Origin: Armatimonadota bacterium
Lineage (GTDB): Bacteria > Sysuimicrobiota > Sysuimicrobiia > Sysuimicrobiales > Humicultoraceae
Length of the DNA: 62,500 bases
Reading direction: 5' to 3'
NCBI GenBank assembly: GCA_031459715.1
Contig: JAVKIA010000010.1
Coordinates: 1-62,500, forward strand
A model generated the notes under the pieces. It ran no database searches, had not been told where the DNA came from, and worked only from the letters and a program-made list of their open reading frames with translations. The position numbers and the translations under genes were made by a program. Of this stretch, positions 1-62,500 are shown piece after piece. Numbering within the stretch: position 1 is the first letter of the stretch; each line of letters starts with the position of its first letter.

Positions 1-2
1 GA

Positions 3-200
3 GCTGGATTCGTCCACCACGTCTTGAGCCTCCTGGAAGACGCTGCACGTCGGGAAGCCCTGGGGGCGGCCGCGCAGGCTTGGGTTGACGAGCGCTTGCG
101 GTGGCCGAGCTCCGCCACACGTGTTCGAGAGCTGTACGAGGGGCTTGTGCGGATGACCCCAACACCCTCCGGCGACGAGGTCGGAAGGGATGGGGGCTAG
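3..200 (+). CDS. Glycosyltransferase C-terminus (partial, cut by window start)
   Basis: An open frame enters from the left edge and stops with TAG. Its 65 residues read as the final helix of a GT-B glycosyltransferase: LLEDAARREALGAAA followed by a basic stretch and RVRELYEGLV, which resembles the family 4 tail that packs back on the N-domain. The nucleotide-binding and EX7E regions would lie outside the window. It overlaps the next gene by 11 bp, so it belongs to the same polysaccharide operon. The family call rests only on this tail and its neighbours. Confidence 0.6.
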   Translation, partial: AGFVHHVLSLLEDAARREALGAAAQAWVDERLRWPSSATRVRELYEGLVRMTPTPSGDEVGRDGG

Positions 201-990
201 GATCGTCCGGACGATCTTGAGATCCATCCGCTTCGTCAACACTGCGGCGGCGGGTGCAGCGATACGGCTGACACGCTGGTCAGGCAAATCCCAGGATTTC
301 GTTCACCCCAAGCACCTCCTGGAGGCCGACGCTGACCATGCATGGTACCTCTCCGTCCTTGACCTCTCCGACGTCGTTCTCGACGTGGGGTGCGGAAATG
401 CCCGGCACACCGCGCGGGCAGCCGCTGTGGCCCGTCTCGCCGTGGGTCTGGATAGGGACTCCGCCCAACTCCAGTCGGGCCTGCACCACATTCGAAGGTT
501 GGGTCTGAGTAATTGCCATCTCCTCGAAGCCAGCGCCGAGAGTCCACTCCCGTTGCAGAGCAACAGCGTCTCCGTTGTGCTCCTCCTGGACGTCCTGGAG
601 CACCTGGAGCGGCGGCAGGAGGCGCTGCGGGAGATCCACCGGGTGTTGGAAGACAACGGTCTGTTGCTCGTCTCCGCACCCAACCGCCAGACGTCCTGGA
701 AACGTCGTCTCCAGGCTGCGGGCCTCTGTGTGTACGCGGACCGTGATCACAAGATCGAGTACACCCTGAGCGAGCTGGAGGACGAACTCCGCCGCGCGGG
801 TTTCCTCATCGTGACTCCTCCGGCTCCCGTCGTTTACGACAGTCCCTGGGCTGGTTTGGGAGACCTCGTGGGGGCGGTTTCCCTTCCACTGTATAGGCGC
901 ATTGTGCAGTGGAAGCGCGAGGCGGCGCTCCGTAAACCCGAGGAGAGCACCGGCTTCCGCATCGTCTGCAGAAAGGCCTCCGGGGGCTGA
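190..990 (+). CDS. Class I SAM-dependent methyltransferase
   Basis: This 266-residue protein carries the Rossmann SAM-binding motif DVVLDVGCGNARHT at about residues 61-74, the acidic loop DRDSAQL, and the motif IV/post region LLLDVLEHLERR then GLLLVSAPN. This is the Methyltransf_11 fold. Set among glycosyltransferases, it probably methylates a sugar or lipid-linked glycan in the cytoplasm; the acceptor cannot be read from the sequence. It starts at ATG inside the end of the preceding glycosyltransferase gene and is followed after 3 bp by the next one, so translation is probably coupled. Confidence 0.85.
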   Translation: MGARIVRTILRSIRFVNTAAAGAAIRLTRWSGKSQDFVHPKHLLEADADHAWYLSVLDLSDVVLDVGCGNARHTARAAAVARLAVGLDRDSAQLQSGLHHIRRLGLSNCHLLEASAESPLPLQSNSVSVVLLLDVLEHLERRQEALREIHRVLEDNGLLLVSAPNRQTSWKRRLQAAGLCVYADRDHKIEYTLSELEDELRRAGFLIVTPPAPVVYDSPWAGLGDLVGAVSLPLYRRIVQWKREAALRKPEESTGFRIVCRKASGG

Positions 991-993
991 TTC

Positions 994-2259
994 GTGCGCA
1001 TCGTCTTCGTGTGTGAGTACTACCTGCCCTTCCTGCCGGGTGGGGCGGAGGTGAGCACAGACCTGCTGGCTAGGGGATTGGAGCGCGCGGGGCACCGGGT
1101 CACTGTGGTTACACCGAATTACGGGGCGGCTTCCGTCGAGGAGCTCGGAGGCGTCCGTGTGCACCGGTTTCGGTACTGGGGGGGCCTGAGGCCGGGCGTG
1201 GGGAGGGTCAGCACGATCAAGAATGCCAACCCGGCATTCTACGCGCTGATAGCCTTCCACGTGTACAGGGTGGCCCGGAAGGAGGGGGCTGAGATCATTC
1301 ACGCCCATCATCCCAATGTTCTTCCGGGGGCGGCCATTGCCGCATTGGCAATCAGGCGCCCCCTGGTCTTCACTCTTCGCGATACGAGTCTCGTCTGCCC
1401 AATCGGTGGTGGATGTCTCTTGTTCAAGACCAGCGTTCCGCGTGATTGCGGTCTGGGGAAACTCCTTAGAGAGTGCCTGCGTGACTACTACCCCCTTTAC
1501 GGCCGGCCTTCACCCCAACCATTGCTGTACCGACTCCTCATGCCCCTCCGGTGGGTGGACGTACGCCTGAAGCAAACGGTGATGAACCGTGCCCGCATCG
1601 TCGGCGTGAGCGAGGGGATTCTGGACGTCTATAGGTTGGCCGGCCGCCTCCGCCGCATTGCAGGGGAACCCGTATACACGGCAGCGCCCGAGGTTGATGA
1701 TAGCGGGCTCCCCGAGGGCCAGCGTGCGGAGCTGCTTGTCCGCCATGGAATTCCCGGGGGGCACATCGTCCTCTATGCCGGTAAACGGTCGTTCGGCAAG
1801 GGGATGCATGTGTTCGTCGAGGCCGCCCGTCGCGTGCGCAGGGAGCGATCCGATGTGACGTTCCTCGCCGTCGGTAAGGGCGGGTTAGGGGGAGATCCGG
1901 TGAGGGTGTTGGAGGCGATTCCGCAGGATGAGCTCTTCCAGCTCTACGCCCTCGCCGACATCGTGGTCGTCCCTTCGCTCTGGCCTGAGCCTTTCAGCCG
2001 CGTCCTCCTGGAGGCTTCGGCCCATGGCACGCCCTGTGTGGCGACGAAGGTCGGTGGGACCCCCGAGGCCGTCGTTGATGGGGAGACCGGAGTCCTCGTC
2101 CCCCCCGGGGACCCGGAGGCTCTCGCGCAGGTCATCTTAAGTCTCCTCGCCGACGATGCCCGGAGGAGGCGACTGGGGTCGAACGCGCGTGTTCACGTGC
2201 GTGAGCACTTCAGTCTGGACACCGCGGTAGCTCGGATTCTTTCGGTCTACGCTCGGTGA
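994..2259 (+). CDS. GT4-family glycosyltransferase
   Basis: This 421-residue GT-B enzyme starts at GTG. The N-domain opens with MRIVFVCEYYLPFLPGG, the usual acceptor-side beta strand and glycine loop. The C-domain has the nucleotide-sugar signature with EX7E (EPFSRVLLE) followed by GTPCVATKVGGTPE. It should transfer a sugar from a nucleotide donor to a lipid-linked glycan at the inner membrane face. Length is normal for GT4. The TGA stop overlaps the next GTG start by 4 bp. Donor and linkage are unknown. Confidence 0.88.
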   Translation: MRIVFVCEYYLPFLPGGAEVSTDLLARGLERAGHRVTVVTPNYGAASVEELGGVRVHRFRYWGGLRPGVGRVSTIKNANPAFYALIAFHVYRVARKEGAEIIHAHHPNVLPGAAIAALAIRRPLVFTLRDTSLVCPIGGGCLLFKTSVPRDCGLGKLLRECLRDYYPLYGRPSPQPLLYRLLMPLRWVDVRLKQTVMNRARIVGVSEGILDVYRLAGRLRRIAGEPVYTAAPEVDDSGLPEGQRAELLVRHGIPGGHIVLYAGKRSFGKGMHVFVEAARRVRRERSDVTFLAVGKGGLGGDPVRVLEAIPQDELFQLYALADIVVVPSLWPEPFSRVLLEASAHGTPCVATKVGGTPEAVVDGETGVLVPPGDPEALAQVILSLLADDARRRRLGSNARVHVREHFSLDTAVARILSVYAR

Positions 2260-3431
2260 GTCGGTCGGGAGTATTGGCAGAGCAGTTAGTGCTGGGGATC
2301 CTCCCTCCCTTGGGGAGCGGACTCCGCCAGTTGGCCCTCGCGGGTCAACTTTCCCGATTTCTGGGGTCCTACATCCCTGCTTACCTGGAGCGCTTCGCGG
2401 GTGTGGAACTGTTCAGCTATCTGAACGAGCGACTGGAGGACTATACAGAGGACGCGGAGCTGCGAGCACGGGTGCGCCTCCACGGGTGGAGGGGGGAGGC
2501 ACCCACGAGTGTTCGGGCGCTCACCCTCCCCTTCCTCCACCGGGGGGCCTTTCGGCGCTGCGCCGTGCTGCGGGTCATGCAGGTCACCGGGGCGCTTCCT
2601 GCAATCATGGCCAAGCGGGCCTACGATATCCCCTATGTGACCACGTACGGATTCCGGTACGCGCATTTCGCCAGAACTTTCACCGGATCCCGGCTGCGCG
2701 CGGCAGTACTCCGGGTACTGGAATGGTCCTCGCTCCGTTTCGCCGACCGTGTGGTTGTGACGACGGCCAGCCTTGCGAGGTATGTCAGCCGGCAGGTTGC
2801 ACCGGATCGCATTGTCCTGATACCCAACGGCGTCGACCCCGACCAGTTTAGTCCTTCGGCGAGACCCCGTCGGTTGGGTGTAGAGGCGCGGATCATATTT
2901 GTGGGCCGTCTTGTTCACCAGAAGAACCTGTTGACGCTTCTGGAGGCCCTAGCCCTCGTGGCCCGTGATCATCCGGTGCGGCTTGTGTTGATCGGCGATG
3001 GGCCTCTACGTGGAATCCTGGAGGAACGGGCAAGGAGCGCTTCCTTTCCCGTGGAGTTCGTGGGCGTCGTCTCCCACGACCGGTTGCCGGAGCATCTTGC
3101 TTCCGCAGACGTTTTCGTCCTCCCCTCGTTAATTGAGGGGCACCCCAAGGCGCTCTTGGAGGCCATGGCCTGCGCGGTACCGTGTGTGGCCGCAGACGTC
3201 GAGGGATGTCGCGAAGTAGTTGCCCCCGAGGAGACCGGTCTGCTATTCGACCCCCGGGACGTATCGGATATGGCACGTCAGATCAGGCGCGTCCTCGTTG
3301 ACCAGGCGCTGGCGGCCCGGTTGGGGGAACAGGCCAGGGCCTCGGTGGTGGACCGCTTTGCCCTCCCCCGCCTCCTCCGATTGGAGACCGGACTCCTTCA
3401 CGCGCTGGCCACTGGGGCGCACCGTGGCTGA
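2256..3431 (+). CDS. GT4-family glycosyltransferase
   Basis: This 391-residue GT-B enzyme starts at GTG in a 4 bp overlap with the upstream gene. The C-domain is clear: IIFVGRLVHQKNLLTLLEAL, then the EX7E motif EGHPKALLE and VPCVAADVEGCREVV. The first roughly 100 residues lack the usual glycine-rich opening loop and instead show a leucine-rich, partly amphipathic stretch, so its acceptor side has diverged. It presumably acts in glycan repeat assembly with its neighbours. Specificity cannot be assigned. Confidence 0.87.
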   Translation: MSRSGVLAEQLVLGILPPLGSGLRQLALAGQLSRFLGSYIPAYLERFAGVELFSYLNERLEDYTEDAELRARVRLHGWRGEAPTSVRALTLPFLHRGAFRRCAVLRVMQVTGALPAIMAKRAYDIPYVTTYGFRYAHFARTFTGSRLRAAVLRVLEWSSLRFADRVVVTTASLARYVSRQVAPDRIVLIPNGVDPDQFSPSARPRRLGVEARIIFVGRLVHQKNLLTLLEALALVARDHPVRLVLIGDGPLRGILEERARSASFPVEFVGVVSHDRLPEHLASADVFVLPSLIEGHPKALLEAMACAVPCVAADVEGCREVVAPEETGLLFDPRDVSDMARQIRRVLVDQALAARLGEQARASVVDRFALPRLLRLETGLLHALATGAHRG

Positions 3432-4161
3432 TAATCCTCACGGGCGCAGTAGAGATCCTCATCTACATAGGGAGGTGTTTGAACGTTACGCGCAAACGCA
3501 TCCCATGTCGGGACCCGTTGCGCCGCTGCTTCTTCAGATCCTCAGGGAGGCGGCTAGGCCGGGGTGGCTGGTCGATCTTGGCTGTGGTGATGGCCGTCTA
3601 CTACGTGCGCTCGCCTCTCTCTTCCCCGCCGGCGACGAAGCTCACTCGGGGAGATTGGTGGGGGTCGAGATTAGTTACGAGCGCGCCCGGCGCGTCCAGC
3701 GCGACGGATTTGTTCTCGTTTGCGGCAATGCAGAGAGCCTTCCATTCTGTGAGAGGAGCGTAGCGGTCATCCTCATGATCGAGGTCATTGAGCACCTTGC
3801 TCATCCGGCTCGCGCTGTGGAGGAAGTTGCGCGCGTCCTGCAGTCGGATGGCCTGCTCGTAATCAGTACTCCGAACTATCCGGCAAAGCGATTCTACGAC
3901 ACTCTCGCCTATCTGCGTGGGATGCGTGCATCCTGGCGTGACGATCCGACGCATTTCTCTCCGATGACCGTGCGGCACCTGCTTCGACTTCTGCGTGCAA
4001 ACTTCAGGCATGTAGAACTGCTGCCGAGTTATCTCCTGGGAGAATCACGGATCGCTGCGCTGCGAAGGCTACGTGCGGCGCGTCATCCGCTTGCACACGT
4101 CCTCAGTCACAAGCTTATTGCCCTGTGCCGGGAGCCGGTGCGGAGCCGGTTTGGGCGGTGA
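3424..4161 (+). CDS. Class I SAM-dependent methyltransferase
   Basis: This 245-residue protein has the motif I GWLVDLGCGDGRLL near residue 40, the acidic GVEISYERA, and VILMIEVIEHLAHP plus GLLVISTPNYPAKR. That is the Methyltransf_11/23 pattern common in polysaccharide clusters. The frame stays open further upstream inside the previous gene, but GTG at 3424 gives a normal family length and only an 8 bp overlap, so I chose it. About 160 bp without a recognisable signal separates it from the flippase gene. Confidence 0.83.
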   Translation: MADNPHGRSRDPHLHREVFERYAQTHPMSGPVAPLLLQILREAARPGWLVDLGCGDGRLLRALASLFPAGDEAHSGRLVGVEISYERARRVQRDGFVLVCGNAESLPFCERSVAVILMIEVIEHLAHPARAVEEVARVLQSDGLLVISTPNYPAKRFYDTLAYLRGMRASWRDDPTHFSPMTVRHLLRLLRANFRHVELLPSYLLGESRIAALRRLRAARHPLAHVLSHKLIALCREPVRSRFGR

Positions 4162-4324
4162 CCCTGCAGTGGCAGACGTACAGCATGAATTCACGACCGC
4201 GGCTCCCAAATTATTTCCTATCCCCCGGCCGTTCGGGCAAACCGCCCTTTTGCTCCCCGCGTCTAGCAATGTCTTTGCTATGCCGGCTGCGGTCTAATGG
4301 CCCGTCTGGATCCGTGAGGCAGCG

Positions 4325-5584
4325 ATGAGGGAGACCCGGTCCCCGGCTTTGTCCTCCCCCCTGGTGGCGGACCAGTCCCTTGGCGCCCGAGTGGGCCAGA
4401 TTGTCCGCGACGGACTGGTCCTCTCAGCTGCGAGGGCGAGCACCGCGGCCGCAACATTCATCATAGCCTGGATCTTCGCGCGTCTGGGTACTGCTGAGGT
4501 GTTTGGCCAGTACCAGTACATCCGTGCTATCTTGGGAGCGCTGGCAGTGGTGACGTTCCCCGGCATGAATGTGGCCATCGCGCAGGCAGCAGCGCGTGGC
4601 CACCTGGGTACCCTCCTGCCTGCTACCCGCCAGCGTTTCAGGGCCGCCCTTGCTGGATCATTGCTTCTGGTAGCCTTAGCGGTAGTCTTCTTCGTCCGGG
4701 GGCAGAGAGGGGTGGCTGGTTCCCTACTTGTCGCTGCACCGTTATTCCCAGTTGCCTCCGTATCGGATGCCTACCTCGGGCAGCTGAGCGGCCAAATGGC
4801 CTTTCAAGTTCTCAGTATAGCCCAGATGACCGCAGCGCTGGGGCCTACCGTACCTGTCGCCCTAGTCCTCCTGGCCGGACTGCCGTTGCCGTGGATCGTG
4901 GTCGCCGCCCTACTGGGAGCGATCCTTCCTCACGTCGCGTTCTTTCTGGCGACCGTTCGGCGGATCCCTGCCACCGCCCGGAGCGATGATAGCAGCCTCG
5001 TCTACGGACGCCGGGTATCGGGCGTGTACGCGATTGGGATCCTCCATGCACATGCGGCGAGTCTCGTGGTAGGGACCCTTCTCGACCACGTGAACCTGGC
5101 CGTGTTCGCGGTGGCCTCAGTCTGGGGAGAACTCCTCAAGCAGGGGATGGCGCTAGTCAACGCTCAACTATTCCCTCGGCTCGCCGCGGCCGCCCCACGC
5201 GACGCGCTACGCTTGTTCAGACGGACTACCGCTGCCGGGCTCGGTATCGTCGCTGCCGTCGGAGGGGGTGTCATCCTGGCCGTCCCCGTGGTGATGGGGT
5301 ACCTCTTTCCGCCGATGTACCGGGAGAGCGTGCCCTACGCACAGATTCTCGTGGCGGGAATGATTGTGGCGTTCGTGGGGAATCAAGTGAATACCTACTT
5401 CTCCGCGCGAGCGCGAGCGTTTCCGCAGTACGCCTTGGGGCTGTCCAACTTCCTGGTGGAGGTCGTGTTTCTGGTTGTGCTCGTTCCCTCGTATGGCCTC
5501 CTGGGTGCTGTGCTGGCCCGGACGATCGGGCGCGTGTGGCACTCGATCTACGGATGGTGGTTGGTCAGGCGGGAGGGAAAGTAG
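4325..5584 (+). CDS. Polysaccharide flippase (Wzx/oligosaccharide exporter-like)
   Basis: This 419-residue integral membrane protein has roughly 12-14 hydrophobic segments from the first helix near residues 35-55 to the last near 390-405. It begins with a short hydrophilic tail and VGQIVRDGLVLSAARAS, the entry helix pattern of the MATE/MVF polysaccharide transporters. It would flip undecaprenyl-linked repeat units to the outer membrane face for polymerisation, probably by the Wzy-like protein encoded at 9492-10685. The stop overlaps the next start by 1 bp. Confidence 0.8.
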   Translation: MRETRSPALSSPLVADQSLGARVGQIVRDGLVLSAARASTAAATFIIAWIFARLGTAEVFGQYQYIRAILGALAVVTFPGMNVAIAQAAARGHLGTLLPATRQRFRAALAGSLLLVALAVVFFVRGQRGVAGSLLVAAPLFPVASVSDAYLGQLSGQMAFQVLSIAQMTAALGPTVPVALVLLAGLPLPWIVVAALLGAILPHVAFFLATVRRIPATARSDDSSLVYGRRVSGVYAIGILHAHAASLVVGTLLDHVNLAVFAVASVWGELLKQGMALVNAQLFPRLAAAAPRDALRLFRRTTAAGLGIVAAVGGGVILAVPVVMGYLFPPMYRESVPYAQILVAGMIVAFVGNQVNTYFSARARAFPQYALGLSNFLVEVVFLVVLVPSYGLLGAVLARTIGRVWHSIYGWWLVRREGK

Positions 5585-6258
5585 TGCCCGTACATCGTTG
5601 GACGCTGCGCCGGCGCCTGCTGGACGATCACCTCAAGCAAGCGGCTCCGTTGGTGCAGGGGATTGTATTGGACGTAGGGGGAGAACGGGTAGGCTATCGC
5701 GGGCGGTTTCGGCCGCCGCGCGGTGTGCGCTGGGTCTACGCAAACCTCGACCTCACCACCCGGCCTGACATAGTCTGCGACGCGCACGCTCTGGGCATCC
5801 GAGATGAGGCGGTTGACGCCGTCGTCTGCGTGGAGGTCTTGGAACACGTGGCGAACCCTCGGGCCGTTTTGGCGGAGATCCACCGGGTGCTTCGCCCCCG
5901 GGGCACGCTCCTGCTGGCGACGCCTTTCCTCTACCGACTGCACGGCGATCCCTACGACTACCAGCGGGTGACCGATCACTGGCTCTACGAGGTTCTGGGA
6001 CAACTGGGGTTCCGCGTGGTACACCTTGCCCGGCAGGGTGCGTTCTTTACCGTAGTGGCCGACATGGTGCATCAGGCTGTGACGGGAGCGGCCCACCGGT
6101 GGATCCGGGCTCTCTTCACGCCGCCGTTGCTTGCCATTCAGGTCCTCTGCCCATGGCTTGATCGTCGGCTGCGCGCGCACGCCTCTCCGCTGCTCAGCAG
6201 CTTTACGACGGGCTTCTTCGTGGTTGCGATACGGGACAAAGGCAAACGTGACACCTGA
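5584..6258 (+). CDS. Methyltransferase-like protein, Methyltransf_11 type
   Basis: This 224-residue protein has motif I degenerated to VLDVGGERVGYRG, while the later motifs are good: DAVVCVEVLEHVANP, EIHRVLRPRGTLLLATPF and DPYDYQRVT. The D-P-Y-D-Y-x-R-x-T box recurs in glycan-cluster methyltransferases. The weakened glycine loop means SAM binding is likely but not certain. The frame extends upstream to 5536, but GTG at 5584 overlaps the flippase stop by 1 bp and fits the family. It overlaps the next methyltransferase gene by 11 bp. Confidence 0.75.
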   Translation: MPVHRWTLRRRLLDDHLKQAAPLVQGIVLDVGGERVGYRGRFRPPRGVRWVYANLDLTTRPDIVCDAHALGIRDEAVDAVVCVEVLEHVANPRAVLAEIHRVLRPRGTLLLATPFLYRLHGDPYDYQRVTDHWLYEVLGQLGFRVVHLARQGAFFTVVADMVHQAVTGAAHRWIRALFTPPLLAIQVLCPWLDRRLRAHASPLLSSFTTGFFVVAIRDKGKRDT

Positions 6259-7078
6259 GGCTGCGTGGGTGTGGCAAGGCGGAAGGCTGGTCCAGTACGG
6301 GCGGGCACCCGATAAGGACTACTGGACGAAGCTGTGGGCACAGGTAGATCGAGAGGAGCTGCTTGCTGGGTCAAGAGAGGACTTGGTTCTGCTCGCCGCC
6401 TTTCGCCGCCACCTGCCCCGTGAGGGGAGGATCCTGGAGGCGGGGTGCGGCCTCGGACAGTGGGTGCAGGTGCTGCGTGAGGAGGGTTTCTACATTGAAG
6501 GAGTAGATTGGAGTATTGCCACGATTGAACTGCTGCGCAGATCTGTGCCCCATCTCCCTGTGTGGTACGGCGATGTCCGGCAGCTGCCGGTGCCAGATGG
6601 GCACTATCAAGCAGTGATCGCCCTCGGTGTTGTTGAACACTTTCCCGAGGGACCGGCGGCAGTACTGCGGGAGTTCGTGCGTATCCTTGCGGCAGGCGGT
6701 GTTCTCATCCTCTCTGTCCCCTACGTCTCTCCGCTGCGGCGTCTGAAGGCCGCCGTGGGATGGTACCGGCCAACTCTCCCTGTCGCTCAGGTGTTTTACC
6801 AGTACGCATTCCGGCTCGAAGAGATGGACGAACTACTGGCGGCAGTTGGCCTTCACATAGAAGCCCACATTCCCTACGACGCTGTCCTGGGGCTCCGAAC
6901 CGAGGTTGGAATTGTAAATGCCCTTTATCGTTGGACCTGCAAGCAGGGACGAGGTTCCAGGTCGCAGCCTCGCGGGCGCCGGAAAAGGCCCTGGGCTAGG
7001 ATCCTCCATGCTGCTTCGCGTCTTGGGCTAATGCGGCACCTCGCCGGTCATATGATGCTTTACGTGGCGCGTCGATGA
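6248..7078 (+). CDS. Class I SAM-dependent methyltransferase
   Basis: This 276-residue protein carries RILEAGCGLGQWVQVL as motif I, the acidic GVDWS, and AVIALGVVEHFPEGP then GVLILSVPYVSPLRR. The N-terminal segment WTKLWAQVDREELLA resembles methyltransferases acting on large glycan or lipid substrates. I chose GTG at 6248 because the long upstream extension lies inside the previous gene and has no similarity to the family. It is the fourth methyltransferase of this operon and ends in an ATGA overlap with the GT2 gene. Confidence 0.82.
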   Translation: MTPEAAWVWQGGRLVQYGRAPDKDYWTKLWAQVDREELLAGSREDLVLLAAFRRHLPREGRILEAGCGLGQWVQVLREEGFYIEGVDWSIATIELLRRSVPHLPVWYGDVRQLPVPDGHYQAVIALGVVEHFPEGPAAVLREFVRILAAGGVLILSVPYVSPLRRLKAAVGWYRPTLPVAQVFYQYAFRLEEMDELLAAVGLHIEAHIPYDAVLGLRTEVGIVNALYRWTCKQGRGSRSQPRGRRKRPWARILHAASRLGLMRHLAGHMMLYVARR

Positions 7079-7899
7079 TACCCGCACGGATCGATGTCGT
7101 CATGGCGGTTCGGAACGGGGGCCGCTACCTCCAGGAGGCGGTCGATAGCATGCTGGGCCAGAGTTACCCGCACATCCAGCTGATCGTTGTGGATGATGGC
7201 TCGACCGACGCGACCCCCCAGATCCTGGCTGAAGCGGCCGCCCGCGACCCTAGGGTGAAGGTGATCCGCAGGCTCCAGAGCGGCCTGAGCCGATCGTTGA
7301 ACGCAGGCATTCAGAGCGGGCAGGCGCCCTACGTGGCACGGATGGATGCGGACGACATTTCCCTTCCTGACCGCCTCGCGGTTCAGGTGGCCTTTCTGGA
7401 GCGCAATCCCGATGTGGCCCTGCTCGGTACTGCCTGCTACGATCTGGACTACTCTGGCCGCATCCGGTCGCGGCTGGAAATGCCACAGACCGATGCAGCC
7501 ATCCGGCGCGCCCTGATTCGGTACAATCCGTTCTTCCACTCCACGGTGATGATGCGCCGGGCGGCTCTCGAGCGCGTCGGCCTCTACCGAGAGGACCTCA
7601 CCGGCGCAGAGGACTACGATCTCTGGTTTCGGTTCGCCCTCTACTACAGGCTCGCTAACCTTTCCTACCCCTTGGTGTGTCGCCGGAGTGAGCGCGAAGG
7701 GAGCGTCTCCGTCACGAGGGAGCAGAGACAGATCTGGGAAGCGATTGGTATCCGCTGGCAAGCGGTCCGGCGGGGGATGTATCCGTTCTGGGCGTCGGTG
7801 TTCCTCGTACGGCCTGCGCTCATGCTGCTTATGCCCGCGTGGCTGCGCCGGGCCTTGCGTCTCCGTGCACGGGCATCAGGCCTGGTGGTGCGTCGGTGA
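7075..7899 (+). CDS. GT2-family glycosyltransferase
   Basis: This 274-residue GT-A enzyme begins with IDVVMAVRNGGRYLQEAVDS and QLIVVDDGSTDATPQIL. The donor-site DXD-type motif MDADDISLP follows at about residues 91-99. Later, GAEDYDLWFRF carries the ED acceptor-base motif typical of GT2. It transfers a sugar from a nucleotide donor to the growing lipid-linked oligosaccharide. The start is ATG in a 4 bp overlap with the methyltransferase upstream, and the stop overlaps the next GTG by 4 bp (GTGA). Confidence 0.88.
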   Translation: MIPARIDVVMAVRNGGRYLQEAVDSMLGQSYPHIQLIVVDDGSTDATPQILAEAAARDPRVKVIRRLQSGLSRSLNAGIQSGQAPYVARMDADDISLPDRLAVQVAFLERNPDVALLGTACYDLDYSGRIRSRLEMPQTDAAIRRALIRYNPFFHSTVMMRRAALERVGLYREDLTGAEDYDLWFRFALYYRLANLSYPLVCRRSEREGSVSVTREQRQIWEAIGIRWQAVRRGMYPFWASVFLVRPALMLLMPAWLRRALRLRARASGLVVRR

Positions 7900-9038
7900 A
7901 GGATCTGCGGCTCCTGCTGGCGGTTACCCTCGGAGAGTGGGGTGGCGCGCAGAGGTACGTCGAGCAGATCGCCCTGGCTGCCCGCAACGTCTTTAAGGTG
8001 ACGGTTGTCTGTGGCCGGGGCGGCGCCCTGCCGGCACGCTTGGCAGTGCACGGCATCTCCGCGATAAAACTGCCTGACCTTGGGCGGTTTCCCAGTCCGT
8101 GGGGGGATACTCGGGCGCTGGTCCAGTTGGTGCGCATCCTCCGCCAAGGCAGATTCAACCTTCTGCATGCAAACAGCACCAAGGCCGGCCTCATGGTCCG
8201 GGCAGCGGCGGCGCTGGTCGCCCGGGACACCCCCGTGGTCTTCACCGCTCACGGGTGGGCCTTTACAGAGGGGCGCCCGGATCCAATCCGGAAGGTCCTG
8301 GCGTATCTCGAGCGATGGGCGGCCGCCCGGACCTCTGCCATCATCTGCGTCTCCGAGTACGACCGTGCGCTGGCGGCCCGTCTGGCCGTTGCCGACCTGA
8401 GCCGCATGAGGGTCATCTATAACGGCGTCGATCCCTCCTCCTTTGACCGGTTACCGCGCAAGTCACCTCACAACGGTCGCTTGCTCATCGTTATGGTGGG
8501 TCGCCTGCGCGCACCGAAAGATCCATTTACTCTTGTGGAGGCTGTGCGGTTGGTCCCGGGGGCGGAACTGGTTATTGTCGGCGGCGGTCCCATGCGCAGG
8601 CGGGTGGAAGCACTGGCGCGTCGCAAGGGTCTCGGGGAGCGGGTGAGAGTGTTGGGCTTCCGTGAGGATGTTACCCGGCTCCTGGCAGATGCGGACGTGT
8701 TCGCTCTCCCCACCTACTGGGAGGGGATGCCGCTGGCTGTGATCGAGGCGATGATGGCCGGCCTGCCGGTTATCGCTAGCCGTGTCGGCGGAATCCCCGA
8801 GGCTGTGCAGGACGGCGTCACAGGTCTCCTGGTTCCGCCCCGCCGGGCCGACCTTCTCGCTCAAGCGCTGGAAACTCTTCGAGACCCGGAGCTCCGTAGT
8901 CGGATGGGGGAAGAAGCGCGTCGCGTCGCGAGGGAGCGATTCACCGTCTCCCGGATGACGCAGGAGACCCTGGCGGTGTACGAAGAGTTATTAGGGATGG
9001 TTCCCCACGTCCCCGCGCGCGGTATCCGTAGGCACTAA
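7896..9038 (+). CDS. GT4-family glycosyltransferase
   Basis: This 380-residue GT-B protein opens with LLLAVTLGEWGGAQRYVEQI, the glycine-rich acceptor-side loop. It continues through FTAHGWAF, IYNGVDPSSF and VMVGRLRAPKDPF to the EX7E motif EGMPLAVIE with GLPVIASRVGGIPEAV. GTG at 7896 gives the 4 bp overlap usual in this operon; the frame is open upstream but would lie inside the GT2 gene. It is the last intact gene of the lower-GC glycan island. Confidence 0.88.
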   Translation: MKDLRLLLAVTLGEWGGAQRYVEQIALAARNVFKVTVVCGRGGALPARLAVHGISAIKLPDLGRFPSPWGDTRALVQLVRILRQGRFNLLHANSTKAGLMVRAAAALVARDTPVVFTAHGWAFTEGRPDPIRKVLAYLERWAAARTSAIICVSEYDRALAARLAVADLSRMRVIYNGVDPSSFDRLPRKSPHNGRLLIVMVGRLRAPKDPFTLVEAVRLVPGAELVIVGGGPMRRRVEALARRKGLGERVRVLGFREDVTRLLADADVFALPTYWEGMPLAVIEAMMAGLPVIASRVGGIPEAVQDGVTGLLVPPRRADLLAQALETLRDPELRSRMGEEARRVARERFTVSRMTQETLAVYEELLGMVPHVPARGIRRH

Positions 9039-9094
9039 AGTTCCGCATTTGGGAGACCAGAAGGCGTTGCGGCCAGCGCAAGGAGCGGCACTAG

Positions 9095-9460
9095 GCAGAG
9101 AGCTCCGGCGCCCCCGGTGTGGTCGTCTGGGGCAGCGGCACGCCTCGACGTGAGTTCATGCACGTGGACGACCTGGCCGATGCCTGCCTGTTCCTGATGG
9201 AGGCCTACGACGCCCCCGAGATCATCAATGTGGGGGTCGGAGCGGACGTGACCATCGCGGAGCTGGCGGAGCTGATCCGGAAGATCGTGGGTTACAGCGG
9301 CCGCATCGTCTTTGATCCCTCCAAGCCCGACGGCATGCCCCGCAAGCTGCTGGACGTGAGCCGTCTGCACGCCCTGGGGTGGAGGGCCCGCATTCCCCTA
9401 AAGCAGGGCATCCGCCAGACCTACCGCTGGTACCTAGAGACCGTGGCGGGGCGAAGCTAG
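9095..9460 (+). pseudogene. Truncated GDP-L-fucose synthase (C-terminal remnant)
   Basis: The frame reads AESSGAPGVVVWGSGTPRRE at once after an in-frame TAG at 9092, then FMHVDDLADACLFLMEAYD, INVGVGADVTIAELAELI and KPDGMPRKLLDVSRL. This matches the last 110-120 residues of GDP-4-keto-6-deoxymannose epimerase/reductase (about 310-320 residues in full). The NAD-binding GxxGxxG and the catalytic Ser-Tyr-Lys region are absent from the upstream DNA. A GTG at 9119 could start a 113-residue fragment, but it would lack a cofactor site. I read it as a deletion scar at the edge of the glycan island. Confidence 0.8.
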
Positions 9461-9491
9461 CCGGAATCCGGAACAGACCTGGACTGCTCTC

Positions 9492-10685
9492 CTATGGCCG
9501 CGCATCGCCTGGGCGGTATAGCGGCGTCTCTGCAGCGCGGATTCCCACGGGGCCCAGGATAAGCAGGGCCAGGAAGCCAAAGCCAAGGTGCACCGACATG
9601 ATGCTGCCGTCGAACATCTGCGTGGTGAGCAAAACCAGCAGGGCGGCGAAGACGGCGACGGCGGCACCACGGCCTTCGCTTTGGGGCGGGCTGCTCTGCA
9701 CCCACTGCCAGGCGGCTCGCAGGCCCACCACACACAGCGCCAGGAGAGCGGCCAGACCGACCAGGCCTGTCTCGACGGCAAAGTTCAGCCAGAGGTTGTG
9801 GGCAAACGGCGGGTAGAGCTCGGTGGCCTCGGGGAGACGGTAGCGCGGGTAGGCCTGCACGAAGGTCCCGTACCCTGTGCCCAGGAGTGGGTGGTCGGCA
9901 ACCATCCGGGGGATCGCCCGCCAGATGAGCAGCCGGGAGCGGTTCGCCTCGGCCTCGGGGCGTACCAGGGAGCGGATGTCCCCACCGAGAGCGGGCCAGC
10001 GGGCCAGAAGCGTCAGCCCGGCTACGGTGAGGACCGCGGTCCACAAAAGAAGGCGCAGGCGCGCCGGGCGGGGAGCGCCCAGGAGGATGGCCAGCGTCAC
10101 CCCGACGGCCGCGCCCAGCCAGCCACCCCGGGACCGCGTCAGGATCAGGCCTGCCAGCAGCACAGCGGTCAGTGCGCCGGCCGTCCAGCGGCCGCGCAGG
10201 AGTCCGGTCACGGCCAGGGCCACGGTCAGGGTCAGCGCCACCGCCAGCGTCATTCCCAGGCCGTTCTCGCCCACCCCCGGGGTGGTGGCCGCCGCCCAAC
10301 CTGCAGCGCCTGAGCGGGCCAGTCCCCAGAGGGCTGCGGCCGCGCCCCCGGCCACCCAGATGCGCAGCAGACTGACGATGTCATCCGCTCCGCCGTGGGC
10401 GTAGACGGCCACCGAGCGCACAGAGACCACCGCGGTCAGGCCAAAGAGCAGGGCCAGCATCAGGGAGACGCCGCGCCACTGTGAGGCCAGAGCGGACGCC
10501 ACCGCGGCCAGCGCCAGCGCCAGTAGCGGCGCGTCGATGGCGGTGGGGATCCAGCGCCAGGAGCGTGTCAAAACTTCGACCAGAGCCAGCAGGAAGAGGA
10601 CGGCCAGTCCGGGGGTGGCATACCCCGCAGAATAGGCGGCCACTGCCAGAAGCAGGACCAGGTCGCGCAGCCGACCGAGACGCAC
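9492..10685 (-). CDS. O-antigen ligase/polymerase family membrane protein (Wzy/WaaL-like)
   Basis: This 397-residue polytopic membrane protein has about 10-12 hydrophobic helices. The long extracytoplasmic loop carries the PF04932 features: NRSRLLIWRAIPRMVADHPL, GTGYGTFVQAYPRYR, then AHNLWLNFAVETGLVGL. Such proteins polymerise glycan repeats or ligate them to an acceptor outside the cytoplasmic membrane. It starts at GTG and runs opposite to its neighbours, with its end facing the fucose-synthase remnant. It probably works with the flippase at 4325 and the sugar transferase at 10855. Confidence 0.85.
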   Translation of the reverse strand: MRLGRLRDLVLLLAVAAYSAGYATPGLAVLFLLALVEVLTRSWRWIPTAIDAPLLALALAAVASALASQWRGVSLMLALLFGLTAVVSVRSVAVYAHGGADDIVSLLRIWVAGGAAAALWGLARSGAAGWAAATTPGVGENGLGMTLAVALTLTVALAVTGLLRGRWTAGALTAVLLAGLILTRSRGGWLGAAVGVTLAILLGAPRPARLRLLLWTAVLTVAGLTLLARWPALGGDIRSLVRPEAEANRSRLLIWRAIPRMVADHPLLGTGYGTFVQAYPRYRLPEATELYPPFAHNLWLNFAVETGLVGLAALLALCVVGLRAAWQWVQSSPPQSEGRGAAVAVFAALLVLLTTQMFDGSIMSVHLGFGFLALLILGPVGIRAAETPLYRPGDARP

Positions 10686-10694
10686 GGCCTCTTC

Positions 10695-10700
10695 ATTATA
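10695..10700 (-). promoter_or_regulatory. Possible -10 box for the minus-strand polymerase gene
   Basis: The minus strand shows a perfect TATAAT only 9 bp upstream of the GTG start codon at 10685. No convincing -35 hexamer lies 16-18 bp further up. If used, the transcript would be almost leaderless. The neighbouring 32 bp-spaced repeat lies directly upstream of it. Confidence 0.3.
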
Positions 10701-10706
10701 GGTAGG

Positions 10707-10757
10707 GCGACAGGTAGAGGCGGGCGTCTATGGGTACGGCGACAGGTAGAGGCGGGC
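10707..10757. repeat. Two direct 19 bp repeats with 32 bp period
   Basis: The sequence gcgacaggtagaggcgggc occurs identically at 10707-10725 and 10739-10757, with further similarity in the flanking bases. The pair sits between the minus-strand polymerase gene and the plus-strand sugar-transferase gene, where a shared regulator could bind. It could equally be a simple slippage duplication. No third full copy is visible nearby. Confidence 0.75.
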
Positions 10758-10854
10758 ATCACGGACAGGTTGAGCGCCAGAGGCAGGGATCGGCGGGCCT
10801 TGGCCCCCGGTGCGGAGGGAAGAGGATACGTGGGGGAGAAAGTCGAGGAAGTTG

Positions 10855-12324
10855 ATGCAGATGCCGGCGCCTACCCTTCCTCCGTCGCCATCGCTTGCAG
10901 GCCCGCGCAGCCTGGCCGCGCCCCTGTTCCGGCGTGGAGCCATGTCGCTGCGGTTGACCGAGCGGAAGCTCCTCCTGTTTCTCGGCGACCTCTTCGCCGT
11001 CGGCGCGGCGCTCCTGCTGGTCCTGGCGCTGCGCTTCGCCTTTCCGCTGGGCTGGCAGACCGTCGCCGCCCGCCCCATGTGGTTTGCCCTGCTCGCTGGT
11101 CTGTGGAGCGTCTGCGCCCCTCTGCTCAACGCCTACGACCTGCGCCGCGCCTCCCGCGCGGGCAGCGGTGTTGCCGTGGGAGCCGGGGTGGCCCTGGTGG
11201 TGGCACTGATCTACCTGGCCATTCCCCGCTATACCCCTCACCTGCCCGCGTCGCGGCTGTCCACAGGCCTGTTCCTCCTCCTGGTGGTGGGGCTGGTCGG
11301 CGCCTGGCGCGCCGCCTACGCCCTCCTGCTGGTGCAGCCCACCTTCCGCCACCGGGTGCTGGTGCTGGGGGCGGGGTGGGCGGGTCGGTCGCTGGTGGAG
11401 GCGGTGCGCTCCCACGCGTCCAGGGAATACGACCTGGTGGGGTTCGTGGACGACGACCCGGCTAAGCAGGGCCGGGAGATCGACGGCTTGGCGGTGCTGG
11501 GCACCGCGGAGCAGCTGCGCCAGGTGGCGCAGGTGCACAATGTCTCCGAGGTGGTGGTGGCCATCACCCGCTCCGGGCTCATGGACGGCCGTCTGGTTCA
11601 GGTCCTGATGGACTGTCACGAGCAGGGCATCCAGGTGACGCTGATGGCGCCCCTGTACGAGCGTCTTACCGGCCGCGTTCCCGTGGAGCACGCTGGACCG
11701 AACCTGCAGGTGGTCCTCCCCGTGGAGCGGGACCCCAACCGGGTCTACCTTCTGGTCAAGCGCGGTGTGGATGTGCTCATCGGGCTGCTCGGGACCGCCG
11801 TGCTGGGACTGCTCTTTCCCTTCATCGCTCTGGCCCTGCGTCTGGAGGGACCGGGGCCGCTCTTGTACCGGCAGGTGCGGGTCGGCCGCGGAGGCCGCCA
11901 CTTCACGCTGGTCAAGTTTCGCACCATGGTCCCTGAGGCGGAACCGGATGGGCCGCAGTGGGCGCAGGAAGGGGACCGGCGCGTCACCCGCGTCGGCCGC
12001 TTCCTCCGCCGGCTGCACCTGGATGAGCTGCCCCAGGCCCTCAACCTGCTGCGGGGAGAGATGAGCTTCATCGGGCCGCGGCCAGAGCGGCCGGAGTTCG
12101 TGGCGGCGCTGGAGCAGCAGATACCCTTCTACCGGGCCCGCCATGCCGTCCGTCCGGGAATCACGGGATGGGCGCAGGTCAACTACGGCTACGGGAGCTC
12201 CGCCGAGGATGCTCTGATCAAGCTGCAGTACGACCTCTACTACGCCAAGCACTGCTCGCTCTTCCTGGACCTGGCCATCCTGGTGCGCACCCTTGGATTG
12301 GTCCTCACCCTGCGGGGGCGCTAG
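10855..12324 (+). CDS. Polyprenyl-phosphate sugar phosphotransferase (exopolysaccharide initiating transferase)
   Basis: The enzyme moves a sugar-1-phosphate from a nucleotide sugar onto undecaprenyl phosphate, starting repeat-unit synthesis at the membrane. It has four to five N-terminal helices, a central CoA-binding-like Rossmann domain (VLVLGAGWAGRSLVEAV, VGFVDDDPAKQGREIDG), one more helix, and the C-terminal bacterial sugar-transferase domain. That domain shows LLYRQVRVGRGGRHFTLVKF, the catalytic Asp-Glu of RRLHLDELPQ, SFIGPRPERPEF and GITGWAQVNYGY. The frame is open to 10810. ATG at 10855 has a GAGG six bases upstream; ATG at 10942, where family similarity begins, is the alternative. 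Confidence 0.88.
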   Translation: MQMPAPTLPPSPSLAGPRSLAAPLFRRGAMSLRLTERKLLLFLGDLFAVGAALLLVLALRFAFPLGWQTVAARPMWFALLAGLWSVCAPLLNAYDLRRASRAGSGVAVGAGVALVVALIYLAIPRYTPHLPASRLSTGLFLLLVVGLVGAWRAAYALLLVQPTFRHRVLVLGAGWAGRSLVEAVRSHASREYDLVGFVDDDPAKQGREIDGLAVLGTAEQLRQVAQVHNVSEVVVAITRSGLMDGRLVQVLMDCHEQGIQVTLMAPLYERLTGRVPVEHAGPNLQVVLPVERDPNRVYLLVKRGVDVLIGLLGTAVLGLLFPFIALALRLEGPGPLLYRQVRVGRGGRHFTLVKFRTMVPEAEPDGPQWAQEGDRRVTRVGRFLRRLHLDELPQALNLLRGEMSFIGPRPERPEFVAALEQQIPFYRARHAVRPGITGWAQVNYGYGSSAEDALIKLQYDLYYAKHCSLFLDLAILVRTLGLVLTLRGR

Positions 12325-12401
12325 GGGCATGGCAGGGGATTCCTGCGTGACGCGCCCGGGGCCCGCGGAGATTCGCGGCAGCGAACTTTTGGGGTGAGCT
12401 G

Positions 12402-13370
12402 GTGCTGGCCATCATCCCTGTCGCCGGCCTGGGCACGCGACTGCGGCCGCACACCCTGGAGCGGCCCAAGGTCCTTCTGCACGTGGCCGGCCGACCCATC
12501 CTGGGCCACATCCTGGACGAGATGCTGGCGGCGGGCATCCGCCGCGTGGTGCTGGTCGTGGGCTACCTGGGAGAGCAGATCCGGGAATGGGTGGACCGCC
12601 ACTACGGGGACAAGCTGGAGGCCGCCTTTGTCGAGCAGGGAGACCCGCTGGGCAACGGCCACGCCGTCTACGTGGCCCGTGATTATCTGGGCGCAGATCC
12701 CGTCCTTCTGCTCTTTGGCGACACGATCATCCGAGCTCACCTGCCGGAGCTGCTGACCCGGCCTGAGAGCGCAGCGGGGGTGAAGCCCGTGGACGATCCC
12801 CGCCGCTTCGGCATCGCCGAGGTGGACGCGCAGGGCTACATCCGCCGCCTGGTGGAGAAGCCGGAGGTCCCCACGAGCCACCTGGCCCTCACCGGGCTGT
12901 ACCTGATTCGCAACGCCCTTCGACTGCGCGAGGCCCTGGAGCGAATGGTGCGGGAAGACCGGCGGCAGCGGGGGGAGTTCTGGCTGGTGGACGCCCTGCA
13001 GTTGATGCTGGAGGCGGGGGAGCCGATGCGGCCCTTCCCCATCACCCACTGGTACGACTGCGGGACTATCGAGGCGTTGCTGCAGGCCAACCGGGCGCTG
13101 CTGGCCCTGGACAGCCCGCCCGTCCCCGCGCTGCCGGACGCGGTGCTCATCCCTCCCGTGGCAGTATCCCCGCAGGCCCAGGTCACCCGATCGGTGGTCG
13201 GCCCCTATGTCTCGGTCGGTCCCGGGGCGCGAATCAGCGGAGCGGTGGTGCGGGACAGCATTGTCCACCCCGAGGCCATCATCGAGGATGCCGTGGTATC
13301 GGGGGCTGTGATCGCCGAGGGTGCCCGGGTGAGCGGTCCTGCCGCCGCGCCCTCCCCGCCGGATCCCTGA
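12402..13370 (+). CDS. Sugar-phosphate nucleotidyltransferase with left-handed beta-helix tail
   Basis: This 322-residue protein has the nucleotide-binding loop IIPVAGLGTRLRPHT, then RPKVLLHVAGRPIL, LLFGDTII with the metal-binding Asp, and VEKPEVPTSHLALTGLY. This is the glucose-1-phosphate thymidylyl/uridylyltransferase fold. From about residue 245 come hexapeptide-like repeats (VAVSPQAQVTRSVVGPYVSV and following) forming a beta-helix. It makes an NDP-sugar for the nearby transferases; the nucleotide and sugar are not determined. The start is GTG. It follows the sugar-transferase gene after 77 bp. Confidence 0.85.
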   Translation: MLAIIPVAGLGTRLRPHTLERPKVLLHVAGRPILGHILDEMLAAGIRRVVLVVGYLGEQIREWVDRHYGDKLEAAFVEQGDPLGNGHAVYVARDYLGADPVLLLFGDTIIRAHLPELLTRPESAAGVKPVDDPRRFGIAEVDAQGYIRRLVEKPEVPTSHLALTGLYLIRNALRLREALERMVREDRRQRGEFWLVDALQLMLEAGEPMRPFPITHWYDCGTIEALLQANRALLALDSPPVPALPDAVLIPPVAVSPQAQVTRSVVGPYVSVGPGARISGAVVRDSIVHPEAIIEDAVVSGAVIAEGARVSGPAAAPSPPDP

Positions 13371-13458
13371 TGGTACCTCTGGCGTCCTGCCCGCACCGTC
13401 TCGCCTGCCTCACCAGGTTTCCCTTCCCCACGGGCACCCCTGCTGGCGGCCCACCGGT

Positions 13459-13487
13459 TTGAACCCGGAGATAATGCTCTGTATGCT
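13459..13487 (+). promoter_or_regulatory. Sigma70-type promoter candidate for the coiled-coil gene
   Basis: TTGAAC at 13459-13464 and TATGCT at 13482-13487 are separated by exactly 17 bp. The expected transcript start near 13494 falls at the start of the GAGGGGGA ribosome-binding site, so the leader would be very short. Confidence 0.45.
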
Positions 13488-13510
13488 GTGAACGAGGGGG
13501 AACGTGTCTC

Positions 13511-14326
13511 GTGGCGCGTGACGCGCGGGTTGACAGGTTAACGGAAGCGCTCACCCGACTCGCCGAGGCGCAGGCCCGCACCGAGGGGCAGCTAGCGCAG
13601 CTGACGATGCGGGTAGATCAGCTGGCGGCGCGGGTAGATCAGCTGGCGCTGCGGGTAGACCAGCTGGCGGCGGCGCAGGCCCGCACCGAGGACCAGCTAG
13701 CACGGCTGACGACGCGGGTAGACCAGCTGGCGGCGGCGCAGGCCCGCACCGAGGACCAGCTAGCACGGCTGACGACGCGGGTAGACCAGCTGGCGGAGGC
13801 GCAGGCCCGCACCGAGGACCAGCTAGCACGGCTGACGACGCGGGTAGACCAGCTGGCGGAGGCGCAGGCCCGCACCGAGGCGCGTCTGGAGCAGCTGGCG
13901 GCGGCACAGGCGCGCACCGAGGAAGCGGTGCGCGTGCTGGCCCAGCAGGTGGGGCGGTTGAGCGAAACCATCGGGTTTACCCTGGAGGACCTGGCCCGCG
14001 AAGTTACCCCCGCTTATCTGGCGCAGCACTTCGCCATCCGCGTCTCCGTCCTGGATCGCCGTTTCTTCACCCTGGACGGCCAGGAGGTGGAAGTCGACCT
14101 CTTCGGCGAGGGTACCCGGGACGGGGAACCCATCGCTGTGGTCGGGGAAGTGCGCAGCCGGATCTACGGTGAGGACGTGCAGCGGGTCGCTCAGCGGGCG
14201 CTGGACCTGGCGGGACAGCTGCCCGGCAGGCCTGTTGTCGTCCTGTTCGGCTTCGTCATCCACCCCTCCGCCCGCGAGGCCGCCGCACGGCTGGGCGCCA
14301 TCGTCATCTCCTCGTCCGGGCGTTAA
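13511..14326 (+). CDS. Repeat coiled-coil protein with DUF3782/PD-(D/E)XK-like C-domain
   Basis: This 271-residue protein has two parts. Residues 8-150 are an uninterrupted coiled coil made of heptads (VDQLAAR type) and 21-residue units around [20 protein letters not shown]. Residues 150-271 form a small alpha/beta domain with [20 protein letters not shown] and [16 protein letters not shown]; Asp196 and the Glu213-x-Arg215 pair fit the active-site layout of restriction-endonuclease-like folds. Such proteins are common in thermophiles and their role is unknown. GTG at 13511 has a strong GAGGGGGA site 9 bp upstream. It stands alone, between the sugar genes and iclR. Confidence 0.78.
13568..13930 (+). 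repeat. In-gene tandem repeats, 63 bp unit with 21 bp sub-repeats
   Basis: Units begin at 13673, 13736, 13799 and 13862, exactly 63 bp apart. The first three are complete and almost identical at the DNA level, including silent positions. A diverged unit starts at 13568, followed by two extra 21 bp heptad repeats. The similarity of third codon positions points to recent slippage or unequal exchange rather than selection on the protein alone. Confidence 0.92.
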
Positions 14327-14432
14327 GGCCACGCTGCACTCAGGGCGGTGAACGACGCGCTGTCTAGTCCTGCGTGTCTATCCGCGGTGCGCCGGGGCAG
14401 CGCAGGCGTGTGACCCCTGTGGACGTTCCCAT

Positions 14433-14461
14433 TTGACGGCCTCGTGGCCCTCGGTTATAAT
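14433..14461 (+). promoter_or_regulatory. Near-consensus sigma70 promoter of iclR
   Basis: TTGACG at 14433-14438 and a perfect TATAAT at 14456-14461 are 17 bp apart. Transcription should begin near 14468, which leaves about 20 bases before the TTG start at 14489. This also excludes the upstream in-frame start at 14444, which lies inside the promoter. Confidence 0.8.
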
Positions 14462-14488
14462 CCTCAAAACACGGAAGAGGCTTCCGCA

Positions 14489-15343
14489 TTGCGAAAGAAG
14501 ACGCAGCCCCCCACCGGGCGGCGGCTCAACGGCACGCGGGCCCTGGGGAAAGGGCTGCTGGTGCTGGAACTGGTGGCGGACGCCCAGAGCGCCCAGTCCC
14601 TTTCGGCGCTCGCTGCGCAGAGCGGCCTGCCACTGAGCACCGTGCACCGTCTGCTGGTCACCCTCACACAGCAGGGGTTCGTCGAACGAGACGCGCAGAC
14701 ACGCCGCTACCGTCTGGGCGCACGGATGCTCACCCTGGCCGCGGGCGTCCTGCAGCAGGCGGACCTGACGCGAGAGGCTCCGCCCATCATGCAGGAGTTC
14801 GTCCGGGAGACAGGCGACGCCATCTCGCTGGCCGCGCTGCAGGACGGCCGGGTGGTGCTGCTGGAGAAGGCCCAGGGCCTGGACGCCCCCCGGCTGTTCC
14901 TGCACATTGGGCGACAGGCTCCGGTGCACTCCACCGCCCTGGGCAAGGCGCTGGCGGCGGGGTTGCCCGACCACGACGTCCTGGAGATCCTGAAGCGCCA
15001 TGGGATGGCGCGCCTCACCCCCCGAACCATCACTACGCCGCGGCGGTTTCTTCTGCACCTGGAGGCGGTGCGCCGCCGCGGGTATGCGCTCGACGACGAG
15101 GAGACCGTGGTCGGGGCGCGCTGCCTGGCGGTGCCGGTGCGCAATCACCGGGGCCAGGTGGTGGGCGCGCTCAGCACCTCAGGCCCTACCAGCACGTGGA
15201 GTGAGGAGCGGATGGCCACGGTTCTGGCTGCCCTGCAGCACGCGGCCGCCCGCCTCTCCGAACGCCTGGGGTACCGTCCCCCGCGGCAGGTGAACACTCA
15301 AGGACGCGCCCCGGCCTCAGCCAGCTGGCCGGGGGTGGAATGA
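14489..15343 (+). CDS. IclR-family transcriptional regulator
   Basis: This 284-residue protein has an N-terminal winged helix (SLSALAAQSGLPLSTVHRLL then LTQQGFVERD) and a C-terminal GAF-like effector domain. The latter includes HSTALGKALAAGLP, RGYALDDEETVVGARCLAVPV and GQVVGALSTSGPTS. The frame is open to 14444, but the promoter at 14433-14461 overlaps that region. TTG at 14489, with GGAAGAGG eight bases upstream, is therefore the likely start. It precedes the transporter operon by 13 bp and probably controls it together with itself; the effector may be a transported or released acyl compound (inference). Confidence 0.88.
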   Translation: MRKKTQPPTGRRLNGTRALGKGLLVLELVADAQSAQSLSALAAQSGLPLSTVHRLLVTLTQQGFVERDAQTRRYRLGARMLTLAAGVLQQADLTREAPPIMQEFVRETGDAISLAALQDGRVVLLEKAQGLDAPRLFLHIGRQAPVHSTALGKALAAGLPDHDVLEILKRHGMARLTPRTITTPRRFLLHLEAVRRRGYALDDEETVVGARCLAVPVRNHRGQVVGALSTSGPTSTWSEERMATVLAALQHAAARLSERLGYRPPRQVNTQGRAPASASWPGVE

Positions 15344-15356
15344 AGGAGGGAGGACG

Positions 15357-16424
15357 ATGGGAACCAGTCTGCGGTTGAGGCTCTGGCGCCCCGGGATGCT
15401 GCTGCTGGCAGCGCTCCTGGCGACGCTGGGAGTTTCCCCTCTGGCGGCCGCCCCGCGGGTGAAACTGACCATGTTCATCTGGGCCGGCGCCAACCAGGGT
15501 GTGGTGCCTCGGGAGGTGGTCACGCGCTATCTCCGCACCCACCCCAACGTGGAGGTCGAGTTCTGGGAATCCAACAACACCGTCACCTACCCCAAGATGG
15601 TGGCGGCCAAGCAGGCGAACCCCAACAATCCGCTGATCAACTTCGGCTACTTCAACATCGACGCCAGCAACCGGGGAGACGTGGACGACATGTGGCTGTC
15701 GCTGAACCCGGCGCGCATCCCCAACATGGCTCTGGTGCACGCCAGCCTGCGCCGGCCGGGAAACCGCGGCATCGGTTACGGTATTAGCGCCCTGGGGCTG
15801 ATGTACAACAAGAACCTGGTAAAGGACCCACCCGACTCGTGGACGGCGTTGTGGGATCCCAAGTGGCGGGGCAAGGTCACCTTCTTCGACAACAACTTCT
15901 TCCCCCTGGTCCTGGCCGCCCGGCTGAACGGTGGCAGCGAGAAGAACATCGACCCGGGATTCCGCATCTGGGCGGAGAACGCCAAGAACCTGCGGGCGCT
16001 GGTGACCAGCAACGACCAGTTGAAGAACCTGCTGGTGAGCGGAGAGGCGCTGATTGCTCCCTGGTTCACCAGTATCTGGGCCTTCTGGGTAGAGGAGGGT
16101 GCTCCCCTGGGCTTCGTCAACCCCAAGGAGGGCGTGGTGGCCTTTCCCATCTACCTGCAGATCGTCAAGGGGAGCACGCCGGAGCAGGTGGCCGTCGCCG
16201 AGGAAATCATCAACGAGCTGCTGCTGGCGGAGAACAACGCCCGCTACGCGCGCCTCACCTTCGGCATCCCCTCCGTGCGCGGCGCGCCGCTCTCCCCCAC
16301 CGTGGAGAAAATCCTCAACCCCAAGCTGCTGGACACGGCCATCTGGCTGGACTGGGCCACCATGGGGGCCAAGGCCAGCGAGTGGCGGCAGCGCTGGGAG
16401 CGTGAGGTGAAATCCCGGCTCTGA
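15357..16424 (+). CDS. ABC importer substrate-binding protein, PotD-like (set 1)
   Basis: This 355-residue exported protein has a Sec-type signal: basic start, hydrophobic LLLAALLATLGVSPLAAA and probable cleavage after AAA near residue 32. The mature part has the family 1 solute-binding fold: GDVDDMW, GYGISALGLMYNKNLV, PDSWTALWDPKWRGKV and RLNGGSEKNIDPGF. No lipobox Cys is seen. It has a GGAGGGAGG ribosome site and follows iclR closely. The second binding protein at 21321 is a paralog sharing most of these motifs. The ligand is unknown; polyamines are the family precedent, but the paired hydrolase suggests an acylated amine or amino acid. Confidence 0.87.
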   Translation: MGTSLRLRLWRPGMLLLAALLATLGVSPLAAAPRVKLTMFIWAGANQGVVPREVVTRYLRTHPNVEVEFWESNNTVTYPKMVAAKQANPNNPLINFGYFNIDASNRGDVDDMWLSLNPARIPNMALVHASLRRPGNRGIGYGISALGLMYNKNLVKDPPDSWTALWDPKWRGKVTFFDNNFFPLVLAARLNGGSEKNIDPGFRIWAENAKNLRALVTSNDQLKNLLVSGEALIAPWFTSIWAFWVEEGAPLGFVNPKEGVVAFPIYLQIVKGSTPEQVAVAEEIINELLLAENNARYARLTFGIPSVRGAPLSPTVEKILNPKLLDTAIWLDWATMGAKASEWRQRWEREVKSRL

Positions 16425-16441
16425 GGGGGCAGAGGCCGGCA

Positions 16442-17593
16442 GTGCCCACGGTGCGGGGGGGAAGCGAGCCGCAGCTCCGGCGTGGGTGGGGGTATTCTGT
16501 GGAAAGGCAGCGGCCGGCGGAGGCCGCGGTGGAGGTTCGTGAAATCACCAAACGCTTCGGCCAGGTGGTGGCCGTGCACGCGGTTTCCTTCAGTGTGGCC
16601 GAGGGGGAATTCTTCTCCCTCCTGGGCCCCTCGGGGTGCGGCAAGACCACCACGCTGCGGCTCATCGGCGGGTTTGAGTTCCCCGATAGCGGTGAGGTTC
16701 TCATCGGCGGACGGCTGATGGGGCGTACGCCCCCCAACCGCCGCGAGACCAATATGGTCTTCCAGCGGCTGGCGCTCTTCCCGCACTACAGCGTCTTTGA
16801 GAATGTGGCCTTCGGCCTGCGCATGCGACGGCTGCGCGAGGTCGAGGTGCGGCGGCGGGTGGCCGAAGTGCTGGAGCTGGTGCAGCTTGGGGGCCTCGCT
16901 GCCCGCCGCATCACAGAGCTCTCTGGTGGGCAGCAGCAGCGGGTAGCGCTGGCGCGGGCGCTGGTGAACCGGCCGCGCGTCCTGTTGCTGGACGAGCCGC
17001 TGAGCTCCCTGGACTTGAAGCTGCGCCTGCAGATGCAGGAGGAGCTGAAGCGCCTGCAACGTGAGCTGGGTACGATTTTCATCTACGTTACTCACGACCA
17101 GGGGGAGGCCCTGGCCATGAGTGACCGAGTGGGGGTCATGGCGGGCGGCCGCCTCTACCAGGTGGGCACGCCCATCGAGATCTACGAGCGGCCGCGTACC
17201 CGCTTTGTCGCCGGCTTCATCGGCGATGCCAACCTGATCGACGGCGTGGTGGAAGGACTGGACGGGCGTACGGTGACCGTGCGCGCGGGGGAAGTGCGGG
17301 TGCGCGCACAGCGACAGGGGTGGGAGCGACCCGGCGGGCCGCTTACCGTCTGCGTGCGGCCGGAGCGGGTGCGCCTGGATGTGGCGGGGACTGCCAACGG
17401 GCTGCGAGCGCGCGTGGAGGAACGGGCCTTCAGCGGCCATCTGGTGAAGTACCGCCTCTCCGCCGGCCCGCTGCGGCTGCAGGCCGCTGTACCGTACCTG
17501 CGGGGAATGCCCCTCTTCGAAATCGGCAGGGAGGTCCAGGCCGGCTGGGATCCCGAGCAGGCGGTCCCGGTGCCGGCAGAGGGAGGTGACTGA
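16442..17593 (+). CDS. ABC importer ATPase, PotA-like (set 1)
   Basis: This 383-residue protein has Walker [11 protein letters not shown] near residue 62, the Q-loop NMVFQRLALFPH, signature LSGGQQQRVALARAL, Walker [14 protein letters not shown] and the switch His in [11 protein letters not shown]-terminal TOBE domain (VCVRPERVRL) follows. It energises the import complex with the permeases at 18607 and 19492. The first 30 or so residues are not conserved, so the actual start may be later than the GTG at 16442. The TGATG junction joins it to the hydrolase gene. Confidence 0.92.
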   Translation: MPTVRGGSEPQLRRGWGYSVERQRPAEAAVEVREITKRFGQVVAVHAVSFSVAEGEFFSLLGPSGCGKTTTLRLIGGFEFPDSGEVLIGGRLMGRTPPNRRETNMVFQRLALFPHYSVFENVAFGLRMRRLREVEVRRRVAEVLELVQLGGLAARRITELSGGQQQRVALARALVNRPRVLLLDEPLSSLDLKLRLQMQEELKRLQRELGTIFIYVTHDQGEALAMSDRVGVMAGGRLYQVGTPIEIYERPRTRFVAGFIGDANLIDGVVEGLDGRTVTVRAGEVRVRAQRQGWERPGGPLTVCVRPERVRLDVAGTANGLRARVEERAFSGHLVKYRLSAGPLRLQAAVPYLRGMPLFEIGREVQAGWDPEQAVPVPAEGGD

Positions 17594-18579
17594 TGCAGCG
17601 GACGCTGCAGGTGGCCGGGGTGGCCGCCGCCCCGGGGCAGCGGGTCCTGGGCGAGGTCGTGGCGGGGGAGCTGCCGGATGGGACCCCGGTGCGCATCCCG
17701 CTGGTGGTGCTGAACGGCGTCGCCGACGGGCCCATTCTCTGGCTGGGGGCGGGCCTGCACGGCACCGAGGTGCCGGGGATGGAGGTGATCCGGCAGGTCG
17801 TGCGGGAGGTAGTGGATCCGGCGCGCCTGCGGGGAGCCGTAGTGGCGGCACCGCTGCTCAACCCCTTCAGCTTCCACCAGCACCAGATGCTCACCCCGCA
17901 GGACGGGTACAACCTTAACCGCGTCTTCCCCGGCGATGCCCGGATGCTGCTCAGCCACCGCCTGGCGGCGCTGATCGCCCGGCTGGCAGAGGGGTGCGAC
18001 GCATACATGGACTTCCACGCCAACCCCACCCCCGCGCTGCAGTTCTCCATTGTAAAGCACTCCGCCGACGCCGCCCTCTGGCAGCGCAGCCGGGCCCTGG
18101 CCCAGGCCTTCGGGGTCACCACCATCGAGATGATCCCCGCCCACGAACGGCACCGCACCGGCACCTTTACGGACATGGTGCAGCAGTGGGGCAAGCCCTG
18201 CCTGGTGCTGGAGCTCATCGCCTGGCGGAGGATCGATCCGGTTTCCCTGCGCACCGGGGTGAGGGGGACGCTGAACGTCATGCGGCACCTGGGCATGCTG
18301 GACGGCGAGATCGAGCCCCAGGAAGGAATCCCTATCATCGAGGGGCCGCTGTCCCGCATCGAGCTCACCGCCAACCGCGGCGGGCTGGTCTTCCCCCTCA
18401 AAGATGCGGGGGAGCCCGTCCGGGAAGGGGAGACCATCGGCGTTGTGCGCAACCTCTGGGGGGATGTGGTCGAGGAGGTCCGCACCCCCCGCGACGGGTG
18501 GATTCTTGCCTGGCCGCTACTGGGCAACCAGGCTGTGGCCACGGGGGACATCCTCACCTTTATCGCTTTCCGCCGGTAG
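17593..18579 (+). CDS. Succinylglutamate desuccinylase/aspartoacylase-like zinc hydrolase (set 1)
   Basis: This 328-residue M14-type enzyme has zinc ligands His56 and Glu59 in GLHGTE and His142 in MDFHAN. The substrate-binding NLNRVFPGDA lies at about 107-116 and the likely catalytic Glu207 in LVLELIAW. A beta-rich C-domain follows from about residue 245. The family hydrolyses N-acyl amide bonds (N-acetylaspartate, N-succinylglutamate). Sitting between the ATPase and permease genes, it probably processes the imported compound in the cytoplasm, since no signal peptide is seen. The exact substrate is unknown. Confidence 0.85.
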   Translation: MQRTLQVAGVAAAPGQRVLGEVVAGELPDGTPVRIPLVVLNGVADGPILWLGAGLHGTEVPGMEVIRQVVREVVDPARLRGAVVAAPLLNPFSFHQHQMLTPQDGYNLNRVFPGDARMLLSHRLAALIARLAEGCDAYMDFHANPTPALQFSIVKHSADAALWQRSRALAQAFGVTTIEMIPAHERHRTGTFTDMVQQWGKPCLVLELIAWRRIDPVSLRTGVRGTLNVMRHLGMLDGEIEPQEGIPIIEGPLSRIELTANRGGLVFPLKDAGEPVREGETIGVVRNLWGDVVEEVRTPRDGWILAWPLLGNQAVATGDILTFIAFRR

Positions 18580-18606
18580 GCCCGGACCGGCCGTGGTCAG
18601 GACCCG

Positions 18607-19455
18607 ATGAGGATGCAGGGTTTCTTCACACTGGCTCTTCTGCTGCCGGCACTGGCCTTCATGGCGGTCCTCTTTGTCCTGCCGCTGGGGGTGTACCTGA
18701 TCAACGGATTTCATCTCTTCGAGGCGGGGCGCATCGTCCCGGTGTGGACCCTGCGCACGTACATCGAGTTCCTGAGCGACCCCTTCGCCTACCGGGTGAT
18801 CGGGGCGTCACTGCGCCTCTCCCTCCTGGTGACCCTGCTGGCCCTGGTCATCGGCTTTCCCCTGGCCTATGCGCTGCACACGCGGGTGCACAGTGTAGCC
18901 GGGCGTGCCGCGGTGGCGCTGCTGCTCTTCTCTCCCCTGGTGGTGAGCGTGGTGGTGCGCACCTACGGCTGGTTTATCCTCCTGGCCAACCGCGGCCTGG
19001 TGAACACGGCCCTGGGCGCCCTGCAGCTCCTGGAGGGGCCCCTCCCGCTGTTGTTCAACTTCCGTGGCGTGGTCATCAGCCTGACCCACATCCTGCTCCC
19101 CTTCGCCATCTTCCCCATCTACAGCGTGCTGGCCCGTCTGGATGTCTCTCTGAAGGAGGCCGCCCGCGATCTGGGCGCGGGTCCCTGGGAAGCCTTCACC
19201 CGTGTGACGCTGCCCCTGGCCATGCCCGGCGTGGTGGCAGCGGCCCTCATCTGCTTCACCCTGGCACTGAGCGCCTTTGTCACCCCCCAGCTCCTCGGCG
19301 GGGGGCGCGTGCAGGTGCTGCCTCTGATGGTCTACAACAGCACGGTGGAGATCAACTGGCCTCTGGGGGCAGTGGCCGGGCTGACGCTGCTGGTGCTCTC
19401 CGTGGCCGCGGTCTGGTCGTTCAACGCTCTGCTGCGGCGCCTGCCCAGCGTCTGA
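18607..19455 (+). CDS. ABC importer permease, PotB-like (set 1)
   Basis: This 282-residue membrane protein has six helices. The EAA loop that docks the ATPase reads EAARDLGAGPWEAFTRVTLP at about residues 182-201. Other family features are FSPLVVSVVVRTYGW and LALSAFVTPQLLGGG. It forms the import channel with the PotC-like partner encoded next. The PotB-like permease of set 2 at 23520 is its closest relative in the window. Confidence 0.9.
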   Translation: MRMQGFFTLALLLPALAFMAVLFVLPLGVYLINGFHLFEAGRIVPVWTLRTYIEFLSDPFAYRVIGASLRLSLLVTLLALVIGFPLAYALHTRVHSVAGRAAVALLLFSPLVVSVVVRTYGWFILLANRGLVNTALGALQLLEGPLPLLFNFRGVVISLTHILLPFAIFPIYSVLARLDVSLKEAARDLGAGPWEAFTRVTLPLAMPGVVAAALICFTLALSAFVTPQLLGGGRVQVLPLMVYNSTVEINWPLGAVAGLTLLVLSVAAVWSFNALLRRLPSV

Positions 19456-19491
19456 TTATGAAGAGGGCAGGGTGATGCGAGGAGGCGGACG

Positions 19492-20340
19492 GTGAGCGTG
19501 CTTGCCCGGGAACTGTACATCGAGGCGCAGGAGGCCCGCGCCGAGCGACTGCGCACGGCCCTGCTGCGCACCGCCCTGGGCCTGGGGGTCGGCTTCATCC
19601 TCCTGCCGCTGCTTATCGTTGTCGTCTACTCCTTCAGCAGCGTTGCCTACGGCGTCTTCCCACCGCCCGGTCTCTCCCTGCGCTGGTACGGTAACCTGCT
19701 GGCGCAGGACGCCTTCCGCGCCGCCTTCCTGCGCAGCCTGGGCATCGGGATAGCTGCCACCACGGCGGCGCTGGTCCTGGGATTCCTGGCAGCGCTGGCG
19801 CTGGTACGGGCGCGCTTCACCGGGCGGGAGCTGCTGCGGGCCTTCATCCTGTCGCCGATCGTAATGCCGAAGATCGTCCTGGGCGTGGGCTGGTTCATCT
19901 TCTTCGCCCGCCTGGGCCTGCAGGGTGGGGTCCTTCCCCTGATCCTGGCCCACACCGTGGTGGTGCTGCCGTTCGTGGTCACGATCCTGGCGGCCAACAT
20001 GGTGGGCCTGGACCCCTCCATAGAGGAGGCGGCTCAGGATCTGGGCGCCGGACTGCTCACGGTCCTGTGGCGCATCGTCCTCCCCCAGATCCGTCCCGGG
20101 CTGGCGGTGAGCGCGCTGTTGGCCTTCATCATCTCCTTCGACCAGGTGGAGAGCTCCATCTTCCTGGTGCGCGGCACCAACAACACCCTGCCCATCGAGA
20201 TGTTCCTCTACATGGAAAAGTGGCAGGATCCGACCATCGCCGCGCTCTCCACCGTCCTCATCCTTTTTGCCGGGATTCTGGTGGCCGGCGTGGTGCTGCT
20301 GGCGCGGGGCGCGGACCTGCGGCGCCTGCTGGGGCGGTGA
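19492..20340 (+). CDS. ABC importer permease, PotC-like (set 1)
   Basis: This 282-residue membrane protein has six helices and starts at GTG. It shows VYSFSSVAYGVFPPPGLSLR in the first loop, the EAA loop EEAAQDLGAGLLTVLWRIVLP and IISFDQVESSIFLVRGTNNT. Those strings recur with few changes in the set 2 protein at 24428. The N-terminal extension of about 20 charged residues before the first helix is absent from set 2. It is followed after 7 bp by the second hydrolase gene. Confidence 0.9.
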   Translation: MSVLARELYIEAQEARAERLRTALLRTALGLGVGFILLPLLIVVVYSFSSVAYGVFPPPGLSLRWYGNLLAQDAFRAAFLRSLGIGIAATTAALVLGFLAALALVRARFTGRELLRAFILSPIVMPKIVLGVGWFIFFARLGLQGGVLPLILAHTVVVLPFVVTILAANMVGLDPSIEEAAQDLGAGLLTVLWRIVLPQIRPGLAVSALLAFIISFDQVESSIFLVRGTNNTLPIEMFLYMEKWQDPTIAALSTVLILFAGILVAGVVLLARGADLRRLLGR

Positions 20341-20347
20341 GGAGACC

Positions 20348-21292
20348 ATGACGCGCACGGTCGAATGGATTGAGGTGAGCACCCTGGCCAGCGGGCAGGT
20401 GCTGCGTCTTCCGATCTACGAGGTGCGGGGGGAGGGAGAGCGGCCCGTGCTGGGCGTCTCGGCGGCGATCCACGGCGACGAGATCGTGGGGATCGAGGTT
20501 ATCCGCCGCTTCCTGGCCTACCTGGAGACCACCCCCTTCCGCGGCGTTGCGCGCTGCCTCCCTGTGGCCAACCCGCTGGCGGTGGAGGCGCTCTCCCGGG
20601 GCACGCCGCTGGCGGTGGAGGTGGGCAACCTGAACCGGGTCTTTCCCGGCGACGCGGCGGGGGATCTGGTGGGGCGCCTGGCGCATCTCCTGGTGCAGCA
20701 GTTTCTCCGTCCCCTGACCCACCTGATCGACCTGCACGCCGGCGGGACCCACCCCATCGTCGACTACACCATCAGCCTGCGCGACCTGGAGATGGCGCTG
20801 GCCTTCGGGCAACGCGTGGTCCGACCCGTGGACGGCTACGGGGGGACCTTGGGCGCCGTGGCCGCCGCGGAAGGGAAGGCCGCGGTGGTGGCCGAGATCG
20901 GTGGAGGTTACGTGCTGGACCCGCTCTATGTGGAGGTGGGACTGCGCGGCGTGGTCAATGTGATGCGCCACCTGGGGATGGTGGACGGACGGCCGGAGCG
21001 TCCCGCGGAGCAGTGGATCGTCCCCACGGTGGTTGCCCTGCGGCCGCAGCACGGGGGGCTGCTCTACGCGGAGGTGACACCTGAGCAGATGGGCGCGGTC
21101 GTGGAAAGAGGACGGGTGCTGGGGCGGGTGCGCAGCCCGTACACCTTCGAGGTACTGGAGGAGCTACGCGCGCCCTTCGCCCGCAACGTACTGCTGCTGC
21201 TGCGCCCGGGGCTGACCCGGGTCAACCCGGGCGACTACGCATTCATGGTCGGAGACCTTGAGGGAGCGGAGGTGGTGAGGAACCGTGACTGA
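20348..21292 (+). CDS. Succinylglutamate desuccinylase/aspartoacylase-like zinc hydrolase (set 2)
   Basis: This 314-residue paralog of the hydrolase at 17593 has zinc ligands His42 and Glu45 in IHGDE and His130 in LIDLHAGG. It keeps NLNRVFPGDA at about 94-103 and the catalytic Glu183 in VVAEIGGG. The substrate pocket differs around the last zinc ligand (HAGGTHPIVDY here, HANPTPALQF in set 1), which suggests a different acyl or amino moiety. ATG at 20348 has GGAG just upstream; a longer upstream frame lies inside the permease gene. It overlaps the earlier GTG of the next gene. Confidence 0.85.
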   Translation: MTRTVEWIEVSTLASGQVLRLPIYEVRGEGERPVLGVSAAIHGDEIVGIEVIRRFLAYLETTPFRGVARCLPVANPLAVEALSRGTPLAVEVGNLNRVFPGDAAGDLVGRLAHLLVQQFLRPLTHLIDLHAGGTHPIVDYTISLRDLEMALAFGQRVVRPVDGYGGTLGAVAAAEGKAAVVAEIGGGYVLDPLYVEVGLRGVVNVMRHLGMVDGRPERPAEQWIVPTVVALRPQHGGLLYAEVTPEQMGAVVERGRVLGRVRSPYTFEVLEELRAPFARNVLLLLRPGLTRVNPGDYAFMVGDLEGAEVVRNRD

Positions 21293-21320
21293 GCGGCGTC
21301 GAGAGGAGCAGGGGGAAGTA

Positions 21321-22445
21321 ATGCCGCCGCCCGCCCCGGAGCTGACGCGGCGGGAATTCGTCCGGCACCTGGCCGAGGCCGGCTTCGGCCTCCTGGCCCT
21401 GGCGCAGGTGGGCGGGATCACCCTGGGCCTGGCCCGGGGCAGAGCGCAGGCCGCGGGACGGGAACGCCTGACGCTCTTCGTCTGGTCGGGGCTCAATTTG
21501 CCCGTGGTGGCCAGGGAGGTGGCCGCCTTCTACATGAAGGGGCACCCGGGCGTGCAGATCGACGTCATGGAGGGGCAGAATTTTGAAGTCTATCCCAAGA
21601 TGGTGAGTGCCCGTAAGCTCACTCCGAACCAGCCCCTGGTGCACTTCGGCTACAGCAACACCCAGTTTACCTACCAGGGGGACGTGGACGACATGTGGGA
21701 GGCTATCGACCCGGCGAACGTCCCCAACATGAAGAACATCCTGCCGGACTTCCACCGCCCGCAGAATAAAGGGATAGGGTTCTCCATGGCCCCCGTGGGC
21801 CTGATGTACAATACCCGCCTGGTCAAGGAGCCGCCCACTTCCTGGACGGACATGTGGCACCCCCGATTCAAGGGCAAGCTCACCTCCATCAAGTACGCCT
21901 GGTACGCCAACGGCCTGGTCATCGCCGCCCGGCTCAACGGTGGCAGCGAGAAGAACATTGACCCGGGCTTCAAGCTGTGGGCGGAGCACGCGGATCAGTT
22001 CGTGGCCTTTGCCAACAGCAACGTGGAAATCCGCGACCTGGTGGTGAAGGGGGACGCGCACCTGGCGGCCATGTTCGGCGGGAACGTCCTCACCTGGAAG
22101 AACGAGGGGGCGCCGCTGGAGTTCGTCATACCCCGGGAGGGGATGATCTCCTTCCCCCTCTTCCTGGTGGTGGTCAAGGGTGTGACCCCCACTCAGAAGC
22201 GCATCGCCGAGGAGGTGATCAACCTCATCCTCTCCGACCGCTGGCTGGCCCGCTGGGCGGTCCTGACCCTCTTCGTGCCGGCGACCAGGCACCAGGTGGC
22301 CCCGCCGAGCCTGCGCGCCCTGCCCATGTATGACCCGCAGGCCATCGCCCGGGCCATCACCCTGGACTGGGCCACCATCGCGGCCAATGAGGCCCGCTGG
22401 CGGGAGCGGTGGGACAAGGAAGTGGTGGCCCGGATGCGCCGCTAG
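21321..22445 (+). CDS. ABC importer substrate-binding protein, PotD-like, Tat-type signal (set 2)
   Basis: This protein of about 374 residues has the twin-arginine motif TRREFVRHLA followed by the hydrophobic GFGLLALAQVGGITLGLA, so it is probably exported folded by Tat. Set 1 uses a Sec-type signal. The mature part shares GDVDDMWEAIDP, VGLMYNTRLVKEPPTSWTDM and RLNGGSEKNIDPGF with set 1. ATG at 21321 has GGGGGA four bases upstream. GTG at 21285, inside the previous gene, has a GAGG site and is a real alternative. The ligand is unknown. Confidence 0.86.
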   Translation: MPPPAPELTRREFVRHLAEAGFGLLALAQVGGITLGLARGRAQAAGRERLTLFVWSGLNLPVVAREVAAFYMKGHPGVQIDVMEGQNFEVYPKMVSARKLTPNQPLVHFGYSNTQFTYQGDVDDMWEAIDPANVPNMKNILPDFHRPQNKGIGFSMAPVGLMYNTRLVKEPPTSWTDMWHPRFKGKLTSIKYAWYANGLVIAARLNGGSEKNIDPGFKLWAEHADQFVAFANSNVEIRDLVVKGDAHLAAMFGGNVLTWKNEGAPLEFVIPREGMISFPLFLVVVKGVTPTQKRIAEEVINLILSDRWLARWAVLTLFVPATRHQVAPPSLRALPMYDPQAIARAITLDWATIAANEARWRERWDKEVVARMRR

Positions 22446-22452
22446 CCGAGCC

Positions 22453-23523
22453 ATGGACGTCGACGTCGAGCTGGTGGAGGTGACCAAGTACTTCGGCCCC
22501 GTGCGGGCCGTGGACGGGGTCTCCCTGCATATCCCCCGGGGGGAGTTCTTCTCCCTGCTGGGCCCCTCGGGGTGCGGCAAGACCACGACCCTGCGCCTGA
22601 TCGGCGGCTTCGAGCTCCCCACCAGCGGCGTGATCCGCCTGCAGGGGCGGGACGTCACCGACCTGCCGCCTTACCGCCGTGCCACCAACATGGTCTTCCA
22701 GCAGCTGGCCCTCTTTCCGCACCTGGACGTCTTCGAGAACGTGGCCTTCGGCCTGCGCCTGCGCCGGGTCCCTGCGGCCGAGGTCTCCCGGCGGGTACGC
22801 CGGGTGCTGGAGCTGGTGGGCCTGGGTGGCTACGAGCGCCGCCTGATCCACCAGCTCTCCGGCGGGCAGAAGCAGCGGGTGGCCATCGCCCGCGCTTTGG
22901 TGAACGAGCCCGCCGTGCTGTTGCTGGATGAGCCCCTGGGCAGCCTGGACCTGAAGCTGCGCCTGGCCATGCAGGCGGAGCTGAAAGCATTGCAGCACCG
23001 GGTGGGCACCACCTTCGTCTATGTCACTCACGACCAGGGCGAGGCTCTGACCATGTCGGACCGCATTGCTGTGATGCGGGATGGGCGCGTGGAGCAGGTG
23101 GGCGTGCCTCAGGAGATCTACGGCCGGCCGCGCACCCGTTTCGTGGCCACCTTCATCGGGGAGGCCAACCTGCTGGAAGGGCGCGTCCTGGGGCGAAACG
23201 GCGACGGGCTGATCGTCGGCGTGGGCCCCTTCCAAGCGCAGGCCCGGGGGCAGAGTGCGCCGCCCGGCGGGACGGCGGTGACGGTGGCTGTTCGCCCGGA
23301 GCACGTCAAGGTGGGCGTTGCGGCTGCGGCCTGTGCCAACCGGTGGCCGGCCATCATCCGGGACCTGACGTTCATGGGTCCGGTGGTGCGCTGCCGTCTG
23401 GCGCTCGCTGGGGGCGTGGTGCTGACCGCCGAGCTGCACAACGACGAGGTGGCCGACCTGCGGGTGGGCGGGACCGTGACCGTGGGGTGGGCTCAGCAGC
23501 ACGGAGTGGTGCTGCAAGAATGA
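22453..23523 (+). CDS. ABC importer ATPase, PotA-like (set 2)
   Basis: This 356-residue protein has Walker [12 protein letters not shown]-loop [14 protein letters not shown], signature [15 protein letters not shown], Walker [14 protein letters not shown], His-switch VTHDQGEAL and a TOBE tail with [13 protein letters not shown] at 22453, 7 bp after the binding-protein gene, gives a typical PotA beginning ([20 protein letters not shown]). It powers the set 2 permeases. The stop overlaps the next start as ATGA. Confidence 0.93.
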
Positions 23524-24431
23524 CCCTGGCCGCCCCGCGCACCGTCGTCCCCGTGCCGCACCTCTCCCGCCGCCTGCGCGCGCGCTACGCCCACCTGGGG
23601 CTGATGGCGCCGGCGCTGGCGGTGAGCGCCGCGGTCTTCTGGCTGGCCATGCTCATCCTGCTGGTGATGAGCGTCTACCCCTTCCTCGCCTCGGGCACCC
23701 CACGGCTCACCCTGGAGGCGTGGCGCAAGTTCCTCGGCGACAGCTACTACTGGGGGGTCGTCGGCACCACGGTCTACCTGGCCGCGCTGGTCACCGGGCT
23801 GGCGCTGCTCATCGGCTACCCCGCGGCCTATGCCATGAGCAAGATCCGCCGGCCGGCGCTGCTCCTGGGGGCCTACCTGATCCTCTTCTCGCCCATTCTG
23901 GTGAGCGTGGTGGTGCGCACCTACGGGTGGCTGCTGTTGCTGGGTCGGGAAGGAGCGGTGAACTACCTCCTGCGGGCCGCAGGGATGATCACCGAGCCGC
24001 TCCCCCTGATCTTCAACCTCACCGGGATCGTCATCGCCATGGTGCACATCCTCCTGCCCTTTATGGTCTTCCCCATCCTGGGCGTGATCAGCCAGCTGGG
24101 CCCGGAGATGAAGGAGGCGGCCATGGACCTGGGGGCGACGCGGTGGCAGACCTTCCGGCGGGTCACCCTTCCCCTGACCCTCCCCGGAGTGGTCTCCGGG
24201 GCCCAGATTGTCTTCACGCTCACCGTGAGCGCCTTCGTCACCCCTTTCCTCATGGGCGGGGGGAAGGTCCAGGTGCTGAGCGGCCTGATCTACCGCGACA
24301 TGGAGGCGGTGAACCTGGGGTTCGCGTCGGTGACGGCCTTTGTCCTCCTGGGGCTGGCGGTGGCCATCCTCCTGCTGAGCAACCGTCTGGTCGGTCACAT
24401 CTACGCCCGGGCGGAGGTGGAGCGGGTGTGA
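23520..24431 (+). CDS. ABC importer permease, PotB-like (set 2)
   Basis: This 303-residue six-helix permease has ILVSVVVRTYGWLLLLGREG, the EAA loop EAAMDLGATRWQTFRRVTLP and VSAFVTPFLMGGGKVQVLSG, all close to set 1. A hydrophilic N-terminal tail of about 25 residues precedes the first helix. ATG at 23520 makes the 4 bp overlap with the ATPase gene, so I rejected the longer upstream frame. Confidence 0.91.
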   Translation: MTLAAPRTVVPVPHLSRRLRARYAHLGLMAPALAVSAAVFWLAMLILLVMSVYPFLASGTPRLTLEAWRKFLGDSYYWGVVGTTVYLAALVTGLALLIGYPAAYAMSKIRRPALLLGAYLILFSPILVSVVVRTYGWLLLLGREGAVNYLLRAAGMITEPLPLIFNLTGIVIAMVHILLPFMVFPILGVISQLGPEMKEAAMDLGATRWQTFRRVTLPLTLPGVVSGAQIVFTLTVSAFVTPFLMGGGKVQVLSGLIYRDMEAVNLGFASVTAFVLLGLAVAILLLSNRLVGHIYARAEVERV

Positions 24432-25246
24432 AGGCGCGGACGGATGCCGTGGTCGTGGCACTGCACCTGTGGCTTGGCACCGTGCTGCTCTTCATGCTGG
24501 CGCCGATTCTCTTCGTCTTCGTCTACGCCTTCAGCAGCGTCTCCTATGCCGTCTTCCCCCCTCCTGGCGTCTCCCTGCAGTGGTTCCACAAGCTCTTCAC
24601 CCAGAGCGACCTGCTGCGTGCGGCGGCTAACTCGCTGCTTGTCGCCGCGGTGGCGACAGGCGTCAGCCTGCTGCTGGGAACGCTGGCCGCCCTGGGGCTG
24701 GTGCGCTACCGTTTCTTCGGCCGGGAGGCCCTCCGGGCGGTCTTCCTGGCACCGCTCACCGTGCCACGGATCGCCTTCGGCGTGGGCATTATGATCTACA
24801 TGATCCTCCTGCGGCGCTTCGGGGGGCTGGACAGCCTGATCCTGGCCCACCTGATGGTCACCATGCCCTTCGTCATCTCCATCCTCTCGGCCAGCCTGGT
24901 GGCTGCGGAGCGCGTCCTGGAGGAGGCGGCCATGGATCTGGGCGCCACGCCCCTGCAGACCTTCTTCAAGGTGTCGCTGCCCCAGATCCGTACGGGCCTG
25001 TGGGTGAGCGGCTTCTTCGCCTTCATCATCTCCTGGGACCAGGTGGAGACTTCACTCTTCCTGGTGAAGACGGACAACGTGACGCTGCCAGTGGCCATGT
25101 TCTACTACGTGCAGCGCCACCAGGATCCGGTGATCGCCGCACTCTCCACCTTCCTCATCGCCCTGGCGGCAGTGCTGGGGGTCGCGGCCGTGCTCACGGC
25201 CAACCCGCGCGACCTCTCCCGGCTGCTGGGGGCGGGGGGCCGGTAA
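24428..25246 (+). CDS. ABC importer permease, PotC-like (set 2)
   Basis: This 272-residue six-helix permease has VYAFSSVSYAVFPPPGVSLQ, the EAA loop EEAAMDLGATPLQTFFKVSLP and IISWDQVETSLFLVKTDN. GTG at 24428 overlaps the preceding stop as GTGA. A longer open frame upstream lies within the PotB-like gene and is not used. This is the last gene of the importer locus; the rplM promoter follows within about 35 bp. Confidence 0.91.
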   Translation: MKARTDAVVVALHLWLGTVLLFMLAPILFVFVYAFSSVSYAVFPPPGVSLQWFHKLFTQSDLLRAAANSLLVAAVATGVSLLLGTLAALGLVRYRFFGREALRAVFLAPLTVPRIAFGVGIMIYMILLRRFGGLDSLILAHLMVTMPFVISILSASLVAAERVLEEAAMDLGATPLQTFFKVSLPQIRTGLWVSGFFAFIISWDQVETSLFLVKTDNVTLPVAMFYYVQRHQDPVIAALSTFLIALAAVLGVAAVLTANPRDLSRLLGAGGR

Positions 25247-25279
25247 CCCTAGGCGGCACTCGCGGCGGTCGAGGTTTCC

Positions 25280-25308
25280 TTGACGCATCCCCGGGCAGCC
25301 CGTACAAT
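25280..25308 (+). promoter_or_regulatory. Sigma70-type promoter of rplM-rpsI
   Basis: TTGACG at 25280-25285 and TACAAT at 25303-25308 are 17 bp apart. The transcript would start near 25315, about 40 bases before the rplM ATG. This supports the short rplM start. Confidence 0.78.
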
Positions 25309-25354
25309 GGCGCTCGGTCTGCTGCATCCCCACAGGGGAAGGTGGTATTGCCGG

Positions 25355-25786
25355 ATGGCGTCAGGAGCACGGTCACCGGATGAGGGTCGCCGCTGGCGGC
25401 TGGTGGACGCCGAGGGGCGTGTCCTCGGCCGGCTGGCCACCCAGGTGGCGACGGCCCTGCGGGGCAAGGACCGGCCGACATTTTCGCCGCACCAGGACTG
25501 CGGCGACTTCGTCGTGGTGATCAACGCGGCCAAGGTACGGCTGACCGGGAAGAAGCTGCAGCAAAAGCGGCTATATCGCCACTCCGGCTATCCCGGAGGG
25601 TTGCGCGCCGTCCCTTACGAGCGGCTGCTGCGTACCCACCTGGAGTGGGTGATCCGGGAGGCGGTGCGGGGGATGCTGCCCAAGAGCGCCCTGGGCCGGC
25701 GGCTGCTGCGCAAGCTGAAGATCTACCCGGGACCTACTCACCCGCACGCCGCGCAGCGGCCGCAGGAGGTGGGGCCGGGCCGGTAG
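25355..25786 (+). CDS. rplM: Ribosomal protein L13
   Basis: This 143-residue large-subunit protein has the normal length for L13. It shows [71 protein letters not shown] and [11 protein letters not shown] at 25355 lies downstream of the promoter's expected start site, so the longer upstream frame is excluded; AGGGGAAGGTGG provides the ribosome site. It is followed by rpsI after 22 bp, the usual bacterial pair. Confidence 0.96.
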
Positions 25787-25808
25787 CCAAAAGGGGGAGG
25801 ACGAGACT

Positions 25809-26213
25809 GTGACAATGGTGATGGCTCAACCGCTGGCCCACGCCTCGGGAAGCCGCAAGGAGGCTCGCGCCCGGGTGTGGTTGCGGCCGGGCAGCGGGCG
25901 GATCCTGGTGAACGAGCGAGAGGTGGACGCCTACTTTCCCACAGCCGCCCTGCGCGCTGCCGTGCGCCGGCCGCTGGTCCTGGCCGGAGCGGAGGGACGA
26001 TTCGACGTCTCCATCCACGTGGATGGAGGCGGGGTGCGCGGGCAGGCGGAGGCGGCGCGGCACGCTCTGGCCCGGGCGCTGCTGCGGGTGGACGAGGGAC
26101 TGCGGCCGGTGCTGCGCGGCGAGGGGCTGCTCACCCGCGACCCCCGGATGAAGGAACGGAAGAAGTACGGGCGGAAGCGCGCCCGGAAGGGCTTCCAGTA
26201 CAGCAAGCGGTAG
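25809..26213 (+). CDS. rpsI: Ribosomal protein S9
   Basis: This 134-residue small-subunit protein shows GSRKEARARVWLRPGSGRIL and VNEREVDAYF. Its C-terminal tail KERKKYGRKRARKGFQYSKR reaches the P-site tRNA in the ribosome. GTG at 25809 is used; ATG at 25815 is possible. It closes the rplM transcript, which ends at the hairpin at 26235. Confidence 0.96.
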   Translation: MTMVMAQPLAHASGSRKEARARVWLRPGSGRILVNEREVDAYFPTAALRAAVRRPLVLAGAEGRFDVSIHVDGGGVRGQAEAARHALARALLRVDEGLRPVLRGEGLLTRDPRMKERKKYGRKRARKGFQYSKR

Positions 26214-26234
26214 CTGGTGGCGGGGTCTTCCCGC

Positions 26235-26264
26235 AGGAGGGTGGACCTCGGTCCACCCTCCTTT
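26235..26264 (+). terminator. Rho-independent terminator after rpsI
   Basis: A perfect 13 bp inverted repeat (aggagggtggacc with its complement at 26250-26262) forms a hairpin with a very tight loop. It is followed by a short, interrupted T run (tttgctt). The stem is strong and the tail weak. Confidence 0.8.
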
Positions 26265-26385
26265 GCTTGTGGCGGGTCTTATGGCGATCTGGTGAGGGAT
26301 CCTGCGGCGGATCCTGCCGGCGGAAGGGGAGGCCGGTAGCCGCCGTCGGCCGTGGGGCGGTGGGGGTCTGGGCGGAGGACGGGCC

Positions 26386-27729
26386 GTGACGGTGCGGGTG
26401 GTCATTCTCGGCGCGGGAGGGCGGGACTTCCACAACTTCAACGTGTACTTCCGGGAGCGGCCGGAGTACGAGGTGGTGGCCTTCACCGCCGCCCAGATCC
26501 CTGCCATTGAAGGGCGGGTCTACCCTCCAGCCCTGGCCGGGCCCCGCTATCCCAGCGGGATTCCCATCGTCGCTGAGAAGGAGCTGACCGACCTGATCCG
26601 CCGCCAGCGCGTGGACCAGGTGGTCTTCGCCTACAGCGACGTCTCCCACGAGCACGTCATGCACCTGGCCTCGCAGGCCCTGGCCGCGGGGGCCGGTTTC
26701 CGCATCCTGGGACCGGAGGAGACCATGCTCCGCTCACCCGTCCCGGTGATCGCCGTGGGGGCGGTGCGCACCGGTAGCGGGAAGAGCCAGACCGCCCGGC
26801 GGGTGGCGGCCATCCTGCGGGCGGCGGGCCGGCGGGTTGTAGTCATTCGCCACCCCATGGCCTACGGGGACCTGCTGCGGCAGCGGGTGCAGCGCTTCGC
26901 CACTCCGGAGGACCTGGACCGGGGCGCGCTGACCATCGAGGAGCGGGAGGAGTATGAACCCCATCTGGCCGCCGGGACGGTGGTCTACGCCGGCGTGGAC
27001 TACGCCCAGGTAGTGCGCCAGGCGGCGGCGGAGGCCGAGGTCATCCTCTGGGACGGGGGCAACAACGACTTCCCTTTTATCCGCCCCGACTTCTTCATCG
27101 TCGTGGCCGATCCGCACCGCGCCGGGCACGAGCTCCGCTACCACCCCGGCGAGACCAACCTGCGCCTGGCGGACGTGGTGGTGATCAACAAGGTCGACAC
27201 CGCGTCCCCGGAGAATGTGGCGGCGGTGCGGCGCAACGTGGCCGCAGTCAACCCCCGGGCGGTGGTGGTGGAGGCGGCCTCGCCCATCACCGTCACCCAT
27301 CCGGAGGCGCTGACCGGGCGCACCGCGGTGGTGGTGGAGGACGGGCCCACCGTGACCCACGGGGAGATGCCCTACGGGGCCGGCCTGCTGGCGGCACAGC
27401 GGTACGGGGCGCGGGTGATTGACCCGCGCCCTTATGCCCGGGGCTCGATCCGCGAGGTGTACCGAGCCTACCCCCACCTGGACCGGGTCCTCCCGGCCAT
27501 GGGCTACGGGAGGGAGCAGATCGCCGAGCTGGAGGCCACGCTACAGCAGGCGGAGGCGGAGGTGGTGGTCAGCGGGACGCCGGTGGACCTGCGGCGGGTA
27601 GTCCGCCTGGACAAGCCCATCGTGCAGGTGACCTACGAGCTGGAGGAACGGGGCTCACCCACCCTGGCGCAGCTGGTGGAGCAGTGGCTGGCCGGGGTGC
27701 CGGGGAGCGAGGGGAGGCGGGGGAGATGA
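26386..27729 (+). CDS. Cyclic 2,3-diphosphoglycerate synthetase-like P-loop protein
   Basis: This 447-residue protein opens with a Rossmann-like region (VVILGAGGRDFHNFNVYF), which is a hallmark of the cPGS family. A P-loop domain follows with Walker A GAVRTGSGKSQT at 125-136, DGGNNDFPF at 223-231, and VVINKVD at about 265-271, resembling the G-domain NKxD. In methanogens the family makes the thermoprotectant cyclic 2,3-diphosphoglycerate from 2,3-BPG and ATP. The bacterial members' role is not established here. GTG at 26386 has GGAGG seven bases upstream. It overlaps argF by ATGA, so the two are cotranscribed. Confidence 0.8.
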   Translation: MTVRVVILGAGGRDFHNFNVYFRERPEYEVVAFTAAQIPAIEGRVYPPALAGPRYPSGIPIVAEKELTDLIRRQRVDQVVFAYSDVSHEHVMHLASQALAAGAGFRILGPEETMLRSPVPVIAVGAVRTGSGKSQTARRVAAILRAAGRRVVVIRHPMAYGDLLRQRVQRFATPEDLDRGALTIEEREEYEPHLAAGTVVYAGVDYAQVVRQAAAEAEVILWDGGNNDFPFIRPDFFIVVADPHRAGHELRYHPGETNLRLADVVVINKVDTASPENVAAVRRNVAAVNPRAVVVEAASPITVTHPEALTGRTAVVVEDGPTVTHGEMPYGAGLLAAQRYGARVIDPRPYARGSIREVYRAYPHLDRVLPAMGYGREQIAELEATLQQAEAEVVVSGTPVDLRRVVRLDKPIVQVTYELEERGSPTLAQLVEQWLAGVPGSEGRRGR

Positions 27730-28655
27730 TGGATCTGCGCGGACGCGACCTGGTCTCCATGGACGACCTGAGCGCGGAGGAGCTGTGGGCGGTGCTGGAC
27801 TTCGCCCGCGACCTGAAGCGCCGCTGGGAGCGGGCCGACCGTCCCCAGCCCCTGACCGGCCGCATGCTGGCCATGATCTTTGAGAAACCGTCGCTGCGCA
27901 CCCGGGTGACCTTCGAGGTGGCCATGTACCAGCTGGGCGGGGCGTCCATCTACCTGGCCCCCCAGGACGTCCAGCTCGGTGTGCGGGAGACGGTTCCTGA
28001 CGCCGCACGCAACCTGGAGCGGTGGGTGGACGTGATCATGGCCCGCACCTTCTCCCACCAGACGGTGGTAGAGCTGGCGGAGCATGCGCGCATCCCGGTG
28101 ATCAACGGCCTCTCCGACCGGGAGCACCCCTGCCAGACGCTGGCAGATCTGCTTACCCTCTACGAGCGCTTCGGAGGGTTCAAGGAAATCACGCTGGCCT
28201 GGGTGGGGGACGGCAACAACGTCTGCCATTCGCTCCTGCTGGGCGCAGCCAAGGTGGGGCTGACCGTGCGCGTGGCCACCCCGCCGGGGCACGCTCCTGA
28301 TCCCGCCATCCTGCAGCGTGCCCAGGCGCAGGCCCGCAGCAGCGGGGCGACCATCACCCTGACCATGGACCCCGAAGAGGCGGTGCGGGGGGTGGACGTG
28401 ATCTACACCGACGTCTGGGCCAGCATGGGTCAGGAGCATGAGCGCGCCCAGCGGCTGCAGCTCTTCCGCCCCTATCAGGTGAACGCAGCGCTGCTGCGGC
28501 TGGCGCGTCCCGAGGCGGTGGTGATGCACTGCCTGCCGGCACACCGCGGGGAGGAGATCACCGCCGAGGTGCTGGACGGACCGCAGGCCATTGTCTTCGA
28601 CCAGGCGGAGAACCGGCTGCACGCGCAGAAGGCGCTGCTGGCGATGATACTGTAG
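27726..28655 (+). CDS. argF: Ornithine carbamoyltransferase
   Basis: This 309-residue enzyme makes citrulline from ornithine and carbamoyl phosphate. The phosphate-binding motif is EKPSLRTRVTFEVA. HPCQTLADLLT and the ornithine-side DVWASMGQE are present, and the active-site HCLPAHRGEEIT is complete, which favours ornithine over other transcarbamylases. ATG at 27726 overlaps the previous stop as ATGA; ATG at 27729 is next to it. The longer frame from 27684 is inside the upstream gene. No other arginine gene is in the window. Confidence 0.92.
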   Translation: MMDLRGRDLVSMDDLSAEELWAVLDFARDLKRRWERADRPQPLTGRMLAMIFEKPSLRTRVTFEVAMYQLGGASIYLAPQDVQLGVRETVPDAARNLERWVDVIMARTFSHQTVVELAEHARIPVINGLSDREHPCQTLADLLTLYERFGGFKEITLAWVGDGNNVCHSLLLGAAKVGLTVRVATPPGHAPDPAILQRAQAQARSSGATITLTMDPEEAVRGVDVIYTDVWASMGQEHERAQRLQLFRPYQVNAALLRLARPEAVVMHCLPAHRGEEITAEVLDGPQAIVFDQAENRLHAQKALLAMIL

Positions 28656-28670
28656 AGGGAGAGAGGGTCC

Positions 28671-29474
28671 ATGCCCCGCCTCCTGGACCTGCTGGACATC
28701 CTGCTGGTGACCGTCCTGGTCTACCAGTTGCTCCTGCTCATCCGGGGCACCCGGGCGGTGCAGCTGGTCATGGGGCTGGTAGTCCTCTTCGTCCTCTACG
28801 CCGTCAGCCGCGTGCTGGGGCTGGTCACCCTGAACTGGCTGCTCTCCTACGTGGGCATCGTCATACCCATCGCCTTCCTCATCCTGTTCCAGCCCGAGCT
28901 GCGGCGGATGCTGGAGCAGCTGGGGCGGGGCGGAGTGCTCAGCACCGCCTTCGGCACCCCCCTGGGGCGGGAGGAGGCCATCCGCCTGGTCAGCGATGTG
29001 GCCCGGGCGGCGCGCGTGCTGGCCATCCGCCGCACGGGCGCCCTGATGGTCCTGGAGCGCAACACCGGCCTGACCGACGTGGTGGAGACAGGGATCCGCG
29101 TGGACGCCGCCGTCACCGTCCCCCTGCTGCTGACCATCTTCTACCCCCACACCCCGCTGCACGACGGGGCAGTGATCATCCGGGGGAACCGGGTGCTGGC
29201 GGCGGCCTGCCTGCTGCCGCTTTCCGAGAACCCCGCGCTGAGCAAGACGCTGGGGACGCGGCACCGCGCCGCCCTGGGGATCAGCGAGCAGAGCGACGCC
29301 GTGGCCGTGGTGGTCTCGGGGGAGACCGGCGCCATATCAGTGGCCAGGGAGGGGGAGCTGCGCCGCGGGCTCTCGGAGGAGGAACTGAAGGTCTACCTGC
29401 TCGGCCTGGTCGGCCCCCATCCGGGCAGGCCGTTGCCCTGGTGGCCGTGGCGCCGGGCAGCCGAAGGACGCTAG
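28671..29474 (+). CDS. cdaA: Membrane diadenylate cyclase CdaA
   Basis: This 267-residue protein makes c-di-AMP from two ATP. It has three N-terminal helices (residues about 8-24, 30-50 and 56-74), then the DAC domain with Asp165-Gly166-Ala167 in LHDGAVII and the RHR motif at 197-199 in GTRHRAALG. Gene order cdaA-cdaR-glmM is the classic one. c-di-AMP controls potassium and osmolyte balance in many Gram-positive-type bacteria. It lies 15 bp after argF. Confidence 0.95.
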   Translation: MPRLLDLLDILLVTVLVYQLLLLIRGTRAVQLVMGLVVLFVLYAVSRVLGLVTLNWLLSYVGIVIPIAFLILFQPELRRMLEQLGRGGVLSTAFGTPLGREEAIRLVSDVARAARVLAIRRTGALMVLERNTGLTDVVETGIRVDAAVTVPLLLTIFYPHTPLHDGAVIIRGNRVLAAACLLPLSENPALSKTLGTRHRAALGISEQSDAVAVVVSGETGAISVAREGELRRGLSEEELKVYLLGLVGPHPGRPLPWWPWRRAAEGR

Positions 29475-29477
29475 ACC

Positions 29478-30152
29478 ATGCGGCGGCTGAACGCGGTCAT
29501 CGGCGAGCGGTGGTTGCTCTTCCTGCTCTCCCTGGCCATCGCCACCGCCCTGTGGTTTTCCGTGCGGGAGGGGCCGCGCCAGGTCATCTTCCCCGAGCGC
29601 CCGGGGGCGGTGCTGCGCACGGTGGCGGTGGTGCCCACGCTGGTCGGCGCTCCGGCTGAGGGCTTCGCCGTGCGCGCCGTGGAAGTGCGGCCGCCCGTGG
29701 TCACGCTGGCCGGGCCCCTGGACGTGCTGCAGGGGCTGGACCGGGTCTCCACCGCCGCGGTCACCATTCAGAACGCGCGCAGCGATGTCACCCGCACCGT
29801 GGAGCTGCGTCTGCCTCCACAGATCCGCTCCATCGGTGCCGTCGCCGTCAGCGTGCGCATCGGCCCGGCCACGCTGCGCTCCCTGGTGCGGGAGATGCCG
29901 GTGCAGCTGCAACGCCTCCCCGAAGACCTGCGCGCCATGGTAGAGCCGACAGCGGTCACGGTGGAGGTGGAGGGGCCTCCGGAACTGGCCGCCTCGCTAC
30001 GCCCCTCGGACCTGCGGGTGGTCGTGGACGCGGCAGCCATGGCCCCCGGCGCCTACCGGGTGCGACCGCAGGTGCAGGTGCCCTCGGGTGTGCGCGTGGT
30101 CGCGCTCCAGCCGCCGGAGATCCTGGTGACGGTGCGTCGCCACGCCCCGTGA
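29478..30152 (+). CDS. cdaR: YbbR-domain regulator of diadenylate cyclase (CdaR)
   Basis: This 224-residue protein has one N-terminal membrane helix (WLLFLLSLAIATALWFSV) and an extracytoplasmic part built from two or more YbbR-like repeats. Examples are VRAVEVRPPVVTLAGPLDVL and VEPTAVTVEVEGPPELAASL. It is shorter than the B. subtilis protein, which has four repeats. It interacts with CdaA in known systems and modulates c-di-AMP output. It is placed 3 bp after cdaA and overlaps glmM by 4 bp (GTGA). Confidence 0.88.
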   Translation: MRRLNAVIGERWLLFLLSLAIATALWFSVREGPRQVIFPERPGAVLRTVAVVPTLVGAPAEGFAVRAVEVRPPVVTLAGPLDVLQGLDRVSTAAVTIQNARSDVTRTVELRLPPQIRSIGAVAVSVRIGPATLRSLVREMPVQLQRLPEDLRAMVEPTAVTVEVEGPPELAASLRPSDLRVVVDAAAMAPGAYRVRPQVQVPSGVRVVALQPPEILVTVRRHAP

Positions 30153-31516
30153 GTGCTGGTAGCCGCCCCGGGCGGCTGTTTGGCACCGACGGCATTCGTG
30201 GGGTGGCCAACCGCGACCTCACGGCGGAACTGGCCCTGCGCGTCGGCCGCGCCCTGGTGGCCACCCTGGGGCGCGGCGCCTACCTGCTGGGACGGGACAC
30301 GCGCCTCTCCGGGCCGATGCTGGAGGCGGCCATCGCCGCAGGGATCTGCGCCGGGGGCGGCGACGTGGAGCGCGGCGGGATCCTCCCCACCCCGGCGGTG
30401 GCCTTCCTCACGCGCCACCTGGGCCGTCCCGGGGGTATCGTCCTGTCCGCCTCACACAACCCCATCGAGGACAACGGCATCAAGCTCTTCGGTCCGGACG
30501 GCTTCAAGTTCCCCGACGAGGTAGAGGAGCGTATCGAGGCGGCCATGGGACGGGAGGAGCCGGCGCCCTGGGGGAGAGGGGTGGGAGGCGCCCGCGATCT
30601 GCCGCAGGCGGAGGACCTCTACCTGGAGTACCTGCTGGGCCTGGGGCTGCGGCCGCCGGGAGGGCTGCGCGTGGTCGTGGACTGCGCCTTTGGGGCCGCC
30701 TACCGCGTGGCGCCGCGGCTGTGGCGGGCGCTGGGGGCGGAGGTGGTGGCCCTGCATGCAGAAGCCGACGGGGGGAGGATCAACGTGGGTTGCGGCTCCA
30801 CCCACCCGGAGCTGTTGCAGCAGGCGGTGGTCTCCTCCGGTGCACAGGTGGGCTTTGCCCACGACGGGGACGCCGACCGCGTCATCGCCGTAGACGAACG
30901 CGGGGAGGTGGTGGACGGCGATGCCATAATGGCCATTTGCGCCAGCTACCTGGCCGCGCGGGGGGCGCTGCCGGGTGGCGTGGTGGTGGCCACGGTGATG
31001 AGCAACCTGGGCCTGGAGCGGTACCTGGCCGGCGAGGGCATCCGCCTGGAACGGACGCAGGTGGGCGACCGTTACGTCCTGGAACGAATGCGCCAGCTGG
31101 GAGCGGCGCTGGGCGGTGAGCAAAGCGGGCACGTTATCTTCCTGGAGAGGGCCACCACCGGCGACGGCCTGGTCACCGCCCTGCACCTGGCGCACATCAT
31201 ACGGGAGAGCGGGCAACCGCTGTCCGCGCTTGGCGCCGGGTTCACCCGCTACCCGCAGGTCCTGCGCAACGTCCGCGTGGCCGACCGCAGCGCCTGGTCC
31301 GAGGACGAAGAGGTGCGCGCTGCCCTGGATGCGGCTGAGGGGCGCCTGGGCCAGCGGGGGCGCATCCTGGTGCGACCCAGCGGGACGGAGCCGCTGGTGC
31401 GGGTAATGGTCGAGGCGGAAGAGGCGGCGGAGGCCGATGAGATAGCCGGGGCGGTGGCGCAGGTGATCGCCCGGCGACACGGTGATCCGGCCGGAGGGGA
31501 GAGCTATGGCGCGTGA
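30149..31516 (+). CDS. glmM: Phosphoglucosamine mutase
   Basis: This 455-residue enzyme converts glucosamine-6-phosphate to glucosamine-1-phosphate for UDP-GlcNAc. It shows RLFGTDGIRGVAN, the phosphoserine loop VLSASHNPIEDNG, the metal loop HDGDADRV, GGEQSGHVI and the phosphate-binding RPSGTEPLVRVM. Length is normal. It starts at GTG overlapping cdaR and overlaps the next gene by 11 bp. In other bacteria GlmM and CdaA interact, tying wall precursor supply to c-di-AMP. Confidence 0.96.
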   Translation: MSAGSRPGRLFGTDGIRGVANRDLTAELALRVGRALVATLGRGAYLLGRDTRLSGPMLEAAIAAGICAGGGDVERGGILPTPAVAFLTRHLGRPGGIVLSASHNPIEDNGIKLFGPDGFKFPDEVEERIEAAMGREEPAPWGRGVGGARDLPQAEDLYLEYLLGLGLRPPGGLRVVVDCAFGAAYRVAPRLWRALGAEVVALHAEADGGRINVGCGSTHPELLQQAVVSSGAQVGFAHDGDADRVIAVDERGEVVDGDAIMAICASYLAARGALPGGVVVATVMSNLGLERYLAGEGIRLERTQVGDRYVLERMRQLGAALGGEQSGHVIFLERATTGDGLVTALHLAHIIRESGQPLSALGAGFTRYPQVLRNVRVADRSAWSEDEEVRAALDAAEGRLGQRGRILVRPSGTEPLVRVMVEAEEAAEADEIAGAVAQVIARRHGDPAGGESYGA

Positions 31517-32372
31517 GGAGCGCGCGCTGCCCCCTGCGGGCCTGCCGGTCGTGGACCTGCTGGGGGTGCCGGTACACCCCATCTCGCTGCCCGAAGCGGT
31601 GGCGTTTCTGGAGGAGGCCGTGGTCCGCCGACGGCCGGCGACCGTGATCTCGCTGAACGGGGCGCTGCTGGTACGGGCGCTACGAGACCGCCAGCTCCGC
31701 GAAGCGGTCTGCGCCGCCACTCTGGTCATCCCCGACGGCGTGGGCGTCGTGCTGGCGGCGCGCATCCTGGGCGTCCCCCTGCACCGTCGCCTCCCAGGGG
31801 TGGACCTGGCGGAGGCGCTGTGCGCCGCGGTGGCCGCGCGATGCGGCCGGGTCTTCCTCCTGGGCGCCGCCCCGGGGGTGGCCGAAGCCGCGCTGGAGAG
31901 GTTGCGGCAGCGGTACCCGGGGCTGGAGGGCGTCGGGGTGGCCCACGGCTTTTTCCGCCCGGAGGAGGAGGCGGCGCTGCTGGCGCGCATCGCGCGGGCG
32001 CGACCGGACGTCCTCCTGGTGGCGCTGGGCGCACCCCGCCAGGAGCAGTGGATGCATCAACACGCGCCGGCGCTGGGCGTGCCGGTGGTCATGGGGGTAG
32101 GGGGCACTCTGGACGTGCTGGCGGGTCGGGCGCGACGCGCGCCGCGCTGGGTGCAGACCCTGGGCCTGGAGTGGCTCTACCGTGCGGCCCGTGAGCCGTG
32201 GCGCTGGAGCGTGGTCAGGACGATCCCGCCGTTGTTCCTGGTTGCCCTGCGGGAGCGCCTGCGCGCGGCCCGCCGCTACCGCTCGCGAACAATCCGTTCC
32301 GGAGGGACGGCGGCGCCTGATCCGGCCCTGCGGCCCGGCACCAGGAGCCGCCCCGGGAGCACGGCGAAATGA
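31506..32372 (+). CDS. WecG/TagA/CpsF-family glycosyltransferase
   Basis: This 288-residue GT26-type protein shows DLLGVPVHPISLPEAV, ATVISLNGALLVRAL, LVIPDGVGVVLAARIL, LLGAAPGVAEAALERL, GAPRQEQWMHQH and VGGTLDVLAGRARRAP. The family transfers N-acetylmannosamine(uronic acid) to lipid-linked GlcNAc in teichoic acid or common antigen synthesis. ATG at 31506 follows a GGAGGGGAG site, so I prefer it to the start at 31482. Its place after glmM fits use of UDP-HexNAc. The last 35 residues are basic and low in complexity. Confidence 0.87.
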   Translation: MAREERALPPAGLPVVDLLGVPVHPISLPEAVAFLEEAVVRRRPATVISLNGALLVRALRDRQLREAVCAATLVIPDGVGVVLAARILGVPLHRRLPGVDLAEALCAAVAARCGRVFLLGAAPGVAEAALERLRQRYPGLEGVGVAHGFFRPEEEAALLARIARARPDVLLVALGAPRQEQWMHQHAPALGVPVVMGVGGTLDVLAGRARRAPRWVQTLGLEWLYRAAREPWRWSVVRTIPPLFLVALRERLRAARRYRSRTIRSGGTAAPDPALRPGTRSRPGSTAK

Positions 32373-32439
32373 GAGGGTGCGTGGGTGGTGCCTGGATGAT
32401 AGGGTGAGAGGAGGTGAGAGCGGCACCGGAAGACACGGA

Positions 32440-32620
32440 GCCGTGCCGCAGCGCCTGATCCTCTTCCGCTACCACCGCAAGCGGGGTTCTGCTGCCGAAC
32501 GGCAGGTAGCGGGGGAGGATGACGAGGGAGGGGACCTCGGAGCTTTCGGCGGGTGACCCTAGGCCTGGTCCGGGCCTGCACGGCCTCCGCTCCAGCACGC
32601 CACGGAGCCGGAGGGAAGGG
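32440..32620 (+). ncRNA. glmS ribozyme/riboswitch (glucosamine-6-phosphate responsive)
   Basis: The leader of glmS holds the full conserved core in order. Cleavage-site AGCGCC is at 32450-32455 with the predicted cut between A32450 and G32451. A 16 bp P2 helix pairs 32458-32473 with 32505-32520, including two G-U pairs. GACGAGG follows at 32521-32527 and TTCGGCGGGTG at 32545-32555. This matches the known glmS ribozyme layout (RF00234). Binding of glucosamine-6-phosphate triggers self-cleavage and loss of glmS mRNA. The 3' boundary is approximate, because P3.1 and P4 were not folded. It fills most of the 350 bp gene-free stretch before glmS. Confidence 0.92.
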
Positions 32621-32725
32621 GATGCGCAAACCCCGGCGGTGACGCCGGCCCAACCGCCCCCCGGGACGTCATGGCGACAACCCAGGGCATATTCTTTCCT
32701 GGTGCCCGCGAGGCGGAGGGTTCCT

Positions 32726-34566
<1,841 letters not shown>

Positions 34567-34570
<4 letters not shown>

Positions 34571-34743
34571 GCGGGGAAGCACCTGGCATCGACCCGGAAC
34601 TACTGCGCATCCTGGCCTGTCCCGTGGACAAGGCCCCGGTGGAACTGCACGGCGACCGCATTGTCTGCACACACTGCGGGCGCCGCTACCCCATCCGGGA
34701 CGGCATCCCGGTCATGCTGGTGGAGGAGGCGGAGCTGCCGTAG
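34567..34743 (+). CDS. Trm112-like small zinc-ribbon protein (YcaR family)
   Basis: This 58-residue protein starts at ATG in a 4 bp overlap with the glmS stop. It has ILACPVDKAPVEL, then VCTHCGRRYPIRDGIPVMLV, the usual UPF0434/Trm112 pattern. One of the expected first-pair cysteines is replaced: it reads CPVD rather than CPxC, leaving three cysteines. Eukaryotic Trm112 activates methyltransferases; the bacterial role is not settled. Coupling to glmS suggests co-translation rather than shared function. Confidence 0.82.
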
Positions 34744-34817
34744 GTCCCTGGGGGAGTCCGCCGCCGGCGAATCCCGGAGAGGCCCGCTTCCTGCGCGGCG
34801 CCCACGGCAGAGGACGG

Positions 34818-35198
34818 ATGGAGATCGCGGGTGTCGGTGTAGACATCGTGGAGGTGGATCGGCTGCAGGCGGCGCTGCACCGCCGGGGCGACCGCCTGCT
34901 GCACCGGCTCTTCACCGCGGAGGAGCTGGCCCGGGCCCGCCCCGCCCGGGCCCGGCTGCAGCGCCTGGCCGCCCGCTTTGCCGCCAAGGAGGCGGTGATG
35001 AAGGCGCTGGGGGTGGGGTGGCGCGGCGTGGGGTGGCGGACCATCGAGATCCGCACCGACCCCCAGGGCAGGCCCGCCGTCATTCTGCACGGCGCGGCGC
35101 AGCGACTGGCGGAGGCACGCGGTGTGGCCGAGGTGCTGGTCTCGCTCACCCACAGCGGCTCGCTGGCGGCGGCCAGCGCGGTGGCCCTGCGGTGGTGA
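34818..35198 (+). CDS. acpS: Holo-[acyl-carrier-protein] synthase
   Basis: This 126-residue protein transfers phosphopantetheine from CoA to the acyl carrier protein. It shows GVGVDIVEVDRLQAAL with the metal-binding Asp, LFTAEELARA, AARFAAKEAVMKALGVG with the catalytic Lys-Glu, and SLTHSGSLAAASAVA. Length is typical. It lies 74 bp after the small zinc protein, and the nnr gene follows about 275 bp later; the two are often neighbours in other bacteria. Confidence 0.93.
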   Translation: MEIAGVGVDIVEVDRLQAALHRRGDRLLHRLFTAEELARARPARARLQRLAARFAAKEAVMKALGVGWRGVGWRTIEIRTDPQGRPAVILHGAAQRLAEARGVAEVLVSLTHSGSLAAASAVALRW

Positions 35199-35316
35199 CC
35201 GCCCGTCGTGTGCGTGGTCTGAGCGAGGGGCAGAAGACGCGAAGAGGGACGCGAGCTTTCTGCGGCTTTTCACCGTCTTCGGCCGCACCGCCGGTTCCTA
35301 CTGCCCACAGGGCTGA

Positions 35317-35338
35317 TCTCGGGAGTTACCCCCCGAGA
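35317..35338 (+). other. Stem-loop in the acpS-nnr gap
   Basis: A 7 bp stem (tctcggg with cccgaga) closes an 8-base loop 119 bp after acpS. There is no T run, so it is at best a factor-dependent end or an RNA processing element. The rest of the 275 bp gap shows no clear promoter. Confidence 0.3.
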
Positions 35339-35472
35339 AGACCCACGCGGCTGTCAGAGTCCACGTGCGCGACGTTTGACTCGGCTATTTCGCCGGGAGG
35401 CTCGCGCCCCTCTGCAAGGCACGGTAGCATCGCTTTCTCGGGGCGTCAATCCCGAACCTTCGTTCATCGGCT

Positions 35473-37116
35473 GTGAGTGCTGTGGATAGTGTGGGCAAGG
35501 AGCAAGGGGATGGTCCCGGTGCCGGGGAAACACCATCTGGAATGTATGCGCTGACCAGCGCAGAGATGGCCGAGCTGGACCGCCGCGCGGCGGAGGAGCT
35601 CGGCATGTCTTCCGCGCTCCTGATGGAGAACGCCGGGCGGCGGGTCGCGGAGGTGGTGGCCGGGGTGGTCTCCCCCCGCGGAAGGCGCTGCGTGGTCCTG
35701 GCCGGCAAGGGGAGCAACGGGGGCGACGGACTGGTGGCCGCGCGCTACCTGGCCGCCCGCGGCTGGCAGGTTGAAGTCTTCCTCCTGGCCCGGGAAGACG
35801 AGGTGACGGGTGAGCCCCGGCGGAACCTGGCACTGGCCAGGGAGGCCGGCGTGGAGGTCGCGCCGGTGGTGAGCACGGCGCTGGCAGGAGTGCGGGAGCG
35901 CGTGCGGGGGGCGGATGTGATCATCGACGCCATCTTCGGCACGGGGTTCCGCGGGCAGCCCATGGGGCTGGCGGCAGAGCTCATCGAGGTGGCGAACGCT
36001 GCCGCCGTGCCCGTGGTAGCGGTGGACATCCCCTCAGGTGTGGACGCCGACAGCGGCGCGGTGCGGGGGGTGGCAATCACGGCGGCGGCCACGGTGACCA
36101 TGGGCTGGCCCAAGGTCGGCCTCCTGGTCTACCCGGGCGCCGCCTGCGTCGGCCAGCTCTACGTGGCCGACATCGGCTATCCCCCGGCGCTCCTGGAACG
36201 CGTCCGCCCCGGGACGCGCGCGGTCACGGCCGAGATGGTGCGGGAGGCACTTCCCCCGCGGCGTGCGGACAGCCACAAGGGGACCTACGGACGCGTCCTG
36301 GTCCTGGCCGGCTCGGTGGGGTTCTCCGGCGCGCCTTCCCTGTGCGCGCTGGGAGCGTTGCGGGCCGGTGCTGGTCTGGTCACGCTGGCGGTGAGCGAGT
36401 CCATCTACCTCATCGTGGCCGCGCGGGAGTTCGAGGCGATGCCCCACCCGCTGCCCGCGGAGGATGGCGGGGTGGGGGAAAGCGCCTGGGGCCGCCTGGC
36501 AACCCTGGCCGCCGACGCCGACGTCCTGGCGGTGGGCCCCGGTCTGGGGCGCCGACCGGGGGTGGCGGCGCTGCTGCGGCGGCTGCTGGCGGAGAGCACC
36601 ACGCCCCTGGTTCTGGACGCGGACGCCCTCAACGTGCTGGCGGGTGCTCAGGACGTCCTGGCAGGCAGCCGTGCGGAGAAGATCCTCACGCCGCATCCTG
36701 GAGAGATGGCCCGGTTGCTGGGCTCCACCACCGCGGCGGTGCAGGAGGACCGGCTGCGCGCAGCGCGGGAGGCCGCGCGCCGTTTCTCGGCGGTGGTGGT
36801 CCTCAAAGGGGCGCGTACCGTCGTCGCCGCACCCGACGGGCAGACCTGCATCGTCCCTGTGGGCAATCCCGCCATGGCCACAGGCGGGATGGGCGACGTC
36901 CTCACCGGTGCCATCGCAGCTCTGGTCGGCCAGCGCCTCCCGCTGCTGGCTGCCGCCTGGGCCGGGGCCTACCTGCACGGTCTGGCCGGCGACCTGGTGG
37001 CCGAGCAGGTGGGGCCGGCCGGAATCCTGGCCCGGGAGGTGGCGGATGCGCTGCCCCGGGCGCGCGCCGCCCTGCACCGGGGGCCCCCGCCGGGGCCGAT
37101 CCACGTCCTGAGGTGA
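35473..37116 (+). CDS. nnr: Bifunctional NAD(P)HX epimerase/dehydratase
   Basis: This protein of up to 547 residues repairs hydrated NAD(P)H. The N-terminal YjeF_N epimerase (about residues 24-235) has MENAGRRVAEVV, VVLAGKGSNGGDGLVAARYL and DAIFGTGFRG. The C-terminal YjeF_C dehydratase (about 255-535) has HKGTYGRVLVLAGS, GPGLGR, LTPHPGEMARLLG and the ATP-site NPAMATGGMGDVLTG. GTG at 35473 is the upstream start. ATG at 35542, just before the conserved YALTSAEMAELD, is equally plausible. It is followed after 1 bp by pheA. Confidence 0.94.
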   Translation: MSAVDSVGKEQGDGPGAGETPSGMYALTSAEMAELDRRAAEELGMSSALLMENAGRRVAEVVAGVVSPRGRRCVVLAGKGSNGGDGLVAARYLAARGWQVEVFLLAREDEVTGEPRRNLALAREAGVEVAPVVSTALAGVRERVRGADVIIDAIFGTGFRGQPMGLAAELIEVANAAAVPVVAVDIPSGVDADSGAVRGVAITAAATVTMGWPKVGLLVYPGAACVGQLYVADIGYPPALLERVRPGTRAVTAEMVREALPPRRADSHKGTYGRVLVLAGSVGFSGAPSLCALGALRAGAGLVTLAVSESIYLIVAAREFEAMPHPLPAEDGGVGESAWGRLATLAADADVLAVGPGLGRRPGVAALLRRLLAESTTPLVLDADALNVLAGAQDVLAGSRAEKILTPHPGEMARLLGSTTAAVQEDRLRAAREAARRFSAVVVLKGARTVVAAPDGQTCIVPVGNPAMATGGMGDVLTGAIAALVGQRLPLLAAAWAGAYLHGLAGDLVAEQVGPAGILAREVADALPRARAALHRGPPPGPIHVLR

Positions 37117-37117
37117 G

Positions 37118-38005
37118 GTGATCCCCCTGAAAGACGCCCGCGCCCCTGCCCACCCGGTGACTGTGACCAGGGCCGGTAACCGCGTGGCCTTCCAGGGCGA
37201 GCCGGGGGCCTACAGCGACGAGGCCATCGCCGCCAGCCGGGGCGAAGTGGAGCGTCTGCCCTGCCGCACCCTGCGAGAGGTCTTCTCGGCCGTAGAGTCG
37301 GGAGCCGCCGAAGAGGGCATCGTCCCTGTGGAGAACTCCTACGCCGGCAGCATCAACGAGACCTACGATCTCCTCCTGGCGTCCCCGCTGCACATCGTCG
37401 GGGAGGTGACGCACCGCGTGGACCACTGCCTCCTGGCCCTCCCCGGAGAGACGCTGCACACGGTGCGCCGGGTGCTGTCCCACCCTCAGGCCCTGTGGCA
37501 GTGCGAGGAGTTCCTTCGGGCGCACGGGCTGCACCCTGTGCCCGAGTACGACACCGCGGGAGCGGCGCGTCGCGTGGCCCAGGAGCGCCTGGCGCACACC
37601 GCGGCCATCGCCGGGCGCCTGGCGGCCCGCCTCTACGGGCTGGAGGTCCTGGCGGAATCGATCCAGACCGCTTCGGACAACCTGACGCGCTTCCTCTTCC
37701 TGAGCCGCACCCCGGCCCCGCCCCTGGAGGAGGCCAAGACTTCCATCGTCTTCGGTACGGAGAACGTCCCCGGCGCGCTGTACCGGGCGCTGGGTGCGTT
37801 CGCCCGCCGCGGGCTCAACCTCTCCAAGCTGGAGTCCCGCCCGGCGCAGCAGCGCGCAAGCGGCGGGGCGCCCTGGGAGTACTTCTTCTATGTGGACGTG
37901 GAGGCGCACGTGGAGGCCCCGCTCATGGGAGAGGCCCTGGCCGAGCTGCGCGGCGCCACCACATTCCTCCGCGTCCTGGGCTCCTATCCCCGGGCGCGGC
38001 GGTGA
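37118..38005 (+). CDS. pheA: Prephenate dehydratase
   Basis: This 295-residue enzyme turns prephenate into phenylpyruvate for phenylalanine. The catalytic domain (about 22-200) has VAFQGEPGAYSDEA, VPVENSYAGSINETYDLLL and SDNLTRFLFL with the catalytic Thr-Arg-Phe. The ACT regulatory domain (about 210-290) has GALYRALGAFARRGLNLSKL then ESRP, the phenylalanine-sensing motifs. There is no chorismate mutase domain, as in Gram-positive-type enzymes. It starts at GTG directly after nnr. Confidence 0.93.
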   Translation: MIPLKDARAPAHPVTVTRAGNRVAFQGEPGAYSDEAIAASRGEVERLPCRTLREVFSAVESGAAEEGIVPVENSYAGSINETYDLLLASPLHIVGEVTHRVDHCLLALPGETLHTVRRVLSHPQALWQCEEFLRAHGLHPVPEYDTAGAARRVAQERLAHTAAIAGRLAARLYGLEVLAESIQTASDNLTRFLFLSRTPAPPLEEAKTSIVFGTENVPGALYRALGAFARRGLNLSKLESRPAQQRASGGAPWEYFFYVDVEAHVEAPLMGEALAELRGATTFLRVLGSYPRARR

Positions 38006-38056
38006 GGGCGTTGCGCCCACGGCAGGAGGCACGAGCGGAAAAGGAGGCATGAAGCA

Positions 38057-39052
38057 ATGCAACTGGGCCACCTGCCCCGGGTGCCCCTGGCGGTCCGCCC
38101 CACACCGCTGCAGGAGGCGCCCCGGCTGTCTGCGTACCTGGGCGGACCGCGCATTCTGATCAAGCGGGACGACCTCACCGGCCTGGCGCTGGGCGGGAGC
38201 AAAGCGCGCAAGCTGGAGCTGCTGCTGGGTCAGGCCCGGGTCCAGGGCGCCGACGTGCTGGTCACCGTGGGCGCCCCCCAGTCCAACCACGCCCGCATGA
38301 CCGCCGCTGCGGCGCGCCTCTTGGGCTGGGAGGCCATTCTGGTCCTGGCCGGGGAGGAGCCGGACGAGGTCCAGGGCAACCTCCTGCTGGACCGGCTCTT
38401 CGGCGCGCAGGTGCGGCTCATCAACACCACGGAGGAGTACGTGGTCATGGGGGTGGTGCAGGACCTGGCGCGGGAGCTGGCGGCGGCGGGACGACGGCCG
38501 TACATCATCCCCCGCGGCGGTTCCACGGGACTGGGCGCGGCCGCGTACCTGGAGGCGGGGATCGAGGCGTTTGCCCAGCTCAACGCCCTGGGTGCCCGCG
38601 CCGACGCCATCGTCCACGCCAGCACCTCCGGCGGCACGCAGTCCGGGCTGCTGGCTGCGGCCAGGTGGACCCACTCCGGCGCCCGGGTGGTCGGGATCAG
38701 TGCCGGGCCGCCGCGGGAGGTGGTGGTGCAGCGCGTCGTGGGGATTGTCCGCGACCTGGCGGAGGTGGTGCGCACGGAGTGGGCGGTCCACCCCGAGGAC
38801 GTGCTCGTCCACGACGAGTACGTAGGGGAGGGCTACGGCATCCTCACCCCTGAGACGGTGGAGGCCATCAAGGTGGTGGCGCGGACGGAGGGGATCCTCC
38901 TCGACCCGGTCTACACCGGCAAGGCCATGGCCGGTCTGATCGACCTGATCCGCCGCGGGGTCTTCACCCGTGAGCAGACCGTGCTCTTCTGGCACACCGG
39001 CGGTCAGCCAGCGTTGTTTGCCCACGCGCGGACGCTGTCCGCGCCGGACTGA
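38057..39052 (+). CDS. PLP-dependent deaminase (D-cysteine desulfhydrase/ACC deaminase family)
   Basis: This 331-residue fold-type II PLP enzyme shows LIKRDDLTGLALGGSKARKL with the cofactor Lys in GGSKARK, then VTVGAPQSNHARMTAAAA, IIPRGGSTGLGAAAY and ASTSGGTQSGLLAA as phosphate loop. The end is LDPVYTGKAMAGLI and LFWHTGGQPALF. Family members release ammonia and pyruvate from D-cysteine, or split 1-aminocyclopropane-1-carboxylate. D-cysteine desulfhydrase is the commoner activity outside plant-associated bacteria. It joins the next gene as TGATG. Confidence 0.85.
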   Translation: MQLGHLPRVPLAVRPTPLQEAPRLSAYLGGPRILIKRDDLTGLALGGSKARKLELLLGQARVQGADVLVTVGAPQSNHARMTAAAARLLGWEAILVLAGEEPDEVQGNLLLDRLFGAQVRLINTTEEYVVMGVVQDLARELAAAGRRPYIIPRGGSTGLGAAAYLEAGIEAFAQLNALGARADAIVHASTSGGTQSGLLAAARWTHSGARVVGISAGPPREVVVQRVVGIVRDLAEVVRTEWAVHPEDVLVHDEYVGEGYGILTPETVEAIKVVARTEGILLDPVYTGKAMAGLIDLIRRGVFTREQTVLFWHTGGQPALFAHARTLSAPD

Positions 39053-40104
39053 TGGGCCCGGGGGGCGGGAACCCTCCCGTCCTGGCCGAAGTGCGCCGCG
39101 GTGGGGCGGTGGAGAGCCTCCACCGGGGCGCTGTGGTGGCTACAGACGCTGCCGGGCGGGTGCTCGCCGCCTGCGGCGACCCGACCCTGCGGGCCTTCGC
39201 CCGCTCAGCCCTCAAGCCGGTCCAGGCGCTGCCGCTGGTGGCCGACGGGGGCACGAGGTGCTTCGAGCTGACGCGCTCCGAGCTGGCGGTGATCTGCGCC
39301 TCCCACGCCGGCGAGGCGATGCACGTGGCAGCGGTGCGCTCGATCCTGCGCAAGGTAGATCTGGACGAGCAAGCGCTGCAGTGCGGCGGCCACTGGCCCC
39401 TGCACCAGCCCACCGCCGAGGCCATGCGTGCCCGTGGCGAGGCGCCCGGCCCGATCCACGACAACTGTTCGGGTAAGCACGCGGGGATGCTGGCGCTGGC
39501 CCGGCTCCACGGCTGGGACCCCGCCACCTACCGCCGCCCGGACCACCCGGTGCAGCAGCGCATTCGCGAAGCCGTGGTCGCGCTGTGCGGCAGCTCCGAG
39601 GCTGTGGCCACGCCGCGGACCGACGGTTGCGGGGTCCCCACCTACTACCTGTCGCTGCAAAACCTGGCCACAGCCTTCGCCCGCCTGGCCGCGCCGGAGG
39701 TCCTCCCGCTGCCGTGGAGCGACGCCGCCCGCTGCGTGGTGGGGGCGATGACGGCCTTTCCCGAGATGGTGGGCGGCACCGGCCGGCTGGACAGTGTGCT
39801 CATGGGGGTGGGGGAGGGCCGCCTGGTGGTGAAAGGTGGAGCCGAAGCCATTGTGGCGGTGGCGGCGCCTCCGAGGCGCCTGGGCCTGGCGCTGAAGATC
39901 GAGGACGGCAGCGCCCGCGCCGTCGCCCCGGTGCTGATCGAGGTGCTGCGCCAGCTGGCCCTCCTCAGCGAGGACGGCATCCGCATCCTGGCTCCGCTGC
40001 ACCGGCCCGCGGTGCTTGACCGCCGGAACGCCCGGGTGGGCGAGATCGTTGCCGTGCTGCACCTGGAATCTCCGCTGGGCCTGGAGCCTTCCCCCACTTC
40101 GTGA
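39052..40104 (+). CDS. Asparaginase II-family protein (thermolabile Rhizobium type)
   Basis: This 350-residue protein has the PF06089 features: VLAEVRRGGAVESLHRGAVV, ARSALKPVQALPLV, ELAVICASHAGEAMHVAAV, DNCSGKHAGMLALA, PRTDGCGVPTYYLSL and TAFPEMVGGTGRLD. It probably hydrolyses asparagine to aspartate and ammonia in the cytoplasm, as no signal peptide is present. The 1 bp overlap with the PLP deaminase gene suggests a joint amino-acid catabolic unit. Confidence 0.88.
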   Translation: MGPGGGNPPVLAEVRRGGAVESLHRGAVVATDAAGRVLAACGDPTLRAFARSALKPVQALPLVADGGTRCFELTRSELAVICASHAGEAMHVAAVRSILRKVDLDEQALQCGGHWPLHQPTAEAMRARGEAPGPIHDNCSGKHAGMLALARLHGWDPATYRRPDHPVQQRIREAVVALCGSSEAVATPRTDGCGVPTYYLSLQNLATAFARLAAPEVLPLPWSDAARCVVGAMTAFPEMVGGTGRLDSVLMGVGEGRLVVKGGAEAIVAVAAPPRRLGLALKIEDGSARAVAPVLIEVLRQLALLSEDGIRILAPLHRPAVLDRRNARVGEIVAVLHLESPLGLEPSPTS

Positions 40105-40182
40105 CCGCGCTTCGGGCATCCGGCGCGCCCGGGGTGGGCCCGATCCCGGCGCGGCGACTGCGGGGAGGGTACAATACAACCT

Positions 40183-41931
40183 GTGGAGATCCCCCAGTCA
40201 TTTCGGGAGCTGGCCCAGACCATGGAGGCGGTGGCGCAGACCTCCCGCCGGGGAGAGAAGGTCGCCCGCCTGGCAGAGTATCTTCGCGCCCTGGACGATG
40301 AGAGTCTGGCCACAGCCTGCACCTTCCTCACCGGGGCGGCCTTCCCGGCCGGCGACGCCCGCCGGCTGAATGTGGGCTGGGCGGCACTGGTGGACGTCCT
40401 GCTGGCGCTGGCGGGCACCGGCGAGGAGGCGCTGCACGACGCCTACCTGCGCCATGGGGACCTGGGCGACGTGGCGGAGGAGCTCTTTGCCGCCCGTCCC
40501 GCTCCTGTGCAGCCGCTGACGCTGGCGGGTGTGCGCACCGCCTTCGAGGCCATGGCCGCGGCGTCGGGGGCCGGGTCGCGGGGACTGAAGGTGGCCGCCC
40601 TGCGGGACCTGCTGGATGCGGCCACCCCCCTGGAGGCAAAGTACCTGGTGAAGATCATCACCTCGGACCTGCGCGTGGGCGTGAAGGCGGGTCTGCTGGA
40701 GGAGGCGGTGGCCGCGGCCTTCGCCCCGCAGTCGCCGGGCGGAGCACCGCGCGCGCTGCTGCCCCTGGTCCGCCGAGCCCACATGCTGCTCGGCCAGGTA
40801 GGCGAGGTGGCGGTGCTGGCGCGGCGGGGACGGCTGGAGGAGGCGCGGCTGGCGCTGTTCCATCCCTTCCACTTCATGCTGGCGGAGACCATCTTCGCCC
40901 CGGAGGAGGCGTTTGGGCCGGGGCGCCGGGCGCTGGGGACCGCGCTGCTGGTGGAGGACAAGTACGATGGGATCCGGGCGCAGGTGCACGCAGGCGACGG
41001 GCGGGTGACCATATTCTCCCGTACGCTGGACGACGTCACCGCCTCCTTCCCCGAGCTGCTGCCGGCGCTGCGGGGGCTGGCCGGCCGCTATATCGTCGAC
41101 GGGGAGATCCTGGCCTGGCGGGGGGACCGCCCGCTGCCCTTCTCCCTGCTGCAGCAGCGGCTGCGGCGGAAGGAGCCCGGTGCTCTGGTCGACCGCATTC
41201 CGGTAGTCTTCTTCGTCTTCGACTTATTGCACCTGGAGGGGACCGACCTGCTGGCGGCACCACTGGCGGACCGGCGCAGGCGTCTGGAGGAGCTGCGCTA
41301 CTTTGGGCCGGTCCGGCCCTCTTTGGCCACGGTGGCGCAGGACGCAGACCACCTGGCGCGACGCTTCCGCGAAGCCCGGGCCAGGGGCAACGAGGGACTG
41401 GTGGTGAAGCGCCTGGACTCCGCCTACGCACCGGGTCGTCGCGGCAGGCAGTGGATGAAGTGGAAGGAGGAGCTGGCCTCGCTGGACGTGGTGGTGGTGG
41501 CCGCGGAGCACGGGCACGGGCGGCGGGCCGGAGTTCTCTCCGACGTCACCTTCGCGGTGCGTGACGGCGGGCGGCTGGCCACCATCGGCAAGGCGTACTC
41601 CGGGCTCACCGACCGGGAAATCGCGGAGCTGACCCGCTGGTTTCACGCGCATACGGTGGCGGACCTGGGGCGGGTGAAGGTGGTCCAGCCGGAGGTGGTC
41701 CTGGAGGTGGCGTTCGATGCGGTGACCCGCAGCGGGCGGCACGACTCCGGCTTTGCCCTGCGGTTCCCCCGCATCAAGCGCTGGCGGCAGGACAAGACGC
41801 CTGCGGAGGTCAACACCCTGGACGACGTGCGGCGCATCTACGAGCGCCAGGTGGTCCGTCCCCGGGGCGAGGAGGAACGGGTGGGAAGCCCGGCCGGTGG
41901 TGCCGGTGGAGGAGGCGAGCGGCGGTGGTGA
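40183..41931 (+). CDS. lig: ATP-dependent DNA ligase, archaeal/eukaryotic type I
   Basis: This 582-residue ligase seals nicks. The N-terminal helical DNA-binding domain (about 10-240) precedes the adenylation domain with Lys260 of motif I (EDKYDGIRAQ). It continues with IVDGEILAWRG, VFFVFDLLHLEG, EGLVVKRLDSAYAPG with RGRQWMKWK, and an OB-fold tail (LDVVVVAAEHGHGRRAGVLS). Length and domain order are as in archaeal ligases. A TACAAT box precedes the GTG start, with no good -35. Bacteria normally rely on NAD-dependent LigA, so this is an additional enzyme, possibly for repair. Confidence 0.93.
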   Translation: MEIPQSFRELAQTMEAVAQTSRRGEKVARLAEYLRALDDESLATACTFLTGAAFPAGDARRLNVGWAALVDVLLALAGTGEEALHDAYLRHGDLGDVAEELFAARPAPVQPLTLAGVRTAFEAMAAASGAGSRGLKVAALRDLLDAATPLEAKYLVKIITSDLRVGVKAGLLEEAVAAAFAPQSPGGAPRALLPLVRRAHMLLGQVGEVAVLARRGRLEEARLALFHPFHFMLAETIFAPEEAFGPGRRALGTALLVEDKYDGIRAQVHAGDGRVTIFSRTLDDVTASFPELLPALRGLAGRYIVDGEILAWRGDRPLPFSLLQQRLRRKEPGALVDRIPVVFFVFDLLHLEGTDLLAAPLADRRRRLEELRYFGPVRPSLATVAQDADHLARRFREARARGNEGLVVKRLDSAYAPGRRGRQWMKWKEELASLDVVVVAAEHGHGRRAGVLSDVTFAVRDGGRLATIGKAYSGLTDREIAELTRWFHAHTVADLGRVKVVQPEVVLEVAFDAVTRSGRHDSGFALRFPRIKRWRQDKTPAEVNTLDDVRRIYERQVVRPRGEEERVGSPAGGAGGGGERRW

Positions 41932-43310
41932 GCGCGGGGAGGGACGGCCTGGATCTGCGCGTTGCCCTGCGCGCGGGCAAGGGGCTGCTGGCTGCGCTGG
42001 TGCTCCTGCCGCTAGTGGGCCCGATGCTGGCGCTCCCGCTGCTCCTGCCCCAGGTGCTGGCGACGCCGCAGGCGACCGCCGTTGCCACCGTTTACCGCAT
42101 TGACGTGGAGGGAGTAATCGCCCCCTCCACGGCCCGCTACATCATGCGGGCCATCCGGCACGCGGAGGAGGAGCGGGCAGAGGCGCTGCTCATTCGCCTG
42201 GACACTCCCGGCGGCCTGCTCAAGTCCATGGACGACATCACCAAGGCCATGCTCAACAGTGCGGTGCCCATCATCGTCTACGTGGCGCCGCAGGGGGCGC
42301 GCGCTGCCTCCGCCGGGGTCTTCGTCACCTTCGCGGCGAATGTGGCCGCCATGGCCCCGGCGACCCGCATCGGTGCGGCGCATCCGGTGGCCGTGGGGCA
42401 GGGCGGGCAGGGGGAGCAGGACAGGACGCTGCTGGAGAAGGTGACCAACGACGCCGTGGCCAACATCCGCGGACTGGCCCGGCGCCGCGGCCGGAACGCC
42501 GATTGGGCGGAGAAGGCGGTGCGGGAGAGTATCTCGGCCGACGAGGAGGAGGCGGTGCGCCTGGGGGTGGTGGATCTGGTGGCCCGCAGTGAGGGCGACC
42601 TGCTGCGCGCACTGGACGGCCGGGCGGTGACCACGGCCGAGGGGCCGGTGACACTGCGTACCCGCCGTGCCCGGGTGGTGCCGTTGCGCATGGACATCAC
42701 CGAGCAATTCCTCAACCTGCTCTCCGACCCCAACATCGGCTTCATCCTGCTGAACATCGGTATCATCGGTGTGCTGGCCGAGCTGTACAATCCCGGGCTG
42801 ATCCTCCCCGGGGTGGTGGGGGCCATCGCCCTGGTCCTGGGCCTGGCCTCCTTTGCCATCCTGGAGGTCAACGCGGCGGGACTGGTGCTCATCGCGCTGG
42901 CCGTGGTCATGTTCATCGCCGACCTGAAGATCCCCGGACACGGCGTGCTCACCTTTGGGGGAGTGGTCGCCTTCATCTTCGGAGCGATCCTGCTCACCTC
43001 GCGTCAGGCTCCCTTCCTGCGTATCTCCCTGCAGCTGATCCTGGGTGTGGCCGCCCTGCTGGCGGCGTTCTTCCTCTTTGCCGTGGGGGCCGGGATCCGG
43101 GCTCAGCGCGCGGTGGTGCGTAGCGGGGCGGAGGGGCTGGTGGGGGCGGTGGGCGTGGCCCGCACGGTGCTGGACCCCGAGGGGATGGTCTACGTGCGCG
43201 GCGAGATGTGGACGGCGCGGGCGGAAGGCCGCCGCATCGACGAGGGTGAACGCGTGCGTGTGGTGGGGATGGAGGGGCTGACGGTGCGCGTGCGGCCCGA
43301 GGAGTCGTGA
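41925..43310 (+). CDS. NfeD-family membrane serine protease
   Basis: This 461-residue protein has an N-terminal hydrophobic segment (about 21-45) and a ClpP-class protease domain with Ser129 in GARAASAGVFV and Lys172 in LLEKVTNDAV as the likely dyad. About five membrane helices follow (roughly 265-375), then a C-terminal OB-fold NfeDC domain from about 400. The RLDTPGGLLKSMDDI motif is typical. Such proteins pair with stomatins and trim membrane proteins. No stomatin gene is adjacent here. It overlaps the ligase gene by 7 bp and tsaE by 4 bp. Confidence 0.9.
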   Translation: MVSAGRDGLDLRVALRAGKGLLAALVLLPLVGPMLALPLLLPQVLATPQATAVATVYRIDVEGVIAPSTARYIMRAIRHAEEERAEALLIRLDTPGGLLKSMDDITKAMLNSAVPIIVYVAPQGARAASAGVFVTFAANVAAMAPATRIGAAHPVAVGQGGQGEQDRTLLEKVTNDAVANIRGLARRRGRNADWAEKAVRESISADEEEAVRLGVVDLVARSEGDLLRALDGRAVTTAEGPVTLRTRRARVVPLRMDITEQFLNLLSDPNIGFILLNIGIIGVLAELYNPGLILPGVVGAIALVLGLASFAILEVNAAGLVLIALAVVMFIADLKIPGHGVLTFGGVVAFIFGAILLTSRQAPFLRISLQLILGVAALLAAFFLFAVGAGIRAQRAVVRSGAEGLVGAVGVARTVLDPEGMVYVRGEMWTARAEGRRIDEGERVRVVGMEGLTVRVRPEES

Positions 43311-43792
43311 GCGTCGTCATCTGTACAGGAAGTGAGAAGGAGACCCTCCAGGTCGGCCGGCTGCTGGGCCGCCACCTGCGCCGCGGGGATGTGGTGGCCT
43401 TAAGCGGCGAACTGGGCACGGGCAAGACAGTCCTGGCACGGGGCATCGCCGCGGGAGCCGGCGCGGCCGGGTACATCGCCAGCCCCACCTTCACCCTGAT
43501 CCGCGAGTACGCCGGCCCTGTGCCCGTCTACCACGTGGACCTCTTCCGCCTGGAGCCAGCGGAGGCCGCCGAGCTGGGGCTGGAGGAGCTGGTGGAGCGG
43601 GGGATCACCGTGATCGAGTGGGCGGAGAAGGCGGCGCCCCTGCTGCGCCCTCCGCTGCTGCAGGTGGAGGTGGCCTACGGCGTGCAGCCGGAGGAGCGCG
43701 TCCTCCGCCTCCGGGCCGCAGGTGAAGGCCCGGCCGCAGCGGTGGCGGCGGTGGCCGCGGCCTGCTCCCGTACCGCTCCCGCCCGCGCCTAG
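43307..43792 (+). CDS. tsaE: t6A synthesis ATPase TsaE
   Basis: This 161-residue P-loop protein has Walker A SGELGTGKT at 33-41, ASPTFTLIREYAG, VYHVDLFRL and VIEWAEKA. It drives the TsaB-TsaD complex that puts threonylcarbamoyl on A37 of ANN-decoding tRNAs. GTG overlaps the nfeD stop as GTGA and tsaB follows after 5 bp. The alanine-rich tail after about residue 140 is not conserved. Confidence 0.94.
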   Translation: MSVVICTGSEKETLQVGRLLGRHLRRGDVVALSGELGTGKTVLARGIAAGAGAAGYIASPTFTLIREYAGPVPVYHVDLFRLEPAEAAELGLEELVERGITVIEWAEKAAPLLRPPLLQVEVAYGVQPEERVLRLRAAGEGPAAAVAAVAAACSRTAPARA

Positions 43793-43797
43793 AGGCA

Positions 43798-44469
43798 ATG
43801 CTCGTCCTGGGCCTGGAGACGGCCACTTCCTACGGCAGCGTGGCCCTGGTCGGTCCCCGAGGACTGCTGGCCGAGATCACCGCGCTGGTACCTATGCGCC
43901 ACCTGGAGTGGCTGGTCCCGGCCATCGACCGCGTACTGGCCGACGCCGGGGTCTCCCGGGCGCAGGTGGAGGGGCTGGCCGTCTCGCGGGGCCCCGGGGG
44001 GTTCACCGGACTGCGCATCGGCATCGCCACGGCGGCGGCCTGGGCGCGGGCCAGCGGCGTACCGGTGGTGGGGATCTCCACGCTGGAGGCGCTGGCCGCC
44101 GCTGCCGGCGCCCCGGGCCTGGTGCTGCCCGTGCTCGACGCCAGGCGCGGCGAGGTGGCGGCGGCAGTCTTCCGCAGGGAAGACGGGCAGCACCTCACCC
44201 GGGTGCACGAGGACACGGTGCTCCCCCCGGAGGCGCTGGGCAGTCTGGTCCCCGGAGGAGAGCCGGTCCTGCTTGTGGGGGACGGGCTGGCGCGCTGGCC
44301 GGAGGCCATCCGGCAGGCCGTTCCCGGCGGCTGGATGGCGCCCCCGCCGCTGTGGGTGCCGCGCGCCGCGGTGACAGCCACTCTGGGTCGGGAGCGGCTT
44401 CTGGCCGGACAGCGGGACGACCCCTACAGACTGGTGCCCGTCTACGGCCGTCGCCCCATGGTGGTCTGA
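43798..44469 (+). CDS. tsaB: t6A synthesis protein TsaB
   Basis: This 223-residue ASKHA-fold protein is an inactive partner of TsaD. It shows MLVLGLETATSYGSVALVG, ALVPMRHLEWLVPAIDRVL, AVSRGPGGFTGLRIGIATA and PVLDARRGEVAAAVF. It scaffolds TsaD and TsaE for tRNA t6A formation in the cytoplasm. It sits 5 bp after tsaE and 47 bp before rimI. Confidence 0.93.
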   Translation: MLVLGLETATSYGSVALVGPRGLLAEITALVPMRHLEWLVPAIDRVLADAGVSRAQVEGLAVSRGPGGFTGLRIGIATAAAWARASGVPVVGISTLEALAAAAGAPGLVLPVLDARRGEVAAAVFRREDGQHLTRVHEDTVLPPEALGSLVPGGEPVLLVGDGLARWPEAIRQAVPGGWMAPPPLWVPRAAVTATLGRERLLAGQRDDPYRLVPVYGRRPMVV

Positions 44470-44516
44470 GCGCCAGCGGCACTCCCGAGAATGCGCTATG
44501 ATACCGTAAGCGCCGC

Positions 44517-45035
44517 ATGGTCAAGGAGATCACCCGTGTCGAGATCGCGCCGATGACGCCGGCAGATATCCCGGCGGTCCTGGAAATCGAGCGCCGCTCC
44601 TTCCCCAGTCCGTGGCCGCGCGAGGCCTACGAGCACGAGCTGGACCGCAACCATACTGCCGTCTACCTGGTGGCGCGGCGGGAGGGAGTCGTCGTCGGCT
44701 ACGCCGGCATGTGGGTGGTGATGGACGAAGCCCACATCACCACCATCGCCGTCCACCCGGGGATGCGCGGGCAAGGGATCGGCGAGCGGTTGCTGGTGGC
44801 CCTGATCGACAGGGCCGGAGAGCGGGGCGCCCGGTGGGTGCAGCTGGAGGTGCGCCGCTCCAACCTGGTGGCGCAGAGCCTGTACCGCAAGTACGGCTTC
44901 CGGGACGTGGGCGTGCGGCGCCACTACTACAGCGATAACGGGGAAGACGCTCTGGTCATGTGGACGGGCAATATCTGGGAGGAGGAGTTCCGGCGGCGAT
45001 ACGAGAAACTGCGCGCCGCCCTCCTCGGCTCCTGA
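44517..45035 (+). CDS. rimI: Ribosomal protein S18 alanine N-acetyltransferase
   Basis: This 172-residue GNAT enzyme has the acetyl-CoA loop VHPGMRGQGIGERLL, preceded by AHITTIAV and followed by LEVRRSNLVAQSLYRKYGF and RRHYYSDNGEDALVM. Those last boxes are typical of RimI, which acetylates the S18 N-terminus. It lies between tsaB and tsaD, the common bacterial arrangement. The C-terminal 20 residues after MWTGNIW are an extension. Confidence 0.92.
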   Translation: MVKEITRVEIAPMTPADIPAVLEIERRSFPSPWPREAYEHELDRNHTAVYLVARREGVVVGYAGMWVVMDEAHITTIAVHPGMRGQGIGERLLVALIDRAGERGARWVQLEVRRSNLVAQSLYRKYGFRDVGVRRHYYSDNGEDALVMWTGNIWEEEFRRRYEKLRAALLGS

Positions 45036-45041
45036 CCCGCC

Positions 45042-46040
45042 TTGACCCTGCTGCTGGGTATCGAGACCTCATGCGACGAGACGGCCGCCGCCGTCATCGA
45101 CGCCAGCTTTTCCATCCGCAGTAACGTCATCGCCTCGCAGGCCGACCTGCACCGCCGCTTTGGCGGCATCGTCCCCGAGCTCGCCTCCCGCCGCCACATC
45201 GAGCGCCTGCTGCCGGTGCTGGACGAGGCGCTGGAGCGGGCGGGCGTGGCCCTGCGGGCCGTGGCTGGCGTGGCGGTCACGCGCGGTCCCGGCCTGCCGG
45301 GCAGCCTGGCGGTGGGCGTGGCCGCGGCCAAGGCGCTGGCCTATACCTGCGGCCTCCCTCTGGTAGGCGTGAACCACCTGGAAGGACATATCTATGCCAA
45401 CCGCCTCGACCGTTCCACCTGGCCGGTGCCCGCGGCGGTGCTGATTGTCTCCGGGGCGCACACCGACCTGGTCCTCATGCGGGAAGAGGGCCGCTACCAG
45501 GTGCTGGGGCGCACCCGCGACGACGCGGCCGGGGAGGCCTTCGACAAGGTGGGGCGGATGATGGGGCTGGGATACCCGGGCGGTCCCCCCCTTGACCGCC
45601 TGGCTGAGGGGGGAGATCCGGACCGCGTCCCCCTGCCGCTGCCCTTTCCCGACGGCGCCTACGACTTCTCTTTCAGCGGGCTGAAGACCGCTGCACTGCG
45701 CGTCTGGCGCGCCCGGCCCGCAGACGCGGGGTTCGCCCGCGATTTCGCCGCGAGTTTCCGCCGGGCGGTGGTTGAGGTCCTGGTGGCGAAGCTGTTCCGG
45801 GTGGTGGACGCGTACCGCCCTCGCGGGGTGATGCTGGCCGGTGGAGTTGCCTCCAACACCCTCCTGCGGCTGCGGACGGAGGAGGAAGCTCGGCGGCACG
45901 GCCTGCCCCTCCTTGTCCCCCCTCCGGCCCTGTGCACCGACAACGCGGCGATGATCGCGGCCGCAGGGGCTGCGCGCCTGCTTAAGGGGGAGTCGGATGG
46001 GTTCGACCTCTCCGTCGCCGCCGACCTCCCCCTGGCCTGA
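45042..46040 (+). CDS. tsaD: tRNA N6-threonylcarbamoyladenosine transferase TsaD
   Basis: This 332-residue enzyme starts at TTG, six bases after rimI; the protein begins TLLLGIETSCDETAAAV. It has the metal-binding histidines in VNHLEGHIYAN, SGAHTDLVLM, GEAFDKVGRMMGLGYPGG, the ASKHA Gly-rich MLAGGVASNTLLR and TDNAAMIAAAGA. It transfers the threonylcarbamoyl group onto A37. It closes the tsaE-tsaB-rimI-tsaD unit; the following 234 bp carry no gene. Confidence 0.95.
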   Translation: MTLLLGIETSCDETAAAVIDASFSIRSNVIASQADLHRRFGGIVPELASRRHIERLLPVLDEALERAGVALRAVAGVAVTRGPGLPGSLAVGVAAAKALAYTCGLPLVGVNHLEGHIYANRLDRSTWPVPAAVLIVSGAHTDLVLMREEGRYQVLGRTRDDAAGEAFDKVGRMMGLGYPGGPPLDRLAEGGDPDRVPLPLPFPDGAYDFSFSGLKTAALRVWRARPADAGFARDFAASFRRAVVEVLVAKLFRVVDAYRPRGVMLAGGVASNTLLRLRTEEEARRHGLPLLVPPPALCTDNAAMIAAAGAARLLKGESDGFDLSVAADLPLA

Positions 46041-46274
46041 GCAGGCCGGGGTAGCCCTCGTTCCTCCGGCCGGATCTCGAATGTCGGTTCAAGCCTACGA
46101 ATGTTCGCCTTTTGCGGGTGGCCGGCGGGCTGTGGATAATGTGCACAAACCTGTGGGCAAGGCCGGTGGAGCCGCCCTCGCGCATGCTCCGCAGAGGGCT
46201 GGAGGGATTTCCCATCGTTCACGGTGTGTTGGAAACGCCCCTCACCTGCAGCCGGTTGCGGAGGAAAGAGGGGC
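46041..46274. other. Gene-free stretch between tsaD and groES control region
   Basis: No credible reading frame is seen. At 46131-46139 there is a perfect 9-base DnaA-box match (tgtggataa, reverse of TTATCCACA), with a weaker relative tgtgggcaa at 46152-46160. A 6 bp stem (gccctc/gagggc, 46174-46199) without a T run could be a weak end signal for the tsa transcript. Nothing else is recognisable. Confidence 0.35.
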
Positions 46275-46303
46275 TTGCATCGTCCGGGCCCTCTGCCTAC
46301 CAT
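46275..46303 (+). promoter_or_regulatory. Sigma70-type promoter of groES-groEL
   Basis: TTGCAT at 46275-46280 and TACCAT at 46298-46303 are 17 bp apart. The expected start near 46310 falls on the CIRCE element, as needed for repression by HrcA. The hexamers are only moderate matches. Confidence 0.55.
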
Positions 46304-46306
46304 TAC

Positions 46307-46338
46307 GAGTGCTAGCACTCTACGACCTAGAGTGCTAA
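46307..46338. promoter_or_regulatory. CIRCE operator (HrcA) with an extra half-site
   Basis: CTAGCACTC at 46312-46320, nine bases, then GAGTGCTAA at 46330-46338 match the CIRCE consensus with one difference. A further GAGTGC at 46307-46312 makes a perfect 14 bp palindrome (gagtgctagcactc) with the left arm, giving three half-sites. HrcA should bind here and repress groES-groEL until heat stress. Confidence 0.93.
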
Positions 46339-46442
46339 TCACCGACCCACCCCGGCTGGCAGCGGTCGGGTGTCCCCGGGTCGGGCGACCCAGATGCTCC
46401 GGCCGCTGTAGCGGTCGGCGAAGGTAAAGGAGGGAGCGGAGG

Positions 46443-48460
<2,018 letters not shown>

Positions 48461-48485
48461 CGGCAAGCTCTCCGGCGTAGTTCGT

Positions 48486-48516
48486 GCGGGCGGGAGGAGT
48501 CGAGCCTCCCGCCCGC
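48486..48516 (+). terminator. Terminator hairpin after groEL
   Basis: A perfect 12 bp GC-rich inverted repeat (gcgggcgggagg with its complement) closes a 7-base loop 25 bp after the groEL stop. The following gagttgttcg is only partly T-rich, so termination may rely on stem strength. Confidence 0.82.
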
Positions 48517-48547
48517 GAGTTGTTCGACCGCACACAAACGATTTTCC

Positions 48548-48560
48548 AATTACGAACTTT
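48548..48560 (+). promoter_or_regulatory. PurBox-like site upstream of purD
   Basis: The 13-mer aattacgaacttt matches 12 of 13 positions of the Bacillus PurR box (AWWWCCGAACWWT). A weaker copy (taacacgaacatt, 10 of 13) lies at 48644-48656. The two are in the same orientation and about 96 bp apart, unlike the inverted, closely spaced Bacillus pair. Regulation by a PurR-like protein is therefore only a possibility. Confidence 0.35.
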
Positions 48561-48611
48561 AGCATCTTCCTGCTTGCCTCCAGCCTGAGAATCTGTGCAC
48601 GATCGCTTTGA

Positions 48612-50513
48612 ATGCCGCTGGCTGGGTGCCGGTCGCCAAGGCGTAACACGAACATTCAGGGAGACCTGGCAATCAGGATATTGATCGTCGGCAGCGGAGG
48701 GCGGGAGCACGCCCTGGGGTGGGCGCTCGCGCGGTCCCCACACCGTCCGCGCCTCTGGTTCGCACCCGGTAACGCGGGGACCCTGGCCCTTGGACCCTCT
48801 GTTCCGGTCGACCCCCTGGACATCCCCGCCCTGACCGAGGCCGCACAAGGCCTTCGTGCCGACCTCACCGTCATCGGCCCGGAGGCACCGCTGGCGGCGG
48901 GGGTGGTTGACCGCTTCATGACCGCTGGCCTGCCCGTGGTGGGACCCTTCCGGGCTGCGGCGCGGATCGAGTCCAGCAAGTCCTTCGCCAAGGAGGTCAT
49001 GGCTTCTGCTGGCATCCCCACGCCCGCCTGGCGGGCGTTCGACGAAGTTGGTGCCGCCCTGGCCTTCGTCCGCGGCGCCGGCCGGCCGCTGGTGGTCAAG
49101 GCCGACGGGCTGGCCGGGGGAAAGGGCGTGGCGGTCTGCCACACCTCCGCCGAGGCGGAGGAGGCGGTCCTGCGGGCCATGATGCAGGGGGCGTTCGGCG
49201 CGGCGGGGCGCCGGGTGGTCGTCGAGGAACGGCTCAGCGGGGAAGAGCTGAGCGCCCTGGCGGTCACCGACGGCCGGTCCGTGCGGCTGCTGCTGCCCGC
49301 GCGTGACCACAAGCGGTTGCTGGAGGGCGACGGGGGGCCCAACACGGGCGGCATGGGGGCGGTGGCACCCGTCGCTCTGGAGCCATCTACTGCGCAGGAA
49401 GTCACAGACATTCTGGAGCGCGCTGTTTCTGAGCTGGCCCGCCGGGGGTGCCCGTTCACCGGCATCCTGTATGCAGGTCTGATGCTCACCACAGGCGGGC
49501 CGAAGGTACTGGAGTTCAACTGCCGTTTCGGCGACCCTGAGGCCCAGGTGATCCTGCCGCTGCTCGCCACCGACCCCGTGGAGCTGCTCCTGGCCGCAGT
49601 AGAGGGGACCGTGCACCGGCTGGAGCTGCGCTGGCACACGGGGGCGGCGGTGGGGATCGTCCTGGCAGGCGGTCGCTACCCGGAGGCGGCGGAGCGCGGT
49701 CTGCCCATCGAGGGGCTGGACCGGATCCGGCCGCAGGTCGTCGTCTTCCACAGCGGCACCGCGCTGCAGACCGGCCGCGTGGTCACCGCGGGAGGGCGGG
49801 TATGCACGGTGGTGGCGCGGGGGGAGTCCGTCGACGCCGCCCGCGCCCTGGCCCTGGCGGCTGCGGAGGAGATCCGCTTTCCCGGCCGGCGGTACCGCCG
49901 CGACATCGGCCTGCAGCCCCGTCGGGAGGTCGGCTCCTCCGCCGTGCTGCCGGTGAGCGGCGGCGCGCCCGCTCCCGGTGAGGGTCCCGGCGGGGGGCAG
50001 GGAGCCCGGCCGCAGGTGGGCATCGTGGTGGGGAGCGGCACGGACCTGCCGCTGGTGGAAGAGGCGGCGGCAGTCCTGCGGCGGCTGGGCGTGACCTTTG
50101 AGGCCACTGTCGCCTCCGCCCACCGCTCGCCAGAACGCGCCTGCCGGCTGGCCCTGGAGGCAGAGAGACGGGGGTGGCGAGTGATCATCGCCGCCGCGGG
50201 GGGAGCCGCGCACCTGGCCGGGAACCTGGCAGCGCACACCGTGCTGCCGGTGATCGGCGTCCCGCTGCAGGCGACGCCCCTGGGCGGTCTGGATGCGCTG
50301 CTCTCGACGGTGCAGATGCCCCCCGGGGTCCCGGTGGCCACGGTGGCCATCGGCGCATGGGGAATGCACAACGCGGCCCTGCTGGCGGCGCAGATCCTGG
50401 CGGTAGCGGATCAGGACCTGCGGGGGCGCCTGCGCCAGGAGAAGGACCGGCTGGCAGAGGCGGTGGAAGCGCAGGACGCGGCGGGCGGCTGCGGTGAGGA
50501 GGTGCGGCCGTGA
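48612..50513 (+). CDS. purD-purE: Phosphoribosylamine-glycine ligase fused to N5-CAIR mutase (PurD-PurE)
   Basis: The 633-residue fusion covers two purine steps. Residues about 21-441 are PurD (ILIVGSGGREHALGWAL, KADGLAGGKGVAV, EFNCRFGDPEAQ), which makes GAR. After a Gly/Pro-rich linker, residues 467-633 are class I PurE (GIVVGSGTDLPLV, ASAHRSPERA, AAAGGAAHLAGNLAAHT, QMPPGVPVATVAIG). ATG at 48612 is the only ordinary start that spares the first beta strand, but it lacks a ribosome site. AGGGAG at 48658-48663 lies eight bases before an ATC codon at 48672, exactly where PurD proteins normally begin, so a non-standard start is possible. TTG at 48681 would clip the strand. Confidence 0.93.
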   Translation: MPLAGCRSPRRNTNIQGDLAIRILIVGSGGREHALGWALARSPHRPRLWFAPGNAGTLALGPSVPVDPLDIPALTEAAQGLRADLTVIGPEAPLAAGVVDRFMTAGLPVVGPFRAAARIESSKSFAKEVMASAGIPTPAWRAFDEVGAALAFVRGAGRPLVVKADGLAGGKGVAVCHTSAEAEEAVLRAMMQGAFGAAGRRVVVEERLSGEELSALAVTDGRSVRLLLPARDHKRLLEGDGGPNTGGMGAVAPVALEPSTAQEVTDILERAVSELARRGCPFTGILYAGLMLTTGGPKVLEFNCRFGDPEAQVILPLLATDPVELLLAAVEGTVHRLELRWHTGAAVGIVLAGGRYPEAAERGLPIEGLDRIRPQVVVFHSGTALQTGRVVTAGGRVCTVVARGESVDAARALALAAAEEIRFPGRRYRRDIGLQPRREVGSSAVLPVSGGAPAPGEGPGGGQGARPQVGIVVGSGTDLPLVEEAAAVLRRLGVTFEATVASAHRSPERACRLALEAERRGWRVIIAAAGGAAHLAGNLAAHTVLPVIGVPLQATPLGGLDALLSTVQMPPGVPVATVAIGAWGMHNAALLAAQILAVADQDLRGRLRQEKDRLAEAVEAQDAAGGCGEEVRP

Positions 50514-50560
50514 GTGCCACAGCCGTCGAAAAGGTGCGGCCGTGAGTGCCACAGCCGTCG
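50501..50560. repeat. 28 bp direct duplication at the purE/purA junction
   Basis: A 28-base sequence at 50501-50528 is repeated without change at 50533-50560, with a 32 bp period. Each copy contains the purDE-like end codons (gtgcggccgtga) and the purA-like start (gtgagtgcc). It looks like a tandem slippage duplication of an ancestral GTGA stop/start overlap. Confidence 0.95.
50510..50545 (+). CDS. 11-codon bridging minigene between purDE and purA
   Basis: GTG at 50510 overlaps the purDE stop as GTGA. The frame reads 11 codons (MSATAVEKVRP) and ends at TGA 50543-50545, which overlaps the real purA GTG at 50542 as GTGA. It is the product of the 28 bp duplication. It has no coding similarity beyond the copied purA start and purE end. 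Its likely effect is to relay terminating ribosomes from purDE to purA; whether the peptide is made is unknown. Confidence 0.5.
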   Translation: MSATAVEKVRP

Positions 50561-51834
50561 TCGGCGGGCACTGGGGGGACGAGGGAAAGGGCCGGGTGGT
50601 CGACGCCCTGGCCGCAGAGGCCGACGTGGTCATCCGCTTCAACGGCGGCAGCAACGCCGGGCACACCATCGTCACCGAGCGAGGGACTTTCCGGCTGCAC
50701 CTGGTCCCTTCGGGGATCTTCCACCGGGGAGTGACCTGTCTGCTCGGTCCGGGGGTGGCCGTCAACCCCGATGTCCTGCTGCAGGAGGTGCGCGACCTGC
50801 AGGCCCGGGGGGTGGACGTCGCCGGGCTGCGCATCTCCGACCGGGCGCACCTGGTCTTCCCGCACCACCTGGTGCAGGACGAGCTGGAGGAGGAGGCGCG
50901 CGGCCCCGCCGCCCACGGCACCACCCGGCAGGGCATCTGGCCGATGTACGCCGACAAGGCGGCGCGCCTGGGAGTGCGCGTAGCGGACCTCTACGTCGAG
51001 GACTACCTCCGCGGCCTCCTGGACTACCTCGGCGCGCGGAAACGGGCACTGCTTCGGGGGCTCTACGGGTTCACCGACTTCGACCCCGCCGACCTGCTCC
51101 GCCGCTGCCGGGTGTGGCGGGAGCAGCTCGCCCCCTACGTGGTGGACTCCCACGCCCTCCTCCAGGAGGCACGGCGGGCGGGGCAGCGGCTGCTGCTGGA
51201 GGGACACCTGGGGGTGATGCGCGACCTGGACTGGGGGCTGTACCCCTACGTGACCTCGTCGACGTGCCTGCCCGGAGGGGCGGCAGCAGGCGCAGGGATC
51301 CCCGCCGCGGAGATCACCCGGGTCATCGGCGTGGTGAAAGCCTACACGACCGCCGTGGGCGCCGGGCCGTTCCCCACGGAGTTGCCTGATGCCACGGGCG
51401 ACCGGCTGCGCCAGGCGGGGCAGGAGTACGGTGCGCGCACGGGGCGGCCGCGACGCTGCGGGTGGTTCGACGCCGTGGCCGCGCGGTTCGCCGCGGATGT
51501 AGCCGGCTTCACCGAGCTGGCCGTGATGAAGCTGGACGTCCTCTCCGGCTTCGACCGGGTGATGGTCTGCGTCGCTTACCGCGACGGGGAGCAGGTGCTG
51601 ACCACCGTGCCCCACACCCCGGTGATGGCGCGCGTCCGGCCCGTCTACGAGGAGTGGCCGGGGTGGTCGCTGGACGAGCCGGTGCGCGCTTTCGAGGAGC
51701 TCCCACCTGAGGCCCGGCGCTTCGTGGAGCGGCTGGAGGTCCTGGTGGGACGCCCGGTAACCCTGGTGGGCGTGGGGCGCAGCCGGGAGACGCTGCTGCG
51801 GCGGGCCGCTCCGACGGAGGCAAGACGTGCTTGA
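50542..51834 (+). CDS. purA: Adenylosuccinate synthetase
   Basis: This 430-residue enzyme joins IMP and aspartate with GTP. It shows VVGGHWGDEGKGRVVDALA with the catalytic Asp, RFNGGSNAGHTIV with the catalytic His, HGTTRQGIWPMYADKAAR, EGHLGVMRDLDWGLYPYVTS, PFPTELPD and KLDVLSGFDRV. The GTG of the second repeat copy is the start; the first copy runs into a stop. It is unusual inside a de novo purine operon and directs flux toward AMP. It overlaps purB by 8 bp. Confidence 0.95.
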   Translation: MSATAVVGGHWGDEGKGRVVDALAAEADVVIRFNGGSNAGHTIVTERGTFRLHLVPSGIFHRGVTCLLGPGVAVNPDVLLQEVRDLQARGVDVAGLRISDRAHLVFPHHLVQDELEEEARGPAAHGTTRQGIWPMYADKAARLGVRVADLYVEDYLRGLLDYLGARKRALLRGLYGFTDFDPADLLRRCRVWREQLAPYVVDSHALLQEARRAGQRLLLEGHLGVMRDLDWGLYPYVTSSTCLPGGAAAGAGIPAAEITRVIGVVKAYTTAVGAGPFPTELPDATGDRLRQAGQEYGARTGRPRRCGWFDAVAARFAADVAGFTELAVMKLDVLSGFDRVMVCVAYRDGEQVLTTVPHTPVMARVRPVYEEWPGWSLDEPVRAFEELPPEARRFVERLEVLVGRPVTLVGVGRSRETLLRRAAPTEARRA

Positions 51835-53152
51835 CCGCTACACCACCCCGGAGATGCAGGCGCTGTGGGCGCCGGAGAACCGCTTCGCCCTGTGGTTGGA
51901 GGTCGAGCTGCTGGCGGTGGAGGCGCAGGCCTCCCTGGGCCAGATCCCCGCGGAGGCAGCGCAGCGGCTGCGCCGCCAGGCCCGCGTGGGCCCGCCGGAG
52001 CGCATCGCTGAGATCGAGCGGGCCCAGACCTCTCACGATGTCGTCGCCTTCCTGCGCTCGGTAGCGGAGGAGACGGGCGAGGCCGCCCGCTTCCTGCACC
52101 GCGGGCTGGGCTCCGCCGACGTGGTGGAGACGGCGCAGGCGGTGCTGCTGGTGCGGGCCGCTGACCTGATCGACGGAGAGCTGCAGGACTTAGCCGCCGC
52201 CCTGGCCGATCTGGCGCGGCGCCACAGGGAGACGGTGATGGCCGGCCGCACTCACGGCATCCTGGCCGAGCCGGTCACCCTGGGGCTGAAGGCGGCCCTG
52301 TGGTACAGCGAGGTGCGGCGAGGGCAGCAGCGGTTGCGCAGGGCGCGCGAGGGCGTGCGGGTGGGCAAGCTTTCCGGGGAGGTGGGCAGCTACGCCCACC
52401 TGGACCCCCGGGTGGAGGCGCACGTCTGCGCGGCGCTGGGTCTGGTCCCTGCCCCGGTGGCCTCTCAGGTGCTGCAACGGGACCGCCACGCCGAGTACCT
52501 GGCGGCCCTGGCCATCCTGGGCGGCACCCTGGAGCGGGTGGCCACGGACCTTCGCACCCTGCAGCGCAGCGAGATCCGGGAGGTGGAGGAGCCGTTCCGT
52601 CCCGGGCAGATCGGCTCCTCGGCCATGCCCCACAAGCGCAACCCCATCCTCTGCGAGCGCATCTGCGGTCTGGCCCGAATACTACGGGGATGTGCGCTGG
52701 CCGCCATGGAGAATCAGGCGCTGTGGGGGGAGCGGGACATCTCCCACTCCTCCGCCGAGCGGCTGCTCCTCCCCCAGGCCACCGCGCTGGTCCACTACAT
52801 GACGCGGCTGCTCGCCCAGGTCATCCGCAGGCTGCGCGTCTATCCGGAGATCATGTGGCGTAACCTCTGGCGCTTTGGCGGGATCGTCTTCAGCCACGCG
52901 GTCCTGCTGGCGCTGCTGGAGGAGGGGTGGCCGCGGGAGGAGGCCTACGCCGCGGTTCAGGCCGCGGCCCTGGAGGCGCTGGAGACCGAGGGGGACTTCC
53001 GCGCGCTGGTAGCCGCACGCGGACTGCTTCCTGCGGCACGCCTGGAGCGGTGCTTCGACCTGGAACCCCACCTGCGTCACATCCCGGCCATCATCGACCG
53101 GGTCCTGGCGGGCGATGCGGCAGAGGACCTGCGGTCGGTTGCGGGGCGATGA
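51827..53152 (+). CDS. purB: Adenylosuccinate lyase
   Basis: This 441-residue enzyme acts twice in the pathway, on SAICAR and on adenylosuccinate. It shows MLDRYTTPEMQALWAPENRF, QTSHDVVAFLRSV, GRTHGILAEPVTLGLK with the active-site His, and the fumarase-superfamily signature GSSAMPHKRNPILCE. The start is GTG overlapping purA. It overlaps purC as ATGA. Confidence 0.95.
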   Translation: MLDRYTTPEMQALWAPENRFALWLEVELLAVEAQASLGQIPAEAAQRLRRQARVGPPERIAEIERAQTSHDVVAFLRSVAEETGEAARFLHRGLGSADVVETAQAVLLVRAADLIDGELQDLAAALADLARRHRETVMAGRTHGILAEPVTLGLKAALWYSEVRRGQQRLRRAREGVRVGKLSGEVGSYAHLDPRVEAHVCAALGLVPAPVASQVLQRDRHAEYLAALAILGGTLERVATDLRTLQRSEIREVEEPFRPGQIGSSAMPHKRNPILCERICGLARILRGCALAAMENQALWGERDISHSSAERLLLPQATALVHYMTRLLAQVIRRLRVYPEIMWRNLWRFGGIVFSHAVLLALLEEGWPREEAYAAVQAAALEALETEGDFRALVAARGLLPAARLERCFDLEPHLRHIPAIIDRVLAGDAAEDLRSVAGR

Positions 53153-54054
53153 GATCCGCGGCGCTGGCTGGCACCGACCTCCCCTTCCCCATGCTGGGAC
53201 GGGGCAAGGTGCGCGACGTCTACACGCTGCCCGGGGAACGCCTCCTCCTGGTAGCCACGGACCGCCTCTCTGCCTTTGACCACGTGCTGCCCACCCCCAT
53301 CCCCGGCAGGGGCCGAGTCCTGACCCGGCTCTCCGCCTTCTGGTTCGCACGCACCGCGCACCTGGTACCCAACCACTTTCTCTCCCTGGATGTGGAGGGG
53401 CTGCTTGGCTCCCGCGACCCGCGGCTGGCCCCGCTGCGCGGCCGGGCGATGGTGGTGCGGCGGACGCAGCGGGTGGACGTGGAGTGCGTCGTCCGCGGCT
53501 ACCTGGCGGGGTCCGCCTGGGAGGAGTACCGCGCCGGCGGGACAGTGGGCGGGCTGCGCCTGCCCTCCGGCCTCGGCCCCGGGTCGCCGCTCCCCCGGCC
53601 CCTGTTCACCCCCGCCGCCAAGGCCACCGCCGGTCACGACGAGAACATCCCCCTTGCCCGGGCGGAGGCGCTGCTGGGGGTGGCGCTGGCGCGCCGCCTG
53701 GAGGAGATCTCCCTGACCCTCTACCGGTACGCGCACGACCACGCGGCCGCGTGCGGCCTGGTCCTGGCAGACACGAAGTTCGAGTTCGGTCTGATCCCCG
53801 ACGGCACCCTCCTGCTCATCGATGAGGCGCTCACCCCGGACTCCTCCCGATACTGGGAAGCCGAGGCCTACCGCCGGGGCAGCCTCGAGTCCTTCGACAA
53901 GCAGTTCGTCCGCGACTACCTGGTCCGAATCGGCTGGAACCGCGAGCCACCCGCGCCGGCACTGCCCCCTAAGGTCGTGGCGGCCACCGTTGAGCGGTAC
54001 CGCCAGGTCTACCGGCGCCTGGTGGGTGAGGCGCTGGAGGAGGAGGGGCCGTGA
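53149..54054 (+). CDS. purC: SAICAR synthase
   Basis: This 301-residue enzyme is of the long form also seen in yeast Ade1-type proteins. It couples CAIR with aspartate using ATP. It shows MLGRGKVRDVYTLPGERLLL, ATDRLSAFDHVLPTPIPG, VECVVRGYLAGSAWEEY, LADTKFEFGL, IDEALTPDSSRYW and SFDKQFVRDYL. ATG at 53149 overlaps the purB stop; a longer frame upstream lies inside purB. It overlaps purS as GTGA. Confidence 0.96.
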   Translation: MRSAALAGTDLPFPMLGRGKVRDVYTLPGERLLLVATDRLSAFDHVLPTPIPGRGRVLTRLSAFWFARTAHLVPNHFLSLDVEGLLGSRDPRLAPLRGRAMVVRRTQRVDVECVVRGYLAGSAWEEYRAGGTVGGLRLPSGLGPGSPLPRPLFTPAAKATAGHDENIPLARAEALLGVALARRLEEISLTLYRYAHDHAAACGLVLADTKFEFGLIPDGTLLLIDEALTPDSSRYWEAEAYRRGSLESFDKQFVRDYLVRIGWNREPPAPALPPKVVAATVERYRQVYRRLVGEALEEEGP

Positions 54055-54308
54055 GGACGGTGCGCGTGGTGATCACCCTGAAGCCGGGGGTGCTGGACGC
54101 TCCGGGGCGGGCCATCCGCCAGGGGCTGGCGGCGCTGGGTTTTGCCGTGGAGGAGGTGCGCGCGGGGAAGTACCTGGAGCTGGTCCTCCCCGACGGCCCC
54201 GCCGACCTGGAGGGGATGTGCGCGCGCTTTCTGGCCAACCCCCTGATCGAGACCTGGCGGATCGAGGAGGGGGAGTGGTCTGGAGCGCCCGGAGGCGCGG
54301 CCCGGTGA
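54051..54308 (+). CDS. purS: Phosphoribosylformylglycinamidine synthase subunit PurS
   Basis: This 85-residue small subunit bridges PurQ and PurL. It shows VRVVITLKPGVLDAPGRAIR, LAALGFAVEEVRAGKYLEL and FLANPLIETWRIE. The presence of purS with separate purQ and purL marks the Gram-positive/archaeal-type FGAM synthase. It starts at GTG and overlaps both neighbours by 4 bp. Confidence 0.95.
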   Translation: MRTVRVVITLKPGVLDAPGRAIRQGLAALGFAVEEVRAGKYLELVLPDGPADLEGMCARFLANPLIETWRIEEGEWSGAPGGAAR

Positions 54309-55000
54309 TCTGGGGGGTGGTCGCCTTCCCCGGCTCCAACTGCGACCGGGACTGCGCTCACGTGCTGCGCCACGTGCTGGGCCAGGACGTGCGCCAGGTC
54401 TGGTACGAGGAGCGGGCCCTGGAGGGGCTGGACGCCGTAGTCCTGCCCGGCGGTTTCTCCTACGGGGACTACCTGCGGGCGGGAGCCATCGCGGCCACCG
54501 CGCCTGTGATGACGGCCCTGCGCGCGGCGGCGGACCGCGGCCTGCCGATCCTGGGCATCTGTAACGGGTTCCAGATCCTGACCGAGGCAGGGCTGCTCCC
54601 CGGCGCGCTGCTGCACAATCGGACCCTGCGCTTCGTCTGCCGCGACGTGTGGGTGCGCACCGAATGTGTGCGCACACCGTTTACCCGGGGGCTGCGACCG
54701 GGCCAGGTGCTGCGCCTGCCGGTGGCGCACGCCGAAGGCCGCTACCTGGCGCCGCCTCCCATGCTACGCGCGCTGGAGCGAAAGAGGCAGGTCGTCTTCC
54801 GGTACTGCGACCCCGCCGGCCGGGTCCGCCCACGGGCCAATCCCAACGGGTCGGCCCGGGCCATCGCCGCGGTGTGCAATGCGGCCGGGAACGTGGTGGG
54901 GATGATGCCGCATCCGGAGCGGGCTGCAGAAGGGGTGCTGGGCTCGGAGGACGGTCGTTCCCTCTTCGAGTCGGCCCTGCGTTCCCTGGCCGGGGAGTAG
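54305..55000 (+). CDS. purQ: Phosphoribosylformylglycinamidine synthase subunit PurQ
   Basis: This 231-residue class I glutaminase feeds ammonia to PurL. It shows VVAFPGSNCDRDCAHVLRHV, LPGGFSYGDYLRAGAIA, nucleophile Cys86 in LGICNGFQIL and the His-Glu pair in GMMPHPERA. GTG at 54305 overlaps purS by 4 bp; the frame stays open upstream inside purC and purS but is not used. It overlaps purL by 1 bp. Confidence 0.96.
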   Translation: MIWGVVAFPGSNCDRDCAHVLRHVLGQDVRQVWYEERALEGLDAVVLPGGFSYGDYLRAGAIAATAPVMTALRAAADRGLPILGICNGFQILTEAGLLPGALLHNRTLRFVCRDVWVRTECVRTPFTRGLRPGQVLRLPVAHAEGRYLAPPPMLRALERKRQVVFRYCDPAGRVRPRANPNGSARAIAAVCNAAGNVVGMMPHPERAAEGVLGSEDGRSLFESALRSLAGE

Positions 55001-57198
55001 TGAGGGTGGTGGCGGCGTCGCGCACAGAGGCTCCGGTTCTTGCGGAAGCGGCGGCCCGATACGGGCTGGCCCCTCTGGACGAGGCGGTGGCGCGCGTGGC
55101 GCTGGGGCGGGCGCCCAACCCCATCGAGGCACGGTGCCTGGCGGTGATGTGGTCCGAGCACTGCGCCTACCGGCACTCCCGCCAGGTCCTGCGCCGGCTG
55201 CCTGCAGGCGGGGACGGCGTGCTCCAGGGTCCGGGGGAGAACGCCGGGGTGGTGGCCCTGGGCGGGGGGTGGGCACTTGTCTGGAAGATGGAAAGCCACA
55301 ACCACCCCAGCGCTGTCGATCCCTTTAACGGGGCGGCCACCGGCGTGGGCGGGATCATCCGCGACGTCCTGGCCATGGGGGCGCGACCGGTGGCGCTGCT
55401 GGACGCGCTGCGCTTTGGCCCGCTCACCGATGCCTGCGCCCGCCGCCTCGCCAGAGGCGTCGTTGGCGGCATCGCCGCCTATGGCAACAGCGTGGGCGTG
55501 CCCACCGTGGGGGGCGAGCTGGCCACGGATCCCGCCTACGCGGAGGCGCCGCTGGTCAACGTGGCCTGCCTGGGTCTGGTGCGCACCGTCGGGATCGTCC
55601 GCGGCCGGGCCGCCCCGCCGGGTGCGGTCCTCCTCTACGCCGGTGCTCCCACCGGGCGGGACGGGATCGGCGGGGCGGCGTTTGCCTCCGGCGTCCTGGA
55701 CGCCGCCGCCGAGGTCCGGGACCGCTCCGCCGTCCAGATCGGGGACCCGTTTTCAGGTAAGTGCCTGATCGAGGCGACCCGGCAGGCGCTGGCCACCAGG
55801 CGCGTCCTGGGCCTGCAGGACATGGGGGCAGGGGGCCTCGCCTGCGCCGCCGGGGAGATGGCTGCCAGGGCGGGTACCGGAGTGGTCCTGGACCTGGATC
55901 GCGTGCCCCTGCGGGAGCCGAACCTGGCTGCGGCAGAGGTGCTGCTGTCGGAGTCGCAGGAGCGGATGCTGCTGGCGGCGCGGCCCGCCGACGCGCCATC
56001 GCTGGCGGCCATCTACCGTCGCTGGGGGCTGGAGGCGGAGGTGGTCGGCCATGTCACCGCGGACGGGTGGTTTCGGGCTCAAACCGGCGGGGTCACCGTG
56101 GCCGACCTGCCGGTGCGCCTGTTGACGGCGGCTCCGGAGCGGCACGTCGTCCCCACCCCGGCCGCGGTTCCGGCTCCGCCCCGGGTACGCACCGTGCGTC
56201 TGGAAGAGGCGCTGCTGGCCCTGCTGGCGGCACCGGAGGTGACCAGCGCGGCACCGATCTACGAGCAGTACGACCACATGGTCCAGGTGCGCACGGTCGT
56301 CCGTCCAGGCAGGGGGGCCGCGGTCCTGCGGCTTCCGGAACTGGCCCCGGAGGGCCTGGCGCTGACGGTAGACGGCTGCGGCCGCTGGTGCGCCGTCGAC
56401 CCTTACGGAGGCGGGGCGGCTACGGTGATGGAGGCGGCGGCCAACCTGGCCTGCGCCGGGGCGGAGCCGCTGGCGGTGACAGATTGCCTGAACTTCGGCC
56501 GCCCGGAGGACCCGGAGGTGTTCTGGACCTTCGTCCAGGCTGTGGAGGGTATCGCTGCAGCCTGCCGGGCGCTGGGGGTGCCGGTGGTGGGGGGCAACGT
56601 CTCCTTCTACAACGAGGGTCCCTGTGGCCCGATCCTGCCTACCCCGGTAGTAGCCATGGTGGGCCGCGTGCCGGAGGTGGCCGCCCCGGCGCGCGTGGCC
56701 GAGGGGGACCTGCTCGTCCTGTTGGGGTCCGCCGCACCCGGCCTGGGGGGATCGCTCTACGCGCGGGCGCTGTGGGGCGCGCTGGCCCCGGGCTTCCCTC
56801 GCCCGGACCTTGACGCCTCCGCCCGGACCATCGCCTGCGTGCGCCAGGCGGTCCGCCGCCGCCTGGCCGTCTTCGCTCACGACGTCAGCGCCGGGGGACT
56901 GGCCGTGGCCCTTGCGGAGTGCTGCCTCATCCTTGGCAGGGGCGCCGAGGTTTCCCTGCCGGGCCCCGGCGACGCTGTGGACCTGTTCGGCGAGGGCGGG
57001 ACGCGCGTGGTCTGCGCGCTGGCCCCGCCGCACCTGGAGCCGCTCCAGGCGCTGGCGGCCGCGTGCGACGTGCCCTTCCTCCGGCTCGGCCGTCTTGTCG
57101 GGAGCCGGCTGCGCCTGGCCGGACCGGGCGGCGCGCGGGTCGACCTCTCCCTGGCCCGCCTGCGGCGCGCCTGGGGGGCTCTGGCCCGGCTGCTGTGA
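55000..57198 (+). CDS. purL: Phosphoribosylformylglycinamidine synthase subunit PurL (small type)
   Basis: This 732-residue synthetase converts FGAR to FGAM with ATP and ammonia from PurQ. It shows MWSEHCAYRHSRQVLRRL, KMESHNHPSAVDPFNGAATG, GNSVGVPTVGGE, QDMGAGGLACAAGEMAAR, DCLNFGRPEDPEVFW and VVGGNVSFYNEG. Length fits the small form that needs PurS. GTG at 55000 shares one base with the purQ stop; the frame upstream is not coding. Confidence 0.96.
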   Translation: MRVVAASRTEAPVLAEAAARYGLAPLDEAVARVALGRAPNPIEARCLAVMWSEHCAYRHSRQVLRRLPAGGDGVLQGPGENAGVVALGGGWALVWKMESHNHPSAVDPFNGAATGVGGIIRDVLAMGARPVALLDALRFGPLTDACARRLARGVVGGIAAYGNSVGVPTVGGELATDPAYAEAPLVNVACLGLVRTVGIVRGRAAPPGAVLLYAGAPTGRDGIGGAAFASGVLDAAAEVRDRSAVQIGDPFSGKCLIEATRQALATRRVLGLQDMGAGGLACAAGEMAARAGTGVVLDLDRVPLREPNLAAAEVLLSESQERMLLAARPADAPSLAAIYRRWGLEAEVVGHVTADGWFRAQTGGVTVADLPVRLLTAAPERHVVPTPAAVPAPPRVRTVRLEEALLALLAAPEVTSAAPIYEQYDHMVQVRTVVRPGRGAAVLRLPELAPEGLALTVDGCGRWCAVDPYGGGAATVMEAAANLACAGAEPLAVTDCLNFGRPEDPEVFWTFVQAVEGIAAACRALGVPVVGGNVSFYNEGPCGPILPTPVVAMVGRVPEVAAPARVAEGDLLVLLGSAAPGLGGSLYARALWGALAPGFPRPDLDASARTIACVRQAVRRRLAVFAHDVSAGGLAVALAECCLILGRGAEVSLPGPGDAVDLFGEGGTRVVCALAPPHLEPLQALAAACDVPFLRLGRLVGSRLRLAGPGGARVDLSLARLRRAWGALARLL

Positions 57199-58649
57199 GG
57201 GAGGCCGTGGAAAGGCGCCTGTGGAAGGAGGAGTGCGGCGTCGCTGCGGTTCTCTGCCGCGACCGGACCACGCTGGCGGGGCCGCTTCTGCACCTGGCGT
57301 TATACGCGCTGCAGCACCGCGGCCAGGAGAGCGCGGGGATGGCCGCCTCAGACGGTTGCCGGCTGTGCGTGCACCGCGATCTGGGCCTGGTGGCGCAGGT
57401 CTTCACCCCCCAGGCCATCCGGGCGCTGGAGGGGTGGCTGGCCGTGGGGCACGTCCGCTACGCCACCATGGGGTCGGCCACGCTGGCCAACGCGCAACCC
57501 ATCGTCGTCCCCTCACCCTGGGGGCCGCTGGCCGTGGTGCACAACGGCAACCTGATCAACGCCCCGGTGTTGCGCCGCACCCTGGAGGGGACAGGCTGCG
57601 TCTTCACCTCCAGCACCGACACCGAGGTGATCGCCCACCTGATCGCCCGGGCCCCCGCTGCCACGTTGCTGGAGGCGGTCCGCTACGGGATGCAGCGCCT
57701 GGAAGGGGCCTTCACCGTAGTGCTGCTTGCGGGTGAGACCATCCTGGGATTCCGCGACCGCCACGGCATCCGCCCTCTGGTCCTGGGAGGTGGGCCCGGC
57801 TTCTGGATGCTGGCGTCCGAGACGTGCGCCTTCGACCACACCGCCGGGCAGCCCTACCGCGAGGTCGACCCAGGGGAGCTGGTGGTCTGCACGGCGGATG
57901 GTGCCCGAGCCCTCCCTGTGCTGGAGGTCCACCGCCGCGCCCACTGCGTCTTCGAGTACATCTACTTCGCCCGACCGGACACGGCGCTGTTCGGGCGCAA
58001 CGTGCACCAGGTGCGCCGCCGCATGGGCCGCATCCTGGCCCGCGAGCACCCGGCCGCGGCGGACCTGGTGGTGCCCGTCCCCGACTCGGGAAGCTCGGCG
58101 GCCATGGGCTATGCGGAGGAGGCCGGCCTCCCGCTGGAGATCGGCCTGATCAAGAACCGCTACATCGGCCGCACCTTCATCGAGTCCAGCCCGGCCGTGC
58201 GCCAGGCCGGAGTGCAGATCAAGCTCAACGCCGTGCGCGAGGTGGTCCGGGGGAGACGGGTGATCCTGGTGGACGACTCTATCGTCCGCGGGACGACCAG
58301 CGCCCGCATCGTCGCCCTGTTGCGCCGCGCGGGAGCCCGCCAGGTCCACATGCGCGTCAGCAGCCCGCCCATCCGCTTCCCCTGCTTCTACGGGATCGAC
58401 ACCAGCAGCCGCGGTCAGCTCATCGCGGCCACGCGCTCGGTGGAGGAGATCCGTGCGTACCTGGGAGCCGACTCGCTGGGCTACCTCAGCCAGGCGGGGC
58501 TGGTAGAGGCGCTGGACCTGCCTGCCCGGGTGCTCTGCCTGGCCTGCCTGGACGGCCGGTACCCCACGCGCGTACCCACCGAAGAGGAAGCCGGACGCGC
58601 CGCGCTGGAGCGGGAGACGGTGCAGGGCGGGGCTCCCGCGGCGACCTAA
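57195..58649 (+). CDS. purF: Amidophosphoribosyltransferase
   Basis: This 484-residue enzyme commits PRPP to purines. A propeptide of about 13 residues (REAVERRLWKEE) precedes the nucleophile Cys in ECGVAAVL. The glutaminase half has ALQHRGQESAGMA; the transferase half has the PRPP loop VILVDDSIVRGTTSARIV. Cysteines in HCVFEY, FPCFYG and LCLACLDG match the four 4Fe-4S ligands of the Bacillus enzyme. GTG at 57195 overlaps purL as GTGA; GTG at 57207 would shorten the propeptide. Confidence 0.96.
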   Translation: MREAVERRLWKEECGVAAVLCRDRTTLAGPLLHLALYALQHRGQESAGMAASDGCRLCVHRDLGLVAQVFTPQAIRALEGWLAVGHVRYATMGSATLANAQPIVVPSPWGPLAVVHNGNLINAPVLRRTLEGTGCVFTSSTDTEVIAHLIARAPAATLLEAVRYGMQRLEGAFTVVLLAGETILGFRDRHGIRPLVLGGGPGFWMLASETCAFDHTAGQPYREVDPGELVVCTADGARALPVLEVHRRAHCVFEYIYFARPDTALFGRNVHQVRRRMGRILAREHPAAADLVVPVPDSGSSAAMGYAEEAGLPLEIGLIKNRYIGRTFIESSPAVRQAGVQIKLNAVREVVRGRRVILVDDSIVRGTTSARIVALLRRAGARQVHMRVSSPPIRFPCFYGIDTSSRGQLIAATRSVEEIRAYLGADSLGYLSQAGLVEALDLPARVLCLACLDGRYPTRVPTEEEAGRAALERETVQGGAPAAT

Positions 58650-59677
58650 TGGCGCACGCGCTGACCCACCGCGTGGCGCGTCCGCTGACCTACCGCCGGG
58701 CCGGTGTTGATGTGGCGGGCAAGTCCCGCCTGCTGGAGGCGCTGGGCCCGCTGGTCGCCAGGACCCTTGGGTCGGATATCTCCCCCTGGGGCGGGTTCGC
58801 GGGGGTGCTGCGCCTGCCCGGGGGAGCGGACCGCCTGGCCCTCACCGTCGACGGGGTGGGCACCAAGACGCTCCTGGCCCGCCGCCTGGGCCAGGACCGT
58901 ATGGTCGGCGCGGACATCGTGGCCCACTGCGCCAACGACCTGGCCGCGGCCGGTGCCCGACCGCTGGGATTTGCGGACTACGTTGCCATGGGCCGCCTGG
59001 ACGCCGCAGTGCTGGAGGCGCTGCTTGAAGGGATGAGCGAGGCCTGCCGCCGGCTGGGGATTCCCCTGGTCGGAGGGGAGACCGCAGAGATGCCAGGGGT
59101 CTACCGGGAGGGCGCCTACGACGTGGCCGGGGCCATGGTCGGTCTGGTGGATGCTGAGCTGGGCCCGGCACAGGTCCGGCCAGGCGACCGGATCATCGGG
59201 CTGGCCTCCACCGGGCTGCACACCAACGGTTACAGCCTGGCCCGCAGGCTGGTCGAAGGTCGGGACCTGCGCCGGCACCGGGCCGCCCTGGGCGGATCGC
59301 TGGGGGAGGCGCTGCTTGCGCCACACCGCTGCTACGCGCCGGCCCTCTGGCGGCTCTTCGCCGCGCTGCCGGTGCACGCTGCCGCCCATATCACCGGAGG
59401 GGGGCTGCCCGGGAATATCACCCGGGTGCTGCCGCCCCGCCTTCAGGCGCGCCTGGAGCCAGCCTGGCCCGTCCCTCCCATCTTCCCCTTCCTGCAGCGG
59501 CTGGGGGCGCTGGACCAGGAAGAGATGCGTCGGGTGTTTAACCTGGGCGTGGGCATGGTACTGCTGGTCGCCCCCGCAGATGCGCCGCGCGCGCTGGCGC
59601 TGCTGCAGGAGGCAGGGGAAGAGGCCTGGCCGGTGGGGGAAGTCGTCCCCGGGGAGCGAGGGGTGGTGTTCGGCTGA
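58649..59677 (+). CDS. purM: Phosphoribosylformylglycinamidine cyclo-ligase
   Basis: This 342-residue enzyme makes AIR from FGAM and ATP. It shows TYRRAGVDVAGKSRLLEAL, LTVDGVGTKTLLARR, GADIVAHCANDLAAAGARPL, GGETAEMPGVYREGAYD, STGLHTNGYSLAR and ITGGGLPGNITRVLP. ATG at 58649 overlaps the purF stop as TAATG. It joins purN as TGATG. Confidence 0.96.
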   Translation: MAHALTHRVARPLTYRRAGVDVAGKSRLLEALGPLVARTLGSDISPWGGFAGVLRLPGGADRLALTVDGVGTKTLLARRLGQDRMVGADIVAHCANDLAAAGARPLGFADYVAMGRLDAAVLEALLEGMSEACRRLGIPLVGGETAEMPGVYREGAYDVAGAMVGLVDAELGPAQVRPGDRIIGLASTGLHTNGYSLARRLVEGRDLRRHRAALGGSLGEALLAPHRCYAPALWRLFAALPVHAAAHITGGGLPGNITRVLPPRLQARLEPAWPVPPIFPFLQRLGALDQEEMRRVFNLGVGMVLLVAPADAPRALALLQEAGEEAWPVGEVVPGERGVVFG

Positions 59678-60291
59678 TGCGCATCGGGGTGCTGGTCTCC
59701 GGATACGGCTCCAATCTCCAGGCGCTGCTGGACGCGGCCGCGGCAGGAGCCCCTTACACCGTGGCGGTGGTCATCGCTAACATCGCCGGCGCACCCGCCC
59801 TGGAACGCGCGCGGCGGGCGGGGGTGCCAGCGCACCTGGTGGAGCACCGGGGCCGGTCGCGGCGGGAGTTCGAGGCAGACCTGTTGCGGCTGCTGCGTGA
59901 GGCCCGGGTGGACCTGGTCTGCCTGGCGGGTTTCCTGCGCATCCTCTCTCCCTGGTTCGTCTCGCACTTCCGCGGGCGCATCCTCAACATCCACCCGGCG
60001 CTCCTGCCGGCATTCGGGGGCCGCGGTATGTACGGCCTGCGCGTGCACGAGGCGGTGCTGGCCTCGGGGGCGCTCCGCAGCGGGTGCACGGTCCACCTGG
60101 TGGACGAGACGGTAGACGGGGGATCAATCCTGGCCCAGGCCACCGTCCCCGTCCTGCCCGGAGATACTCCCGAGACCCTGGCCGCCCGCGTCGCCCAGGC
60201 CGAGCACCGGCTCTACCCGGAGGTGGTAGGAGAGGTCGCCTCCGGCCGGCTCCTCCTCAAGGTACGCGTCGCCCCAGCCGCAGGAGGATGA
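59677..60291 (+). CDS. purN: Phosphoribosylglycinamide formyltransferase
   Basis: This 204-residue enzyme uses formyl-tetrahydrofolate to make FGAR. It shows RIGVLVSGYGSNLQALLDA, LAGFLRILSPWFV, the catalytic Asn-His in ILNIHPALLPAFGG and the Asp in VDETVDGGSILAQ. The product feeds PurSQL in the same operon. Starts at ATG overlapping purM by 1 bp. Confidence 0.96.
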   Translation: MRIGVLVSGYGSNLQALLDAAAAGAPYTVAVVIANIAGAPALERARRAGVPAHLVEHRGRSRREFEADLLRLLREARVDLVCLAGFLRILSPWFVSHFRGRILNIHPALLPAFGGRGMYGLRVHEAVLASGALRSGCTVHLVDETVDGGSILAQATVPVLPGDTPETLAARVAQAEHRLYPEVVGEVASGRLLLKVRVAPAAGG

Positions 60292-60292
60292 G

Positions 60293-61837
60293 GTGAGGAT
60301 GAGGGATCCCAGCCGTCGCGCCCTGCTCAGCGTCTCGGACAAGAGTGGCCTAGTGCCCTTCGCCGCCGCGCTGGCAGAGATGGGGTTTGAGCTGATCGCC
60401 ACAGAAGGGACCGCCCGCGCGCTGGAGGAGACCCACCTCCCCGTGACCCGGGTCTCGGCGCTTACGGGGTATCCCGAGCTGCTGGGGGGTCGGGTAAAGA
60501 CCCTGCACCCGGCCATCGCCGCGGCGATCCTGGCCGGCGGGCCCGAGCACCTATCCGAGCTGGCCGGCCACGGCATCCGGCCCATCGACCTGGTGGTGGT
60601 CACGCTGTACCCCTTCGAGGAGGCGGCGGCGCGCGGGGAGCGCCTGGAGGACCTCGTCGAGTGGATCGACATAGGGGGAGTCACCCTGCTGCGGGCGGCG
60701 GCAAAGAACTGGCGGCGTGTGGGCGCAGTCTGTGATCCGGCCCAGTACGCGCCGGTGCAGCAAGAGCTGGCGCATGGCGGCTTCCTCTCGGAGCAGACGC
60801 GCCGCGAGCTGGCCGCGCGCGCCTTCGCTCGCGTCGCTGCCTATGACGCGGCCATTGCCGCCCGTCTGGCCGGCGAGGAAGCTTTCCCCGACCCGCTGGT
60901 CCTCGTCTACCGGCGGCGCGCCCTGCTGCGCTACGGCGAAAACCCCCACCAACGGGCGGCGCTGTACACGGTGCCAGCGACGCCACCCGGCGAGGTGGCT
61001 GGTGCCGAGCTGCTGCAGGGCAAGCCCCTCTCCTACAACAACCTGGCCGACCTGGACGCGGCCTGGGCGGCAGTACAAGAGCTGGCCCCGCCGGCGGCAG
61101 TGGTGGTCAAACACGCCACACCCTGCGGCGCGGCGCTGGGGGCCACCACGGCCGAGGCCGTGCGGCGTGCCGTTGCCGCCGATGCCACCTCCGCGTTCGG
61201 TGGCATCCTGGCGGTCAACGCTCCCGTGGACCCAGAGGTGGTGGATGCCCTGGGGAGCCTCTTCCTGGAAGCATTGATCGCCCCGCAGGTCACAGACGGC
61301 GCCAGGCACAGGCTGGCCGGGCGCAGGAACCTCCGCGTGCTTCAGACTCCTGTAGGAACTCTGGCCCCTGCTGCCTCCCCGGCGGCCCGGGTGGTGCGCT
61401 CCCTCCCCGGGGCACTGCTGGTGCAGGACGCCGATGCGGCCGGCCTGCCCCGGGAGGAGAGGGTGGTCACACGCCGCACCCCCACGCCCCAGGAGCTGGC
61501 GGACCTCCGCTTCGCCTGGCTGGTCTGCAAGCACGTCCGCTCCAACGCCATCGTCCTGGCCGCGGGCGGGCAGACGGTGGGAGTGGGAGGCGGTCAGACG
61601 AGCCGGGTGGATAGCGTGCGCCTGGCCGTGCTCAGGGCCGGTGCGCGGGCCCGCGGCAGCGTGCTGGCTTCCGACGGGTTCTTCCCCTTCGCCGATGGGG
61701 TCAAGGAGGCTGCGGTCGCCGGGGTCACCGCCGTCATCCAGCCAGGAGGGTCGGTCCGCGACCGGGAGGTCGTGGCCGCAGCGGACGCCCACGGGCTGGC
61801 CATGGTCTTCACCGGGGAGCGGCACTTCCGCCACTAG
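60293..61837 (+). CDS. purH: AICAR transformylase/IMP cyclohydrolase
   Basis: This 514-residue bifunctional enzyme completes IMP. The N-terminal cyclohydrolase domain (about 10-200) has [15 protein letters not shown] and [11 protein letters not shown]. The transformylase domain has [49 protein letters not shown] and [15 protein letters not shown] at 60293 is 2 bp after purN; ATG at 60299 is possible. It ends the operon 2 bp before the convergent DUF92 gene, leaving no room for a separate terminator. Confidence 0.96.
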
Positions 61838-61839
61838 GG

Positions 61840-62499
61840 TCATCGGGAGAGAAATGCCGCCACCACTGCCCCCACCGCGGTGGCGGCGATGTTGACCACG
61901 TCGTTGGTCACCCACCGCCATCCTCCGGCCAGCCGCCGCTGGGCGCCGCAGGTGCACGCCTGCGCCTCTCCCTCCTGGCCGCAGGCGGGACACCGGTAGC
62001 GCGCCTGCAGGGTCGCCCCCAGGAGGCTGTCAACCAGGAATCCGGCCACGCCCCCAGTGACGATCGGGGCGATCCCCAGGGTGCTGGCCGAGATGACAAG
62101 CCGCCCCAGGATAGCGGCGACCAGGGCCCCTCCCACGCCGCTGGCCGTGCCCAGGGGAGTGATCCCTCCGGAGCGGCCCCGCGGGACGACAGCGCCCGTG
62201 GTGATCAGCCGTGGCATCCGCCGGCTGAGCAGGCCAAGCTCCGTGGCCCAGGTGTCCGCGGCGGTGGCGGCCATGGCACCAACCGCTGCAGGGAGCGCCC
62301 GCGGGGAATCGAGGATGGCGCCGGCCAGGGCGGCCACCGCGGGAACGGTCCCGTTGGCCAGGACCTGGGCGGCGGACCGACCGCGGCGATGCTCCGGCTG
62401 CAACTTCTCCCCGCGTCGGTACCAGGTGAGCAGGCCCGCACCCACAAACGTCCCTACCAGCGTAACCGTCAACCCCCATCCCCCGGCCAGCAGCACCAC
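61840..62499 (-). CDS. DUF92 membrane protein (partial, cut by window end)
   Basis: At least 219 residues are present; the frame is open to the right edge and the usual first 40-50 residues seem to be missing. It shows GGWGLTVTLVGTFVGAGLLT, the basic RGEKLQPEHRRGRSAAQVLA, NGTVPAVAALAGAI, AATAADTWATELG, GAVVPRGRSGGITPLGTASG and several helices. A CxxC-CxC zinc-ribbon insert (YRCPACGQEG, ACTCGAQ) lies near residue 170. Plant relatives include phytol kinase partners; the bacterial role is not known. Confidence 0.82.
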   Translation of the reverse strand: MVLLAGGWGLTVTLVGTFVGAGLLTWYRRGEKLQPEHRRGRSAAQVLANGTVPAVAALAGAILDSPRALPAAVGAMAATAADTWATELGLLSRRMPRLITTGAVVPRGRSGGITPLGTASGVGGALVAAILGRLVISASTLGIAPIVTGGVAGFLVDSLLGATLQARYRCPACGQEGEAQACTCGAQRRLAGGWRWVTNDVVNIAATAVGAVVAAFLSR

Positions 62500-62500
62500 A

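Follow-up and report, generated by a model that had tools for sequence, protein, structure and literature searches.

Which RNA element occupies the leader of glmS in this uncultured bacterium, and how would it control the gene? The window (the entire 62,500-nucleotide stretch analysed) belongs to an uncultured hot-spring/soil bacterium of the Sysuimicrobiota (formerly CSP1-3), placed by inference from its relatives; the initial annotation had expected just such a high-GC, non-classical host. The phylum includes Fervidifonticultor tertius and consists of one class and one order (PMC11604079); the single-order class in our genome set agrees with this. The comparison set comprised 43 genomes of the order, i.e., the whole class, all of them draft MAGs, in seven families (f1 to f7); the window's genome (G000) is 97% complete and has a congener, G001. 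In the GlmS tree, f1 and f2 form one group (support 88/90) inside a group of f1, f2, f5, and f6 (92/92). The gene order is cdaA, a cdaR-like open reading frame (ORF), glmM, a WecG/TagA-family gene (31482-32372), the candidate ribozyme, glmS (glutamine--fructose-6-phosphate transaminase [isomerizing]; 32726-34570, ATG at 32726; TIGR01135, 825 bits), acpS, and the NAD(P)H-hydrate epimerase/dehydratase gene. The element had been placed downstream of cdaA-cdaR-glmM; these genes are present (the cdaR-like ORF had no NCBIfam match), but the WecG/TagA-family gene sits between glmM and the ribozyme. The RNA features described below and glmS all lie on the + strand.

The element in this leader is very probably a glmS ribozyme (RF00234 family), as the initial annotation had proposed; its identity rests on sequence, structure, position, and homology. 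AGCGCC, P1, GACGAGG, P2, and UUCGGCGGGUG are located 276 nt upstream of glmS. In the standard nomenclature, P1 and the P2/P2.1/P2.2 double pseudoknot form the core, and P3, P3.1, and P4 form the periphery (PMC11602151). AGCGCC occupies positions 32450-32455 and, in the RF00234 alignment, places the cleavage site between A(-1) at 32450 and G(+1) at 32451, exactly where the cut had been predicted. P1 (32458-32520) follows as a 16-bp helix (32458-32473 paired with 32505-32520, including two U.G pairs) whose fold is far more stable than shuffled sequences (minimum free energy, -38.6; z, -5.1). This helix had been reported as P2; the helix is real, but it is P1 in the standard nomenclature (PMC11602151), and P2 is the AGGG/CCCT pairing at 32529-32532 and 32557-32560, which amounts to 4 bp plus one non-standard pair relative to the Rfam helix. 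The catalytic core (32521-32560), aligned to RF00234, contains GACGAGG (32521-32527) and TTCGGCGGGTG (32545-32555), confirmed in the sequence at the places first given for them, and P2 is accompanied by UUCGGCGG(A/G)UG. CGCC (32452-32455) is complementary to GGCG (32548-32551), as expected of the P2.2 pseudoknot. Across 11 f1/f2 sequences, the core hardly varies. P1 is capped by two possible small hairpins (32475-32484 and 32493-32504), consistent with the internal hairpins originally noted in this arm, but a multi-hairpin cap is not common to the congener, which has a simple P1. In some f2 ribozymes (L012, L010, and L136/L145), P1 is enlarged by apparently repetitive inserts (e.g., GGTCGTAGGTCATAGGTCGTAGG in G026), and similar repeats recur downstream.

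The ribozyme does not end at 32620, as first drawn; it continues to about 32667 with P4, its internal loop, P4.1 with a GNRA cap, and the partner strand of P3.1. Alignment with relatives defines P3 (AGGCC/GGCCT with loop L3, TGGTCCG; 32561-32577), and their comparison identifies a hairpin inserted between P3 and P4, here termed P3a (CTCCG/CGGAG; 32585-32607), which is present in f1 and f2 and absent from f7. Folding of the next segment (32618-32661) gives P4, the adenine-containing internal loop IL4 (AAA..CCCAA), and P4.1 (CCGGCG-GTGA-CGCCGG) with the GNRA loop L4; the fold is nested, but the stability of P4.1/P4 does not differ significantly from that of shuffles (z, -1.4). By eye, P4.1 shows compensatory variation in the relatives (e.g., CCGGAG/CTCCGG). 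The 3' strand of the P3.1 pseudoknot, GGAC (32664-32667), pairs with GTCC of L3 (32568-32571), and this complementarity, again judged by eye, survives sequence changes in most relatives (e.g., GTTCC/GGAAC and GGTCC/GGACC). One relative, G037 (L014), carries a long mobile-repeat-like insertion in the P4.1 loop, the remainder of its ribozyme being intact. The window ribozyme thus shares with those of Thermoanaerobacter tengcongensis and Bacillus subtilis (RF00234) the cleavage site, P1, the P2/P2.2 core, P3, the P3.1 pseudoknot, P4 with a GNRA-capped P4.1, an A-rich IL4, and the position upstream of glmS. It differs from them in being very GC-rich, in its 16-bp P1 with a small-hairpin cap, in P3a, in a probable additional helix (P0) that links the 5' flank with the stretch following P3, in a Shine-Dalgarno-like element 5' of the cut, and in that no RNase J was found in its genome.

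When the whole window was scanned against Rfam with the gathering thresholds applied, there was no match. A local scan with RF00234 matched 32439-32598 to model positions 1-167 (27.5 bits; E value, 9.3e-5; whole-genome E value, 1.7e-4), below the gathering score of 37 bits. The covariance scan proposed with the initial annotation therefore yields a local match that falls short of that score, and the outcome it had named as evidence against a ribozyme, no significant covariance match, is ambiguous here because the window lies under the Rfam threshold. Across the class, 30 of the 43 genomes match RF00234 and 27 exceed the gathering score, the highest value being 89 bits; the match in the congener, which precedes its glmS, reaches 57.5 bits, and one further ribozyme was spotted by eye upstream of glmS in G011. 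Since 27 of the 43 genomes exceed the gathering score, the window match is more than chance. The window element aligns with these relatives, which ties it by orthology to accepted glmS ribozymes. The automatic call, a detection threshold rather than a biological feature, misses the window and passes the 27 relatives; the sub-threshold score is a limit of the Rfam model, and it fits the expanded P1 and the insertion before P4, which throw off the distal part of the Rfam alignment. The reading of this leader RNA as something other than a ribozyme, or as a chance resemblance, in favor of which only the score under the gathering threshold speaks, is already contradicted by the 27 genomes that pass it and with which the window aligns, and its probability is negligible.

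A decayed ribozyme in the process of being lost from the lineage would also account for a score of just 27.5 bits and for a weakened P2 and P4. The genus g2, in the window's family, and the sole f6 genome have no element before glmS, and RNase J, the textbook effector, was not found, all of which could be read in this way. The core residues that are invariant among relatives are nevertheless intact, P1 is long, the GNRA L4 and P3.1 are kept, and the congener reaches 57.5 bits; we regard decay as very unlikely. Cleavage of the window ribozyme and its ligand are predicted from the sequence. The literature examined made no mention of a glmS ribozyme in this host; the upstream helix may have been described elsewhere.

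That upstream helix, P0, pairs GCCGTGC (32440-32446), which ends 3 nt before A(-1), with GCACGGC (32578-32584), which adjoins the 3' end of P3. On the strength of covariation between the two strands, P0 is probably a real helix specific to the f1+f2 branch. The analysis covered 11 f1/f2 genomes with readable 5' flanks, which are related sequences. In their common layout, GCAC and then three variable bases come after P3, and in the 5' flank GUGC, itself preceded by three variable bases, stands 3-4 nt before A(-1). The four inner pairs are invariant in 11/11 genomes, and the three outer positions vary with compensatory changes (position 5, G-C or C-G; position 6, C-G, U-A, or U.G; position 7, U.G, G-C, or U-A). 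Of the 77 cells, 84% are paired, compared with 75 +/- 2.5% in shuffles that keep relatedness (0/500 as high) and with no more than 46% when the strands are slid; the score for covariation was 0.166, versus 0.062 in such shuffles (0/500). In an exhaustive comparison of 6-bp registers (approximately 6,700 offset pairs), with one strand taken from the 60 nt preceding the cut and the other from 130 nt surrounding the post-P3 segment, P0 ranked first (60/66 cells; next unrelated register, 47). Native partners gave longer pairing than permuted ones (0/5000), with an energy P value of 0.025. GUGC near the cut was not found in 57 outgroup leaders, nor was GUGC at the P0 spacing found in 19 f4/f5/f7 leaders. 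G005 and G007 retain just the four invariant pairs.

Thermodynamic folding of the P3-P0-P3a segment gave a different local minimum-energy fold, no better than shuffles, so P3 and P0 rest on comparison rather than on energy. In the window, a local hairpin (32420-32426/32443-32449) competes for the 5' bases of P0; as a functional element of its own, this 7-bp hairpin (z, -2.0) was rejected, being absent from the congener. The main alternative to P0 is that the element is an ordinary glmS ribozyme whose P0 complementarity reflects shared ancestry and chance, without function. Known glmS ribozymes require hardly any sequence 5' of the cut, closely related genomes are among those compared, and the number of pairs with changes on both sides is no higher than in shuffles (139/500). 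Set against these points are the constant 3-4 nt spacing of GUGC in all 11 f1/f2 genomes, with no GUGC found near the cut in the outgroup leaders or at this spacing in the other class leaders examined, three positions altered on both sides (C-G/G-C and C-G/U-A swaps), and the unique optimum among the approximately 6,700 offsets. We therefore consider an ordinary ribozyme with a functionless P0 unlikely, and a genuine P0 helix the better reading of the f1/f2 leaders.

Further 5' lies a Shine-Dalgarno-like GGAGGTG (32410-32416) with no start codon after it. GGRGGTG was present in the upstream search interval of 25 of 27 class leaders, compared with 2.4% of control windows from the same loci, and the relaxed form GGRGGKG occurred at -27 to -40 from the cut in all 30 readable class leaders. 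A start codon followed at 4-11 nt in 1 of these 30 leaders (33% expected). The motif was rare in other leaders, being found in 1/30 TPP leaders of the same genomes and in 8/57 outgroup glmS leaders, and no conserved pairing partner for GGAGGUG was found in the ribozyme region of f1/f2. Strong Shine-Dalgarno sequences without start codons stabilize messages in Bacillus (PMC3997798), as described for the STAB-SD elements of the cryIIIA/cry3A leaders (Agaisse and Lereclus 1996, as cited in PMC3997798). The element here resembles STAB-SD in being a strong Shine-Dalgarno sequence near the 5' end of the leader without an associated start codon. It differs in lying upstream of a self-cleaving ribozyme, so that the cut would detach the putative stabilizer, and in that RNase J, the nuclease to be blocked, was not found in the window's clade. 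We hypothesize that GGAGGUG is a stabilizer detached by cleavage.

GGAGGUG might instead serve a leader peptide as its Shine-Dalgarno sequence, or it might be a promoter-proximal signal. It matches the anti-Shine-Dalgarno sequence, and promoter-like TATAAT/TACAAT/TACACA boxes lie upstream of it in some leaders, but the dearth of start codons at the proper distance (1/30), the by-eye lack of conservation of frames from the GTG of the motif, and its restriction among these genomes' leaders (1/30 TPP leaders) speak against it. A leader peptide starting at the GTG of GGAGGTG, open in the window to the TGA after AGCGCC, was rejected for lack of conservation. The leader-peptide or promoter explanation is a serious contender, if somewhat short of an even chance, for what the stabilizer hypothesis ascribes to message protection.

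In B. subtilis, RNase J1 destroys the 5'-OH product of glmS cleavage (PMC3997798). RNase J (TIGR00649, over the cutoff) was present in 20/20 f3/f4/f7 genomes and in 0/23 f1/f2/f5/f6 genomes, a clean split by family, though all genomes are draft MAGs; the 97%-complete G000 had no match. Bacillus-type control would need RNase J to act on the 5'-OH product, and no RNase J was found in the window's genome, a point that concerns the mode of repression and not the identity of the ribozyme. RNase E/G and RNase Y are present in almost all genomes. Some f1 genomes gave weak RNase J matches; the two examined are metallo-beta-lactamase/RMMBL proteins of 470-490 amino acids and were set aside, and no such protein was found in G000. 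Of the genomes in which RNase J was not detected, at least 13 keep the ribozyme (four f1, eight f2, and one f5).

No ribozyme precedes glmS in L108, L110, L111, and L112 (genus g2) or in L180 (G015, the sole f6 genome); at these loci only a short gap separates glmS from the gene before it, which suggests at least two losses of the ribozyme. In f4, a fructose-1,6-bisphosphatase gene of the FBP aldolase/phosphatase type lies between the ribozyme and glmS (L016, 1835-2962, G018; PF01950, 532 bits), and five further f4 genomes (L113, L114, L115, L118, and L119) also have the N-terminal motif of the bisphosphatase upstream of glmS; with the gene in this position, not just GlmS but also the supply of F6P would come under the control of the ribozyme. 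In f7 (L002, L004, L006, L007, and L008), the stretch from the ribozyme to glmS contains a further conserved self-complementary segment, GGCAGYGGGYGG ... CCGCTGCC; Rfam names nothing in this stretch in the two loci scanned (L124 and L130).

Regarding the action of the window ribozyme, accumulated glucosamine-6-phosphate would bind the preformed pocket of the P2/P2.1/P2.2 double pseudoknot and join the acid-base catalysis of the cut between A32450 and G32451, and the cut would lower glmS expression. P0, adjoining the inserted hairpin P3a, probably fastens the substrate strand on the 5' side to the P3/P4 periphery, and it may retain the 5' product after the cut. Cleavage would also detach from the coding message a leader element resembling a ribosome-binding site without a gene. 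The function proposed for P0 and the mode of repression are likewise predictions. As a tentative and still doubtful proposal, these leaders may represent a distinct glmS ribozyme subfamily, in which P0 holds the substrate strand in place on the upstream side of the cut. In hosts without RNase J, silencing would then take another route, e.g., the message would be severed from its 5' ribosome-docking stabilizer and left to RNase Y or RNase E/G, and P0 would determine for how long the 5' fragment stays attached.

This ribozyme extends a known class by a new member from an uncultured phylum, and its score illustrates that the Rfam threshold overlooks genuine GC-rich glmS ribozymes. The glmS ribozyme is not known to need pairing 5' of the scissile bond, and such pairing would be a natural means of influencing how the substrate is positioned and how the product is released. 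The lineage provides a natural test of gene control by the glmS ribozyme where RNase J is absent.
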